Positions 1-64,000 of a DNA stretch of 64,000 nt are shown here, one piece after another; the stretch's first letter is position 1, and each line of letters begins with the position of its first letter. Source of the stretch: Candidatus Binatia bacterium (GTDB lineage Bacteria > Desulfobacterota > Binatia > HRBIN30 > BPIQ01); assembly GCA_026004195.1 (NCBI GenBank), contig BPIQ01000001.1, forward strand, positions 717,871-781,870, given 5' to 3'. Under the pieces are notes generated by a model. That model ran no database searches. It was not told the origin of the DNA and was given only the letters and a program-made list of their open reading frames with translations. The position numbers were made by a program, and so were the translations under genes.

Positions 1-402
1 GCACATGCCCATCACGGTCCCCCCGGAGAACGCCACGCGCAGGGCCGGAACGAGGCCCGTGCGTGCGGCGCTCGTGGTCCGGACGTTGGCCTGCGTCGCG
101 ACACGCATGCCGAAAAACCCGGCCAGAGCCGACGAGAGCGCTCCGCCGACGAACGACACCGCCACCCAGGCGGAGGATTCCGCCTCCCGGGAACCGGCGA
201 ACGCCAGAAGGACGGCCACGACCAGGACGAAGACGGAAAGGACCCGGTACTCACGGGCCAGAAAGGCCATGGCCCCCTCCTGGATACTGCCCGCGATTTC
301 CTGCATGCGGGCCGAGCCCGGGTCCTGCCGCCGGATCCAGCTCGCCTTCCAGAACGCAAAAACCAACGCCGCGAGGCCCACTCCCGCTGTCCAGATTACC
401 AT
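1..402 (-). CDS. hppA: Membrane-bound ion-pumping pyrophosphatase, N-terminal part (runs off window)
   Basis: Only the first 134 residues are inside the window. The ATG at 402 follows a purine-rich AGGGGG ribosome site about 9 bases upstream. The protein opens with a membrane helix (residues 2-18). It then shows two hallmarks of the H+/Na+-translocating pyrophosphatase family: a segment [17 protein letters not shown] (36-52) and [15 protein letters not shown] (95-109), separated by two hydrophobic helices. The family hydrolyses PPi at the inner face of the cytoplasmic membrane and pumps H+ or Na+. The catalytic Asp-rich loops and the residues that decide ion and K+ dependence lie outside the window, so the subtype cannot be told. 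Confidence 0.93.
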
Positions 403-658
403 GAGGATTTCCCCCTGCTGTTGGTCGGCCGGCCCGGTTTGCCCCTGCTCGTGGGCGGTCCGAACTCGGTTCCGAGCGCAAGCGCAACCGGAATCCATGG
501 CAAAGAAGCCCGGCTAACACAATCCTTCCACCTTCCGGAAACCGGCGGGATTTTTCCCCTTTTCACCCCTTGCGGCCCCGCGCGCTTTGTGCCATTAGTT
601 GGCTGCGCCGGTTCGGCGGTAAACAAAAATCGGAGCCGTCAAAAAGGAGGTTGCTCGT

Positions 659-910
659 ATGCGTCCCATCCGTTACCACGTCACGGCAGTCGTCGCGGCG
701 ACGCTCGCCCTCGGGACCCTCGCGGGTTGCGCCTCGCACCGGAAGCACCACGACGAGCTCGTCGCCCGCGTGGAAAGTGCGGCGAACAAGGCCGAAGCCG
801 CGGCCAACAAAGCCGAAGCGGCCGCGAAGGCCGCTGCCGACGCGGCTAGCCGCGCCGAGGCAGCCGCCGCGAAGGCCGAGGCGCTCTTCGCGAAAAGCGT
901 CCGGAAGTAG
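659..910 (+). CDS. Small alanine-zipper lipoprotein, Lpp-like
   Basis: An 83-residue protein with an AGGAGG site 8 bases before the ATG. Residues 1-23 are a signal peptide ending in the lipobox LAGC, with Cys24 as the predicted lipidated residue. The mature part is about 60 residues of Ala-rich heptads (repeats of NKAEAAA type), predicting a single long coiled coil or alanine zipper. It ends in SVRK, with a C-terminal lysine as in E. coli Lpp, where that lysine is linked to peptidoglycan. A likely role is a structural outer-membrane to peptidoglycan tether. The similarity is in architecture rather than alignable sequence. A strong terminator follows at 941-982. Confidence 0.8.
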   Translation: MRPIRYHVTAVVAATLALGTLAGCASHRKHHDELVARVESAANKAEAAANKAEAAAKAAADAASRAEAAAAKAEALFAKSVRK

Positions 911-1433
911 GAACCCGGCCTCGGGGTTTTCGGAACGACGACGAAGCGGAGGCGCTCGAGCGTCCTCCGCTTCGTTCTTTTTGCCGTCCCGTCGAGCTCG
1001 ACTCGGCTCGCGGGCGGGCCGAGTTCGTCTCGGTCTTCGAGGCGGCTTCCCGCCGCGCATCGACGAGGCAGAAAAAACCGAACGGCTCCTTACCGCGGTT
1101 CCGCAGCGCGTGCCACGCGAACGGGGGGATGTAGCAGGTGTCGAGGAACGCCATCGCCCTCCACTTCTTGCCCAGGTAGACTTCGCCTTCCCCTCGCACG
1201 GCAATGACGACGTGCGCGTGCGCATGCCTTTCCCGATTCGTCGAGACCCCCGGCGGCACTTCGAAGTACCGGACGTGGAAATCCACGCGTTCCCCCGCAT
1301 CCCCCACCAGCACCTGCCGGGTCACGGGCACGCCGGGACTCCGGTCGCTGTAAGGACGGACCCGTACACCGCTCCACCGAAAGCCCCGAAATTTCCGGAC
1401 GAAGGGGGTCGAATTTTCACTCCGGGCCTTCAT
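846..1433 (-). CDS. Cupin-domain protein with an odd C-terminal tail
   Basis: Residues about 25-120 form a single cupin barrel, with the histidine motif RERHAHAHVVIAVRGEGEV and the second-strand motif CYIPPFAWHALRN. This is a small metal- or ligand-binding beta barrel of unknown substrate. The start overlaps the end of the preceding dehydrogenase by 17 bases, so it is probably the last gene of a three-gene operon. The barrel is complete by about residue 125. The remaining 70 residues are Arg/Ser-rich low complexity, read through the opposite-strand terminator, and overlap the lipoprotein gene by 65 bases. That tail may be non-native (lost stop or frameshift), so the exact 3' end is uncertain. 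Confidence 0.7.
   Translation of the reverse strand: MKARSENSTPFVRKFRGFRWSGVRVRPYSDRSPGVPVTRQVLVGDAGERVDFHVRYFEVPPGVSTNRERHAHAHVVIAVRGEGEVYLGKKWRAMAFLDTCYIPPFAWHALRNRGKEPFGFFCLVDARREAASKTETNSARPRAESSSTGRQKERSGGRSSASASSSFRKPRGRVPTSGRFSRRAPRPSRRLPRRG
941..982 (+). terminator. Intrinsic terminator after the Lpp-like gene
   Basis: A 12-bp perfect stem (941-952 with 964-975) encloses a loop whose own core, CGCTCGAGCG, is palindromic, and is followed by TCTTTTT. It lies about 30 bases after the lipoprotein stop. On the other strand it falls inside the C-terminal extension of the cupin frame. Confidence 0.9.
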
Positions 1434-2457
1434 CGTCCATCACCACCATCGTTTTGATCGCGGATTTGTCCTCGGCCGCCGTCCGATAGGCCTCCGCGAC
1501 CTTCTCGAAGGGGAACACGTGCGTGACGACGTCTTTCGCTCTCACCACTCCCCGAGCGACGAGGTCGAGCGCCTCGCGCGTGTCGTAGGGCCCGCAGGAG
1601 TAACTCGGGACGAGCCGGATCTCACGGAAAAAGAAGCGGTGGGCGTCGAGTGGAAAAACGCGGCCAGGCTCCGTTCCCATGAACAACACGACGACCCCTC
1701 CGTCCGCCGCGGAGCGGAACCCCACGTCCCACGCCTCGAGCGTTCCCGGGCCGACCACGACGACGTCCGCCCCCCTGCCACCGGTGAGGCGACGGACGGC
1801 CTCGGCCACGTCCTCGCTCGAAGCATCGATCGTCCCGTCCGCTCCGACCTCCTCGGCTTTTCGTCTGCGGGCCGCGACGAAGTCCGCCCCGAAAATACGG
1901 CCGGCGCCCCGATGCCTCGCAAGAATCACGTGGAAAAGCCCCATCACACCGAGTCCCACGACCAACACCGTCGCTCCTTCGAGCGAACCTGCACGGCGGA
2001 GCGATTTCACGACGCAGGCCACGGGTTCGACGAGGGCCCCGTCTTCGAAGCCCACGTGGGGAGGCAGCTCGAGAGTGTCGACCTCCAGGTTCCGTGCCGG
2101 CACGAGAACGAACTCCGCGAGCCCTCCCGGCACGAGGCGCGAAGCGCGCCAAACCGGGCACTGGACGAATTCCCCCCTGCGGCAAGATTCGCACTCGAGG
2201 CAAGGGGCGTGATGGTGCACGAAAACCCGCTGCCCGACCCGGAACTTCGAAACCCGCTCTCCCAAGGCGACGATCCGACCCGAGACTTCGTGGCCGAGCA
2301 CGACGGGTGCTTTTTTCCGCACGTACCACGGAACGACATCGCCGGAACAGATCCCGCAGGCTCGGACGCGTACGAGCGCATCCTCGGGCCCGGGCTCCGG
2401 GACGGCCTCTTCTTCGATCCTGAGGTCGAGAAAGTCGTAGAGCCTCGCGACACGCAT
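1417..2457 (-). CDS. Zinc-dependent medium-chain alcohol/polyol dehydrogenase (copy 1)
   Basis: A 346-residue MDR-family NAD(P)-dependent dehydrogenase. Visible features are the catalytic-zinc residues Cys37 (in CGICSGD) and His56-Glu57 (GHE), and a complete structural-zinc lobe with Cys86, 89, 92 and 100. A GLGVMG dinucleotide-binding motif of the Rossmann fold follows near residue 170. Length is normal for the family (about 340-350). The gene starts 4 bases after the stop of a second MDR dehydrogenase and overlaps the cupin by 17 bases. Substrate cannot be read from sequence; threonine, sorbitol and alcohol dehydrogenases all share this layout. Confidence 0.88.
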   Translation of the reverse strand: MRVARLYDFLDLRIEEEAVPEPGPEDALVRVRACGICSGDVVPWYVRKKAPVVLGHEVSGRIVALGERVSKFRVGQRVFVHHHAPCLECESCRRGEFVQCPVWRASRLVPGGLAEFVLVPARNLEVDTLELPPHVGFEDGALVEPVACVVKSLRRAGSLEGATVLVVGLGVMGLFHVILARHRGAGRIFGADFVAARRRKAEEVGADGTIDASSEDVAEAVRRLTGGRGADVVVVGPGTLEAWDVGFRSAADGGVVVLFMGTEPGRVFPLDAHRFFFREIRLVPSYSCGPYDTREALDLVARGVVRAKDVVTHVFPFEKVAEAYRTAAEDKSAIKTMVVMDDEGPE

Positions 2458-2461
2458 GGGT

Positions 2462-3487
2462 TCAGGGAGCGACCGAGTATTTCAGCGCGTGACCTTCGCT
2501 CTGCCGAGCGAGCGCCCGAGGAACGTCCTCGAGCGGGACCTGCTCGGCCAAGAGTCCGTCCGCCGCGACGGCTCCCGAGACGAGCAGCTCCCTCGCCTTC
2601 CGCACCGCGCGGGGCGTGAAGTGGAAAGGACTCACGATCCGAATCTGGTCGTAGTGGATCCGCTGCGTGTCGAAAGATACCCGCGAGCCCGCGGCGCACC
2701 CCCCGAAGAGGACGAGCCAGCCCCCGGGCCGAACCAGCGAGAGCGCCTCCGCCCACACCTCGGCCTGCCCGGTGCATTCGACGACGACGTCCGCCCCCCG
2801 ACCGCCGGTGTGCCGCAGGACACGAGGCCGCGCTGCCGCGATGCCACCGCCGAACACCGCCGTGGGATCGAAGGCGCGAACGTGGGCGAGCCGTCGCTCG
2901 CCCCGGCCCACCACGAGGACCTCCGAAACCCCGCGAGCACGCAGGGCCAGCAGGTGCAGGGCCGAGATCGCACCCGCTCCGACGATCACCACGCACCAGT
3001 CGGGGCGGATCGGTACCATCTCGAGGCCGTGGACGACACAAGAAAGCGGTTCGAGCAGAGCGGCCTCTTCGTACCCGAGCCCCCGCGGCTTCGGGAAAAG
3101 GTTCGTGCGGACCACACGAGCCGGGAGGAGCACGAACTCCGCGAAGCCCCCGATCGCGTATTGCTCCATGAGCGTTTCGCACAGGTTTTCGTCGCCCCGC
3201 GCGCAGTAAAAACACTGCCCGCACGGGGCCGAGGGAACGAGCATGACGGAGTCGCCTTCCCTCACGTTCCGCACACCTCGACCCACGGCCGCCACTTCTC
3301 CCGAGTACTCGTGACCGAGCCGCGTGGGCATCGGGAATTTCGGGTGCCCTCGCGCCACGGTTTTCACGTCGGTCCCGCAGGTCAGCGCCCTGCGGACTCG
3401 CAGCAAAACCTCTCCCTCGCCCGGCCGAGGCGTTTCCACCTCCCGGAGTTCCATCCTCCCGGGCTCGAGAACCACCTGTGCCCTCAT
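2462..3487 (-). CDS. Zinc-dependent medium-chain alcohol/polyol dehydrogenase (copy 2)
   Basis: A 341-residue MDR-family oxidoreductase, first gene of a minus-strand operon with copy 1 and the cupin. The catalytic site has Cys37 (LTCGTD) and His59-Glu60 (GHEYSG). Structural-zinc cysteines are at 89, 92, 95 and 103. The nucleotide-binding motif is IVGAGAIS, one glycine short of the usual GxGxxG. The two tandem copies differ in sequence throughout, so the pair is old; they could be two enzymes or two subunits. A promoter-like TTGACA lies upstream, back to back with the promoter of the divergent Nudix gene. Confidence 0.88.
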   Translation of the reverse strand: MRAQVVLEPGRMELREVETPRPGEGEVLLRVRRALTCGTDVKTVARGHPKFPMPTRLGHEYSGEVAAVGRGVRNVREGDSVMLVPSAPCGQCFYCARGDENLCETLMEQYAIGGFAEFVLLPARVVRTNLFPKPRGLGYEEAALLEPLSCVVHGLEMVPIRPDWCVVIVGAGAISALHLLALRARGVSEVLVVGRGERRLAHVRAFDPTAVFGGGIAAARPRVLRHTGGRGADVVVECTGQAEVWAEALSLVRPGGWLVLFGGCAAGSRVSFDTQRIHYDQIRIVSPFHFTPRAVRKARELLVSGAVAADGLLAEQVPLEDVPRALARQSEGHALKYSVAP

Positions 3488-3510
3488 CGTGCGCGTGGCC
3501 TCGCTCTCCG

Positions 3511-3537
3511 GCTATAGGGACCCCGCCGGGGTGTCAA
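3511..3537 (-). promoter_or_regulatory. Promoter for the dehydrogenase-cupin operon
   Basis: Minus-strand TTGACA (3537-3532), a 15-base spacer and TATAGC (3516-3511), ending 23 bases before the ATG. The spacer is shorter than the ideal 17. Confidence 0.5.
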
Positions 3538-3539
3538 GC

Positions 3540-3568
3540 TTGGTTTCGACGCCCCGGGGTGCTAAGCG
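3540..3568 (+). promoter_or_regulatory. Promoter for the Nudix-AMMECR1 operon
   Basis: TTGGTT, 17 bases, TAAGCG. The -10 ends 12 bases before the ATG at 3581, so the leader would be about 5 bases. No Shine-Dalgarno is seen. Confidence 0.4.
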
Positions 3569-3580
3569 ACGTGTACCCCC

Positions 3581-4024
3581 ATGGCGTTCCGGAATCCCGT
3601 ACCCACCGTGGACGTGATCGTGGAACTCGACGGTGGCATCGTTCTCGTTCGGAGGAAAAACCCGCCCGAAGGCTGGGCTCTGCCCGGCGGCTTCGTCGAC
3701 TACGGCGAGTCCGTCGAACATGCAGCCAGGCGGGAAGTCCGGGAGGAGACCGGCCTCGACGTCCGGCTCACGGAGCTCTTCCACGTCTACTCCGACCCGG
3801 ACCGCGATCCGCGCCGCCACACGATCAGCATCGTCTTTTTGGGCCGCGCGGAAGGCACCCCACGCCCCGGGGACGACGCGGCGGACGCGCGACGGTTTTC
3901 CCTGGACGAACTCCCTCGGGATCTCGCCTTCGACCACGGACGGATCCTTTCGGACTACATCCGGTATGTGCGCACAGGAAAACGACCCGCATGCGACGAG
4001 CGTCCATCCTCCGCTCGCCCTTGA
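3581..4024 (+). CDS. Nudix hydrolase
   Basis: A 147-residue protein, a typical single-domain Nudix size. The Nudix box occupies residues 37-59, starting GGFVDYGES and ending REVREETGL, and keeps the metal-binding REVREE core. The family cleaves nucleoside diphosphates linked to another moiety (oxidised NTPs, ADP-ribose, NADH and others). The substrate is not evident, though the [13 protein letters not shown] context is common in ADP-ribose-type and uncharacterised members. It has no clear ribosome site and a very short predicted leader. Its last 59 bases overlap the AMMECR1 gene in another frame, so the two are translationally coupled. Confidence 0.9.
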
Positions 4025-4574
4025 AGATCGCAGGCTTCTCCTCGCTCTGGCCCGTTCCACGATTGCGTCGGCCTTCGAAGGAGAACACCCCCCCGTCCTC
4101 GAGGACCCGCCGCCGGCCCTCCGGGTTCCGCGGGGGGTCTTCGTGAGCCTCCACAGGGGTGGGCAACTCCGGGGCTGCATCGGTACTCTCGAGGCCAAAG
4201 AGCCGCTCTGGCAAGTCACCGAACGGATGGCCCTCGCTTCGGCCTTCGACGACCCGCGCTTTCCGCCGCTCGCACCGGAGGAGCTCGACCTCGTCGACAT
4301 CGAAGTGGACGTTCTCGGGCCGCCGAGACCGGCATCGCCCCGGGACATCGTTCCCGGACTCCACGGGGTCGTTCTCACGCTCGGCGGCTCCCGCGGGGTC
4401 TTCCTCCCTCAAGTGGCTCTCGAGCAGGGGTGGGACCGGGAGGAGCTCTTGCGCCAGCTCTGCAGGAAGGCGTCGCTGCCGGACGGAGCCTGGAAAGAGC
4501 GCGACGCGCGACTCTACGTGTTCGAGGCCGAGCGCTTCTCGGAAAGGGACCTGGGCCGGCATCGCTTCGCCTGA
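3966..4574 (+). CDS. AMMECR1-domain protein
   Basis: A 202-residue protein, read from the ATG at 3966 inside the end of the Nudix gene. The family hallmark LRGCIGTL is clear (protein context [13 protein letters not shown]), and the C-terminal half keeps the conserved [20 protein letters not shown] segment. AMMECR1 is a universally distributed family; in some bacteria and archaea members occur with radical-SAM and MEMO-like partners (AmmeMemoRadiSam), but no such partner is in this window. Biochemical role unknown. It converges on der with 32 bases between the stops and no obvious terminator. Confidence 0.87.
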
Positions 4575-4606
4575 GCCGCCACGGCGAAGCCTGCCCTGCG
4601 TCTTTT

Positions 4607-5992
4607 CTATCCCTTCCCCGCCACGGATTTCGCGGTCTCGCGCCCCGGGCGTTGCCCCTTCGAACGGGCACGGCTTCGCGGGCGGAACTCGAGCTGGATC
4701 GGTACCCCCGAGAGATCGAAGGCTTCCCGAAGCCTGCGCAGGAGGTAACGAGCGTACTCGGCCCGTACGAGTTCCGGGGCACTGGAGAACACCGAGACTC
4801 TCGGCGGTTCCTTCCCCGTTTGTACGGCGTAGAAAAAAGACGGCCTCCGTCCGCGAACCGAAGGATGGGACACGTCGCGAGTCGCCTTCCCGAGTACCGT
4901 GTTGAGAAGGCGCGTCGGGATCTCGGCACGGTAGCGTTCGGCCACGGACGAAACTTCCGGCAAGAGCCGTTCCGTACCCTCACCCGTCCGTGCCGAGACG
5001 AAAAGAAAAGGAACGTCCCGGAGCCAGGGAAAGCGCGCTACCCAGTCCTCCGAGCGCTTGCGGGCCGAAAGGATTCCGCCGACCAGGTCGCATTTGTTCA
5101 CCACGAGCACGAGGGCACGACCGTGACGCCAGGCGTAGGAAGCGAGCCTCGCGTCCTGTTCCGTGCATCCTTCTTCCGCGTCGACGACCACCAGGACCAC
5201 CTCCGAACGTTCGAGAGCACGGAGCGAACGAAGCGAAACGACCCGCTCCAGACGAGCATCGATCCTGGCCCTGCGCCGGACCCCGGCCGTGTCCAGCAGG
5301 AGAAAACTCCGCCCCCCGCTTTCCAGGCGGATGTCCACGGTGTCCCGGGTGGTCCCGGGTACCGAGCTCACCAGGACCCGCTCCTGACCCAGGATCCGAT
5401 TGACGAGGGAAGACTTTCCCACGTTGGGACGACCGAGGACCGCGACCCGAACCGAAGCCTCCTGGCCTGGTTCCACCTCGGGCCCGCCCCCGCCGAGCCG
5501 CTCGGCGATCGCCTCCGCGAGCTCCCGCACGCCGCGGCCGTGCGCGGCCGAAATCGCGAAGACCGGCTCGAGACCGAGCGCGTAGAAGTCCGCGACGTGG
5601 GAGTCGAGACCGGGCGTGTCGATCTTGTTCACGGCCAGCCAGACCGGCTTTCCGGACCGGCGCACCCGCCGAGCGATCTCCTCGTCCCCCGCTCGGAGGC
5701 CGACTCGACCATCCACGACCAGAACGATACCGTCCGCCTCCGCCAGGGCGAGCTCGGTCTGCTCCCTCACTTTCGTTTCGATTTCGCCTTCTTCGACGTC
5801 GAGCCCCCCGGTATCGACGAGGAGAAAGCTTCCCCGCGCCGTACGGACGGTACCGAAGAGGGGGTCGCGGGTCACCCCCGGGGTCGGGTCCACGACGGCT
5901 TTTTGCTCTCCCACGAGCCGGTTGAAGAGCGTCGATTTGCCCGCGTTGGTCCTCCCGACCAGCGCCACGAGCGGAAGTCGTCCGGAGCTCAC
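4607..5992 (-). CDS. der: Ribosome biogenesis GTPase Der (EngA)
   Basis: A 461-residue protein with two tandem GTPase domains, the signature of Der. The first P-loop is GRTNAGKST (13-21) with NKID; the second is GRPNVGKSS near residue 190 with DTAGV and NKCD. A C-terminal KH-like domain carries the conserved run TRLLNTVLG and the final LEFRPR. It acts in late assembly of the 50S subunit in the cytoplasm. It begins 10 bases after the stop of era, so the two ribosome-assembly GTPases form one operon. The basic tail (RPRSRARSKGQRPGRE) is usual for the family. Confidence 0.96.
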   Translation of the reverse strand: MSSGRLPLVALVGRTNAGKSTLFNRLVGEQKAVVDPTPGVTRDPLFGTVRTARGSFLLVDTGGLDVEEGEIETKVREQTELALAEADGIVLVVDGRVGLRAGDEEIARRVRRSGKPVWLAVNKIDTPGLDSHVADFYALGLEPVFAISAAHGRGVRELAEAIAERLGGGGPEVEPGQEASVRVAVLGRPNVGKSSLVNRILGQERVLVSSVPGTTRDTVDIRLESGGRSFLLLDTAGVRRRARIDARLERVVSLRSLRALERSEVVLVVVDAEEGCTEQDARLASYAWRHGRALVLVVNKCDLVGGILSARKRSEDWVARFPWLRDVPFLFVSARTGEGTERLLPEVSSVAERYRAEIPTRLLNTVLGKATRDVSHPSVRGRRPSFFYAVQTGKEPPRVSVFSSAPELVRAEYARYLLRRLREAFDLSGVPIQLEFRPRSRARSKGQRPGRETAKSVAGKG

Positions 5993-6002
5993 GGCCGTGC
6001 CC

Positions 6003-6911
6003 TCAGAGGCCGAGTTCGGCCAGCTTCCTCGGGTCGCTCGTCCACCCTTCGCTCACCTTGACGAAGAGCTCGAGGTAGACCCGCCGCCCGAGCTCCCGCT
6101 CGAGCTCTTCTCGGGCTGCCTGGCCGATTTTTTTGATGCGCGCCCCCTTTTCGCCCAGGAGGATGGGCTTCTGGGATTTTTTCTCCACGTGGACGGTCGC
6201 CCGGATCACGACGAGGTTTTTCTCCGGCTTTTCTTCGAAGCCTTCCACCGTCACCGCCACCGAGTACGGAACTTCCTGCCTCGTCTCGAGAATCACCTTC
6301 TCCCGAACGATTTCCGCCGCGAGCTCCCTCTCGGTCTGGTCGGTCCACTCCTCGTCGCCGTAAAGGGCCGGACCTTCCGGCAAAAGCCCCACCAGAACGC
6401 GGAGCAGAGTGTCGAGGTTCTCGCCCCGAAGCGCACTCACCGGAACTACCTCGGCGCCCGGAAGTAGACCCCCCACCTTGGCCATGAGCGGAAGAAGCGA
6501 GGGCTTTTTCACCAGGTCGATCTTGTTGAGGGCCACGCAGACGGGAACGCGAAGGCCCTGGAGATCGCGAGCTACGGACGGATCGACTCCGGCCTCTCCT
6601 TCGGTCGCGTCCACGAGCCACAGGACCACGTCCGCCGACCGCATCTCCGTCCGTGCCCGCTCCACCATCCGGCGGTTCACCAGGGAAGGCGACTCGTGCA
6701 GACCCGGAGTATCCACGAGGAGAAGCTGCGCGTCGGGCAAGCTCTTGACGCCGAGGATCCTCTTCCTCGTGGTCTGCGGCTTCGGGGTGACGATGGCGAG
6801 CTTGCGACCGAGCATGGCGTTCAGCAGGGTGGACTTCCCCACGTTGGGCTTGCCCACGATCGCGACGAATCCCGACTTGTGACCGCCGAGGTTGGAAGGC
6901 TTTTCCACCAC
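6003..6911 (-). CDS. era: GTPase Era
   Basis: A 302-residue protein with P-loop GKPNVGKST (20-28), switch motif PQTTRKRILG, DTPGLHE and NKID, followed by a C-terminal KH domain containing the GEKGARIKKIG RNA-binding loop. Era binds the 3' end of 16S rRNA during 30S maturation. The start is a GTG; a second GTG follows immediately. A GGAGGAG site lies roughly 13 bases upstream, a little long. It is first in the era-der operon, with a promoter at 6957-6985. Confidence 0.96.
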   Translation of the reverse strand: MVEKPSNLGGHKSGFVAIVGKPNVGKSTLLNAMLGRKLAIVTPKPQTTRKRILGVKSLPDAQLLLVDTPGLHESPSLVNRRMVERARTEMRSADVVLWLVDATEGEAGVDPSVARDLQGLRVPVCVALNKIDLVKKPSLLPLMAKVGGLLPGAEVVPVSALRGENLDTLLRVLVGLLPEGPALYGDEEWTDQTERELAAEIVREKVILETRQEVPYSVAVTVEGFEEKPEKNLVVIRATVHVEKKSQKPILLGEKGARIKKIGQAAREELERELGRRVYLELFVKVSEGWTSDPRKLAELGL

Positions 6912-6956
6912 CGATTCCGGAGGCTCCTCCCGGAGGAGAGCCGTTTTCTCCGTGAG

Positions 6957-6985
6957 AACCTACTGCCCCCCGGAAGCCACCGCAA
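6957..6985 (-). promoter_or_regulatory. Promoter for era-der
   Basis: Minus strand: TTGCGG (6985-6980), 17 bases, TAGGTT (6962-6957). This gives a leader of about 40 bases that includes the GGAGGAG site. Confidence 0.5.
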
Positions 6986-7141
6986 GCCGGCCCTCCCGCT
7001 TTCGCCACCCCGTACGGACCCGGCGGCCACGACACCTCCGTGGCCGGACCGGGAGCGCTCCTTCTCGCCGGACCACCGCGCCGGCCCCCGGGACGCGAAC
7101 GAAGTTGAATTTCGCTCGCCCTCCGTGCGATAGATACGCGT

Positions 7142-7591
7142 ATGATCGCGGGCGTCCAGGCCGTCGACCTCGTCGCACGGGTGGACGACCGAGGTTACCT
7201 GATCGAGATCGTCCGGGCCACGGACCCCTACCTTCCCAAGTTCGGGCAAGTCTACCTCGTCGGGAACTTCGCCAAGGGGACGATCCGGGCGTTTCACAAG
7301 CACCGCGAACTCTGGGACCTTTTTTTCATCAGCCACGGGGCCGCCAAGTTCGTCCTCGTGGACGATCGGGAAGACAGCCCCACCTACGGGGAACGGAACA
7401 CCTTCGTCACGAGCTCGCGCAATCCGACGCTCATCGTCGTTCCCCCGGGGGTCTACCACGGGTGGATGTCCCTCGAAGACGACACGCAGATGATCAGCAC
7501 GGCGAGCGAGGTCTACCGCAGAGGCGATCCCGACGAGGTCCGAATTCCGCCCGATTCCTTCGGCGACGTCTGGACGGTGCGAGGCCGCTGA
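7142..7591 (+). CDS. dTDP-4-dehydrorhamnose 3,5-epimerase-like protein (RmlC/cupin fold)
   Basis: A 149-residue protein with RmlC-type sequence: GTIRAFHKHRELWDLFF, where the His after RAFH matches the RmlC catalytic-histidine region, and the later VPPGVYHGWMSLEDD. RmlC enzymes epimerise 4-keto-6-deoxy sugars attached to dTDP. At 149 residues it is shorter than RmlC (about 180), so it could be a divergent sugar-nucleotide epimerase/isomerase or sugar-binding cupin. It has no Shine-Dalgarno; a TAGATA sequence ends 5 bases before the ATG. It starts a three-gene run with an SDR epimerase and an RmlD-like reductase. Confidence 0.75.
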   Translation: MIAGVQAVDLVARVDDRGYLIEIVRATDPYLPKFGQVYLVGNFAKGTIRAFHKHRELWDLFFISHGAAKFVLVDDREDSPTYGERNTFVTSSRNPTLIVVPPGVYHGWMSLEDDTQMISTASEVYRRGDPDEVRIPPDSFGDVWTVRGR

Positions 7592-7593
7592 GC

Positions 7594-8685
7594 GTGGGAC
7601 GGATTCTCGTCGTCGGCGGGGCGGGCTACGTCGGAGCCGTCCTCGTCCAGGAACTGCTGGAGCGCGGGTACGCCGTGCGGGTCGTCGACCGCCTGTACTT
7701 CGGCGACGAGGGCCTCCGGGAGGTCCGGGACCGCTGCGAGCTCGTCGCGCGGGACATGCGGACCGTCGGTGCGGCCGAGCTTTCCGACACGGAGGCCGTG
7801 GTGAACCTCGGAGGTCTCTCGAACGACCCCACGGCCGAGTACAACCCCCGGGCGAACTTCGAGATGAACGCGCTCGCCGCGGAAAGGCTCGCGCGGCTGG
7901 CCAAGGAACACGGGGTGCGGCGCTACGTCCTCGCCTCGAGTTGTTCCATCTACGACTCGGGAGGCCGGGAAGAAAGCGACCGACCCTGCTCGGAAGACGA
8001 CCCCGTCGCCCCTCGCGCCGCCTACGCCACCTCGAAGCTCGAAGCCGAGCGGCGTGTCCTCGCGCTCGCCGACGACACCTTCTGTCCCGTCGTGCTGCGC
8101 AAGGGGACGGTCGGAGGCTTTTCCCCGCGGATGCGCTACGACCTCGTCCTGAACACCTTCGTCAAGGACGCGCTCGACCGCGGCGAGATCGTGCTCTTCT
8201 ACGGGGGCGAGATGTGGCGGCCGGTGGTCGACGTGCGGGACGTGGCCCGCGCGTACATCGCCTGCCTCGAGGCTCCGGAACAGGCGCTACGGGGGCAGAT
8301 CTTCAACCTGGCATACCGCAACGTCCGCATTTCGGAGCTGGGGCTGCGCGTCCTCGAGACGCTCCGGGAACTCGGGATCCGCTGCGAGGTCCGCCCGGAC
8401 TACCGCTACCGCGGGGTTCGCAGCTACCGGGTCTCCACGGCCAAGATCCAACGTGTCCTCGGGTTCACTCCGCTCGTGTCGATCGAAGACTCGGTGCGTC
8501 ACCTCGTGCAGGAGATCGAGCGCAGCAGGACCGACGATTTCCACAACCCGAAGTACTACAACCTCCGCTGGCTCCAGCTCCTCGAAGAGGCCGAGAGGAT
8601 CCTGGGCCGGACTACCTCGATCTTCGACGTGCCGGTGGGAAACGACCCGCCCCGCCACCTCGGCGTGGTCCGCAAGGGCTCATGA
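7594..8685 (+). CDS. NAD-dependent nucleotide-sugar epimerase/dehydratase (extended SDR)
   Basis: A 363-residue protein using a GTG start at 7594, 2 bases after the previous stop. The N-terminal NAD-binding motif is GGAGYVGA. The catalytic part has SSCSIYD and then YATSK (YxxxK), as in GalE/RmlB-like extended short-chain dehydrogenases. It keeps the conserved RPVVDVRDVARAY loop. Members act on the sugar of an NDP-sugar. Exact chemistry (epimerase, 4,6-dehydratase or reductase) is not decided by sequence. Its last bases overlap the RmlD-like gene as ATGA, so the genes are coupled. Confidence 0.85.
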   Translation: MGRILVVGGAGYVGAVLVQELLERGYAVRVVDRLYFGDEGLREVRDRCELVARDMRTVGAAELSDTEAVVNLGGLSNDPTAEYNPRANFEMNALAAERLARLAKEHGVRRYVLASSCSIYDSGGREESDRPCSEDDPVAPRAAYATSKLEAERRVLALADDTFCPVVLRKGTVGGFSPRMRYDLVLNTFVKDALDRGEIVLFYGGEMWRPVVDVRDVARAYIACLEAPEQALRGQIFNLAYRNVRISELGLRVLETLRELGIRCEVRPDYRYRGVRSYRVSTAKIQRVLGFTPLVSIEDSVRHLVQEIERSRTDDFHNPKYYNLRWLQLLEEAERILGRTTSIFDVPVGNDPPRHLGVVRKGS

Positions 8686-9554
8686 AGATCGCGCTTCTCG
8701 GCGCCCGGGGGCAACTGGGAAGCGACCTCCTCGGGGTGCTCGGCGACCACGAAGTCCGCCCTTTCACGCGGGAGGATTTCGACGTCCGAGACCTCGAGAG
8801 GGCGAGCTCGGTACTCGGACGCCTGCGGCCCGACGTGGTCCTGAACACGACCGCGTACCACCGGGTCGACGAATGCGAGGAAAAGGCCGAGCTGGCCTTC
8901 CAGGTGAACGCGGTGGCCGTTCTCGGGCTCGCACGCTGGTGTGCGCGGCACGACGCCGTTTTCGTCCATTTCAGCACCGATTACGTCTTCGACGGCTCGC
9001 TCCGCCGCCCGCTCCGCGAGGACGATCCCCCGAGACCTCTTTCCGTCTACGGAGCTTCGAAGCTCGCGGGCGAGTGGCTCGCCCGGCAGGCCTGCTCCCG
9101 CCTCTACCTCGTTCGGAGCTCGGGTCTCTACGGAAAAGGAGGAAGCTCGGGAAAAGGCGGGACGAATTTCGTCGAAACGATGCTCCGGCTCGCTCGGGAG
9201 GGAAAGGCCATCCGCGTCGTACGCGATCAGGTCCTGAGCCCGACTTACACGCTCGACCTGGCTTCGGCTGTCGCGCGGTTGCTCGACACGGAACGTTACG
9301 GCCTCTATCACCTCACCAACACCGGCCAAGTCTCCTGGTACGACTTCGCCCGGAAGATCTTCGAGCTCGCTCGGCTCGAAGCGGATCTGAGCCCGATCAC
9401 GTCGGCCGAGTTCGGCGCAAGGGCCCGGCGCCCCGCGTACTCCGTACTCGCCCACGAAGCTGCGCGGGCCGCCGGGCTTCCGGAGCTTCCCCCGTGGGAC
9501 GACGCGCTCGCGCGCTACCTGGCGGAGAGAGGCTTCCTTCGGGGTCCGTCCTAG
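8682..9554 (+). CDS. rfbD: dTDP-4-dehydrorhamnose reductase-like protein (RmlD family)
   Basis: A 290-residue protein starting at the ATGA overlap with the SDR gene. It has the RmlD pattern: N-terminal GARGQLGSDL (nucleotide binding), NTTAYHRVDECE, STDYVFDG, and the active-site YGASKLAGE (YxxxK). The late motif VLSPTYTLDLA is also typical. The family reduces dTDP-4-keto-L-rhamnose to dTDP-L-rhamnose. No rmlA or rmlB is in the window, so the product could be another deoxysugar for surface polysaccharide. A GC hairpin follows 24 bases after the stop. Confidence 0.85.
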   Translation: MKIALLGARGQLGSDLLGVLGDHEVRPFTREDFDVRDLERASSVLGRLRPDVVLNTTAYHRVDECEEKAELAFQVNAVAVLGLARWCARHDAVFVHFSTDYVFDGSLRRPLREDDPPRPLSVYGASKLAGEWLARQACSRLYLVRSSGLYGKGGSSGKGGTNFVETMLRLAREGKAIRVVRDQVLSPTYTLDLASAVARLLDTERYGLYHLTNTGQVSWYDFARKIFELARLEADLSPITSAEFGARARRPAYSVLAHEAARAAGLPELPPWDDALARYLAERGFLRGPS

Positions 9555-9577
9555 CCTTCCCTCGGCTCGATCTTCGC

Positions 9578-9612
9578 GGCGGCCGCAACCGCCGTGCTCG
9601 GTCGCGGCCGCC
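9578..9612 (+). terminator. GC-rich stem-loop after the deoxysugar genes (possible terminator)
   Basis: A 14-bp stem with one mismatch (9578-9591 with 9599-9612) and a 7-base loop begins 24 bases after the rfbD-like stop. It lacks a T-tract, so it could be a weak or Rho-assisted terminator or an RNA 3'-end stabiliser. Confidence 0.4.
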
Positions 9613-9740
9613 CCGGATGCGACGCGGTTGCCGGCACCGCGAGGACGACCGGGTTGCAGGAGGTATGCCAGGCTTCGGTCACGACAGCTTTTACCGGTGC
9701 GAAAAGAAAGTGACGCCGCACCGGCGCTCCGAGCTTCCGG

Positions 9741-9769
9741 TTGCCGTGCAAAACCGTGCCGGTTAGGCT
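9741..9769 (+). promoter_or_regulatory. Promoter for the DUF72 gene
   Basis: TTGCCG, 17 bases, TAGGCT; the -10 ends 9 bases before the ATG at 9779, predicting a leader of 0-2 bases. Confidence 0.45.
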
Positions 9770-9778
9770 GCCGCGGCC

Positions 9779-10666
9779 ATGGCGGCGGGCAGAACCGAGT
9801 ACCGGGTCGGTACGGCCTCGTGGACCGACCCGACGCTCCTCTCGACGGACTTCTACCCTCCCGACTGCCGAACAGCCGCGGCTCGCCTCCGCTACTACGC
9901 CTCGCTCTTTTCGACCGTCGAAGTGGATTCCACCTACTACGCGCTCCCGAGCGAGCGGAACGCACGGCTCTGGGCCGACCGCACCCCCGCCGATTTCGAT
10001 TTCAACGTGAAGGCGTTCGCATGGCTCACGGGGCACGACACGGACCCGAGGCGCCTGCCCCTCGCACTCCGGGCCGAGCTTTCCCGGGACGAACTCGCGC
10101 GCCCGAGGCTGCGCGCTCCGTCGGACAGCCACCTCCGGCGTGCCTTCGAGATGTTCCGCTCGGCGCTCGACCCCCTCCGGCGTGCGGGAAAGCTCGGCTG
10201 TCTCCTCTTGCAGTTCCCGCCGTGGTTCCGGCCCACGGACGAAAACCGGGCCTACCTGCTCCGCTGTCGATCCGAGCTGCCCGAAGACCGCATCGCCGTG
10301 GAGTTCCGGCATCCCGGATGGTTCGGCGGGAATCTCTCGTCGACGCTCCGTTTCCTCGAGCAACACGACCTCCTCTTCGTGTCCCTCGACACCCCCGGCG
10401 GCCGGGGGGTACCACCCCCTACCTGTGCCGCCACGGGCCAAGTCGCGTACGTGCGCTTCCACGGCCGGAACCGCGAGGCGTGGTTCCGGCCCGCGACGAG
10501 CGCGGCCGAACGGTTCCGGTACCTCTACGGGCAGGAAGAGCTTGCCGCCTGGGCCCGGAAGCTGCGGGACCTACCCGTCGAGAAAGCCTACGTGATCTTC
10601 AACAACTGCTACGCGGACTACGGGGTCCGGAACGCCCTTACGATGAAGCGGCTCCTCTCGGAATAG
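9779..10666 (+). CDS. DUF72 family protein
   Basis: A 295-residue protein. It begins with the family pattern YRVGTASWTDP, then VEVDSTYYALPS and FNVKAFAWLTGH, and later LLQFPPWFRP and AVEFRHPGWF. The C-terminal part has YVRFHGRN and YVIFNNCYADYGVRNA. DUF72 (YecE-like) proteins have a TIM-barrel-like fold and no firmly established reaction. Length is ordinary. No membrane segment or signal peptide is seen. It has no Shine-Dalgarno and a promoter very close to its start. It converges on the exported-paralog cluster with 23 bases between stops. Confidence 0.87.
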   Translation: MAAGRTEYRVGTASWTDPTLLSTDFYPPDCRTAAARLRYYASLFSTVEVDSTYYALPSERNARLWADRTPADFDFNVKAFAWLTGHDTDPRRLPLALRAELSRDELARPRLRAPSDSHLRRAFEMFRSALDPLRRAGKLGCLLLQFPPWFRPTDENRAYLLRCRSELPEDRIAVEFRHPGWFGGNLSSTLRFLEQHDLLFVSLDTPGGRGVPPPTCAATGQVAYVRFHGRNREAWFRPATSAAERFRYLYGQEELAAWARKLRDLPVEKAYVIFNNCYADYGVRNALTMKRLLSE

Positions 10667-10689
10667 GCTGCCGCAAGCGAACACCACCC

Positions 10690-11784
10690 TTACGGAACGA
10701 CGATCCGGTCCGCCGTCTCGCGCCGGCCTACGTGGTGGAGGTTGACCGACGCGGCCGAGCTTCCGTGGACCTCGAAAAGCCAGCCAACGAGCCCCCCGTC
10801 GACGGGACGGATACGAGTCTGTCCCGTGAGGGTTCCCGAGACGAAAACGCTGAAGATCGACCGATCCGGGTCCGTGGTGTCGAGAAAGGCCATGAACTCG
10901 AAGCCCAGACACTCCACGGGCCGGCTCGTCGAAAAACGCTGCTCGAATTCGTTGAAAACGAGGTACTGCACGTTCACGCGTGTCGGGACCTGCGTGAGAA
11001 AATTCTGCGAGCAAGGAGCAAGGACGAGCAGCGGAAAAACCTCTTCCCCGGTCACGGGGTTCTCGGCGAAGGTGAAAAAGTGGTCCGCGACGAGCACGTT
11101 CGGGCAGCCGTCGTATTCCGGGGAATCTCCTCCGAGGACGAGCTCGTTGTCGCCGTCGTTGGCTCCCGGGACGGCGCGAAAGCCGATCGCATTGTGAGAG
11201 AAGGCGTCGCCCTCGGCCACGATCGTCATCGAACCGACCAGAACGTTCCGGTCGGCGGGCGAGCCGTTCGGGTCTACGACGTAGCACTTGAGCTCCCCGA
11301 TGCCCTCGAACGGAGGAATGTCCGTTCCTGCGTTGCTCTCACCACGGGGTCCGCGACGGAAGACACCGTCGAGCGGCACGGCACTCCGCGGAAGGCCCGT
11401 CGAGACCCGCCAGGCGAAGGGCTGACGGGAGGTGAGCACCACGCGGAAGTCCGTCTCGACCCACTGTGGGAGGCAGAGATCGCGGTCGTCCGGACAGTTG
11501 AACCCGAACTCCGCCCCTGCTCCGCCCGCAAAGCAAGCCTCTCCGCTCACCGAACAACGGCCGAGGGCGTTGACGTAGAAGCACGCGAGGCGGGCAGGCG
11601 TGTCGGAGACGTTCGTGATCTGGATCAGGGTATCCATACTGCCGACGCCGGCGATCACCCCCGGGAAAGCGAGCAGCGCGGCGGGCTGGTCGGAAACCAC
11701 GGTCTCGGCCCTCGCCGACGCGGCCGCCAACAAAAAGCAGAAGCCGGCCGCGAGGTACCTCCAGCCAGCCTTCCTCGGCCCCAT
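10690..11784 (-). CDS. Exported Cys-containing protein, paralog type A (copy 2)
   Basis: A 364-residue protein from the ATG at 11784: signal peptide residues 1-26 (hydrophobic core, cleavage after ASARA), then a soluble extracytoplasmic domain. Conserved blocks shared by all four paralogs are DTLIQITNVS, CFYVN, LPQWVETDFRVVLT, GELKCYV, NAIG, LVLGG, a CP..VL..H region, APCSQNFLTQVPTRV, EFEQRFS and TGQTRIRPV. The DTLIQITNVS start resembles a beta-sandwich strand pattern; function is unknown. The frame is open upstream to GTG 11883, overlapping the type B stop, and ATG 11844 is another possible start. The signal-peptide position favours 11784. It is last in the array and has diverged from copy 1 along its whole length. 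Confidence 0.78.
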   Translation of the reverse strand: MGPRKAGWRYLAAGFCFLLAAASARAETVVSDQPAALLAFPGVIAGVGSMDTLIQITNVSDTPARLACFYVNALGRCSVSGEACFAGGAGAEFGFNCPDDRDLCLPQWVETDFRVVLTSRQPFAWRVSTGLPRSAVPLDGVFRRGPRGESNAGTDIPPFEGIGELKCYVVDPNGSPADRNVLVGSMTIVAEGDAFSHNAIGFRAVPGANDGDNELVLGGDSPEYDGCPNVLVADHFFTFAENPVTGEEVFPLLVLAPCSQNFLTQVPTRVNVQYLVFNEFEQRFSTSRPVECLGFEFMAFLDTTDPDRSIFSVFVSGTLTGQTRIRPVDGGLVGWLFEVHGSSAASVNLHHVGRRETADRIVVP

Positions 11785-11879
11785 TCCCTCCGGCGTCCGT
11801 GACGACCTGCCCCCGCCCGCGGCGTAAGCTCGATGGTTTTCCATGCGACGACTCGTTTCCGCCATGTCCCCTGCCCCCG

Positions 11880-13103
11880 TCACGGTTGGAGCTGCTCCGC
11901 CGGGATCGTGATCCGCGCGACTCCGGCCTCACCCGTGTGGTGAACGTCCCTCGCGGCGCTCGCAACGTCCCCGAGCACGAGAAGATCCCCGAAGCTATAG
12001 CCTTCCCCGACGATGATCCCGTTGTCCTGCTCCACCCAGTGTGTCTCCTGAACCATCAGAAAGCCCCCGCTGTCCGAGCCAGCGGCAGCACGAATTCGCG
12101 AGCTCATGGCGTCGCCCTCGGTCAGTGGGGGCACCGGAAAGGCCGTTGCCGTTCCGCCGGCAGCCACGAGCACCTCCGAGCCCAGCTCGCTCAACAGAAA
12201 GTTCCCCCAGCAACGGATCGTCGTCGAGACGGAAAACTGCGACTCGAAAACGTCCGTCGTGAGGAACTGGAGCGTGACACTCGTAGGCACCTGCGTCTCG
12301 AAATTCTGCGTGCACGGAACGACCGTGAGCTCGGTGAAAGCCGGGGGGAACCCGAACGGAATCGCTCCGTCCGCCGGATGGTTGACGACCCAGGTCTGCG
12401 GGCAGGCGTTGTACTCGATCGCACACGGCGCCGACTCCCCGCACTGCTCGTCCGACGTGCACACCGCCCCCTGCAGCGCTCCTCCCCCGGCACATTGCCC
12501 GCCACCCAACACCAGCGTCCCGTCCCCGTTGTTGTTCGTCCCGAGAATCCCGATCGCGTTGTACTTCGAGACGTCCCCGCTCCCGAGCGTCACCAGCGTC
12601 GCTTCCCCCTTCAGATGGTTGCCCGCCACCGGCGCCCCGCTCGCATCCACCTCCACGCACTTCAGCTCCCCCGTGAAATCCGGCACCACCGGCGGCACCA
12701 ACCCCGGGTCGAACCCCGCATCGTCGCAGTCCGAATTCCCGGGCCCGCAGGGCTCGTCCAGAGGATTCACCCGCCGCCCCTCGCTCACCGTCCAGTGCGT
12801 CGGCTGCTGCTTGGTCAGCACGATGTCGAAATCCACCTCCTGCCAAAGAGGCGGGTTGAGCGGCCCCTGGGGCTGCGTCGGATCCAGGAGCGCCCCGTTC
12901 ACGTAAAAACAGTGCGCCCGCACCAGCGAGTTCGACGTGTTCGAAATCTGGACGATCGTGTCCCGCGTCCCGTTCGCCAAAACCTTCGGAAAAACCAAAA
13001 TCGACGCGCTCCGCTCCGTCGTCACCTCCCCCAGAGCCTCCCCGCTCCACCATACCCCCACGACGAACACCAGCCCCAAAATCCCAACTCGCCTTCTACC
13101 CAT
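11880..13103 (-). CDS. Exported Cys-containing protein, paralog type B (copy 2)
   Basis: A 407-residue protein. The start at 13103 is set by the identical start and GGAGAGG site of copy 1; a longer frame to 13196 would add an implausible Arg-rich leader. The signal peptide ends near SGEALG (about residue 25). Blocks shared with type A are DTIVQISNTS, CFYVN, EVDFDIVLT, GELKCVEV, NAIG, LVLGGG, NACPQTW, PCTQNFETQVPTSV and FESQFSVS. It also has a Cys-rich insert (GAVCTSDEQCGESAPC) like motifs seen in exported proteins of Myxococcota-type bacteria. Residues up to about 238 are almost identical to copy 1; the C-terminal third is different. Function unknown, probably cell-surface or secreted. Confidence 0.78.
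   Translation of the reverse strand: MGRRRVGILGLVFVVGVWWSGEALGEVTTERSASILVFPKVLANGTRDTIVQISNTSNSLVRAHCFYVNGALLDPTQPQGPLNPPLWQEVDFDIVLTKQQPTHWTVSEGRRVNPLDEPCGPGNSDCDDAGFDPGLVPPVVPDFTGELKCVEVDASGAPVAGNHLKGEATLVTLGSGDVSKYNAIGILGTNNNGDGTLVLGGGQCAGGGALQGAVCTSDEQCGESAPCAIEYNACPQTWVVNHPADGAIPFGFPPAFTELTVVPCTQNFETQVPTSVTLQFLTTDVFESQFSVSTTIRCWGNFLLSELGSEVLVAAGGTATAFPVPPLTEGDAMSSRIRAAAGSDSGGFLMVQETHWVEQDNGIIVGEGYSFGDLLVLGDVASAARDVHHTGEAGVARITIPAEQLQP
12255..12332 (-). repeat. Short near-identical block shared by the two type B genes
   Basis: 78 bases matching 14813-14890 with one mismatch (12285 against 14843), coding the PCTQNFETQVPTSV region. It is separated from the 725-bp repeat by divergent sequence, so the similarity between the two copies is a mosaic. 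Confidence 0.85.
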
Positions 13104-13114
13104 TTGGCCTCTCC
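12390..13114 (-). repeat. 725-bp near-identical repeat, copy 2
   Basis: Matches 14999-15723 over 725 bases with a single difference (C at 12953, T at 15562, synonymous Ile). It runs from the ribosome site and start codon to about residue 238 of the type B protein, then identity stops abruptly at both ends. No inverted repeats or transposase flank it. Confidence 0.93.
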
Positions 13115-13195
13115 CTCGAGCTTTTTCGGCCGACAAGGTCGTACCCCGCCTTTCCGCCGCTCGTTCCCCCCGCCCCCGCGGACGGATCGCGGGCA

Positions 13196-13224
13196 ACCAT
13201 GTCAGCCGGCAAAGGCCTTGTCAA
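13196..13224 (-). promoter_or_regulatory. Promoter for type B copy 2 and type A copy 2
   Basis: Minus strand: TTGACA (13224-13219), 17 bases, CATGGT (13201-13196). The leader is about 85 bases and includes a GGAGAGG site. Confidence 0.5.
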
Positions 13225-13231
13225 GTGCAAA

Positions 13232-13253
13232 GGGAGCGCGAGGTACCGCTCCC
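13232..13253 (-). terminator. Weak stem-loop terminator after type A copy 1
   Basis: Minus strand: GGGAGCG, an 8-base loop, CGCTCCC, then TTTG, 17 bases after the type A copy 1 stop and just before the next promoter. The T-run is short. Confidence 0.4.
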
Positions 13254-13269
13254 GCCGGTACGGTGTCTC

Positions 13270-14415
13270 TCAGGGGATGACCCGGACGACGTCGGCTGTC
13301 TCGCGCTGACCCTGCTGGTGAAGGTTGAAAGTAACCGTACGCCCCTCGCCGTTGCCGTGGAACTCGCCCCCGATTCCCACGAGCCCACCGTTCACGGGCC
13401 GGATCCGAGTCTGTCCCGTGAGCGTCCCCGCCACCTGGACGCCGAAGACGGACCTCGAAGGATCCGACGTGTCGATCAGCCCGAGCCGGCTCAGGAAAAA
13501 GCAGTCGACGGGCTTGCTCGTCGAGAAACGCTGCTCGAACTCGTTGAAGACCAGGTACTGGACACTCAGGCGGGTCGGAACCTGCGTGAGGAAGTCTTCC
13601 GTACAAGGCGCGAGCACCAGAAAAGGCACCACGGTGCCGCCCGTCACGGGATTCGTCGCTCCGTCGAAAAAGTGGTCCATGACGAGGACGTCGGGACAGC
13701 CGTCGTACTCGCCGTCCGGGCCGCCGAGAACCAGACGCGCATCCGTGTCCACGAGGCCCGGCCGAGCCCTGTGCCCGATGGCGTTGCTTTTCACGACATC
13801 GACGCAGTCTTCCTCGTCGCCCTCGGTCCGCACGATGGTCATCTCGCCCTTGAGCACGTTCCGGTCGATCGGGTTTCCGTCGAGGTCCGTCACGTAGCAC
13901 TTGAGCTCACCCACGCCGGCCAGACCACCCTCGGCCGCGACACCGAACGGCGGAACATGGGTTCCGGAGTTGCTCTCGCCCCTCGGGCCGCGGACGAAAA
14001 AGCCGTCCACCGGCAGGTCTTCGCGGTCGAGCCCCCGCGAGGCGAGCCAGGCAAGCGGCTGCTCCGAGGTGAGAAAAACCCGGAAATCCGTCTCGACCCA
14101 CTGCGGGAGGCAGGCGTCGGAGGAAAGCGGGCAGTCGAGGGAAAACCGGGGGTCGCCCGAAGCGGGAAAACAAGGGGCACCCGACACCGAGCACTTGCCC
14201 ACGGCGTTCACGTAGAAGCACTTGGCTGCCACGGGCTCGTTCGACGTGTTGCTCAACTGGATCACGGTATCGAGCTCCGTCGACCCACCGCGCGCTACGA
14301 TCACCCCCGGGTAGACCAGAAGTGCAGCCGGCTGGTCCGTAACGACCGTCTGGGCCCTCCCGAGGGACGCCGTCGCCAGAACTGCCACCGCCACCATCGT
14401 CCAGTTCGTTCTCAT
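13270..14415 (-). CDS. Exported Cys-containing protein, paralog type A (copy 1)
   Basis: A 381-residue protein with a strong AGGAGGAGG site before the ATG at 14415. The signal peptide (about 1-21, ending SLGRA) precedes QTVVTDQPAALLVYPGVIV, matching the mature start of copy 2. The same blocks follow in order: DTVIQLSNTS, CFYVN, LPQWVETDFRVFLT, a GPRGESN segment, GELKCYVTD, NAIG, LVLGGPDGEYDGCPDVLVMDH, APCTEDFLTQVPTRL, EFEQRFSTS and TGQTRIRPVNGG. Several cysteines align between copies, suggesting disulfides in an extracytoplasmic setting. It lies 43 bases after type B copy 1 and shares its promoter. Function unknown; copy 2 is its closest relative in the window. Confidence 0.8.
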   Translation of the reverse strand: MRTNWTMVAVAVLATASLGRAQTVVTDQPAALLVYPGVIVARGGSTELDTVIQLSNTSNEPVAAKCFYVNAVGKCSVSGAPCFPASGDPRFSLDCPLSSDACLPQWVETDFRVFLTSEQPLAWLASRGLDREDLPVDGFFVRGPRGESNSGTHVPPFGVAAEGGLAGVGELKCYVTDLDGNPIDRNVLKGEMTIVRTEGDEEDCVDVVKSNAIGHRARPGLVDTDARLVLGGPDGEYDGCPDVLVMDHFFDGATNPVTGGTVVPFLVLAPCTEDFLTQVPTRLSVQYLVFNEFEQRFSTSKPVDCFFLSRLGLIDTSDPSRSVFGVQVAGTLTGQTRIRPVNGGLVGIGGEFHGNGEGRTVTFNLHQQGQRETADVVRVIP

Positions 14416-14458
14416 AACCTCCTCCTTACCTCGCACCGCCCGTGCACCCACGCCTGCC

Positions 14459-15712
14459 TCACGGGACCAACTGTTCCGCGGGGATCGTGATCAGATCCGG
14501 CGTGGGACGAAGGCCCTCGTGGTGCGGGTTGAAGGCCGCTGCCGCCATTTCGTCCGCGTCGATCTCGAACGGGTTCACGAGCCCCCCCGAAGGACTCCCG
14601 ACACCCTTCAGGTGAAACTCTTCCGCCACCAGAGCCACCCCGAACGGGGTCCCCGCAGCCGGCCGAATTTTCGTCTTGAGAAACATCGTGCCCTGCGGAT
14701 CGGGTAGCCCCGTTCCGGAGAAGGTGAGCGCCGAAGCGCCCGTTTCGTGGAGGAAAAAGCTACCCCAGCACGTCACGGTCGTGGAGACGGAAAACTGGGA
14801 TTCGAACTCGTTCGTCGTGAGGAACTGGAGCGTGACACTCGTCGGCACCTGCGTCTCGAAATTCTGCGTGCACGGAACGACCGTGAGCTCCGTGAACACC
14901 TCGGAGGAATTGCCGTTCCCCCCGCCGGATCCGCTTCCGTTTGCCAGCATGTCCTCGAGAGCGAGGCTCGGCGAGCCGTCGGCCTGGTGGTTCACGATCC
15001 AGGTCTGCGGGCAGGCGTTGTACTCGATCGCACACGGCGCCGACTCCCCGCACTGCTCGTCCGACGTGCACACCGCCCCCTGCAGCGCTCCTCCCCCGGC
15101 ACATTGCCCGCCACCCAACACCAGCGTCCCGTCCCCGTTGTTGTTCGTCCCGAGAATCCCGATCGCGTTGTACTTCGAGACGTCCCCGCTCCCGAGCGTC
15201 ACCAGCGTCGCTTCCCCCTTCAGATGGTTGCCCGCCACCGGCGCCCCGCTCGCATCCACCTCCACGCACTTCAGCTCCCCCGTGAAATCCGGCACCACCG
15301 GCGGCACCAACCCCGGGTCGAACCCCGCATCGTCGCAGTCCGAATTCCCGGGCCCGCAGGGCTCGTCCAGAGGATTCACCCGCCGCCCCTCGCTCACCGT
15401 CCAGTGCGTCGGCTGCTGCTTGGTCAGCACGATGTCGAAATCCACCTCCTGCCAAAGAGGCGGGTTGAGCGGCCCCTGGGGCTGCGTCGGATCCAGGAGC
15501 GCCCCGTTCACGTAAAAACAGTGCGCCCGCACCAGCGAGTTCGACGTGTTCGAAATCTGGATGATCGTGTCCCGCGTCCCGTTCGCCAAAACCTTCGGAA
15601 AAACCAAAATCGACGCGCTCCGCTCCGTCGTCACCTCCCCCAGAGCCTCCCCGCTCCACCATACCCCCACGACGAACACCAGCCCCAAAATCCCAACTCG
15701 CCTTCTACCCAT
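14459..15712 (-). CDS. Exported Cys-containing protein, paralog type B (copy 1)
   Basis: A 417-residue protein, first gene of the array, with a GGAGAGG site 5 bases before the ATG. Signal peptide residues 1-25 (MGRRRVGILGLVFVVGVWW core) are the same as in copy 2. The mature protein carries the family blocks DTIIQISNTS, CFYVN, EVDFDIVLT, GELKCVEV and LVLGGG, the CTSDEQCGESAPC insert, NACPQTW, PCTQNFETQVPTSV and FESQFSVS. After residue 238 it has a Gly/Asn/Ser linker (NGSGSGGGNGNSS) absent from copy 2, and a largely different C-terminal third. Codons in the shared part favour G endings (GGG, GTG, GCG, ACG). Function unknown. Confidence 0.8.
   Translation of the reverse strand: MGRRRVGILGLVFVVGVWWSGEALGEVTTERSASILVFPKVLANGTRDTIIQISNTSNSLVRAHCFYVNGALLDPTQPQGPLNPPLWQEVDFDIVLTKQQPTHWTVSEGRRVNPLDEPCGPGNSDCDDAGFDPGLVPPVVPDFTGELKCVEVDASGAPVAGNHLKGEATLVTLGSGDVSKYNAIGILGTNNNGDGTLVLGGGQCAGGGALQGAVCTSDEQCGESAPCAIEYNACPQTWIVNHQADGSPSLALEDMLANGSGSGGGNGNSSEVFTELTVVPCTQNFETQVPTSVTLQFLTTNEFESQFSVSTTVTCWGSFFLHETGASALTFSGTGLPDPQGTMFLKTKIRPAAGTPFGVALVAEEFHLKGVGSPSGGLVNPFEIDADEMAAAAFNPHHEGLRPTPDLITIPAEQLVP
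14813..14890 (-). repeat. Short near-identical block shared by the two type B genes, partner copy
   Basis: Partner of 12255-12332; one mismatch in 78 bases. Confidence 0.85.
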
Positions 15713-15723
15713 TTGGCCTCTCC
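14999..15723 (-). repeat. 725-bp near-identical repeat, copy 1
   Basis: Partner of 12390-13114 at an offset of 2609 bases. It includes the start codon and ribosome site, but not the promoter, of type B copy 1. Confidence 0.93.
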
Positions 15724-15782
15724 TTTTCCCAACCTAAAGCAGGATTCGCACCCATACCGGCTCCGACAGCCTCGGACGGCCA

Positions 15783-15807
15783 GTCCCGGAACCCGATCGT
15801 CCGGGAC
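15783..15807 (-). other. 5'-terminal stem-loop in the exported-paralog mRNA leader
   Basis: A perfect 8-bp stem (GTCCCGGA with TCCGGGAC) and 9-base loop. It starts at or next to the predicted transcription start, 7 bases below the -10 box. Such 5'-end hairpins are known to protect mRNA from decay (for example in ompA). Confidence 0.55.
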
Positions 15808-15813
15808 GCGCGA

Positions 15814-15841
15814 AGTCTAACGAGAAAACGAGGTTTGTCAA
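15814..15841 (-). promoter_or_regulatory. Promoter for the exported-paralog array
   Basis: Minus strand: TTGACA (15841-15836), 16 bases, TAGACT (15819-15814), predicting a leader of about 94 bases before the type B copy 1 ATG. Confidence 0.65.
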
Positions 15842-15894
15842 GGAAATGACGGGACCCCGTGGCGGATTTTTCGGCACTTGCTAATCTCGGAGTC

Positions 15895-17311
15895 ATGCCA
15901 AATCGACCGCCGAGGCCGTCCGGATCCGCCCTTTTCACCGACCTCTACGAGCTCACCATGGCCGCGGTGTATTTCGAGCGCGGCATGCACGAGCCCGCCA
16001 CCTTCAGCTTCTTCGTGCGGGCCTATCCACCGAACCGAGGCTATTTCGTCGCGGCGGGGCTCGAAGAAGTGCTCGAATACCTCGAGACCTTCCGGTTCAC
16101 CAGGGAAGAGCTCGCCTACCTCCGGTCGACGGGCCTTTTTTCGCGGGACTTCCTCCGCTTTCTCGCCTCCGTGCGCTTCGAGGGGGACGTTTTCGCGATG
16201 CCCGAAGGCACGGTGTTCTTCGTCGACGAACCCGTTCTCGAGATCACGGCACCCTTGATCCAGGGCCAGATCGTCGAAACTTTCGTGATCAACCAGCTCC
16301 ACCTCGGCACACTTCTGGCCACCAAAGCGGCCCGCTGCGTCGACGCGGCCCGAGGGCGCCGCGTCGTGGACTTCTCGCCCCGGAGGACACACGGCACGGA
16401 CGCCGGGATGAAAGCGGCTCGGGCGAGCTATCTCGCCGGAGCGGCCGGAACCAGCAACGTGCTCGCCGGCAAGCGGTGGGGCATCCCCGTCTTCGGGACG
16501 ATGGCCCATTCTTTCGTGGAGGTCTTCCCTCACGAAGTGGAAGCGTTCCGGGCTTTTTCCGAGGTCTTCCCGGACGCGAGCGTCTTTCTCGTCGACACGT
16601 ACGACACGCTCGCCGGCGTCCGCTCGGCCGTCCGGGTCGCCCGCTCGATGGCCGAGCGAGGCAAGCTACCACGCGCGATCCGGCTCGACAGCGGGAACCT
16701 GGAAGAGCTCTCCCGTGAGGCCCGCCGCATCCTCGACGAGAACGGACTCGAAAACGTCCAGATCTTCGCGAGCGGCGGCCTCGACGAGTTCGAAATCGAC
16801 CGGCTCGTCTCCTCGGGCGCGCCGATCGACGGCTTCGGAGTGGGCACCCGACTCGGGGTCTCCGAAGACGCTCCGGCCCTCGATTGCGCTTACAAGCTCG
16901 TCGAATACGCCGGCAGCGGGAGAGTCAAGCTGAGCGCGAAAAAAACGACCTGGGTGGGACGCAAACAGGTCTGGCGGCTCCGCGAGGGCGGCCGGGCCGT
17001 CACGGACTGCCTCGCCCTCCGGGACGAGCCGCGTGCGGAGATCGCGTCGTACCTGCAGGTTCCCGAGGAGCGGCTCGAACCCCTGCTCCGGCCCTTCGTC
17101 CGCGGCGGGCGCCGGGTCGAGCCCCCCGCGCCGCTTTCGGCGTCGCGGGAGCGTTTTCGGGAGGAACTCGCACGCGTCTCCTCTCGAGTATCGCCGTATT
17201 CGGGAGCCCGCCCTCTACCCGGTACGGATTTCTCCCGCACTCGAGGCCGCGCAGAAGCGGGCTACCGAGGAGGCGCGTGCCCGCACCTCGTCCGGCCTCC
17301 CGGCACCCTAG
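15895..17311 (+). CDS. pncB: Nicotinate phosphoribosyltransferase, apparent frameshift near the 3' end
   Basis: Converts nicotinate and PRPP to nicotinate mononucleotide in NAD salvage. Residues from the ATG at 15895 follow the family: FTDLYELTMAAVYFERG, the DFSPRRTHGTDAGMKAARASY segment (the RRTHG loop), GTMAHSFVEVFP with its conserved His, RLDSGNL, and FGVGTRLGVS. The frame is correct to about 17184. The expected C-terminus (LEYRRIREPALYPVRIS) continues in the next frame and ends in a TAG at 17309-17311, interlocked with the dnaB stop. One extra base in the TC-rich tract 17179-17187 would explain this. It is either a sequencing error or a recent lesion. A GTG at 15859 is an alternative start; TAATCT ends 7 bases before the ATG. 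Confidence 0.85.
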
Positions 17312-18681
17312 ACGTCTTCGGCTTCCGCGTAGGCCAGCTCTTCCTCGACGGCGCTCTCGAAGCGCGTGAATTCCGGGAAGAACACGAGTGGAACCGTCCC
17401 CGTGGGCCCGTTTCTCTGCTTGCCGACGATGACCTCGGCCGCGTGCACGTCGGCGTTCCTGTCGTAGACGCAGGGCCGGTAGAGAAGGAGAATGACGTCC
17501 GCGTCCTGTTCGATCGCACCGGACTCGCGGAGGTCGGCGACGGCCGGCCGCTTGTCCGAACGCTGCTCGACCTGGCGGTTGAGCTGCGAGAGGGCGAGCA
17601 CGGGCACGTCGAGCTCCTTGGCGAGGGCCTTGAGGGAGCGCGAGATACTCGCGATTTCCTGCTCGCGGTTCTGCTCCTTCCGCCCCTCGAGCGGGCTCGC
17701 TTTCATGAGCTGGAGATAGTCGACGACGACGAGGCCCAGCCGTGCTTCGGGCGTACGTTTGAGCCGCCGCGCCTTGGCACGGAGTTCCAGGACGTTCATG
17801 GCCGGCGTGTCGTCGATGAAAATCGGGAGCTCGGCGAGCTTTCCGGCCGCGAGGGCCAGGCGCGGGAACTCGCTCGCGGGGAACCGTCCCGAGCGAACCT
17901 GGGAGTGGTCCATGCGGGCCTCCGAGCAGAGGAGCCGGAGGACGAGCTGCTCCTTGGACATCTCGAGGGAGAAAAACGCCACACCGACCTGCGCCTCGGC
18001 TGCCGCGTGCCGCGCCACGTCGAGGGCGAACGCGGTCTTTCCCATGCTGGGCCTTCCGGCCACGACGACCAGGTCCCCGGGTTGCAAACCCGCGGTCATC
18101 CGGTCCAGGTCGAGAAAACCCGTCGGTACTCCGGTGATGGCCTCTTTGCGCTCGTAGAGTTGCTCGATGGTCTTCATGGACTGGACCATGAGCTCGCGGA
18201 GACGGAAGAACGAAGGGCGGACCTTGCGTTCCGAAATGGCGAAGATCCTCTGCTCCGCCTGGTCCAGGAACTGGTCCACGTCGAGTCCCGGGTCGTAGCC
18301 GCCGGCCGCGATTTCCGTGGCCGTGTGGATGAGGCCGCGCAGGATCGAGCACTCCCTCACGATCCTCGCGTAGTGGGCCACGTTGGCGGCGCTCGGGACG
18401 CGCTCGGCGAGCTCCGCCAGGTACGCCGCACCTCCGACCTCCTGGAGTTCACCCCGGCGCCTGAGCGCGTCCGAAAGGGTCACGAGGTCGACCGGCTCCC
18501 CCTGCGCGTTGAGCTCGAGGATCGCCCGCATGATCTTGCGGTGAGCCGAGCGGTAGAAGTCCTCGGGCCCCACGAGCTCGACGACCTCCTCGACGAGATC
18601 GTTGTCGAGAAGGAGGCCTCCCAGGACGGCCTCTTCCGCTTCCAGGTTGTGGGGAGGAAGCCTTCGCGCGAGCTCTTCCAC
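17308..18681 (-). CDS. dnaB: Replicative DNA helicase DnaB
   Basis: A 457-residue protein, normal for DnaB, from a GTG at 18681 with GAGAGG about 10 bases upstream. The N-terminal domain begins RRLPPHNLEAEEAVLGGLL. A linker leads to the RecA-like motor with Walker A GRPSMGKTAF, Walker B-type LGLVVVDYLQLM, LSQLNRQVE and DLRESGAIEQDADVILLLYR. It unwinds DNA at the fork. No intein is present. The frame stays open far upstream, but that part overlaps the SDR and fabI genes and has no helicase similarity. Its stop codon interlocks with the pncB stop. Confidence 0.95.
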   Translation of the reverse strand: MEELARRLPPHNLEAEEAVLGGLLLDNDLVEEVVELVGPEDFYRSAHRKIMRAILELNAQGEPVDLVTLSDALRRRGELQEVGGAAYLAELAERVPSAANVAHYARIVRECSILRGLIHTATEIAAGGYDPGLDVDQFLDQAEQRIFAISERKVRPSFFRLRELMVQSMKTIEQLYERKEAITGVPTGFLDLDRMTAGLQPGDLVVVAGRPSMGKTAFALDVARHAAAEAQVGVAFFSLEMSKEQLVLRLLCSEARMDHSQVRSGRFPASEFPRLALAAGKLAELPIFIDDTPAMNVLELRAKARRLKRTPEARLGLVVVDYLQLMKASPLEGRKEQNREQEIASISRSLKALAKELDVPVLALSQLNRQVEQRSDKRPAVADLRESGAIEQDADVILLLYRPCVYDRNADVHAAEVIVGKQRNGPTGTVPLVFFPEFTRFESAVEEELAYAEAEDV

Positions 18682-18744
18682 GGGTCGTCCGCCTCTCGCT
18701 CCCGGCGACGATAGCAGCTTCGTCCCCCGACTTCCACGCACCGC

Positions 18745-18774
18745 TTGTGCTCTCGCCACGGAATTTCCTAGAGT
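18745..18774 (+). promoter_or_regulatory. Promoter for the SDR gene
   Basis: TTGTGC, 18 bases, TAGAGT; the -10 ends 7 bases before the ATG at 18782, predicting a leaderless transcript. Confidence 0.45.
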
Positions 18775-18781
18775 CGGCTCC

Positions 18782-19590
18782 ATGGAAGAGCTTCGGGGAC
18801 GAGTGGCCGTCGTGACCGGTGCCGCGAGCGGCATCGGGGAAGCGCTGGCCCGGGCCCTCGCGAACGAGGGGGTACGACTCGTACTCGCCGACGTGGACCG
18901 AGCCTCGATGGAAAAGGTGTCGGAGGAGCTGCGTTCCCTCGGCACGGAAGTGCTCGCGGTCCCGACGGACGTCCGGCGGCTCGAGACGTCCGGAACCTCG
19001 CCGACCGGGCTTTCGGCCACTTCGGCGAGGTCCATATCGTGTGCAACAACGCCGGCGTCGCCGTCTACGGGGGACTCGAAAAAGCCTCCCATGCCGACTG
19101 GGAGTGGGTTCTCGGCGTCAACCTCTGGGGCGTCATCCACGGCGTCGAGGTTTTCGTGCCGCGGCTCGTCGCCCAGGGCAAGGGCGGACACATCGTGAAC
19201 ACCGCCTCGATGGCGGGGCTCGTCCCGATGCAGGGCATGGGAGTGTACGTCACGTCCAAGTACGCCGTCGTCGGGCTTTCGGAGACTCTTTACCGGGACC
19301 TCTCGGCTTACGGTATCGGCGTCACGGTCCTCTGCCCGATGCTCGTCGCCACGCGCATCGGCCAGAGCGAGCGCAACCGTCCGCCGGAGCTCGGGAGCCG
19401 CCCGGGGACGGCCCCGGAACCCGTTTCTTTCGTCGGGCGCGTGCTCCCTCCGGAACTCGTCGCACGGCGGACCCTCGAAGCCATCCGAGGAGGCGAGCTC
19501 TACGTGTTCACGCACCCCGAAAGCAGGGAAATCCTGCGGAGGAGGTTCGCCCGGCTCGACCGGGCCGCGCAAAAGGCGGCCGAGGACTAG
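18782..19590 (+). CDS. Short-chain dehydrogenase/reductase, apparent frameshift
   Basis: Classical SDR of about 268 residues if the frame is repaired. Part 1 (from ATG 18782) has the NAD(P) motif TGAASGIGEALA and the acidic residue after LVLADVD. At about 18986 the frame shifts by -1 and part 2 continues VRNLADRAFGHFGEVHIVCNNAG, then NTASMAGL and the catalytic YVTSKYAVVGL (YxxxK). It ends at 19590, overlapping the fabI stop by 4 bases. Both halves are well conserved, so this is either a sequencing error or a very recent inactivation. Substrate unknown. The ATG overlaps a palindromic CATG and has no Shine-Dalgarno. Confidence 0.8.
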
Positions 19591-20351
19591 CGCGCGAGAA
19601 CGTGGTAGCCGGCGTCCACGTAGAGGACCTCGCCGGTGACCCCGGAGGCAAGGTCGCTGCAGAGATAGAGGGCGCCTCGCGCGACTTCCTCGGCGGAAAC
19701 GTTGCGACGAAGCGGCGCGACTTCCGCGTGGTGGCGAAGCATGTCGCGGAACCCGCGTACCCCGGCGGCCGAGAGGGTTCGGACGGGTCCCGCCGAAATG
19801 GCGTTCACCCGGATGCCCGAGCGGCCGAGATCGTGGGCGAGGTACCGGACGCTCGCCTCGAGTGCCGCCTTGGCCACTCCCATGACGTTGTAGTTCGGCA
19901 CGACGCGCCGCGATCCGATGTAGGTGAGCGTGAGGATGGCACCGGGCCCCATGAGGCCTTCGAAAGCCCGGGCGAGAGCGACCAGGGAGTAGACGCTCAC
20001 CTCGAGGGCCGTCCGGAAACCTTCCCGGCCCGTGTCCACGAATCGCCCCTGCAGGTCGGATCTTTCCGCGAACGCGATCGAGTGGACCAGGATGTCCAGG
20101 CGTCCCCACGCCTCGCCCACCCTGTTCGCCGCCTCGACGATCGCCCCGTCCTCCCGGACGTCGCAGGGAAACACGAGCTCGCTGCCGATCCGTTCGGCCA
20201 GAGGGCGAACGCGCTTCTCGAAAGGCGTACCCGCGTGGGAGAGGGCTACCCGGGCCCCTTCCTCGTGGAAACTGCGGGCGATGGCCCATGCGAGACTGTG
20301 CTCGTTGGCCACCCCGAACACGGCGGCCCGCTTTCCGTCGAGCAATCCCAC
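19587..20351 (-). CDS. fabI: Enoyl-ACP reductase FabI
   Basis: A 254-residue protein from a GTG at 20351 giving the family start MGLLDGKRAAVFGVANEHSL. It has the FabI-specific arrangement: DVREDG, SIAFAERSDL, and PNYNVMGVAKAALE with the Y(x6)K catalytic pair, plus GPVRTLSAAGV. It reduces the enoyl-ACP double bond with NAD(P)H in the final step of the type II fatty-acid elongation cycle. The start lies 11 bases after the thiolase stop, so it is co-transcribed with the thiolase. The inhibitor-binding region is family-like, so triclosan sensitivity is possible but not shown. Confidence 0.93.
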   Translation of the reverse strand: MGLLDGKRAAVFGVANEHSLAWAIARSFHEEGARVALSHAGTPFEKRVRPLAERIGSELVFPCDVREDGAIVEAANRVGEAWGRLDILVHSIAFAERSDLQGRFVDTGREGFRTALEVSVYSLVALARAFEGLMGPGAILTLTYIGSRRVVPNYNVMGVAKAALEASVRYLAHDLGRSGIRVNAISAGPVRTLSAAGVRGFRDMLRHHAEVAPLRRNVSAEEVARGALYLCSDLASGVTGEVLYVDAGYHVLAR

Positions 20352-20362
20352 GACCGAGCGCT

Positions 20363-21592
20363 TCAGTCGCAGTTCTCGAGAATCGTGGCGGCTCCCTGCC
20401 CCATGCCGCCGCAGATCGTGGCGAGGCCGTACCGGTATCCGCGGCGACGCATCTCGATCGCGCACGTACCGACGAGCCGGGCGCCCGAAGCTCCCACGGG
20501 GTGACCGATCGCGCAGGCACCCCCGTTCGGATTGATCTTCTCGGCGTCCTTTTCTTTCAGCCCGAACTCTTTCATGAGCGCGATCGGTGCGCACGCGAAC
20601 GCCTCGTTGATCTCGATGACGCCCATGTCGCCGAGCCCGAGCCCCGACCTTTCGAGCGCCCGGCGCGTGGCCGGGATCGCCGAGTAGATCAGGTCCGTGG
20701 GATGGCAGGCCCCGGTCGCCATCGTGTGAATCCGGGCCCACGGTCGAACTCCGAGTCGGCGTGCTTTCTCGCCGGACACGAGCACGCACACGGCAGCGCC
20801 GTCGGCCTGTGCCGAGGCCGTGGCGGCGGTGATTTTGCCGTCCGGGCGGTACACCGGGGGCAGGGAGCGGATCTTTTCGAGGGTCGTGTCCGGACGCGGG
20901 CACTGGTCGTGTTCGACGAGAACGGTCTTTCCCTCGGGGTCGAGTCCTTCCACGGGGACGATCTCTTCCCGGAGCCTTCCGCTTCTCTGAGCTTCGACGG
21001 CTCTGCGATGGCTCCGGAGAGCCCACTCGTCCATTTCTTCCCGACCGATTCCGAGTCGCTCGCAGAGCCGCTCGGCTCCCTGACCTCCGTTCAGGTCGAT
21101 GAGATTGATCTTGGCGGCCATCCTCGGATTGGGGTTCATGGCCGAAAGCATGGTCCCCGCCTGGCGGACGACCTCCTCCATGTCCATCCCGTCCTTCATG
21201 ACGGGGATCCGGAAGTGCGTCATACTGTCGAGCCCTCCGGCGAGGTACACGTCCCCCATGCCGCACTGGATGTAAAGAGCCGCGATGTGAACGGCCATCA
21301 TGGCCGTCGTGCACGCCCGTTCCACGCTCAGGCCCACGACGTGTTCCGGAAAGTCGCAAAGAAACGGGATCGTCGTTCCGGGATGGGCCTGCTCGCCCAT
21401 CATTTCGACCGCTCCCAGGATCACCCCGTCCACGTCGTTCGCCGAGATCCCGGTCCGCCGGAGCGCCTCGGAAAGCACGGCAGCGGCCAGGTCGTCCGAG
21501 CGGACTCGACGGAAGACTCCCTTCACGGGATCGGCCTTGCCGAAGGGTGTCCGAACGTAACCTACGAGAAACGCGTCACGGAGCTCCGCCAT
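20363..21592 (-). CDS. Thiolase family protein (acetyl-CoA acetyltransferase type)
   Basis: A 409-residue protein with a strong AAGGAGG site. Thiolase landmarks are the N-terminal YVRTPFGKADP, the nucleophile region SVERACTTAMMAV (Cys), INEAFACAP, the His in GHPVGASGARLVGT, and the second Cys in ATICGGMGQG. Thiolases either cleave 3-ketoacyl-CoA in beta-oxidation or condense two acyl-CoAs. It precedes fabI by 11 bases, an arrangement that suggests a reductive or condensing role, but this is inference. The promoter overlaps the end of the upstream FG-GAP gene. Confidence 0.92.
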   Translation of the reverse strand: MAELRDAFLVGYVRTPFGKADPVKGVFRRVRSDDLAAAVLSEALRRTGISANDVDGVILGAVEMMGEQAHPGTTIPFLCDFPEHVVGLSVERACTTAMMAVHIAALYIQCGMGDVYLAGGLDSMTHFRIPVMKDGMDMEEVVRQAGTMLSAMNPNPRMAAKINLIDLNGGQGAERLCERLGIGREEMDEWALRSHRRAVEAQRSGRLREEIVPVEGLDPEGKTVLVEHDQCPRPDTTLEKIRSLPPVYRPDGKITAATASAQADGAAVCVLVSGEKARRLGVRPWARIHTMATGACHPTDLIYSAIPATRRALERSGLGLGDMGVIEINEAFACAPIALMKEFGLKEKDAEKINPNGGACAIGHPVGASGARLVGTCAIEMRRRGYRYGLATICGGMGQGAATILENCD

Positions 21593-21624
21593 GGTTTTTT
21601 TCCTCCTTCGAGTTCGGCCTTCTT

Positions 21625-21653
21625 CGGTTAGTCTCCGGGCGCGGAAGCGTCAA
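21625..21653 (-). promoter_or_regulatory. Promoter for the thiolase-fabI operon
   Basis: Minus strand: TTGACG (21653-21648), 17 bases, TAACCG (21630-21625), located within the last codons of the FG-GAP gene. Confidence 0.5.
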
Positions 21654-22980
21654 CGCCGTAGAGGATCGCGGCCACCAGGTCCGCCGCCCCGAGGAAACCG
21701 TCGAGGTTCGCGTCCGCCATCGCACTCGACCGCACGGTTCCTCGCCGCACGAAGTCGCGCAGGTCCCCGTCCCCGTCGAAAAGCTCCCGGACCAGCAGAG
21801 CCACGTCCCGATCGTCGACGGTACCGTCGGCGTCGAGATCCCCGAGCGGGGGTCGGAAGTCTCCCGTGTTCCGCAGGATGCTCAGATTGTTGCCGTCCAG
21901 GTTCGCCGTGACGATGTCCAGACGACCGTCACGGTCGAGGTCCGCGAGTACGACGTCGATCGGAGAACGCCCCACGCGAAAGCGGCGGCGGGGCTCGAAA
22001 GACCCGCTTCCCGCGGAGAGAAAAACGGAAACCGCGTCGTCGAAGCTGTCCGCCGTGACGAGGTCCGTCGTGCCGTTGCCGTCGAGATCCCCGAGCGCCA
22101 CGGCCTGAGGAACCCCTCCCGTGAGGAGGACCGCTTCGCCCGCGATCCCTCCCGCGCCGTCGCCGAAAAAGATTCGGACCTGGTCCTCGGCTTCGCTCGC
22201 CACGACCAGGTCCTCCACCCCGTCACCGCTCAGGTCCCCGACCGCAAGAGCCGACGGCAGCACCGGGGCAGGGATCGTATCGCCGGGGACGAAAGCACCT
22301 CCCCCACCACCGAAAAAGAGACTCACGGAGTCCTCGAGCTGGTTGGCGACGGCCAGGTCCACGATCCTGTCCCCGTTGAGGTCACCGATCCCGAGGGCGA
22401 CCGGGCCCGGGTCGGGCTCCGCTCCCGTCACGAACTCTCCGAGCCCGACGAACGTGCCACCGTCCCGCCCCAGGTAGACCGAAATCGACCCGTCGAACGT
22501 GTTCGCGCAGAGGACGTCGAGCCTCCCGTCACCGTCGAGGTCGGCGAGCTCCACCGCGGCCGGGCCCGTTCCCACGTCGAGCCGCCCTCCCGTCGTCACG
22601 CCCGAGGCAGGCCGGAAGAAAAAAACGTCCACGACGTCCCGGTTCACGAGGGCGACAGCGAAGTCGGGATATCCGTCCCCATCCAGGTCCCCGAGATCCA
22701 AATCGCTCGGCCGCGCTCCCAGAGGGAACTGCACCCTCGGGCGAAAAGCCAGGGGAGCGAAGCCGAAAAGGAGGCTCACCGACCCGCTCCCGTTGTCGGC
22801 CGTCGCGAGGTCCGACCATCCGTTGCGGTCGAGGTCGCCCACCGCCAGGGCCAAGGGCAGCTCTCCCACGCCCAGGAGCTCCACGAAGTCCAGCGCCCGA
22901 GCGGAGGAGGTGACGAGGAACATGGACAATGCCAGGTAAGTTGGGTTGAAGTTCCTAATTGTGTGGGTTAAACTTCCCAA
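21628..22980 (-). CDS. Exported FG-GAP/VCBS-repeat protein with dockerin-like C-terminus
   Basis: About 450 residues if started at the TTG at 22980. This gives a signal peptide (hydrophobic YLALSMFLVTSS, cleavage after ARA); the next in-frame ATG, 22923, would leave too short a signal. The mature protein is at least seven FG-GAP repeats, each with a calcium-loop motif of the type DLDGDGYPD or DLNGDRIVD, folding into a beta-propeller as in integrin alpha chains. The last 65 residues carry two EF-hand-like loops (DLDADGTVDDRDV and DANLDGFLGAADL) spaced like a type I dockerin. Likely an extracellular calcium-dependent adhesion or carbohydrate-associated protein. The start codon is uncertain. Confidence 0.85.
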   Translation of the reverse strand: MGSLTHTIRNFNPTYLALSMFLVTSSARALDFVELLGVGELPLALAVGDLDRNGWSDLATADNGSGSVSLLFGFAPLAFRPRVQFPLGARPSDLDLGDLDGDGYPDFAVALVNRDVVDVFFFRPASGVTTGGRLDVGTGPAAVELADLDGDGRLDVLCANTFDGSISVYLGRDGGTFVGLGEFVTGAEPDPGPVALGIGDLNGDRIVDLAVANQLEDSVSLFFGGGGGAFVPGDTIPAPVLPSALAVGDLSGDGVEDLVVASEAEDQVRIFFGDGAGGIAGEAVLLTGGVPQAVALGDLDGNGTTDLVTADSFDDAVSVFLSAGSGSFEPRRRFRVGRSPIDVVLADLDRDGRLDIVTANLDGNNLSILRNTGDFRPPLGDLDADGTVDDRDVALLVRELFDGDGDLRDFVRRGTVRSSAMADANLDGFLGAADLVAAILYGVDASAPGD

Positions 22981-23033
22981 GCAGTCCGACCCGCAGTGTT
23001 TTTTCCTAGGGCTTTCACGAAGGGGACGCAACG

Positions 23034-23399
23034 ATGAGAGGAACGACACGAACCGACGAAGGATTCACCGTCCCCCGACGCATTTCTCGCTTCGCCCTCG
23101 AGCAACGAAGCCGTCTCCTCGAAGGCGAAACCGAAGGCATCCGGCGGCTCATGTGGGCCATGCTCAAGGACAGCCTCCGTTGTTACCAGAGCTACTTCGA
23201 CTCCACCGACGTCCGCGAACAGCGACTCTTCTGGGACGCGCAGCGCTGGATCCAGGCGGAGAACCCCCGCTGGCTCTTCTCGTTCGACAACGTGTGTGCC
23301 GTGCTCGGGATCGACGGGGACCGTCTGCGCGCCGAGCTGGCTCGGTGGGCGAGGCTGCGGCGCCGGGCGAGGGAAAGGGCACGCGAGCGGGCGAAGTGA
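23034..23399 (+). CDS. Conserved hypothetical protein
   Basis: A 121-residue soluble protein with an AAGGGGA site before the ATG. It has no signal peptide. A central helical segment is followed by a distinctive block, FWDAQRWIQAENPRWLFSFDNVCAVLGID, which resembles a small family common in Deltaproteobacteria and Acidobacteria (pattern W..S....W.FSF..VC..LG.D); that recognition is from memory and untested. The tail is a highly basic Arg/Ala helix (RLRRRARERARERAK), suggesting nucleic-acid contact. It is followed 10 bases later by the DUF6502-like gene. Function unknown. Confidence 0.75.
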   Translation: MRGTTRTDEGFTVPRRISRFALEQRSRLLEGETEGIRRLMWAMLKDSLRCYQSYFDSTDVREQRLFWDAQRWIQAENPRWLFSFDNVCAVLGIDGDRLRAELARWARLRRRARERARERAK

Positions 23400-23409
23400 A
23401 AGACCGAAG

Positions 23410-24129
23410 TTGAAACACCGGGGGTCCAAGAAATCCGCCGCGCCCGACGTGGGCACCCTTCTCGAGTCGTCCGTCCGGGCGCTTCTCGACGTAGCCAGAG
23501 AGCTGGGCCAGTCGGAGGGAGAGCTCCGACGCCACGTTCGAAAGGCTCTCGAGCGTCGGGTGCTCCCGAGCCCTGCCGAACGCTGGGGCCCGCGACTCGT
23601 GGAGCGTTGGGCGCGAACGGCACCCTACCGCTACCGCGGAAAGCCCCGTCCCCTCCCGCTCACGGGCAAGGTTTCCTTCGCCTCCCTGGTGCGGGACGCT
23701 CGGGCCGGAAACCCCGAGGAGGCGAGACGAGCGCTCCTCCGGGCAGAGCTCGTGCGGGAGCGGCCGGACGGAACGCTCGAGCTCCTCGCGTCCTCTTTCG
23801 TTCCCGGCCGGGGCACACCGGAACAGCTCGGTGTCGCGATCGGGGCACTCGCGGAGTTTTTTCGGCTTCTCGCTCACAACGTGACGGGGCGACGGGGAAC
23901 CGGCCTTTTGCAACGGTTCGCCCGGTATGACAACATCGGCAGTGGGGGGATTCCGCGGGTGTCGCGAGCTCTGGAGAAAACGGCTCTCGGAGCGCTCGAG
24001 CGTGCCAACCGACTTCTCGCCAAGGTCGACCGGGACCGCAATCCTCGGGCCCCGAAGGGCCGGAAAACCCGCGTCACGTTCGGCGTCTACTGCTTCGTCG
24101 ACCCGCCGCCACGAAGGGGGAAGCGATGA
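23410..24129 (+). CDS. DUF6502-like protein
   Basis: About 239 residues from a TTG at 23410 (no in-frame ATG nearer the domain; start uncertain). The protein is basic and helical, with an N-terminal SVRALLDVARELGQSEGELRRHV segment resembling a helix-turn-helix, a middle part with ALLRAELVRERPDGTLELLASSFVP, and a C-terminal part with LLQRFARYDNIGSGGIPRVSR and TFGVYCFVDPP. This arrangement matches proteins grouped as DUF6502, of unknown function and possibly regulatory. Its stop overlaps the next gene as ATGA, so it is coupled to the lipoprotein. Confidence 0.72.
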   Translation: MKHRGSKKSAAPDVGTLLESSVRALLDVARELGQSEGELRRHVRKALERRVLPSPAERWGPRLVERWARTAPYRYRGKPRPLPLTGKVSFASLVRDARAGNPEEARRALLRAELVRERPDGTLELLASSFVPGRGTPEQLGVAIGALAEFFRLLAHNVTGRRGTGLLQRFARYDNIGSGGIPRVSRALEKTALGALERANRLLAKVDRDRNPRAPKGRKTRVTFGVYCFVDPPPRRGKR

Positions 24130-24836
24130 AGCGGCTCGCCGCGACCTTCACCCTCCTGGGTTGCGCCGTGCTCTTCGCCGGTTGCGGGGACGACGGCGGG
24201 GTCGGCGGAACGGGGCTCTCTCCGGCCGTCGTTCGTGGCAACGTCGCTGCCGAAGTCGAGCCGAACGAGGCTGCCAGAGAAGCCGAGCCTCTGTCGGGCA
24301 TCCTCGTGCGCGTGGAAGGGCGAGAGGAAATCCGGGACGTGACCGACCGAGCGGGACGCTTCCGGCTCGAAGGTGAGTTTCCTCAACCCACCGCCGTACT
24401 CGAGTTCCGCGAACCCAACGGGTTCCTGAGTCGTCTCGAGGTCGTCGTGCCGGCCGGGGGAGAGGTGGAACTCACGAACGTCCGGCTACGGGTCCCGGAC
24501 CCGCTGGCCGGAATGAAGGCCGAGCCGGAATCCGTCCTCGTGGACTTCGAGGGGTTCGTCGAAGACACCGAGCCGTGCGAAGACGGCCACGCCACGATCC
24601 TCGTCGGGCATCCGGCGGTGGACTTTCCGGTCGAGGTGACTCCGGAAACGATCCTCACCGACGAGCGCACGGGAATGCCTCTGGGCTGCGAAGCCCTTTC
24701 GACCGGACTCAACGTGAGGGTTCGCGGCGCGCTCGACCGCACCGGAACGGTCCACGCCGAGCGCGTGCGGGTCCTTCGTAGAACGGAGCGCCCGCGTCTT
24801 TTCCGCGGCGCCCCGCCGGATCAGGCGGACGGCTGA
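24126..24836 (+). CDS. Lipoprotein with DUF5666-like C-terminal region
   Basis: A 236-residue protein with a lipobox near residue 20 (LFAGC) followed by the DDGGVGGTG linker typical of lipoproteins in this group. The first half (residues 35-120) is a carboxypeptidase-regulatory-like or prealbumin-like fold: VRGNV start, [20 protein letters not shown] and LEFREPNGF. The second half has [24 protein letters not shown] and [22 protein letters not shown], a beta-strand repeat like DUF5666. Probably outer-membrane anchored and facing the periplasm; role unknown. It converges on rplQ with a 16-base overlap of the two coding ends. Confidence 0.78.
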
Positions 24837-25258
24837 GCTTTCCGCTCGGCGGCCCGCTTTTTCCTCTCCCGCTTCTTTTCCGCTTCCGACCGCGCCGCTT
24901 CCCCTCTGTCCGTGAGCTCCACCAAGGAGAGCGGTGCGGCATCTCCCCGCCTGCGTCCGAGCTTGACGATGCGCGTGTAACCGCCGGGCCGGTCGCGAAA
25001 CCGAGGCCCGACTTCCTCGAAGAGCTTCCGCAGAACGGCCTTCTTCCGGATGATCCTCGCGGCCCGGCGCCGGGCGTGAAGAGACCCCCTCTTGGCCAGG
25101 GTCACGAGCCGGTCGGCCCACCGCCGGAGCTCTTTCGCCTTCGCGTCCGTCGTACGGACCACCTCGTGCTCGAAAAGCGAGGTGACCATGTTGCGGAACA
25201 TCGCCTTCCGGTGGGCACCCGTCCGACCGAGCCGGCGACCTTCTTTTCTGTGCCGCAT
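24821..25258 (-). CDS. rplQ: 50S ribosomal protein L17
   Basis: A 145-residue protein: [20 protein letters not shown] start, then [21 protein letters not shown], and the [10 protein letters not shown] signature. It carries a 30-residue Lys/Arg/Ala-rich C-terminal extension beyond the bacterial core. It is the last gene of the ribosomal cluster, 10 bases after rpoA, the usual alpha-operon order. No clear T-rich terminator is visible; its end overlaps the convergent lipoprotein gene. Confidence 0.96.
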
Positions 25259-25268
25259 CGCTCGCCCC

Positions 25269-26291
25269 TCACAGATCGTCTCGCTGGCGGGCCCACCTCT
25301 GGTCGAGCTCTTCTCGCGACGGGAAGTTCTCGAGCTTCATCCCGAAATCGAGCCCCATCTCCCGCAGGATCTCCTTGATCTCGTTCAGGGATTTCCGGCC
25401 GAAGTTCTTCGTCTTGAGCATCTCGGCCTCGGTTTTCTGCACCAGCTCGCCGATGTACTTGATGTCCGCATTCTGCAGGCAGTTCGCCGCCCGGACGGAA
25501 AGCTCGAGCTCGGCGACCGGCCGGAAGAGATTCTCGTTGAGGGTGGGCTTCTGCTCCTCGGGAACCGAAACCGGCTCCGGCTCCTCCTCGAAGTTGATGA
25601 AAATCGAAAGCTGGTCCTGGAGGATGCGCGCTGCGTAAGCGACGGCGTCCTCCGGTCGCACGCTGCCGTCCGTCCAAACCTCGAGAGTCAGACGGTCGTA
25701 GTCGGTCCGCTGTCCGACTCGGGCGTTCGTCACGGTGTAGTTCACCTTGCGGATCGGTGAGAACACGGCGTCGATCGGGATCGTGCCGATGGGTGCCCCC
25801 TCGTCCTTGTTCCGTTCCGCCGGGACGTACCCCCTCCCGACTTTGATCGTGAGCTCGGCCCGGAGCGACGCGTCCTTCGCGAGCGTCGCGATGTGTTGCT
25901 CGGGGTTCAGGATCTCGACGGAAGGGCTCACCTGGATGTCCCCCGCCTTCACCTCGCATTCTCCCTTCGCGTCGATCCTCCCGACTTCCTGCAGCCCCTC
26001 GTGGAGCCGCAGTCGCACCTCCTTCAGGTTGAGAACGATGTCGGTGACGTCCTCGCGCACGCCGGGGATCGTGGAAAACTCGTGCAGCACCCCCTCGAAG
26101 CGCACCGCCGTGATGGCCGCGCCTTGGAGGGAGGACAGGAGGATCCTGCGCAGAGAGTTCCCGATCGTGATCCCGAAACCTCGCTCGAACGGTTCTCCTA
26201 CGAACTTGCCGTACGTCCGGCTCGCCGTTCGCTGGTCGAGTTCGAGCCGTGCCGGCTTGATGAGATCTCGCCAATTCCTCTGTGGTTGCAT
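25269..26291 (-). CDS. rpoA: RNA polymerase alpha subunit
   Basis: A 340-residue protein. The ATG at 26291 has GGGAGG 9 bases upstream; a longer frame to 26357 lacks support. The N-terminal dimerisation domain shows [20 protein letters not shown] and [22 protein letters not shown]. The C-terminal domain (about 260-325) has [23 protein letters not shown] and [13 protein letters not shown], the helix-hairpin-helix that contacts UP elements and activators. It lies between rpsD and rplQ, the normal order. Confidence 0.97.
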
Positions 26292-26334
26292 GTTCCAGAA
26301 CCTCCCGGGGCTGTTCCCGCGCTTCCGCTCGACC

Positions 26335-26961
26335 TCACTTCGAGTAGAGCTCGACAACGAGCCGTTCGTTGACGGGCTCCGTGAGATCCGCCCGCGTGGG
26401 AAGGTGCTTGAGACGGGCCGAAAACGCTTCCCGTTGCACCTCGATCCAGTCGGGGATCCCCCGCCGCTCGGCCTGCGCCATCGCGTCCTGGATCCTGGCG
26501 ATGGTGCGGGACTTCTCTCGAACCGAGACGACGTCGCCCGGCTCGAGAAGATAGGACGGGATGTCCACCTTCCGTCCGTTCACCAGGAAGTGCCCGTGCC
26601 GCACGAGCTGCCTCGCTTCCGCCCTGGAGGTGGCGAATCCCATCCGGTACACCATGTTGTCGAGCCGCCGCTCGAGGAGCACGAGCAGGTTTTCCCCCGT
26701 CACGCCCCGCAAACGTTCGGCTTCGCGGAAGTACCGCCGGAACTGCCGCTCGAGCACGCCGTAGATACGCTTGATTTTTTGTTTCTCGCGGAGCTGGAGC
26801 GCGTACTCCGAGAACTTGGTCCGCCTCTGCCCGTGGACACCGGGCGGGTAGTTCCTCCGTTCGATCGCGCACTTGTCCGTGAAGCAGCGATCCCCTTTCA
26901 GAAAGAGCTTCAATCCCTCGCGCCGGCAAAGCCGGCAAACCGATCCCCGATACCGTGCCAC
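26335..26961 (-). CDS. rpsD: 30S ribosomal protein S4 (zinc-type)
   Basis: A 208-residue protein. The N-terminus has four cysteines (CRLC and later CFTDKC) forming the zinc-binding variant of S4. The S4 RNA-binding domain follows: [33 protein letters not shown]4 nucleates 30S assembly and in many bacteria represses its own operon. It stands 23 bases after rpsK and 43 before rpoA. Confidence 0.97.
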
Positions 26962-26984
26962 GAGTGGACCTCCCTACGAAACCG

Positions 26985-27419
26985 TCAGACTCTCCGTCTC
27001 TTGGGTGGACGACACCCGTTGTGCGGAATCGGAGTGACGTCCTTGATCAAGGTGATCGTGAGGCCCGACACCTGCAGCGAGCGCAGGGCCGACTCCCGAC
27101 CGGCTCCCGGTCCCTTCACGTGCACCTCCACCGTGCGAACCCCCTGGTCCATGGCTTTTTTCGTCGCCTCCTCGGCCGCCAGCTGGGCCGCGAACGGCGT
27201 CCCCTTCCGCGAGCCCTTGAATCCTACCGAACCCGCACTCGCCCAGGCGATCACGTTCCCGGCCTTGTCGGTCACGCTCACGATGGTGTTGTTGAAGGTC
27301 GAGTGGATGTGGACGATGCCCTCGGGCACGAACCGCTTCCCTCGCTTTCGACGACCGGCCGAAGAGGCCCTGGCCTCCCCGCCCTGTTCCTTCGGCTCTT
27401 TCGTTTCGTTCTTCGCCAT
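26985..27419 (-). CDS. rpsK: 30S ribosomal protein S11
   Basis: A 144-residue protein; after a Lys/Glu-rich leader (1-30) it has [26 protein letters not shown] and the C-terminal [19 protein letters not shown]11 sits on the platform near the decoding centre. It is 24 bases downstream of rpsM in the alpha gene set. Confidence 0.97.
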
Positions 27420-27443
27420 CGGATGCCTCGAGCGCCAGCCGGC

Positions 27444-27827
27444 TCAACCCTTGGCCGGCGGAGCTTTCTTGCCCGCCACCGTCTTCCGCGGACCTTTCCG
27501 CGTCCGCGCGTTCGTGTGGGTGCGTTGCCCTCTCACGGGGAGGTTCCTCCTGTGGCGCAACCCACGGTAGGAGCCCAGGTCCATGTACCGCTTGATGTTC
27601 GTCGCGACCTCGCGCCGCAAGTCGCCCTCGACCTTGTACTCCCGGTCGATGATCTCGCGGATCCGGACCAGCTCCTCGTCGGTCACGTCGTCGGATTTCT
27701 TGTCGCGGTCGACCCCGGCGGCAAGCAGGATGCGGTTCGCCGAAGTTCGGCCGATGCCGTGGATGTACGTGAGCGCGATCTCCATCCTCTTGTTCCGCGG
27801 AAGCTCGACGCCAGCGATTCGTGCCAT
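27444..27827 (-). CDS. rpsM: 30S ribosomal protein S13
   Basis: A 127-residue protein from the ATG at 27827, giving the usual [20 protein letters not shown] start. A longer frame to 27911 overlaps rpmJ and is rejected. It keeps [32 protein letters not shown] and the basic tail. It contacts the P-site tRNA and S19. It lies 8 bases after rpmJ. Confidence 0.97.
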
Positions 27828-27835
27828 GGCGACCT

Positions 27836-27949
27836 CTACCCCTGCCGCTGTTTGTGGCGCGGGTTTTCGCACACGACGCGAACGACGCCGCGCCGCCGCA
27901 CGATCTTGCACTTGCGGCAGAGCCGCTTCACGGACGCTCGAACTTTCAT
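27836..27949 (-). CDS. rpmJ: 50S ribosomal protein L36
   Basis: A 37-residue protein: start [17 protein letters not shown], then [13 protein letters not shown]. The three cysteines and one histidine form the zinc-ribbon (C+ form) of L36. It lies 2 bases after infA and 8 before rpsM, its classical position. Confidence 0.95.
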
Positions 27950-27951
27950 CG

Positions 27952-28170
27952 TCACTTGCTCCTGTAGGTGATCCGCCCCCGGGTCAAGTCGTAGGGCGAA
28001 AGTTCCACCGTCACCCGGTCACCGGGCAGGATCTTAATATAGTGCATCCGCATTTTGCCGGAAATATGGGCCAGGACCTTGTGTCCGTTGTCGAGCTCGA
28101 CGCGGAACATCGCGTTCGGAAGGGGCTCGAGGACCTTACCCGTTACCTCGATCGCATCGGCTTTCGGCAT
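27952..28170 (-). CDS. infA: Translation initiation factor IF-1
   Basis: A 72-residue protein, an OB-fold of the S1 type: [39 protein letters not shown] and the final RGRITYR. It binds the 30S A site during initiation. It is 6 bases after map and 2 before rpmJ. Confidence 0.97.
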
Positions 28171-28176
28171 GGCACC

Positions 28177-28938
28177 TCAACACACACTCAGGATGTAGGG
28201 TCCGTTCTCGGTGATGGCCACGGAGTGCTCGAAATGGGCGGAGCGGCGGCCGTCCGCCGTCAGCGCCGTCCAGCCGTCCGCCGCGAGGCGCACGGCCGGA
28301 CCGCCGGCGTTCACCATGGGCTCGATGGCGAGAACCATCCCGGGACGCAGCCGTAATCCCCGGTGCCTCTGTCCGAAATTGGGCACCTGGGGATCCTCGT
28401 GCAACCGCGTGCCGATTCCGTGCCCGACGAAATCGCGAACGACCGAAAAGCCTTCCCCCTCCGCCGTCTCCTGCACCGCCGCCGAAATATCCCCGATTCG
28501 ATTCCCCGCCTTCGCTTGCTCGATGGCGAGCCGCAGAGCCCGACTGGCCACCTCCAGAAGCCGGCGGCTCTCTTCGTCGACGCGTCCGACCGGGACGGTG
28601 ATGGCGGCGTCACCGTAGTACCCCTCGTAGCAAACCCCGAAGTCGAGGCCCACGAGATCTCCTTCCCGCAGGACCCGAGACGGGGAAGGAATTCCGTGGA
28701 CCACCTCGTCGTTCACGGAAACGCAGAGGCTCCTCGGGAAAACCCTGCCCGCGACCTCGTACCCCTTGAAGGCCGGCCGAGCCTTGCGGCGTAGCGCCCC
28801 GAGCTCGGCGATTTCGTCGAGTTCGGCGGTCGTCACACCCGGGCGGACGTGCTCGCGCAGCTCTTCCAGAACCTCGGCGACGATCGCCCCCGCCCGCCTC
28901 ATGGTTTCGATTTCTTCCCGTGACTTCAAGACGACCAT
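28177..28938 (-). CDS. map: Methionine aminopeptidase, type I
   Basis: A 253-residue protein. The metal ligands are visible in order: Asp in GLDFGVCYEGYYGDAA, His in DFVGHGIGTRLHEDP, Glu in LAIEPMVN and Glu in FEHSVAITENG. It removes the initiator methionine from nascent proteins. It has no N-terminal zinc-finger extension. It is 10 bases after adk in the secY-adk-map-infA order. Confidence 0.96.
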   Translation of the reverse strand: MVVLKSREEIETMRRAGAIVAEVLEELREHVRPGVTTAELDEIAELGALRRKARPAFKGYEVAGRVFPRSLCVSVNDEVVHGIPSPSRVLREGDLVGLDFGVCYEGYYGDAAITVPVGRVDEESRRLLEVASRALRLAIEQAKAGNRIGDISAAVQETAEGEGFSVVRDFVGHGIGTRLHEDPQVPNFGQRHRGLRLRPGMVLAIEPMVNAGGPAVRLAADGWTALTADGRRSAHFEHSVAITENGPYILSVC

Positions 28939-28948
28939 CGCTTCCCGA

Positions 28949-29616
28949 TCAGGCGTCCGTTCCCACGGCCACCCCGAGAATGTCCAGGATCGAACGGAAG
29001 ACCTCGTCCGGCGCCTTTCGCCCGTCCACGCTCCTCAGAAGGCCCCGCCGCCGGTAGAACTCCAGGACCGGGCTCGTCTCTTTCTCGAAAACCTCGAGGC
29101 GGGCCCTCACGGTTTCTTCCCGGTCGTCCTCCCTCTGGTAGAGCGCCCCGCCGCAGCGGTCGCAAACGCCCGGAGTGCGGGGAGGGGCGAAGCGGACGTG
29201 GAACACCGCTCCGCACTCGCGGCAGGTCCGTCGACCGCCGAGCCGTGTCACCAGATCCTCGGCAGGGACTTCCACGCTCACCACGTGCGTCAGGGGCCTA
29301 CCGGCCCGCTCGAGAAACTCGTCGAGCATCGCGGCCTGCGCCACGCTTCGCGGGTACCCGTCCAGCACGAACCCGTCGGGACTCGAAGAGATCCGTTCCT
29401 CGACGAGCCGGGCCACGAGTCGGTCGGGAACGAGCCGGCCGCGGTCCATGTACGCCTTGGCCTCCGCCCCGAGGGGCGTATTCCGCCTCACCGCCTCCCG
29501 CAACAAATCTCCGGTGGAGAGATGTTCGAGCCCGGTACGTTCCCTCAGCATCTTGGCCTGCGTCCCCTTGCCAGCTCCAGGGGGGCCTACCAGGACCATA
29601 CGCACGTTTTCGACCT

Positions 29617-29620
<4 letters not shown>
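28949..29620 (-). CDS. adk: Adenylate kinase (zinc-LID form)
   Basis: A 223-residue protein from a GTG at 29620 that overlaps the secY stop as GTGA. The P-loop is GPPGAGKGTQA; AMP-binding residues lie in STGDLLREAV and LDGYPRSVAQA. The LID domain has four cysteines (CREC and CDRC) that form the zinc-binding variant. It interconverts ATP and AMP with two ADP. An ATG 7 codons further in is possible but would leave a very short start. Confidence 0.95.
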
Positions 29621-30919
<1,299 letters not shown>

Positions 30920-30927
<8 letters not shown>

Positions 30928-31378
30928 CGGCGATCTCCTCGACCCGTCCGCCGGCTCCCTCGATGCGCTCGCGGGCTCGGGCACTGAACCGGTGGGCACG
31001 GACCGTCAGGGGTTTCGAGAGGGTTCCTTCGCCCAGGATCTTGACGGGAAGCTTCTTCCGGACGAGACCCCGGTCACGAAGCGAGTCGGGATCCACCGTT
31101 TCCCCGGCCCCGTACTTCCGCTCGAGGTCCCGGAGGTTCACGACGGCGTAGTCGCGTCCTCCGGGATTGCGGAAGCCGCGCTTGGGAAGCCGCAGCTGGA
31201 GCGGCATTTGCCCGCCTTCGTACCCCGGCCTCGTCGAGCCGCCGCTGCGGGAGAGCCTCCCCTTGTGGCCACGACCCGCGGTCTTCCCGTGGCCCGACCC
31301 CGGTCCTCTCCCCACCCGTTTGCGGTTGCGTACCGCGCCCGGAGCGGGTTCGAGCGAATCGAGTCCGATCTTTTTCAC
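30920..31378 (-). CDS. rplO: 50S ribosomal protein L15
   Basis: A 152-residue protein: an N-terminal Gly/Arg-rich extension ([20 protein letters not shown]), then [16 protein letters not shown], and a globular C-terminus. It overlaps rpmD by 4 bases and secY by 8. A late 50S assembly protein. Confidence 0.97.
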
Positions 31379-31566
31379 GCCCCTCCCTCCACTCGAACCA
31401 GGTGGTGAACCGCCCGGATCATCCCCCTCGTAGGCCCGTCGTCCCGCCGCTCGACGACCTTCCCGACCCGGGTGAGCCCGAGGCCCCTCAGCGTGGCACG
31501 GACTCGCTCGGGTTCGCCGATCGGGCTTCGAACGAGCCGGATGCGGAGCTTTCCCCCCGTCGTCAC
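31375..31566 (-). CDS. rpmD: 50S ribosomal protein L30
   Basis: A 63-residue protein from a GTG at 31566, GAGGAG 8 bases upstream, overlapping the rpsE stop (GTGA). The ferredoxin-like core has [23 protein letters not shown] and [16 protein letters not shown]. Size is normal. It lies between rpsE and rplO as usual. Confidence 0.95.
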
Positions 31567-32084
31567 CCCAGAATCTCCTCGAGGCTCTTCCCGCGCGCAG
31601 CCGCGATTTCCTCGGGCGAGCGAAGCTGCCTCAGGGCGTCGAAGGTAGCGTGGATCACGTTGTGCGGATTGGTCGTTCCGATGCACTTCGTGAGCACGTT
31701 CTGCACGCCCGCCAGCTCCACCACGGCCCGCACCGTGCCACCCGCGATCACGCCCGTGCCGGGACTGGCCGGCTTGAGCAGAACCTTCCCGGCGCCGAAC
31801 TCGCCCACGACCTCGTAGGGAATCGTGCCGTCGATAATCGGGACCCGGACGAGCGACTTTTTCGCCCGCTCGATCCCCTTGCGAATCGCCTCGGGTACCT
31901 CGCGGGCTTTTCCGAGAGCGGCTCCGACGTGCCCGTTCCCGTCTCCGACCACCACGAGCGCGCTGAAGCTGAACCGTCGCCCTCCCTTGACGACCTTGGC
32001 CACGCGATTGATATGCACGACCTTTTCCTTGAACTCCACGCCCGACGTGTCGAGTCGCTCGCCCCTCGGATTCGGGTATGCCAT
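31563..32084 (-). CDS. rpsE: 30S ribosomal protein S5
   Basis: A 173-residue protein. The double-stranded RNA-binding domain has [22 protein letters not shown] (the beta-turn region tied to fidelity), then [13 protein letters not shown], with the C-terminal domain at [13 protein letters not shown]. It helps mRNA entry and proofreading. It begins 16 bases after rplR. Confidence 0.97.
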
Positions 32085-32100
32085 CTTCGCCCTTCCCCGG

Positions 32101-32463
32101 TCAGAATTTCAGCCCCGCTTCGCGCGCGGCATCGGCGAGCGCTTGGACTCGCCCGTGGTAGCGGAAACCGTTCCTGTCGAACACGACTTTCTCGATTCCT
32201 TTCTCGAGGCAGCGCTTGGCCACGAGCGCCCCGACCTTGGCCGCCGTCTCCCGTGTGAGCCCCCGAATTTCGCCCCGAAGTTCGGGCGAGAGACTCGACG
32301 CCGCCGCCAGAGTGACCCCGCGCTCGTCGGAAATCACCTGGGCGTAGATGTGTCGATTGCTTCGAAACACGCAGAGGCGGGGGCGCTCGTCCGTTCCGCG
32401 GATGCGCTTGCGAACCCTTCTCTGACGCCGTCGCCTCGCTTCTTGCCGGTCTTTCGAGATCAT
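32101..32463 (-). CDS. rplR: 50S ribosomal protein L18
   Basis: A 120-residue protein with a basic start ([15 protein letters not shown]), then [18 protein letters not shown] and the C-terminal [24 protein letters not shown], the conserved 5S rRNA-binding part. It lies 19 bases after rplF. Confidence 0.97.
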
Positions 32464-32482
32464 GGCTCGTTCTACCGTCGTC

Positions 32483-33031
32483 TCACGAACCGCCGCCCAC
32501 GGCCGCTTTACCGGCCTTCCGACGGACGGCCTCGTCCTTGTAGCGGATGCCCTTGCCCTTGTAGGGCTCCGGGGGCCTGAGCCTCCGGATCTCCGCCGCG
32601 GTCTGGCCGAGCAGTTGCTTGTCGGCCGACTCCAGCGTGATCACGACCTGCCGGTCGACCGAAGCCTGCACGCCCTGGGGAAGCTGGTAGACCACGGGGT
32701 GCGAGTACCCGAGCGAGAGGTGGAGGGCTTGGCCTCGCAATTCGGCACGATAGCCGACCCCCACGATCTCCAGGACACGGGTGAACCCCCGGGACACTCC
32801 CGTGACCATGTTGGCGAGAAGTTGCCGGAAGAGGCCGTGGAGCGCCCGCGCCTGCCGGGTCTCCTGGAGCCGGCGGACGACCAAGGCACCGTTTTCGAGC
32901 TCCGCCGATACCTCGGGTCGGAGTTCGAGCGAGAGAGTCCCCTTGGGGCCGGTCGTCCGTACTCGTCTCCCTTCGATTTCCACGCGGACACCTTCGGGCA
33001 GGGGAATCGGTTTTTTTCCGATGCGTGACAT
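32483..33031 (-). CDS. rplF: 50S ribosomal protein L6
   Basis: A 182-residue protein from the ATG at 33031 (TGATG overlap with the rpsH stop), giving [15 protein letters not shown]. Two L6 domains are present, and the C-terminal signature [15 protein letters not shown] is intact. It is near the factor-binding base of the stalk. Confidence 0.97.
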
Positions 33032-33429
33032 CACCAAACCGCGCAGAGGATTTCGCCTCCCACGTTCCTGCGGCGAGCCTCGCGATCGACGAGAACGCCG
33101 GCGGGAGTCGACACGATGGAAATGCCGAGACCTCCGCGGACCTTCGGGATCTCCTTGGCCCCGCGATAGACCCTGAGGCTCGGCTTGCTCACGCGTTTCA
33201 GGTCCGTGATGACCGGGCGCCGCTGGGCATCGTACTTGAGCCGGATCCTGAGATTCCGGTAGCTCCCCGCGGGAACGACCTCGTAGCCGGCGAGAAAGCC
33301 TTCTTCGGTCATGATCCGCACGATTTCTTCCTTCAAGCGCGACCAGGGAGCGTCCACTTCTTCTTTCCGGGCCCTCGTCGCGTTCCGGATTCGCGTGAGC
33401 AAATCGGCGATGGGATCCGTCATACCCAT
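33031..33429 (-). CDS. rpsH: 30S ribosomal protein S8
   Basis: A 132-residue protein starting MGMTDPIADLLTRIRNA; the alternative ATG two codons later is equally possible. The C-terminus has KVRGGLGISIVSTPAGVLVDREA, the conserved RNA-binding motif. S8 binds helix 21 of 16S rRNA and represses the spc operon in E. coli. A longer upstream frame overlaps rpsN and is rejected. Confidence 0.96.
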   Translation of the reverse strand: MGMTDPIADLLTRIRNATRARKEEVDAPWSRLKEEIVRIMTEEGFLAGYEVVPAGSYRNLRIRLKYDAQRRPVITDLKRVSKPSLRVYRGAKEIPKVRGGLGISIVSTPAGVLVDREARRRNVGGEILCAVW

Positions 33430-33439
33430 GGTCGTTTCC

Positions 33440-33625
33440 CTACCAGCTCGCCTTGACCATCCCGGGAATCTGCCCTCGCAAGGCCAGCTCCCGTAGACAG
33501 ATACGGCACAGACGAAAGCGACGGTAGTAACCCCGGGCACGACCGCACCGCTCGCACCGATTTCGGTGGCGCACCCGGAATTTGGGTTTCTTTTTCGCCT
33601 TCACGCGCAGGCAGGTTCTCGCCAT
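33440..33625 (-). CDS. rpsN: 30S ribosomal protein S14, type Z
   Basis: A 61-residue protein: the short zinc-binding form, with CERC and CRIC pairs (pattern C-x2-C-x12-C-x2-C) and the terminal [11 protein letters not shown]. The long, zinc-free S14 is absent from this operon. It lies between rplE and rpsH. Confidence 0.97.
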
Positions 33626-33641
33626 CGGACGTTCCTCTCCC

Positions 33642-34184
33642 TCACATCCGGAAGGGCATCCCGAAGGCCCGCAGGAGAGCCTTGGCTTCCGCGTCGCTTT
33701 TCGCCGTCGTCACGATCGAGACGGTCATCCCGTAGACCTTTTCGACTTTGTCGAGGTCGATCTCCGGAAAGATGATCTGCTCGCGGATACCGAGCGAATA
33801 GTTCCCGCGGCCGTCGAACGACCGGTCGGAAAGCCCCCGGAAATCCCGCACCCGGGGCAGCGCCACGTTGAGAAGCCGGTCGAGGAACTCGTACATGCGG
33901 TTCCCGCGCAACGTGACGGCGCAGCCGATCGGCATCCCTTCCCGGAGCTTGAAGTTCGCGATCGCCTTTCGGGCTCGCGTGACGACGGGCCTCTGTCCCG
34001 TGATCGCCGCGAGCTCCTGGACGACGCTCTCGAGAAGCTTGGCGTTCTGCGACATCTCCCCGAGCCCGACGTTCACCGTGACCTTTTCCAGGCGTGGTAC
34101 CTGGAAAGGGTTCTTGTAGCCGAGCTCCTTCATCAGGTCGGGCACGATTTCGCGCTCGTAGCGCTCTCGCAATCTGGGTTTCAT
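33642..34184 (-). CDS. rplE: 50S ribosomal protein L5
   Basis: A 180-residue protein from the ATG at 34184 ([15 protein letters not shown]). It keeps [10 protein letters not shown], the [25 protein letters not shown] segment and [20 protein letters not shown]. It binds 5S rRNA and contacts the P-site tRNA. A frame extension into rplX is rejected. Confidence 0.97.
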
Positions 34185-34191
34185 GGTCGAA

Positions 34192-34515
34192 TCAACGGTC
34201 CACCTGCTCGCCGCACCGCTTGCAGTACCGGACGCGCCGCCCGTCCTCGAGAACACGGGTACCGGTCCGGACGGGCTTGTTGCAACGGTCGCAGAGCAGG
34301 AGCACGTTCGAGACGTGGATCGGCGCTTCTTTTTCGATGATTCCCTGCGGTCCCTGCGCCCCCCTCGGGCGGGCGTGCCGCTTGACCAGGTTCAGACGTT
34401 CGATGAGCACGCGCTGCTTTTCCGGGAGGACCTTCAACACCTTGCCGGTCTTTCCCCGCTCCCGGCCGGCGATGACCATCACGGTGTCGCCTTTTCGAAT
34501 TTTCGCCAGTCCCAT
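34192..34515 (-). CDS. rplX: 50S ribosomal protein L24, with C-terminal Cys4 ribbon
   Basis: A 107-residue protein. The N-terminal KOW domain has [20 protein letters not shown]; the middle has [12 protein letters not shown]. The C-terminus adds [12 protein letters not shown] and RYCKRCGEQ, a putative zinc ribbon found in many bacteria but absent from E. coli L24. It initiates 50S assembly. Confidence 0.96.
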
Positions 34516-34519
34516 CGCT

Positions 34520-34888
34520 TCAGAGCACCTCGGGTGCGAGCGAAAGGATCTTCGTGAACTTCTTCGCCCGGAGCTCTCGGGCCACGGGACCGAAAATCCG
34601 CGTTCCGATCGGCTCTCTCTGGTTGTCGATCAGCACCGCCGAGTTCGTGTCGAAGCGAATGTAGGAGCCGTCGGGCCTCGGGACCTCTTTCGCCGTCCGC
34701 ACTACCACGGCTTTCACCACCGAGCCTTTTTTCACCTTGGAGTTGGGGACCGCTTCCTTGACCGAAACCACGATGATGTCCCCCACGGTGGCATATTTCC
34801 GCCGGGTTCCCCCCAGGACCTTGATGCAAAGGACCCGCCGAGCTCCCGAATTGTCCGCGACGTCGAGCACCGTCTCTGCCTGGATCAT
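34520..34888 (-). CDS. rplN: 50S ribosomal protein L14
   Basis: A 122-residue protein: [27 protein letters not shown], then [23 protein letters not shown] and [24 protein letters not shown]. It sits at the subunit interface. It lies 16 bases after rpsQ and 4 before rplX. Confidence 0.97.
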
Positions 34889-34904
34889 CCCTTCTCACCT
34901 CCGG

Positions 34905-35159
34905 CTAGGTAGCGGCGCGCTTCAGGATCGCTTGTACCCGCCAGCGCTTGTCGCGGCTGAGCGGCCTCGTTTCGACGATCTGCACTTCGTCGCCCGTCCG
35001 GCACGCGTTCGCCTCGTCGTGCGCCTTGAACTTCTTCCGGCGCCGGACGTACTTGCCGTACTTCGGGTGCCGGACCAAACGCTCCACCTGGACGACCACG
35101 GTCTTGTCCATCTTGTCGCTGACGACGACGCCCCTGCGAATTTTCGGCTTTCCCCTCAT
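34905..35159 (-). CDS. rpsQ: 30S ribosomal protein S17
   Basis: An 84-residue OB-fold protein: [33 protein letters not shown], then [18 protein letters not shown]. It overlaps the end of rpmC by 4 bases. A primary 16S binding protein. Confidence 0.97.
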
Positions 35160-35362
35160 CTTCGTTCCGATCCCCGCAGCTCTCGCTCCCTCAGAATCGT
35201 CTGGATTCGGGCGATGTCCTTCCGTGTCTTCGAAAGCTTCGACGTGTCCTCGAGCTGCGCCGTGGCATGACGCAAGCGCAGCCGAAAGAGCTCCTCGCGC
35301 AGCTCCCGGAGCTTTTCGCGAAGTGCATCGTCACCGAGCTCGCGCAACTCAGCGGGCCGCAT
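35156..35362 (-). CDS. rpmC: 50S ribosomal protein L29
   Basis: A 68-residue two-helix protein: [24 protein letters not shown] and the [15 protein letters not shown] helix. It overlaps rplP by 14 bases and rpsQ by 4. It lies by the peptide exit tunnel. Confidence 0.96.
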
Positions 35363-35777
35363 GCGTCCCCTCCGCGCGACTGAGGAACTGCGTGGGAATG
35401 GAAAGCTTGTGGGCGGCCAGTCGGAACGCCTCCCGGGCCGTGGCTCCGTCCACCCCTTCCATTTCGAAGAGAATGCGCCCCGGCTTCACCACCGCGACCC
35501 ACGACTCCGGGGAACCCTTCCCTTTCCCCATCCGTGTCTCGGCCGGCTTCTTCGTGAGAGGCTTGTCCGGAAAGACTCGAATCCACACCCGGCCGCCGCG
35601 CTTGATGTGTCGTGTGAGGGCCACACGGGCCGCCTCGAGTTCGCGGGCGGAAACCCACCCCCTGCCCGTGGCCTGCAACCCGTAGTCTCCGAAGGCCAGC
35701 GTACAACCGCGGTAGGCGATCCCGCGGACCCGGCCTTTCTGCATCTTGCGGTACTTGACTTTTTTCGGCGCCAGCAT
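35349..35777 (-). CDS. rplP: 50S ribosomal protein L16
   Basis: A 142-residue protein: [44 protein letters not shown] and [22 protein letters not shown]. It organises the A-site tRNA-binding region. It begins 1 base after the rpsC stop. Confidence 0.97.
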
Positions 35778-35778
35778 C

Positions 35779-36441
35779 TCACACCCCGATCGCGACCTTC
35801 TGTTCCTCTTCTTCCCGAGTCAGAATCTCGCCGCGGAAAATCCAGACCTTGACGCCGATGACGCCGTACGTCGTCTTGGCCAGGGCGAAGCCGTACGAGA
35901 TGTCCGCCCGCAGCGTATGGAGCGGGACCCTGCCTTCCCGGTACCACTCGGTCCGGGCGATTTCGGCCCCTCCCAGACGGCCCGCACACTGGACACGCAC
36001 CCCCTGGGCCCCCATGCGCATGGCGCGACTCACCGCTTCCTTCATCGCCCGACGGAAACCGACGCGCCGCTCGAGTTGGAGCGCGACGTTCTCGGCCACG
36101 AGCTGCGCGTCGAGGTCGGGCCGCCGCACCTCGTGGATGTTGAGGTAGGTCTCTTTCTTGGTGAGCTTCGAGAGGTCGGCCTTCAACTTCTCGATTTCCG
36201 CCCCCTTCTTCCCGATCACGATCCCCGGTCGGGCCGTGTGGATGTTGATCTTGGCCTTGTTCGCGGCACGCTCCACCTCGATCTTGGAAATGCCGGCGTG
36301 GTAGAGCCGCTCCTTGAGGAAGTCCCGGATGCGAAGGTCCTCGTGGAGGAGCTCGGCGTAGTCCCGCCGCGCATACCACTTGGACTCCCATGTTTCCGTG
36401 ATTCCGAGCCGGAAGCCCTTGGGATGCGTCTTCTGTCCCAT
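35779..36441 (-). CDS. rpsC: 30S ribosomal protein S3
   Basis: A 220-residue protein from the ATG at 36441 ([20 protein letters not shown]). The KH domain has [16 protein letters not shown]; the C-terminal domain has [23 protein letters not shown] and [25 protein letters not shown]. It forms part of the mRNA entry site. It begins 4 bases after rplV. Confidence 0.97.
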
Positions 36442-36445
36442 TCTC

Positions 36446-36781
36446 TCAGCCCCTCTCGTCGACGACCACCGTGAGGTGGGAAGTACGTTTGCGGATCCTC
36501 GTGGCGCGTCCCTGGGCTCGGGGCAGGAACCGTTGCCACGTCGGGCCCTCGTCCACCGTGATGCGCTTGAGGTAGAGCCGGTCGACGTCCACCGTTTGCG
36601 TATTCTGGGCGTTCGCGACGGCCGAACGGATGGCCTTGGCCACCAGCCGCGAAGCCCGCTTGGGCACGTACTCGAGCAACTCGAGCGCCTCCTCCACCCT
36701 CTTTCCCCGCACGAGATCGGCGACGAGCCGCATCTTCCGCGGAGCGATTCTGAGGTAACGTTGTACGGCACGCGCTTCCAT
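36446..36781 (-). CDS. rplV: 50S ribosomal protein L22
   Basis: A 111-residue protein: the [19 protein letters not shown] start and the tunnel-facing hairpin ending [15 protein letters not shown]. The hairpin lines the exit tunnel near the macrolide site. It is 9 bases after rpsS. Confidence 0.97.
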
Positions 36782-36790
36782 CGCCGCCCC

Positions 36791-37084
36791 CTAGGACTTG
36801 GCCCCTCCTTTGAGTTCCGCCTTGCGGTCGCCGGCGTGCCCGTGGAAGGTCCGAGTGGGCGAAAACTCCCCGAGCTTGTGACCGACCATGTTCTCGGTCA
36901 CGAAGACGGGGATGAACTTCCGTCCGTTGTGGACGGCGAAGGTGTGCCCCACCATCTCGGGGGTGATCGTCGACCGCCGGGACCAGGTCCGGATGACCTT
37001 CTTTTCTCCCGAGGCGTTGAGCGCCCGTACCTTCCGGAGGAGATGGGCGTCGACGAACGGACCTTTTTTGACGGATCGGGCCAC
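36791..37084 (-). CDS. rpsS: 30S ribosomal protein S19
   Basis: A 97-residue protein from a GTG at 37084 ([16 protein letters not shown]), with GAGGGG upstream. It keeps [22 protein letters not shown] and [15 protein letters not shown]. It forms a head complex with S13. It starts 20 bases after rplB; a longer frame covering rplB is an artefact. Confidence 0.96.
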
Positions 37085-37104
37085 CTGTTCCCTCCCCTCG
37101 CGCG

Positions 37105-37926
37105 CTAGGTACTCGACCGCCGCTTCACGATCCAGCGATCGCTGGGCTTTTTCTTCCGAGTCTTGTACCCCTTGGTGGGCTTGCCCCACGGCGTCTGGGG
37201 ATGATTTCCCTTCGACCTGCCTTCGCCCCCGCCGTGCGGGTGGTCCACGGGATTCATCGCGATCCCCCGCACCCGGGGTCTCCGCCCGAGCCACCGGGCA
37301 CGGCCCGCCTTCCCGAGGGAAATGTTCTCGTGGTCGAGATTTCCCACCTGACCGATCGTAGCCCGGCAACTCGAGGGCACGTAGCGCAGCTCCCCCGAGG
37401 GGAGCTTGAGCAACACGAGGCGATCCTCCCGGGCCATCACCTGGATGGCAGCGCCGGCACTGCGCCCCAGTTGGGCCCCCTTGCCCGGCTTCAGCTCGAC
37501 GTTGTGGACGACCGTGCCCACGGGAATCCTGCCCAACGGGAGCGCGTTCCCCGGCCGGATGTCGGCATCCTCGCCCGAAAGCACGGTGTCGCCGACCTGG
37601 AGGCCCAGAGGTGCCACGATGTAACGCTTCTCTCCGTCCGCGTAGTGCAGCAGCGCGATCCGCGCGGAACGGTTCGGATCGTACTCGATCGCCGCCACGC
37701 GCGCCGGAACTCCGTCCTTGTCCCGACGGAAGTCCACGATCCGGTACCGCCGCTTGTGACCGCCCCCGCGATGCCGGACCGTGATGCGCCCGGTGGAGTT
37801 CCTTCCTCCCGACCGCCGCCACGGCGCGAGCAGGCTCCGCTCGGGTTCCGTCTTCGTGATGTCGGAAAAATCCGCGACCGTCTGGAATCGCCGCCCGGGC
37901 GAGGTAGGAGCGAGCTGCCGAACCAT
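37105..37926 (-). CDS. rplB: 50S ribosomal protein L2
   Basis: A 273-residue protein of normal length. It has the [18 protein letters not shown] core, [15 protein letters not shown] and [15 protein letters not shown], whose histidine lies close to the peptidyl-transferase centre. Required for subunit association. Begins 3 bases after rplW. Confidence 0.97.
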
Positions 37927-37929
37927 GGG

Positions 37930-38217
37930 TCACACACCCTCGAAGAAGTCGATTCGGTGCCCCTCGGCGAGGGTCACGTAGGCCTTTTTCCAGTCCGGCC
38001 GCTTTCCGAGGGACCGGCCGATTCTCTTTTTCTTGCCGAGGTAGCGAGCCGTCCGGACCGCTTCGACCTTCACGCGAAAGAGGGCCTCGACGGCACGCCG
38101 GATGTCGTGCTTGGTCGCTTTCGGGTGGACCCGAAAGACGACCTGGTTCGCCGCCTCGTTCACGAGCGTCCCCTTTTCCGTGATCAAAGGCGCCTGGATC
38201 ACTTCGTGGGGTTCCAT
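37930..38217 (-). CDS. rplW: 50S ribosomal protein L23
   Basis: A 95-residue protein from the ATG at 38217 in a TGATG overlap with the rplD stop. It starts [16 protein letters not shown], with the [22 protein letters not shown] core. It is the docking site for trigger factor and SRP at the exit tunnel. Confidence 0.96.
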
Positions 38218-38846
38218 CACTCCGACCACCGTTCGCGTAATTTCTCGAGGGCCGACCGGGTCAGGACCAGGCGATCGTACCGCAGAATGTCGTACGGGTT
38301 GATCCCCTCGACCCGGAGGACCTTCACGCGCGGGAGGTTCCGCGCCGATTTTTCGAGCGTTTCGTTGGGCTCGCCGGTGACCAGGAGCCCGCTTTCCACG
38401 CCGAGCCGCTCGAGCAGCGCCACGACCGCCTTCGTCTTGATCTCCGGAAGGTCGAGATTCTCGACCACCAGGAGTTTGTCTTCTCTCGCCTTCAGCGACA
38501 ACGCCGAAGCGAGAGCGGCGCGTCGTGCCGTGCGCGGCATCCGGTAGGAATAGTCGCGTGGTTTCGGGCCGAAAACCGTGCCTCCACCCACCCAGAGAGG
38601 CGAACGGATACTTCCGGCCCGCGCCCTACCCGTCCCCTTCTGGCGCCACGGCTTGCGGCCCCCTCCGCGCACCTCCCCGCGGGTCTTCGTGCACGCCGTG
38701 CCCGCTCTCCGGTTCGCGAGCTGCATCTTGACGGCTTCGTAGAGCAGGTGGCGCCGCACGGGGCCGCAAAAGGCGGGCGGAAGCGACACTTCCCCGAGCA
38801 CCTGGTTGTCCGAGCTTCTCAGCGGAACTCGCATTTCCTCAGCCAT
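38217..38846 (-). CDS. rplD: 50S ribosomal protein L4
   Basis: A 209-residue protein. The tunnel loop has [21 protein letters not shown], then [19 protein letters not shown]. In E. coli L4 represses the S10 operon. It overlaps the rplC end by 8 bases. Confidence 0.97.
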
Positions 38847-39486
38847 GACGCCGCCCCTTCACCGCGGGTCGAACCAGGACGAAGCCGTTCCTCGCCCCCG
38901 GCACGGCCCCCCGGACGACGAGCACGTTCTCGTCCGGGTGAACCGCGACGACTTCGAGGTTCTGGATCGTCACCCTTTCTCCCCCGTACCGCCCCGCCAT
39001 GCGCTTCCCCTTGAACACCCTCCCGGGGAAGGACCGGTTCCCGATGGAGCCACCGTGGCGGAAGTACTCGTGGGTTCCGTGGCTCGCGGGCGCGCCTCCG
39101 AATCCGTGGCGCTTCATCACCCCCGTGAAACCCCGGCCCTTGGTCGTGCCCGTCACGTCCACGAGATCGCCCACGCGGAAAAGATCCCCCACGCGGATCT
39201 CCTGCCCGAGTTGGAACTGGGAGGAGTCCTCGACGCGGAACTCCCGCAGGATTCGGAAGACGCCCTTGCCGGCCTTCTCGCAGTGGTTCCGGTAGGGCTT
39301 GGGCACGCGCTCGGCCTTCTTGGAACCGAATCCGAGCTGGAGTGCCGCATAGCCGTCCCGGTCCGGAGTTTTGGCCTGGACGACGACGCAGGGCCCGGCC
39401 TCGATCACGGTCACGGGCTCCACGTCCCCCCGCTCGGTGAAGACCCTGGTCATCCCCACTTTCCGGCCGATCAATCCGAGCGCCAT
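38839..39486 (-). CDS. rplC: 50S ribosomal protein L3
   Basis: A 215-residue protein: the start [20 protein letters not shown], then [21 protein letters not shown] and the peptidyl-transferase-side loop [20 protein letters not shown]. Normal length. It is 16 bases after rpsJ. Confidence 0.97.
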
Positions 39487-39502
39487 GGCCCTCGCTCCCC
39501 GC

Positions 39503-39811
39503 TCACTGCAGCTTGATCTCCACGTCCACGCCCGCGGCGAGGTCGAGTTTTCCGAGAGCGTCGATCGTCTGCTGGGTCGGCTCGAGAATGTCGAGAAGCC
39601 TCTTGTGGGTACGGATCTCGAACTGTTCCCGCGACTTTTTGTCCACGTGGGGCGAGCGGTTCACGGTGAATCGCTCGATCCGGGTCGGCAACGGAATCGG
39701 ACCCGCCACGCGCCCCCCCGTCCTGCGGACGGTATCGACGATTTCCTTGACGGACTGGTCCAGCAGTCGGTGGTCGTAAGCCTTCAGTCGGATGCGGATC
39801 CTCTCGTTCAT
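39503..39811 (-). CDS. rpsJ: 30S ribosomal protein S10
   Basis: A 102-residue protein: [21 protein letters not shown], then [26 protein letters not shown] and HKRLLDI. S10 also pairs with NusB in antitermination and binds NusG. It opens the S10 gene set and lies 47 bases after tuf copy 1. Confidence 0.97.
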
Positions 39812-39856
39812 CTCCCCCTACCGGTTCCGCGAGATCCCGTTCCCCCCGCGCCCTTT

Positions 39857-41063
<1,207 letters not shown>

Positions 41064-41074
41064 CGTCCCCGACC

Positions 41075-43156
41075 CTACGCCCCGACCGCCTTGGCCGTGA
41101 TTTCCTCCGAAATCATCTGCGGAACCGGCTCGTAGTGCGAGAACTGCATCGTGTACGTCGCGCGTCCCTGGGTCATGGAGCGAAGATCCGTGGCGTACCC
41201 GAACATCTCGGCGAGCGGGACCTTCGCCGTGATGATCTGCGTCCCGGCCCGCTCCTCCATCCCGAGGATTCGCCCCCTCCGGCCGTTCAGGTCGCCCACC
41301 ACGGCGCCCATGAACTCGTCCGGCGTGACGACCTCGACCGTCATGATGGGCTCGAGCAGGACCGGCTCGGCCTTGGCGGCCGCCTCTTTGACGGCCATCG
41401 ACGCGGCGATCCGAAAAGCCATCTCGGAGGAGTCGACCTCGTGGTAGGACCCGTCGAGAAGCGTGACCTTCACGTCCACGACCGGGTAACCCGCCTGCAC
41501 CCCCGAGCTCAGGGCATCCCGGGCTCCCTTCTCGACCGCAGGGACGAACTCCTTCGGGACGGCCCCTCCCTTGACGGCGTTCTCGAACTGCACCCCCGAC
41601 CCGGGCGGAAGAGGTTCCAGACGCAGCACCACGTGCCCGTACTGACCTCGCCCCCCCGTCTGTTTGATGAACTTCCCTTCCTGCTCGACCGGGCGCCGGA
41701 TGGTTTCCTTGTAGGCGACCTGTGGCTTGCCCACGTTCGCGTCGACCTTGAACTCGCGGAGCAGGCGGTCGACGATGATCTCGAGGTGCAACTCGCCCAT
41801 CCCGGAAATGATGGTCTGCCCGGTCTCCGGGTCCGTTCCGACGCGGAACGAGGGGTCTTCCACCGCGAGTTTCTGGAGCGAGAGACCGAGCCGTTCCTGG
41901 TCCGCCTTCGTCTTGGGCTCGATCGCGATGGAAATGACGGGTTCGGGGAACTCGATGGCCGCAAGCCGCACGGGGTGGGTCTCGTCGCAGAGCGTGTCTC
42001 CCGTCGTGGTGTCCCGCAGGCCGACCGCGGCGGCGATATCCCCGGAATACACCTCCTTGATGTCCTCCCGCTTGTTCGCGTGCATCTTCAGCAGGCGCCC
42101 GATCCTTTCCCGCTTCCCCTTCGTCGAATTGAAGACATACGCCCCCGAGGTCATCACGCCCGAGTAGACGCGGAAGAAGGTCAGCGTCCCGACGTACGGA
42201 TCCGACATGATCTTGAACGCCAGGGCGGCGAACGGCCCGTTGTCGTCGGCGGGCAATTCCTCTTCCTCGCCGGTGAGGAGGTTGGTCGCCCGCACGGGCG
42301 GGACGTCCTTCGGCGACGGGAGGTAGTCGACGACGGCGTCCAACAGCGGCTGGACCCCCTTGTTCCGGAAGGCGGCACCGCAGAGCACGGGAACGAGCCG
42401 GAGGTCGAGCGTCCCCTTCCGAAGCGCGGCACGAACCTCGGTCTCCGAAATCTCCTGTCCTTCGAGGTATCGGACCAGGATTTGCTCGTCGACGTCCGCG
42501 ACCGCCTCGAGGAGCTTCTCGCGATACTCGGCCGCCTGGCCGGCCATCTCCGCAGGGATTTCTTCTTCCCGGTAGCGAGCTCCGAGGCTCTCGTCGTCCC
42601 AGACGATGGCCTTCATGCCGACCAGGTCCACGACGCCCTGGAACTTTTCCTCCCGGCCGATGGGCAGTTGCACGGCCACGGGGTTCGCACCGAGCCGCTC
42701 CCGGATCATCCGGACGACGCGGAAGAAGTCCGCGCCGACCCGGTCCATCTTGTTCACGAACGCGATGCGGGGGACCCGGTACTTGTCCGCCTGCCGCCAG
42801 ACGGTCTCCGACTGGGGCTCCACCCCGCCGACCCCGCAGAAGACGGCAATCGCCCCGTCGAGCACGCGCAAAGACCGCTCCACCTCGATCGTGAAGTCGA
42901 CGTGCCCGGGGGTGTCGATGATGTTGATCCGGTGGTCCCGCCAGAAGCAGGTGGTCGCGGCCGAGGTGATCGTGATGCCCCGCTCCTGCTCCTGGACCAT
43001 CCAGTCCATCGTCGCGGTTCCTTCGTCGACCTCGCCGATTTTGTAGTTGATCCCGGTGTAGTAGAGGATCCTTTCGGTGGTCGTGGTCTTCCCGGCGTCG
43101 ATGTGCGCCGTGATCCCGATGTTCCGGATCCTTTCGAGTGGCACGAGACGTGGCAT
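41075..43156 (-). CDS. fusA: Elongation factor G
   Basis: A 693-residue protein: P-loop [19 protein letters not shown], then [20 protein letters not shown] and NKMD. Domain IV has [14 protein letters not shown] and the translocation-tip region after [22 protein letters not shown]. It drives translocation. It is 53 bases downstream of rpsG and 25 upstream of tuf. Confidence 0.97.
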
Positions 43157-43209
43157 GGCTTTTCCGACCGTTCTGGACTGCCTCGGGAGGTATCCTTTTC
43201 CGACCCCGG

Positions 43210-43680
43210 CTACCAGCGGTAGTGGGCGAAGGCCTTGTTGGCCTCCGCCATGCGGTGGGTGTCTTCCCTCTTTTTCACCGCGGCGCCTCGCTGGACGGAA
43301 GCCTCGAGCAGCTCGCCCGCGAGGCGCTCGACCATGGACTTCTCGTGCCTCGCCCTGGCGCTCTGGACGATCCAGCGCATGGCCAGGGACACGCGGCGGG
43401 CGGGACGGACCTCCATCGGAACCTGATAGGTCGCACCACCCACGCGGCGGGAGCGGACCTCGACCGACGGCTTCACGTTGTCGAGCGCCCTCCGGAACAC
43501 GGCGAGCGCGTCTTCCTTGGCTCGCTGCTGCACGAGATCGAAAGCTCCGTAGACGATCTTTTCCGCGAGGCTCTTCTTGCCGCGTTGCATCACGATGTTG
43601 ACGAACTTCGCGACCTGGGTGTCGTGGAATTTGGGGTCGGGCAGAACTTCCCGGGGACGAACGGGGCCTTTCCGAGGCAT
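43210..43680 (-). CDS. rpsG: 30S ribosomal protein S7
   Basis: A 156-residue protein: [20 protein letters not shown], the beta-hairpin [22 protein letters not shown] and the end of the fold at [13 protein letters not shown]. In E. coli S7 represses the str operon. It is 18 bases after rpsL. Confidence 0.97.
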
Positions 43681-43698
43681 GGCGGTCTTCCCTCCGTG

Positions 43699-44070
43699 CT
43701 ACTTCGGCCGTTTCGCCCCGTATTTGGAGCGCCCCTGGCGACGGTCCTGCACCCCGATGGAGTCGAGGGCTCCCCGGATGATGTGGTAGCGAACCCCCGG
43801 AAGGTCCTTCACCCGACCCCCGCGGATGAGGACGACGGAGTGCTCCTGGAGGTTGTGCCCGATCCCGGGGATGTAGGTCGTGACCTCGATCCCGTTCGTC
43901 AGGCGAACGCGGGCGACCTTACGAAGAGCCGAGTTCGGCTTTTTCGGCGTCGAGGTGTAGACGCGGGTGCAGACACCCCTCTTTTGCGGCGCGCCCTGCA
44001 GGGCCGGAGCCCCCGTCTTGCGCCGCTGGACTTTCCGCCCGCGTTTGACGAGTTGGTTGATCGTCGGCAT
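43699..44070 (-). CDS. rpsL: 30S ribosomal protein S12
   Basis: A 123-residue protein: [24 protein letters not shown], then [17 protein letters not shown], which keeps the lysines of the streptomycin-sensitive type, and [20 protein letters not shown]. It checks codon-anticodon pairing. It is first after a strong promoter and 60 bases downstream of rpoC. Confidence 0.97.
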
Positions 44071-44099
44071 CTTCGCAAGGGTCCCAAGGCGAATTCACG

Positions 44100-44128
44100 A
44101 TCGTAAGGAACACCCCCCGTACTGTCAA
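44100..44128 (-). promoter_or_regulatory. Promoter of the rpsL-rpsG-fusA-tuf and downstream genes
   Basis: Minus strand: TTGACA (44128-44123), exactly 17 bases, TACGAT (44105-44100). It gives a leader of about 23 bases to the rpsL ATG. It sits in the 60-base rpoC-rpsL gap and is the best match to consensus in the window. Confidence 0.75.
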
Positions 44129-44130
44129 GA

Positions 44131-48270
<4,140 letters not shown>

Positions 48271-48286
48271 CTCTCTTGCGCCTCCT

Positions 48287-52402
<4,116 letters not shown>

Positions 52403-52430
52403 GTGCGCGCTCCCTTCCGCTCGGACCGGC

Positions 52431-52823
52431 TCACTTGAGTTCCACCTTTCCGCCGGCTTCTTCGATCTTCTTCTTCATTTCCTCGGCCTGCTCCTTCGGC
52501 ACGCCTTCCTTGACGACCTTCGGAGCCCCGTCGACCAGATCCTTCGCCTCCTTGAGCCCGAGCCCGGTGAGCTCGCGAACGACCTTGATCACCTGGATCT
52601 TCTTGTCGCCGGCACTCTGCAGGACGACGTCGAAGTCGGTTTTCTCCTCCGCCTGTGCCGGAGCCGCCGCTCCCGCAGCTGCCGGGGCCGCGGCCACCAC
52701 GGGTGCGGCCGCACTGACACCGAGCTCCTCCTCGAGCTCTTTGACGAGCGCTGCCGCCTCCATCAACGTCATGTTCTTGATGAACTCCTTGACCTGCTCT
52801 CGCGTTACCGTCGCTTCTGCCAT
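52431..52823 (-). CDS. rplL: 50S ribosomal protein L7/L12
   Basis: A 130-residue protein: N-terminal dimer domain ([26 protein letters not shown]), an Ala-rich hinge, and a C-terminal factor-binding domain ([41 protein letters not shown]). It forms the stalk that recruits translation GTPases. It lies 42 bases after rplJ. Confidence 0.97.
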
Positions 52824-52865
52824 GGAAAATTCCTCCTCGGTTCTTCGAAGTTTCCCTACCGTTCC

Positions 52866-53405
52866 TTATTCACCTGCAGCGTTCCCGCCCTCTTCCCCGC
52901 GGTCCCGCAGCTTCGCCAGAAGGCGAGCCAGACGCGCCCCCGGCTCCTGGATCGTCGCGAGCAACCGGGACGCCGGGGCCTGGAGGAGCCCCAGAAGCTG
53001 CGCCAGCAGGACCTCCCGGCTCGGGAGTTTCGCGAGAGCGTCGACTTCTTCGGGACCGATCGCCCCGCCTTCGAGGACACCACCCCGCACCTGGAACGCC
53101 GTGTGCGCGGAAGCGAAGCGCACGATGACTTTCGCCACCGCCACGGGGTCCTCGTAGGCGAACACGAAGCCGTTCGGCCCGAGAAGCCTCTCCGAGAGCG
53201 AGGCGTAAGGCCCACCGGCCACGGCACGCCTGGCGAGCGTGTTCTTGGCCACCCGGAACTCGCCCCCGGCTTCGCGAAGCTCGCGTCGGAGCTGGGTCAA
53301 CTCGGCCACCGTGAGGCCCTGCGCGCTCGCGAGCAGCGCGAGCCTCGCACGGGCGAGCTTCTCGCCGAGCTCCCGTACCACCTCGGCTTTTTGTTCTTTC
53401 GTCAC
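52866..53405 (-). CDS. rplJ: 50S ribosomal protein L10
   Basis: A 179-residue protein: ALLASAQGLTVAELTQLRRELREAG, VAKNTLARRA and the C-terminal helix that binds L7/L12 dimers. It starts 12 bases after rplA, so no independent L10 leader or attenuator space exists between rplA and rplJ. Confidence 0.96.
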   Translation of the reverse strand: MTKEQKAEVVRELGEKLARARLALLASAQGLTVAELTQLRRELREAGGEFRVAKNTLARRAVAGGPYASLSERLLGPNGFVFAYEDPVAVAKVIVRFASAHTAFQVRGGVLEGGAIGPEEVDALAKLPSREVLLAQLLGLLQAPASRLLATIQEPGARLARLLAKLRDRGEEGGNAAGE

Positions 53406-53417
53406 GGAAAGCTCTCC

Positions 53418-54122
53418 TCACGCGGCTGCGGCGACCTTCTGGGGGTCCACCTTCACGCCCGGTCCCATCGTCGTCGCCAGTGCCACCCCCTTGATGTAGG
53501 TCCCCTTGGCGGACGCGGGCTTCGCCTGCACCAGGCTCGCGAGCAGCGCCCGCGCGTTTTCCAGGAGCTTCTCGGGACCGAAGGAGACTTTTCCGATCGG
53601 TGCGTGAACGATGCCGGCCTTGTCCACCCGGTATTCGATCCGCCCCGCCTTGAGCTCCTGCACGGCCTTGGCGACGTCGAACGTCACCGTGCCCACCTTC
53701 GGGTTGGGCATGAGCCCTCGGGGGCCCAGGATCTTCCCCACGCGTCCGACCATCCCCATCATGTCGGGCGTGGCCACGGCCGCGTCGAAATCCGTCCACC
53801 CTTCTTCCTGGATCTTCTTCACCAACTCCTCGCCGCCGACGAAGTCCGCTCCCGCCTCCTTCGCCTCCCGCTCCTTCTCCCCTTTGGCGAAGACCAACAC
53901 GCGGACCGGTTTTCCCGTTCCGTGGGGAAGCGAGACGGTACCCCGCACGTTCTGGTCGGCCTGCCTCGGGTCGACCCCGAGCCGGACGGCCATCTCCACC
54001 GTTTCGTCGAATTTCGCGCTGGCGGTCTCGAGCACCAGCCGCACCGCTTCGTCGAGCGGATAGCGCTGCTTGCGGTCGATCTTCTCGAGCTGGGCCCGGT
54101 AACGTTTTCCGTGTCTGGCCAT
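53418..54122 (-). CDS. rplA: 50S ribosomal protein L1
   Basis: A 234-residue protein: [46 protein letters not shown] and [18 protein letters not shown]. It forms the mobile L1 stalk and, in E. coli, represses rplKA. It is 7 bases after rplK. Confidence 0.97.
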
Positions 54123-54129
54123 CGCAACC

Positions 54130-54558
54130 TTACCCGTCCACGACTTCGATCCCCATGCTCCTCGCGGTTCCCTCGATGGTCCGGATGGCCGCCTCGAGGC
54201 TCCGTGCCGTGAGGTCCGGGGCCTTGAGCTGCGCGATTTCCCGCACCTGGGAACGGGTGACCCGACCCACCTTTTCCTTGTTGGGCCGGCCCGACCCCTT
54301 CTCGATGCCGGCCGCCCGCTTGAGGAGCACGGAAGCGGGCGGCGTCTTCGTGACGAAGGTGAAGGACCGATCCGCGTAGACCGTGACGAGTACGGGGATG
54401 ACGAGGCCCGCTTGCCCCTGGGTCCGGGCGTTGAACTGCTTGCAGAACTCCATGATGTTCACGCCTCTTTGACCCAGCGCCGGGCCCACGGGCGGGCTCG
54501 GGCTGGCCTGACCCGCGGGAATCTGCAGCTTGATCTCGGCGATCACCTTTTTAGCCAT
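54130..54558 (-). CDS. rplK: 50S ribosomal protein L11
   Basis: A 142-residue protein: [33 protein letters not shown] with the proline-rich N-terminal domain, then [19 protein letters not shown] and the C-terminal [10 protein letters not shown]. It is part of the GTPase centre and thiostrepton site. It is 6 bases after nusG. Confidence 0.97.
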
Positions 54559-54564
54559 GGGCCG

Positions 54565-55089
54565 TCACGCTTTCTCCACCTGCACGAAATCGAGCTCGAC
54601 GGGCGTGGCGCGCCCGAAGATGCTGATGAGAACCTTGAGCTTTCCCTTCTCGGGCTTCACCTCTTCCACGACGCCGTTGAAGTCCTGGAACGGGCCGTCG
54701 ATGACTTTCACGCTCTCTCCGGCCTCGAACAGAACCTTGGGCTTCGGCCGCGCGGCGCCCTCGGCCATCTGCTGCGTGATTTCCCGCACCTCCTCCTCGC
54801 TGATGGGGGCGGGGTGCGTGCCGCCGACGAAGCCCGTGACCTTGGGTGTCGACCGGACAATATGCCACGTCTCGTCGTTCAATTCCATGTTCACGAGAAT
54901 GTACCCCGGGAAAAACTTGCGCGAAGAGGTCTTTTTCTTCCCCTTCACGAGCTCCACGACCTTCTCGGCGGGAACCAGGATCGGGCCGAAGAGATCCTGC
55001 TTTCCCAGGGTCTTGATTCGCTCCTCCAAGGCCGCCTTCACCTTGTGCTCGTAACCCGAATAGGTGTGGACGACGTACCACTGCTTCAT
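54565..55089 (-). CDS. nusG: Transcription elongation/antitermination factor NusG
   Basis: A 174-residue protein: NGN domain ([44 protein letters not shown]) and a C-terminal KOW domain ([21 protein letters not shown]). It couples transcription with translation and Rho. It overlaps the secE end by 4 bases. Confidence 0.97.
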
Positions 55090-55337
55090 CGGGCCAGAAC
55101 CAGCCGCACGAGCTGTGTCGCCGCGTAGTCCACCAGTCCGAGGAAAAGGGCCACGACGAACACGAGGACGAGGACCACGACGGTCGAGCTGACCACTTCC
55201 CTCCGGCTGGGCCAGTGGACCTTTTTGAGTTCGGCCCAGGCCTCCTGCAGGAACGTCACCGAGCGCGGGACGACCTCCCGTGCCCTCTCGATTCGTTGTT
55301 GGATCGCCATGGCCATATTTTTTTCGCCGCGGGACAC
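55086..55337 (-). CDS. secE: Preprotein translocase subunit SecE
   Basis: About 83 residues with one membrane helix ([25 protein letters not shown]) preceded by the conserved amphipathic [20 protein letters not shown] at 55337 has AGAAGG just upstream; ATGs at 55316 and 55310 lack a site, so the start is not certain. It stabilises SecY in the Sec channel. It lies between tRNA-Trp and nusG. Confidence 0.93.
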
Positions 55338-55354
55338 GTGCCTTCTCGGGAGAA

Positions 55355-55429
55355 CGGGTCAGGCAGGGCTCGAACCTGCAACCCCCGGATTTGGAGTCCG
55401 GTGCTCTGCCAAATTGGAGCTACTGACCC
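55355..55429 (-). tRNA. tRNA-Trp (CCA)
   Basis: Complete cloverleaf: acceptor GGGTCAG/CTGACCC, anticodon loop CTCCAAA with CCA, T-arm GGTTCGAGC and discriminator G. It lies in the usual place just ahead of secE and downstream of rpmG. Confidence 0.97.
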
Positions 55430-55439
55430 ACCTCGTACG

Positions 55440-55592
55440 TCAGACCTTCGCTTCCTTGTGGGATGTGTGCGAACGGCAGAACGGGCAGAACTTGCGCAGG
55501 GCGAGCTTCTCGCCGCTCCGCTTCTTGTTCCGGCTCGTGGTGTAGTTCTTCCGCCGGCACTGCTCGCACTGCAAAGCGACGAGTTCACGCAT
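55440..55592 (-). CDS. rpmG: 50S ribosomal protein L33 (zinc-ribbon form)
   Basis: A 50-residue protein: MRELVALQCEQCRRKNYTTS, then KFCPFCRSHTSHKE. The CEQC/CPFC pairs make the zinc-binding C+ form. It lies 12 bases after tuf copy 2 and 10 bases ahead of tRNA-Trp. Confidence 0.95.
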   Translation of the reverse strand: MRELVALQCEQCRRKNYTTSRNKKRSGEKLALRKFCPFCRSHTSHKEAKV

Positions 55593-55602
55593 GGCTCGGG
55601 GC

Positions 55603-56809
<1,207 letters not shown>

Positions 56810-56818
56810 GGAACGAAA

Positions 56819-56892
56819 AGCCCAGGAGCGGAATCGAACCGCCGACCTCGTCCTTACCAAGGACGTGCTCTAGCCGACTGAGCTACCTGGGC
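56819..56892 (-). tRNA. tRNA-Thr (GGT)
   Basis: Acceptor GCCCAGG/CCTGGGC, anticodon loop TTGGTAA with GGT, and T-arm GGTTCGATTC. It ends 23 bases before the tuf copy 2 start. Confidence 0.97.
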
Positions 56893-57035
56893 CCACGGCT
56901 TCGGGTGCGCAGCGGACCGGACTCGGTTCGCTTCCGCCTCCGCGGCGACCTCCCATTTCACTGCTTTTTCCGTTCCTTTCGATTTCGTGCGATCGAAGCC
57001 ACCTCCGAAACCCGGTCGGAGAGGCGCCGAGAAAG

Positions 57036-57108
57036 AGCGGGAAACGGGACTCGAACCCGCGACCCTCAGCTTGGAAGGCTGATGCTCTACCAACTGAGCT
57101 ACTCCCGC
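57036..57108 (-). tRNA. tRNA-Gly (TCC)
   Basis: Acceptor GCGGGAG/TTCCCGC with one G-T pair, anticodon loop CTTCCAA with TCC, T-arm GGTTCGAGTC and discriminator T. The 143 bases to the next tRNA contain no gene I can see. Confidence 0.96.
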
Positions 57109-57139
57109 ATCGTTCCGCAGAGCTGCACCCGGCGTCAGG

Positions 57140-57222
<83 letters not shown>

Positions 57223-57232
57223 CTCCGACCAG

Positions 57233-57305
57233 AGCCGATGGCCAGACTTGAACTGGCAACCTACTGATTACAAGTCAGTCGCTCTGCCAATTGAGCTACA
57301 TCGGC
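57233..57305 (-). tRNA. tRNA-Thr (TGT)
   Basis: Acceptor GCCGATG/CATCGGC, anticodon loop CTTGTAA with TGT, and T-arm GGCCAGACTTGAACTGGC on the plus strand. It is first in the tRNA-tuf transcript. Confidence 0.97.
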
Positions 57306-57382
57306 GCATAAGTCTTTCTTCAGCCCTCGAACCTCCGTTCACCGTGAAAACCTACCGGATACACCCCTGGTGCGAAATGTGC

Positions 57383-57411
57383 TTGGTACCACCAGCCCCG
57401 GACTCTGTCAA
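57383..57411 (-). promoter_or_regulatory. Promoter of the tRNA-tuf-rpmG-secE-nusG-rpl-rpoBC transcript
   Basis: Minus strand: TTGACA (57411-57406), 17 bases, TACCAA (57388-57383). It lies about 80 bases before tRNA-Thr(TGT), overlapping the rlmB stop. Confidence 0.6.
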
Positions 57412-58175
57412 CTCTCCCCCCGAGCCGGCAGGCCCTGGCGCCGTCGGAACTCGAAGGCTGCGAGCGCCGCCGCCACCGACAGGTTGAGGGATTCCACTCC
57501 GCAGGCCAGGGGGATTCGTGCGAGCAGGTCGCAGTGCCTCGCCACGAGCGGCCGGATTCCGGTCTCGCCGCCTACGACGAGCACCAACGGGCTCGGGAGG
57601 TCCACCTCGTAGAGACTCCGCTCGGCCGACACGTCGAGGCCCACGATCCAGTACCCTGCCTCTCGCAGGCGTCGCAGCGCTCGGCAGAGGTTCGTGACCC
57701 GGGAGACGGGAATCCTGGACACCGCTCCGGCCGACGTTTTCTCGGCGGCGGGCGTCACGCCACACGCGCGGTCCTTCGGCAGGACGAGCCCCCCGGCCCC
57801 CGCGGCCGCGAGGGAACGAACGAGAGCCCCGAGATTCCTCGGATCTTCGACCCCGTCTGCGGCAGCCACGAGGTCCGGCCGGCAAGCCAGGATCTCCTCG
57901 AGCGAAGCGTAGGGAAAGGGGGGGAGCAGGGCGAGCACGTCCTGGTGGTGCGGAGTCCCGCAGAGCCGAGCGATCTCGTCCCGCGACACGAACCGCACGG
58001 GCACCCCACAATGGCGAGCCTTTTCCCGGATTTCCCGGAGTTTCGGGCTCTCCCGCGAGGCGAACAGAAGGACCTCGATTTGCGACGGCGTACCGTCGAG
58101 GACCTCGAGCACGGGGCGGATACCGTAGACCACCCTCGGACCTTCTCGCTCGTTTACACGCCGGGACCGCTTCAT
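57408..58175 (-). CDS. rlmB: 23S rRNA (guanosine-2'-O)-methyltransferase, TrmH/RlmB family
   Basis: A 255-residue SPOUT methyltransferase from the ATG at 58175 (MKRSRRVNEREGPRVVYGIRPVLEVL). The N-terminal substrate domain precedes the trefoil-knot motifs: DGVEDPRNLGALVRSLAAAGAGGLVL (motif 1), LVVGGETGIRP (motif 2) and the C-terminal ESLNLSVAAALAAFE (motif 3). Most like RlmB, which methylates G2251 of 23S rRNA; tRNA methylases of the same family are an alternative. It is divergent from lptF by only 15 bases. Confidence 0.9.
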   Translation of the reverse strand: MKRSRRVNEREGPRVVYGIRPVLEVLDGTPSQIEVLLFASRESPKLREIREKARHCGVPVRFVSRDEIARLCGTPHHQDVLALLPPFPYASLEEILACRPDLVAAADGVEDPRNLGALVRSLAAAGAGGLVLPKDRACGVTPAAEKTSAGAVSRIPVSRVTNLCRALRRLREAGYWIVGLDVSAERSLYEVDLPSPLVLVVGGETGIRPLVARHCDLLARIPLACGVESLNLSVAAALAAFEFRRRQGLPARGES

Positions 58176-58181
58176 TAGGAT
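58153..58181 (+). promoter_or_regulatory. Promoter of lptFG
   Basis: TTTACA, 17 bases, TAGGAT; the -10 ends 9 bases before the GTG at 58191, predicting a leader of 0-2 bases. It overlaps the rlmB start region. Confidence 0.5.
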
Positions 58182-58190
58182 CCGGCCCCG

Positions 58191-59354
58191 GTGGGAAAAA
58201 CCCTGGCTCGATATTTTCGCCGGGAGCTCCTCTCGGCTTTTGCCCTGGGGGTCGGGGCCTTCACGCTCGTACTCCTCCTGGCCCGGATCTTGAAAGTCGT
58301 CGACCTGCTCGTCAATCGCGGCGTATCCGCAAGGCAAGTCCTTTCCGTGCTCTCCCTTCTGTTTCCCGTCTTCCTCGAGCTCACCCTCCCGATGGCCTTG
58401 CTGCTGGCCGTCGTCTCGACCTTCTGCCGGCTTTCTTCCGACGGAGAAATCGTGGCGCTGAAGGCAGCGGGAGTGAGCCTCGTCGGGATGACGCTCCCCG
58501 CCCTTCGTTTCGCCGTCGTGTGCGGCCTGGCAACCGGCGTGCTCTCCTGGTCCCTGAGTCCCTGGGCGCGTCGTGAGATGCACCGGGCACTCTACGAGAT
58601 CGCCTCGACCAACCTGACGGCCGCCCTGCGGGAGGGAACGTTCTACGACGATATCCCGGGTTTCGTCGTCTACGCCGAGGAGATCGCCCCTCCCGGGAAC
58701 CGCCTCCGCGGGGTCGTGCTGGTCGACGATCGGAAGGCCGGCGAGCGACACGTCTTTTTCGCACGGGAGGGTTTCCTGCTCCGCGACGCGGGAAAACGCC
58801 GCGTTCTTCTCCGACTCGAGGACGGGTGGGTCGAGTCGGGACGCCCGGCACTCGGAAAATTCGAGGAGACCACCTTCACGACTTACGAGACCTGGATCTC
58901 TCTCGATTCCGGCACACCCGCGGCTTCGAACCGCGACCCCAAGGCACTTTCCGCCTCCGAGCTCGGGCGAGCCATCGTAGCCGGGGAGAGCGGGCGTTCG
59001 GCGCTGGTGGAGTGGCATCGCCGCGCCAGTCTGCCGTTCGCCTGCCTGGCTTTCGTGCTCGTGGGCGTTCCGCTGGGGATCCGCACGGCCCGTGGCGTCC
59101 GGTCCCACGCGTTTTCCGTCGTACTGGGCCTGGTTCTGGTTTACTACCTCCTCTGGACCGCGGGACAGGATCTGGCCCGGAAAGGCTGGGGGCCCGCCTG
59201 GGTCGGGGTGTGGTTCGCCGACCTCTCTTTCCTCCTGGCCGGTGCCCTTTTTCTTTTCTCGGCCAATCGAGAGCTTTTTCTACGCGCCCGTCCGATTGCC
59301 TTCGGAGCCGTCGGCCGAAGAACCGAAGGCGCCGTGTCGCCAGGATGGTCCTGA
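58191..59354 (+). CDS. lptF: LPS export ABC transporter permease LptF
   Basis: A 387-residue protein with a GTG start. It has an N-terminal membrane bundle (LARYFRRELLSAF, ELTLPMALLLAVVSTFCRLSSDGEIVALKAAG), a periplasmic jellyroll domain (about 140-260, with FYDDIPGFVVYAEE and GKRRVLLRLEDGWVE), and a C-terminal bundle containing WHRRASLPFACLAFVLVGVPLGI. LptF with LptG and LptB lifts LPS from the inner membrane. lptG follows after 9 bases; no lptB or lptC is present here. Confidence 0.92.
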   Translation: MGKTLARYFRRELLSAFALGVGAFTLVLLLARILKVVDLLVNRGVSARQVLSVLSLLFPVFLELTLPMALLLAVVSTFCRLSSDGEIVALKAAGVSLVGMTLPALRFAVVCGLATGVLSWSLSPWARREMHRALYEIASTNLTAALREGTFYDDIPGFVVYAEEIAPPGNRLRGVVLVDDRKAGERHVFFAREGFLLRDAGKRRVLLRLEDGWVESGRPALGKFEETTFTTYETWISLDSGTPAASNRDPKALSASELGRAIVAGESGRSALVEWHRRASLPFACLAFVLVGVPLGIRTARGVRSHAFSVVLGLVLVYYLLWTAGQDLARKGWGPAWVGVWFADLSFLLAGALFLFSANRELFLRARPIAFGAVGRRTEGAVSPGWS

Positions 59355-59363
59355 GAGGGTAAA

Positions 59364-60440
59364 GTGCGGCTTCTTTCCCGCTTTCTTCTCCGGGAAAGCC
59401 TTCGATTCGCCATCCTGGCACAGGCCGCCTTCCTGGTCCTCTACGTTACCGTCGACGTCTTCGATCGGCTCGATCATTTCCTCCGGTCACAGGCTCCGTT
59501 CGGGACCGTGCTGCGCCATCTTCTCTTTCGGCTGCCGCTCGTGGTCTCGCAAACGGGCCCGGCGGCCGTCACCACCGGAATCCTGCTTTGCCTCGCGACC
59601 ATGGCGCGGCGAAACGAGCTCGTCGCGCTGCGCGCTTGCGGGCTCGGACTCGCGCGCTTCACCGCTCCCGTCCTCTACGCCCTCCCCGGGGTCGCTCTGG
59701 CTGCCTTCCTCTGGAACGAAACGTTCGTCCCCCTGGCTACCGCCGAAGCTCGACGAGTTCGACGGGAAGAAATGGAGCGGCGCCCTCGACGCAGCTCGGC
59801 GGTCGGGTCGGAGACGTGGTTCCGGGGCGCCGAAGGCTTTTACACGATCGACTACGTCGATCCTCACCGACGCACCCTTCGCGGCGTCACCGTCTACCGC
59901 GTGGGCCCGGACTTCGAGCTCCTGGCCGTCATGCGCATCCCCGAGGCACGCTGGACGTCGAGCGGTTGGGAGGTCCGAGGCGCCGTCCGCCGCCTCCCTG
60001 GCCGTACGCACGAGCGGCCTCTTTCGGAGCCCGAGGCGAGGAGGATCCTCGAGCGGGATTCTTTCGAGGACTTTCTCGAAACCTATCGCGAGCCGGAGGA
60101 ACTCGGCTTTTTCGCCCTGCGCCGTCGCGCCCTGTCCCTGCGGCGGAAGGGCATCGACACGTCCGAATATTTCGTCGAACTCCACCTCAAGCTCGCCGTG
60201 CCGTTCTCCGTTCTCGCGCTCGGCTGCCTCGCCATCCCGCTCGGGGGGCGCCTGCGCCACCGAACCGGCGTCGCCACCGTCGTGTTCGCGGGGCTCGTGA
60301 GCGGGTTCCTCTACTGGGTGGTCCTGGCCTTCGCGGTCTCTCTCGGGCGCAACGGCGCCCTGCCGCCCGCGTTGGCGGCGTGGAGCGCGAACGCCCTGAC
60401 CCTGCTCGCGGCCCTGGTCCTCTGGCAGCACGCGGAGTGA
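59364..60440 (+). CDS. lptG: LPS export ABC transporter permease LptG
   Basis: A 358-residue protein with a GTG start and GAGAGGG upstream. It has the LptF/G layout: N-terminal helices, an ALRACGLGLARF coupling region (about 85-97), a periplasmic beta-jellyroll (FRGAEGFYTIDYVDPHRRTLRGVTVYRVG), then ELHLKLAVPFSVLALGCLAIPLGGRLR and the last helices. It pairs with LptF. The stop is 4 bases from the convergent argC stop. Confidence 0.9.
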   Translation: MRLLSRFLLRESLRFAILAQAAFLVLYVTVDVFDRLDHFLRSQAPFGTVLRHLLFRLPLVVSQTGPAAVTTGILLCLATMARRNELVALRACGLGLARFTAPVLYALPGVALAAFLWNETFVPLATAEARRVRREEMERRPRRSSAVGSETWFRGAEGFYTIDYVDPHRRTLRGVTVYRVGPDFELLAVMRIPEARWTSSGWEVRGAVRRLPGRTHERPLSEPEARRILERDSFEDFLETYREPEELGFFALRRRALSLRRKGIDTSEYFVELHLKLAVPFSVLALGCLAIPLGGRLRHRTGVATVVFAGLVSGFLYWVVLAFAVSLGRNGALPPALAAWSANALTLLAALVLWQHAE

Positions 60441-60444
60441 GCGG

Positions 60445-61482
60445 TCAAGGGAGCCAGGCCGAGTCCTCGAGACCCTGCGTCTCCGGGAAGCCGCAGAGCA
60501 GGTTCAGGTTCTGCACCGCTTGCCCCGCGGCCCCCTTGCCCAGGTTGTCGAGCGCCGTGACGACGACGGCCGTCGTCCGGTCGGCGTCGAGCGTCCACCC
60601 GATGGCGCAGAGGTTCGTCCCGCGCACCTCTCGGAGCTCGGGCCACCGACCACGGGCGAGAACGACGAACGGCTCGCTGCCGTAGTCCTCGGCGAAAAAG
60701 CCCCCGAGCTCTTCTTCCCCCAGAGGCCGGGCAAGCCGTACGTAGAGGGTCGTCAGGATGCCTCGGCGCACGGGCACCAAATGCGGAACGAAAAGGACCT
60801 CCGGTGCCGTGCCCCGGGCCAACCGACCCATTTCCTGCCGCATCTCCGGCACGTGCCGGTGCACGAGAACCGAGTAGGCTTTCAGGTTCTCGCCGAGCTC
60901 GGCGAAAAGGTGCTCGATGCTCGGCTTCCGCCGAGCCCCCGTCACCCCGGATTTGGCATCCGCGACGACCTTGTCCCGAACGAGACCTCTGCGGAGAAGA
61001 GGAGCCAGCCCGAGGAGAATTCCCGTGGGGTAACAACCCGGGTTCGCGACGAACGAGGCAGTTCGGATCTCGTCCCGGTAGAGCTCCGAAAGACCGTACA
61101 CCGCCCGCTTCCTCGCCTCCGGAAAGGGGTCGGAACGGTACCACCGGCGGTGTTCCTCCGGGTCCCTGATGCGAAAAGCACCGCTCAGGTCGACGACTTT
61201 CCGGCCCCGCTCGACGAGCGGCGGTAGCACCTCGAGGGCCCTTTCTTCGGGGAGCGCGGCGAGTACGACGTCCGAGCGCCGCACGACCTCTTCCGCGTCG
61301 AAGGGCTCGAGTTTCCGGCCGGAAGCCCGGAGGCCCGGGTGCACTTCGTCCAGGAGAGCACCCGCGTGCTGCTCCGCCGTGACGCACGAAATCTCCACGC
61401 CGGGGTGTCGCGCGAGCCAACGAACGCACTCGGCGCCCGCGTATCCGCTGGCCCCGAGCACGGCCACACGGACTCTGGACAT
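60445..61482 (-). CDS. argC: N-acetyl-gamma-glutamyl-phosphate reductase
   Basis: A 345-residue protein: NAD(P) motif GASGYAGAECVRWLARHP, substrate loop DLSGAFRIRD, and the catalytic Cys in NPGCYPTGILLGLAPL. It performs the third step of arginine biosynthesis. It lies 57 bases downstream of rpsI. The rplM-rpsI-argC order is known to me from Deltaproteobacteria such as Geobacter; here it hints at lineage. Confidence 0.95.
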   Translation of the reverse strand: MSRVRVAVLGASGYAGAECVRWLARHPGVEISCVTAEQHAGALLDEVHPGLRASGRKLEPFDAEEVVRRSDVVLAALPEERALEVLPPLVERGRKVVDLSGAFRIRDPEEHRRWYRSDPFPEARKRAVYGLSELYRDEIRTASFVANPGCYPTGILLGLAPLLRRGLVRDKVVADAKSGVTGARRKPSIEHLFAELGENLKAYSVLVHRHVPEMRQEMGRLARGTAPEVLFVPHLVPVRRGILTTLYVRLARPLGEEELGGFFAEDYGSEPFVVLARGRWPELREVRGTNLCAIGWTLDADRTTAVVVTALDNLGKGAAGQAVQNLNLLCGFPETQGLEDSAWLP

Positions 61483-61539
61483 TTCTGCCGACCCTTCGTT
61501 CGCCGGTGACGGCTCCGTCGAACCCCGCCGCTCGCCCGC

Positions 61540-61935
61540 CTAGCGCTTGGAGTACTGGGGCCGTTTGCGCGCTTTGTGGCGCCCGTACTTCTTGCGCTCG
61601 ACCTTCCGGGGATCGCGCGTGAGAAACCCGACCTTCTTGAGAGCGGGCCGGTGGCCCGGGTCGGCTTCGATGAGGGCACGGGCGATCCCGTGTCGGATCG
61701 CGGAAGCCTGCGCGGAGACGCCGCCGCCGTGGACGTCGACGAAGACGTCGTACTGCCCCCCGGTTCCGGTGACTTCGAACGGCTGCTGCACGATCATCCT
61801 CGAGGTGAGCCGGCCGAAATATTCCTCGAGGGGTCGGTCGTTCACGACGATCTTCCCCGCCCCCGGCAGCAAGCGGACCCGTGCCACCGCGGTCTTACGC
61901 TTACCGGTGGCCTGGTACACAAGGAGCCGTTCCAC
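61540..61935 (-). CDS. rpsI: 30S ribosomal protein S9
   Basis: A 131-residue protein from a GTG at 61935 with GGGGAGG 6 bases upstream. It has [38 protein letters not shown] and the basic tail ending RPQYSKR, which contacts the P-site tRNA anticodon. A longer upstream frame covering rplM is an artefact. Confidence 0.96.
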
Positions 61936-61952
61936 TCGCGTCCTCCCCGAAA

Positions 61953-62396
61953 TCAGAGTTCCAGGACGATCGGCTTCTGAGCTTCGTGCGGATGCCGAGG
62001 CCCGGGGTACACCTTGAGCTTGGACGTCAGTCGACGGCCGAGGCGATTCTTCGGCAGCATCCCTTCGACGGCGTCGCGGAGTACGCGCTCGGGACGGACT
62101 TGCAGCAGCCGCCCGGCCGTGACGGCGCGCAACCCACCGGGGTAGCCGCTGTGCCGACGGTAGAGCTTCTGCTCGGCCTTGCGTCCGGTGAAGCGGAGAC
62201 CCGCCGCGTTGATGACCACGACGAAATCCCCGCAGTCGACGTGCGGCGTGAACGAGGGATTGTGTTTTCCCCGCAGGATCCGGGCGATCCCCGTGGCGAG
62301 CCGTCCGACGGTTTTTCCCTGCGCGTCCACCAGGTACCAGCGGCGCTCGCGCAACGCCTCTTCCGCGCTCAGCATGGGTGTCGAATGTTTTTTCAT
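61953..62396 (-). CDS. rplM: 50S ribosomal protein L13
   Basis: A 147-residue protein: [36 protein letters not shown] and [23 protein letters not shown]. The ATG at 62396 is used; one 7 codons later is possible. It assembles early on 23S rRNA. It starts 61 bases after tRNA-Asp. Confidence 0.96.
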
Positions 62397-62457
62397 CCTG
62401 CTCGTTCCGACGGGAACTCCGAGAACCCCTCGCCCGCAAGGGGCTCGGCAAAAAAGG

Positions 62458-62532
62458 CGGGGCCGACGAGATTCGAACTCGCGACCTCCTGCGTGACAGG
62501 CAGGCGTTCTAACCGGGCTGAACTACGACCCC
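62458..62532 (-). tRNA. tRNA-Asp (GTC)
   Basis: Acceptor GGGGTCG/CGGCCCC with one G-T pair, anticodon loop CTGTCAC with GTC, and discriminator G as expected for tRNA-Asp. Confidence 0.96.
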
Positions 62533-62588
62533 ATCCCAAGACCGCCCTCCTTAGCGCAGGAACCTCCGCGAATCAATCGCCGAAGAAG

Positions 62589-62660
62589 TGGGCGGTATCC
62601 GACTTGAACGGATGACCCCCGGCTTGTAAGGCCGATGCTCTCCCTCTGAGCTAACCGCCC
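62589..62660 (-). tRNA. tRNA-Val (TAC)
   Basis: Acceptor GGGCGGT/ACCGCCC, anticodon loop CTTACAA with TAC, and T-arm ending GTTCAAGTC. It lies 56 bases upstream of tRNA-Asp and 19 bases downstream of the HU stop. Confidence 0.96.
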
Positions 62661-62679
62661 TCGCGGCCGTCCTTGCCGA

Positions 62680-62952
62680 TCAGTTGAGCGATTCTTTCAG
62701 GACTTTTCCGGCCTTGAACTTGGCCGCACGCGAGGCCGCTATCGAAATCGTCTCCCCCGTCTTCGGGTTGCGGCCCACGCGAGCTTTCCGGGAGGAAACC
62801 GCGAAAGTCCCGAAGCCCGAGATGTTGACCTTGTCGCCCTGTTTCAAGGCCTCGATGATGTCCTCGAACAGCGTGTTGACCGCCTGTTCGGCTTTCGCCC
62901 TGGGTAGGTCGACCTTACTGGCAACGGACTCGATCAGATCGGCCTTCGTCAT
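62680..62952 (-). CDS. hup: DNA-binding protein HU
   Basis: A 90-residue histone-like protein: MTKADLIESVASKVDLPRAKAEQAV, NISGFGTFAVSSRKARVGRNPKTGETI (the DNA-embracing beta arm) and a C-terminal helix. It compacts and bends DNA as a dimer. It is followed by two tRNAs and rplM, and lies 50 bases after lon. Confidence 0.96.
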   Translation of the reverse strand: MTKADLIESVASKVDLPRAKAEQAVNTLFEDIIEALKQGDKVNISGFGTFAVSSRKARVGRNPKTGETISIAASRAAKFKAGKVLKESLN

Positions 62953-62959
62953 GCCGCTC

Positions 62960-62989
62960 CAGATAACAGACCCGTTCCGGGCAAGTCAA
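62960..62989 (-). promoter_or_regulatory. Possible promoter for HU
   Basis: Minus strand: TTGACT (62989-62984), 18 bases, TATCTG (62965-62960) with an extended TGT just upstream. The -10 ends 7 bases before the ATG and overlaps the GGAG site, so the transcript would be leaderless. Confidence 0.45.
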
Positions 62990-63002
62990 GAAAAGGCGCA
63001 GG

Positions 63003-64000
63003 TCAGTGGGTGACGACCTCGGACCCCGGGGTCTCCTCCGCGAGTGGCGGAGCGGGCGGCTTCGGGTGCTCTTCGGCCGGCTTGCGGAGGAACGAATCCG
63101 GATCCTCGAGGAGAAGGGCGCGCCGCAGAACCTGATCCATGTGGTCCACCAGTTCGATCTCGACCGTCCGCAGGACGAGCGGAGGGATCTCCCGGACGTC
63201 TTTCTTGTTCTCCGACGGGATGAGGACCGTCTTGATCCCTCCTCGGTGCGCCGCCAGGACCTTCTCTTTCAGCCCGCCGATGGGCAGGATGCGCCCCCGC
63301 AGCGTCACCTCGCCCGTCATCGCCACGTCGCTCCGGACCGGAATCCTGGTGAGCGCCGACGCGAGAGCCGTCGCCATCGTGATTCCCGCCGAGGGGCCGT
63401 CCTTGGGAATGGCTCCTTCGGGCACGTGGATATGGATGTCCACCTTCTGGTAGAAGTCGCGCTCGAGGCCGAGCTCGTCGGCCCGGGACCGGATGTAACT
63501 GAGGGCAGCCTGAGCCGACTCCTGCATCACGTCGCCGAGCCGTCCGGTGATGATGAGCTTGCCCTTCCCGGGCATCACGGTCACCTCCGTATTCAGGAGC
63601 TCTCCACCCATGTCCGTCCAGGCGAGCCCGGTCGCCACGCCCACCTTGTGCTCCTCTTCCGCCCGCCCGAAGCGGTAGCGCGGCGGCCCGAGGTACTTCA
63701 CGAGCTGCCGGGAGGTGACGTGGACGCGAGCGTTCTGCTTCTTCTTCACGACCTCGACCGCGACCTTCCGACAGACGGCCGCGATTTCCCGCTCGAGGTT
63801 CCGGACTCCCGCCTCCTTGGTGTAGTTGCGAATGATCGTCAGGAGCGCGTTGTCGGAAATCGTCAGGTTCTCGGGCTTGAGCCCGTTCGCCTCCCGCTGC
63901 TTGGGGAGCAAGTAGCGCTTGGCGATGTTGAGCTTCTCGATCTCCGTGTACCCGGGGATCGTGATGATTTCCATCCGGTCCTGGAGCGGCCGCGGAATCC
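63003..64000 (-). CDS. lon: ATP-dependent protease Lon, C-terminal part (runs off window)
   Basis: About 332 residues of the C-terminal end are inside the window. They cover the end of the AAA+ module ([24 protein letters not shown], with sensor-2 arginine context) and the protease domain, with the catalytic Ser in [12 protein letters not shown] and Lys in [16 protein letters not shown]. The domain starts near [14 protein letters not shown] Pro/Glu-rich tail follows (about 40 residues after [10 protein letters not shown]). The ATPase Walker motifs lie beyond the window. Lon degrades misfolded and regulatory proteins. Confidence 0.95.

Follow-up and report, generated by a model that had tools for sequence, protein, structure and literature searches.

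B and A, the two subtypes of an exported protein family, are encoded side by side as B-A gene pairs in an order of Candidatus Binatia, which suggests a dedicated two-part protein machine that probably works extracellularly, as a complex with a structural role or one that binds ligands. The window, a 64,000-nucleotide stretch of one such genome, contains two of these cassettes, whose four consecutive genes all lie on the minus strand in the transcribed order B1-A1-B2-A2. In cassette 1, B1 (14459..15712) encodes a protein of 417 amino acids with a signal-peptide-like N-terminus and two predicted beta-sandwich domains, and is followed by A1 (13270..14415; 381 amino acids). Cassette 2 consists of B2 (11880..13103; 407 amino acids) and A2 (10690..11784; 364 amino acids). 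All four proteins carry a signal-peptide-like N-terminal stretch and contain cysteines. Thus, the open reading frames and the family tree bear out an earlier reading made from the sequence alone, which had described four adjacent, homologous, exported genes of 364–417 residues in two alternating subtypes. The shared sequence blocks that it had quoted, such as CFYVN and LVLGG, are likewise present in all four proteins, except that the C-terminus of B2 reads SRIRA instead of TxIRP. A and B form two well-separated clades within a single family, and their homology spans the whole protein length, with profile comparisons giving E-values of 1.5e-65 for domain 1 and 3.1e-54 for domain 2.

The B-A arrangement was surveyed in 45 cluster regions from eight genomes of the order. 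Every B gene, 53 of 53 in four families of the order, has an A gene directly after it on the same strand, and none stands alone. Among the 64 A genes, 53 are preceded by B, eight by another A and three by no family gene, one of these last being close to a contig end. Alternation of this kind is far beyond chance. The distance matrices of A and B for the 53 neighboring pairs correlate with r = 0.74, a value reached in none of 2,000 trials in which partners were shuffled within genomes, a procedure that preserves species relationships (mean 0.14, maximum 0.38). The nearest A and nearest B relatives in another genome share a cassette in 75% of cases, versus about 16% by chance, and a tree of 70 members separates an A clade and a B clade with mirrored substructure. 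The correlation and the neighbor numbers describe co-inheritance of the two genes, which is not proof of contact between their products. The sequence-only reading had proposed that a two-gene cassette was duplicated and that A and B are partners, and it had asked whether homologs of either occur mostly alone. They do not, since B is never alone and A lacks B at three loci only; the gene order, the mirrored trees, the promoter placement and the syntenic B-A loci strongly support both cassette duplication and, at the genomic level, partnership. A and B may be two subunits of a surface structure, as that reading had ventured by way of example.

Promoter placement follows the same grammar. When the 200 bp upstream of each gene are examined, an exact TTGACA turns up for 25 of 35 leading B genes and for 8 of 18 internal ones, versus none of the 53 A genes that follow B; the count expected in this search is 0.02 per sequence. 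At many of these family sites, the −10 box is good and the spacing normal, as exemplified at locus I by ATATAAGGC. Because TTGACA precedes B genes and none of the A genes after B, the B-A cassette is the likely transcription unit. In the window, a promoter-like site before B1 (15814..15841, minus strand) has the form TTGACA-16-TAGACT (10/12) and is the sole sigma-70-like site within 10400–16000. The TTGACA site before B2 (13196..13224, minus strand), read from the sequence, has a poor −10 box. The earlier proposal that each B-A pair has its own TTGACA promoter therefore holds for B1 and as a family-wide rule, but is weak for B2.

The 3.6-Mb genome that contains the window has about 20 family copies in six places. 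Every one of the 15 genomes of the order, which is probably that of HRbin30, one of the seven orders of Binatota (PMC8262859), encodes the family, and none of 43 genomes sampled elsewhere in the class does. Relatives that carry a name are mainly Candidatus Binatia, Deltaproteobacteria MAGs and HRbin30. Four A/B loci are syntenic across the order. Locus I adjoins an aminotransferase and a trmFO-type gene and is mostly B-A-B-A; locus II adjoins an FG-GAP lipoprotein and ABC exporters and is B-A, with some B-A-A; locus III (B-A-B-A) has a stalk protein on one side and a response regulator on the other; and locus IV (B-A) adjoins a UDP-sugar dehydrogenase and a PD40 protein. The A/B clusters share no sugar-enzyme operon. 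Since the cassettes of the window group in the tree with one locus I cassette of the same genome, the array in the window appears to be a lineage-specific copy, later duplicated as a unit. A third subfamily, C, occurs in relatives as adjacent pairs, usually of a short protein and one bearing a long Thr/Pro stalk; in the window genome, a single C gene was detected. A C-type profile matched nothing in 296 further genomes of the phylum, in a search that scored a limited set of first-look candidates and that distant relatives may escape. Three marginal C-type matches in other orders of Binatia (E = 5e-4 to 1e-3) are not claimed as members of the family.

At the level of sequence, the family is unclassified by Pfam, NCBIfam or PHROGs: scans of the four window proteins against these collections returned no match, and a PDB sequence search with A1 returned no relative. 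A large, order-wide family without a Pfam or NCBIfam model constitutes an annotation gap. Weak EB, WAP and defensin-like matches in a few members were set aside as probably arising from cysteine-rich inserts. A phage or plasmid origin was rejected, as one B protein searched against phages and one A protein searched against plasmids had no match. In a library of viral structures, all matches had low TM scores, and many were to jelly-roll capsid proteins.

The separate structure predictions that the sequence-only reading had suggested were carried out with AF2 without templates, and both proteins were modeled as two beta-sandwich domains (A, pLDDT 85.4 and pTM 0.85; B, pLDDT 79.2 and pTM 0.81). 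Among solved structures, TM1070 (PDB 1nc7) ranked first for A in Foldseek, and VIA alignment placed it first for A and B alike. Domain 1 of the B model (residues 31–188; 15149..15622 of B1, minus strand) forms a sandwich resembling TM1070, with a VIA Z score of 13.6 and an rmsd of 1.9 Å over 106 residues. Domain 2 of the A model (residues 238–371; 13303..13704 of A1, minus strand) resembles it with a Z score of 12.2 and an rmsd of 4.1 over 113 residues. The next unrelated structures have Z scores of 5.7 for A and 6.4 for B. The TM1070 matches cover A domain 2 and B domain 1; given the full-length homology of A and B, all four modeled domains are probably TM1070-like. A match to a known domain, which the earlier reading had regarded as counting against its interpretation, was therefore found at the level of the fold, namely, the TM1070/ASRAH beta-sandwich, but not at that of sequence.

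ASRAH domains have this sandwich, with an Asn in strand 2 and a Trp in strand 1; they have been proposed to be sugar binders and tetramers, with secreted forms built as dyads or tetrads, and TM1070 itself forms tetramers and has a cleft for a ligand (De Souza et al., PMC2739507). Like TM1070, which belongs to ASRT (PF07100), A and B are modeled as eight-stranded sandwiches, and strand 2 of domain 1, as assigned by DSSP on the models, ends in an Asn: N55 is invariant in B, and N56 is conserved in at least 90% of A proteins. In domain 2, an invariant Cys occupies the position of this Asn. The strand-1 Trp is replaced by an aliphatic residue, as judged by eye, with F, Y or W two residues later. 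A DTxIQISN-type strand stands in place of the SHExxChhN ligand-contact signature in both A and B, and the pocket His and Cys of ASRT correspond to Asp and Gln/Glu/Arg. Unlike TM1070, A and B are exported, are modeled with two domains per chain and contain many conserved cysteines. They also lack profile similarity to it: hhalign of A and B against ASRT gave a probability of <1%, with scores no better than those of column-shuffled controls. Pfam searches with 30 A and 26 B proteins returned no PF07100 match at E ≤ 1, and no PF07100 protein was found in the window genome (G000) at E ≤ 0.001. Because the Trp and the His/Cys signature are absent and the profiles are unconnected, the relation of the models to TM1070 and ASRAH is a likeness of fold, not membership. 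Nor is an internal duplication claimed from sequence, as a profile comparison of domain 1 with domain 2 of the same protein was no better than shuffled controls.

Among the closest known counterparts are the secreted ASRAH dyads, actinobacterial lipoproteins (PMC2739507), which, like A and B as modeled, are exported and have two sandwich domains per chain. By contrast, A and B show no lipobox by inspection and occur as two-gene pairs. Tandem PF07100 proteins with the same exported, two-sandwich arrangement were found in other Binatia (L126 and L127); they match PF07100, and the L126 protein has a lipobox-like Cys, whereas A and B do not match PF07100. The ASRAH-type sandwich is mostly known from single intracellular proteins, and the models suggest that it may be used in paired, extracellular form in this uncultured lineage.

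Our preferred explanation, to which we give slightly less than an even chance, is that A and B are obligate cassette partners, expressed from their own promoter, whose products form an exported heteromer of four sandwiches serving as a ligand-binding or scaffold unit. B and A would be expressed together from one promoter, exported and assembled outside the cytoplasm; the heteromer would contain the same number of sandwiches as the TM1070 homotetramer. The clefts of the sandwiches may bind a small molecule, a glycan or another component of a surface assembly, and the conserved cassette loci may each represent a unit with its own specificity. Of all this, the pairing, the gene order, the promoter placement, the common descent of pairs, the confinement to one of the sampled orders, the fold of the models and the conversion tract are observed, and the heteromer and its role are inferred. 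The eight extra A genes that follow A, and the three A loci without a preceding B, argue against this model, as do the missing profile link to ASRT, the differences from ASRT and ASRAH at the pocket, strand-1 and domain-2 positions, and the lack of a shared sugar-enzyme operon. The fixed two-gene grammar gives a clear testable prediction, namely, that A binds B.

Instead of binding ligands, the proteins might be structural material for a surface layer, matrix or appendage, made in abundance from strong promoters, a possibility that we consider somewhat unlikely. The near-consensus TTGACA promoters at the starts of cassettes, the many copies and the many conserved cysteines are consistent with it, as are the related C-type proteins with their long Thr/Pro stalks and the neighboring stalk and dockerin proteins. 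Codon usage of the array genes, scored against rpoB, rpoC and tuf, falls at the 74th–83rd percentile of the window's open reading frames and points the same way, but this ranking is crude, as it comprises 42 open reading frames and its reference genes themselves lie inside the window. No membrane anchor was seen by inspection in A or B, and no sortase or polymerisation motif was noticed in either. Moreover, the retention of several distinct loci across the order suggests specialized parts rather than interchangeable ones.

The surroundings of loci III and IV fit a surface assembly, though only as genomic context. At locus III, a signal-peptide protein with a Thr/Ser/Pro-rich stalk lies just upstream in seven of eight sampled regions. 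Most of these stalk proteins have dockerin-like repeats, and in one of the three with a Pfam match (L097) the score is above the cut-off. At locus IV, a dockerin is present in the PD40 protein of L098. Dockerin-type secreted proteins thus adjoin two of the four conserved loci; no such dockerin or stalk context is seen beside the window array. Cohesins are encoded in 14 of the order's 15 genomes and dockerins in every one, a feature in common with cohesin-dockerin surface assemblies. Unlike the components of those assemblies, A and B match neither model, Cohesin (PF00963) and Dockerin (PF00404) being absent among the Pfam matches of their members. A broader form of the preferred heteromer model, in which the order maintains a set of obligate, four-sandwich B-A receptors or scaffolds outside the cell, with their own specificities, linked to cohesin-dockerin stalks at the surface and tuned by domain-wise conversion, as a two-component extracellular binding system with an ASRAH-like fold, is unlikely as a whole.

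Locus III also bears on the idea that A-B is a periplasmic or surface sensor that feeds a signaling system, a role of the kind proposed for ASRT. In seven genomes, this locus is followed on the same strand by a conserved single-domain response regulator, within about 30–160 bp where measured. However, such a regulator occurs at this one locus type only, away from the window array, and no histidine kinase or receptor was noticed at locus III, leaving a sensor role with a low probability. Lower still is that of the pairing being a mere relic, left by an old tandem duplication and preserved through linkage, without any functional interaction between A and B. The evidence for partnership is entirely genomic, and the divergent C-type proteins are likewise paired, as such a relic would allow; yet linkage alone should sometimes break, and B precedes A without exception across the four families.

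The two cassettes of the window differ in how far their genes have diverged. A1 and A2 share 61% amino-acid identity and 48% identity at third codon positions. In B1 and B2, a 748-bp tract (14976..15723 and 12367..13114, respectively, minus strand) is 99.2% identical; it runs from 11 bp before the ATG to about residue 246, thereby including the signal peptide and ending after domain 1. The first 246 residues are 98.8% identical, with 98.4% identity at third codon positions. Beyond this point, amino-acid identity is only 53% and third-position identity 52%, resembling A1 and A2. Since its edge after domain 1 is sharp, the tract points to a recent conversion-like event in which sequence passed from one old copy to another. 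Given this uneven similarity and the 61% identity of A1 and A2, the cassettes are not recent copies of each other over their full extent. A second, shorter block of high B1/B2 identity lies near 14890–14771, in domain 2. This patchwork had been missed by the sequence-only reading. Although the 748-bp tract, the short block and the lineage-specific extra array might be taken to mark an antigen- or phage-receptor-variation locus, in which conversion between copies alters surface proteins, this is highly improbable, as the loci are syntenic and the pairs evolve together, unlike fast-turnover variation systems, and the B1/B2 conversion homogenizes domain 1 instead of diversifying it.

Some B-A arrays have directly upstream a gene for a conserved exported protein, roughly 800-930 residues in length, that includes a long Thr/Ser/Pro stalk (sequence regions L061:4223-6610, L086:12846-15455, L097:10965-13523, and L104:12838-15639); most of these proteins carry dockerin-like repeats. 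Cohesin-domain matches are clustered on contig C2 of the window's own genome (G000:C2:132286-135871), and both cohesins and dockerins are present in the order to which this genome belongs. At locus III, one of the four conserved A/B loci, the B-A-B-A arrays are followed directly downstream by a single-domain response regulator in seven genomes (L092:10543-11010 and its orthologues). The C-type relatives (L090:7096-8475, L095:7590-9215, and L110:7824-9377) form a pair of a short secreted protein and a partner with a long Thr/Pro stalk, which is preceded in some C-type proteins by a hydrophobic N-terminal segment.

Within the window's genome, 3 of the approximately 20 A/B family genes are split by a frame change (L058:8711-10068, L058:10180-11347, and L061:9579-10683). 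A long homopolymer occurs at the frame change in none of the three, which are either pseudogenes or assembly errors. The B-A genes of a 4155 bp contig labelled Patescibacteria (L056, JAJDCE010000006.1) are close to those of the Binatia contig L055; the former contig is probably mis-binned.

Tandem PF07100 (ASRT) proteins (L126:601-1848 and L127:640-1851) were found in four Binatia genomes, one of which (G013) is from the order of the window's genome, and the protein of L126 has a lipobox-like Cys.
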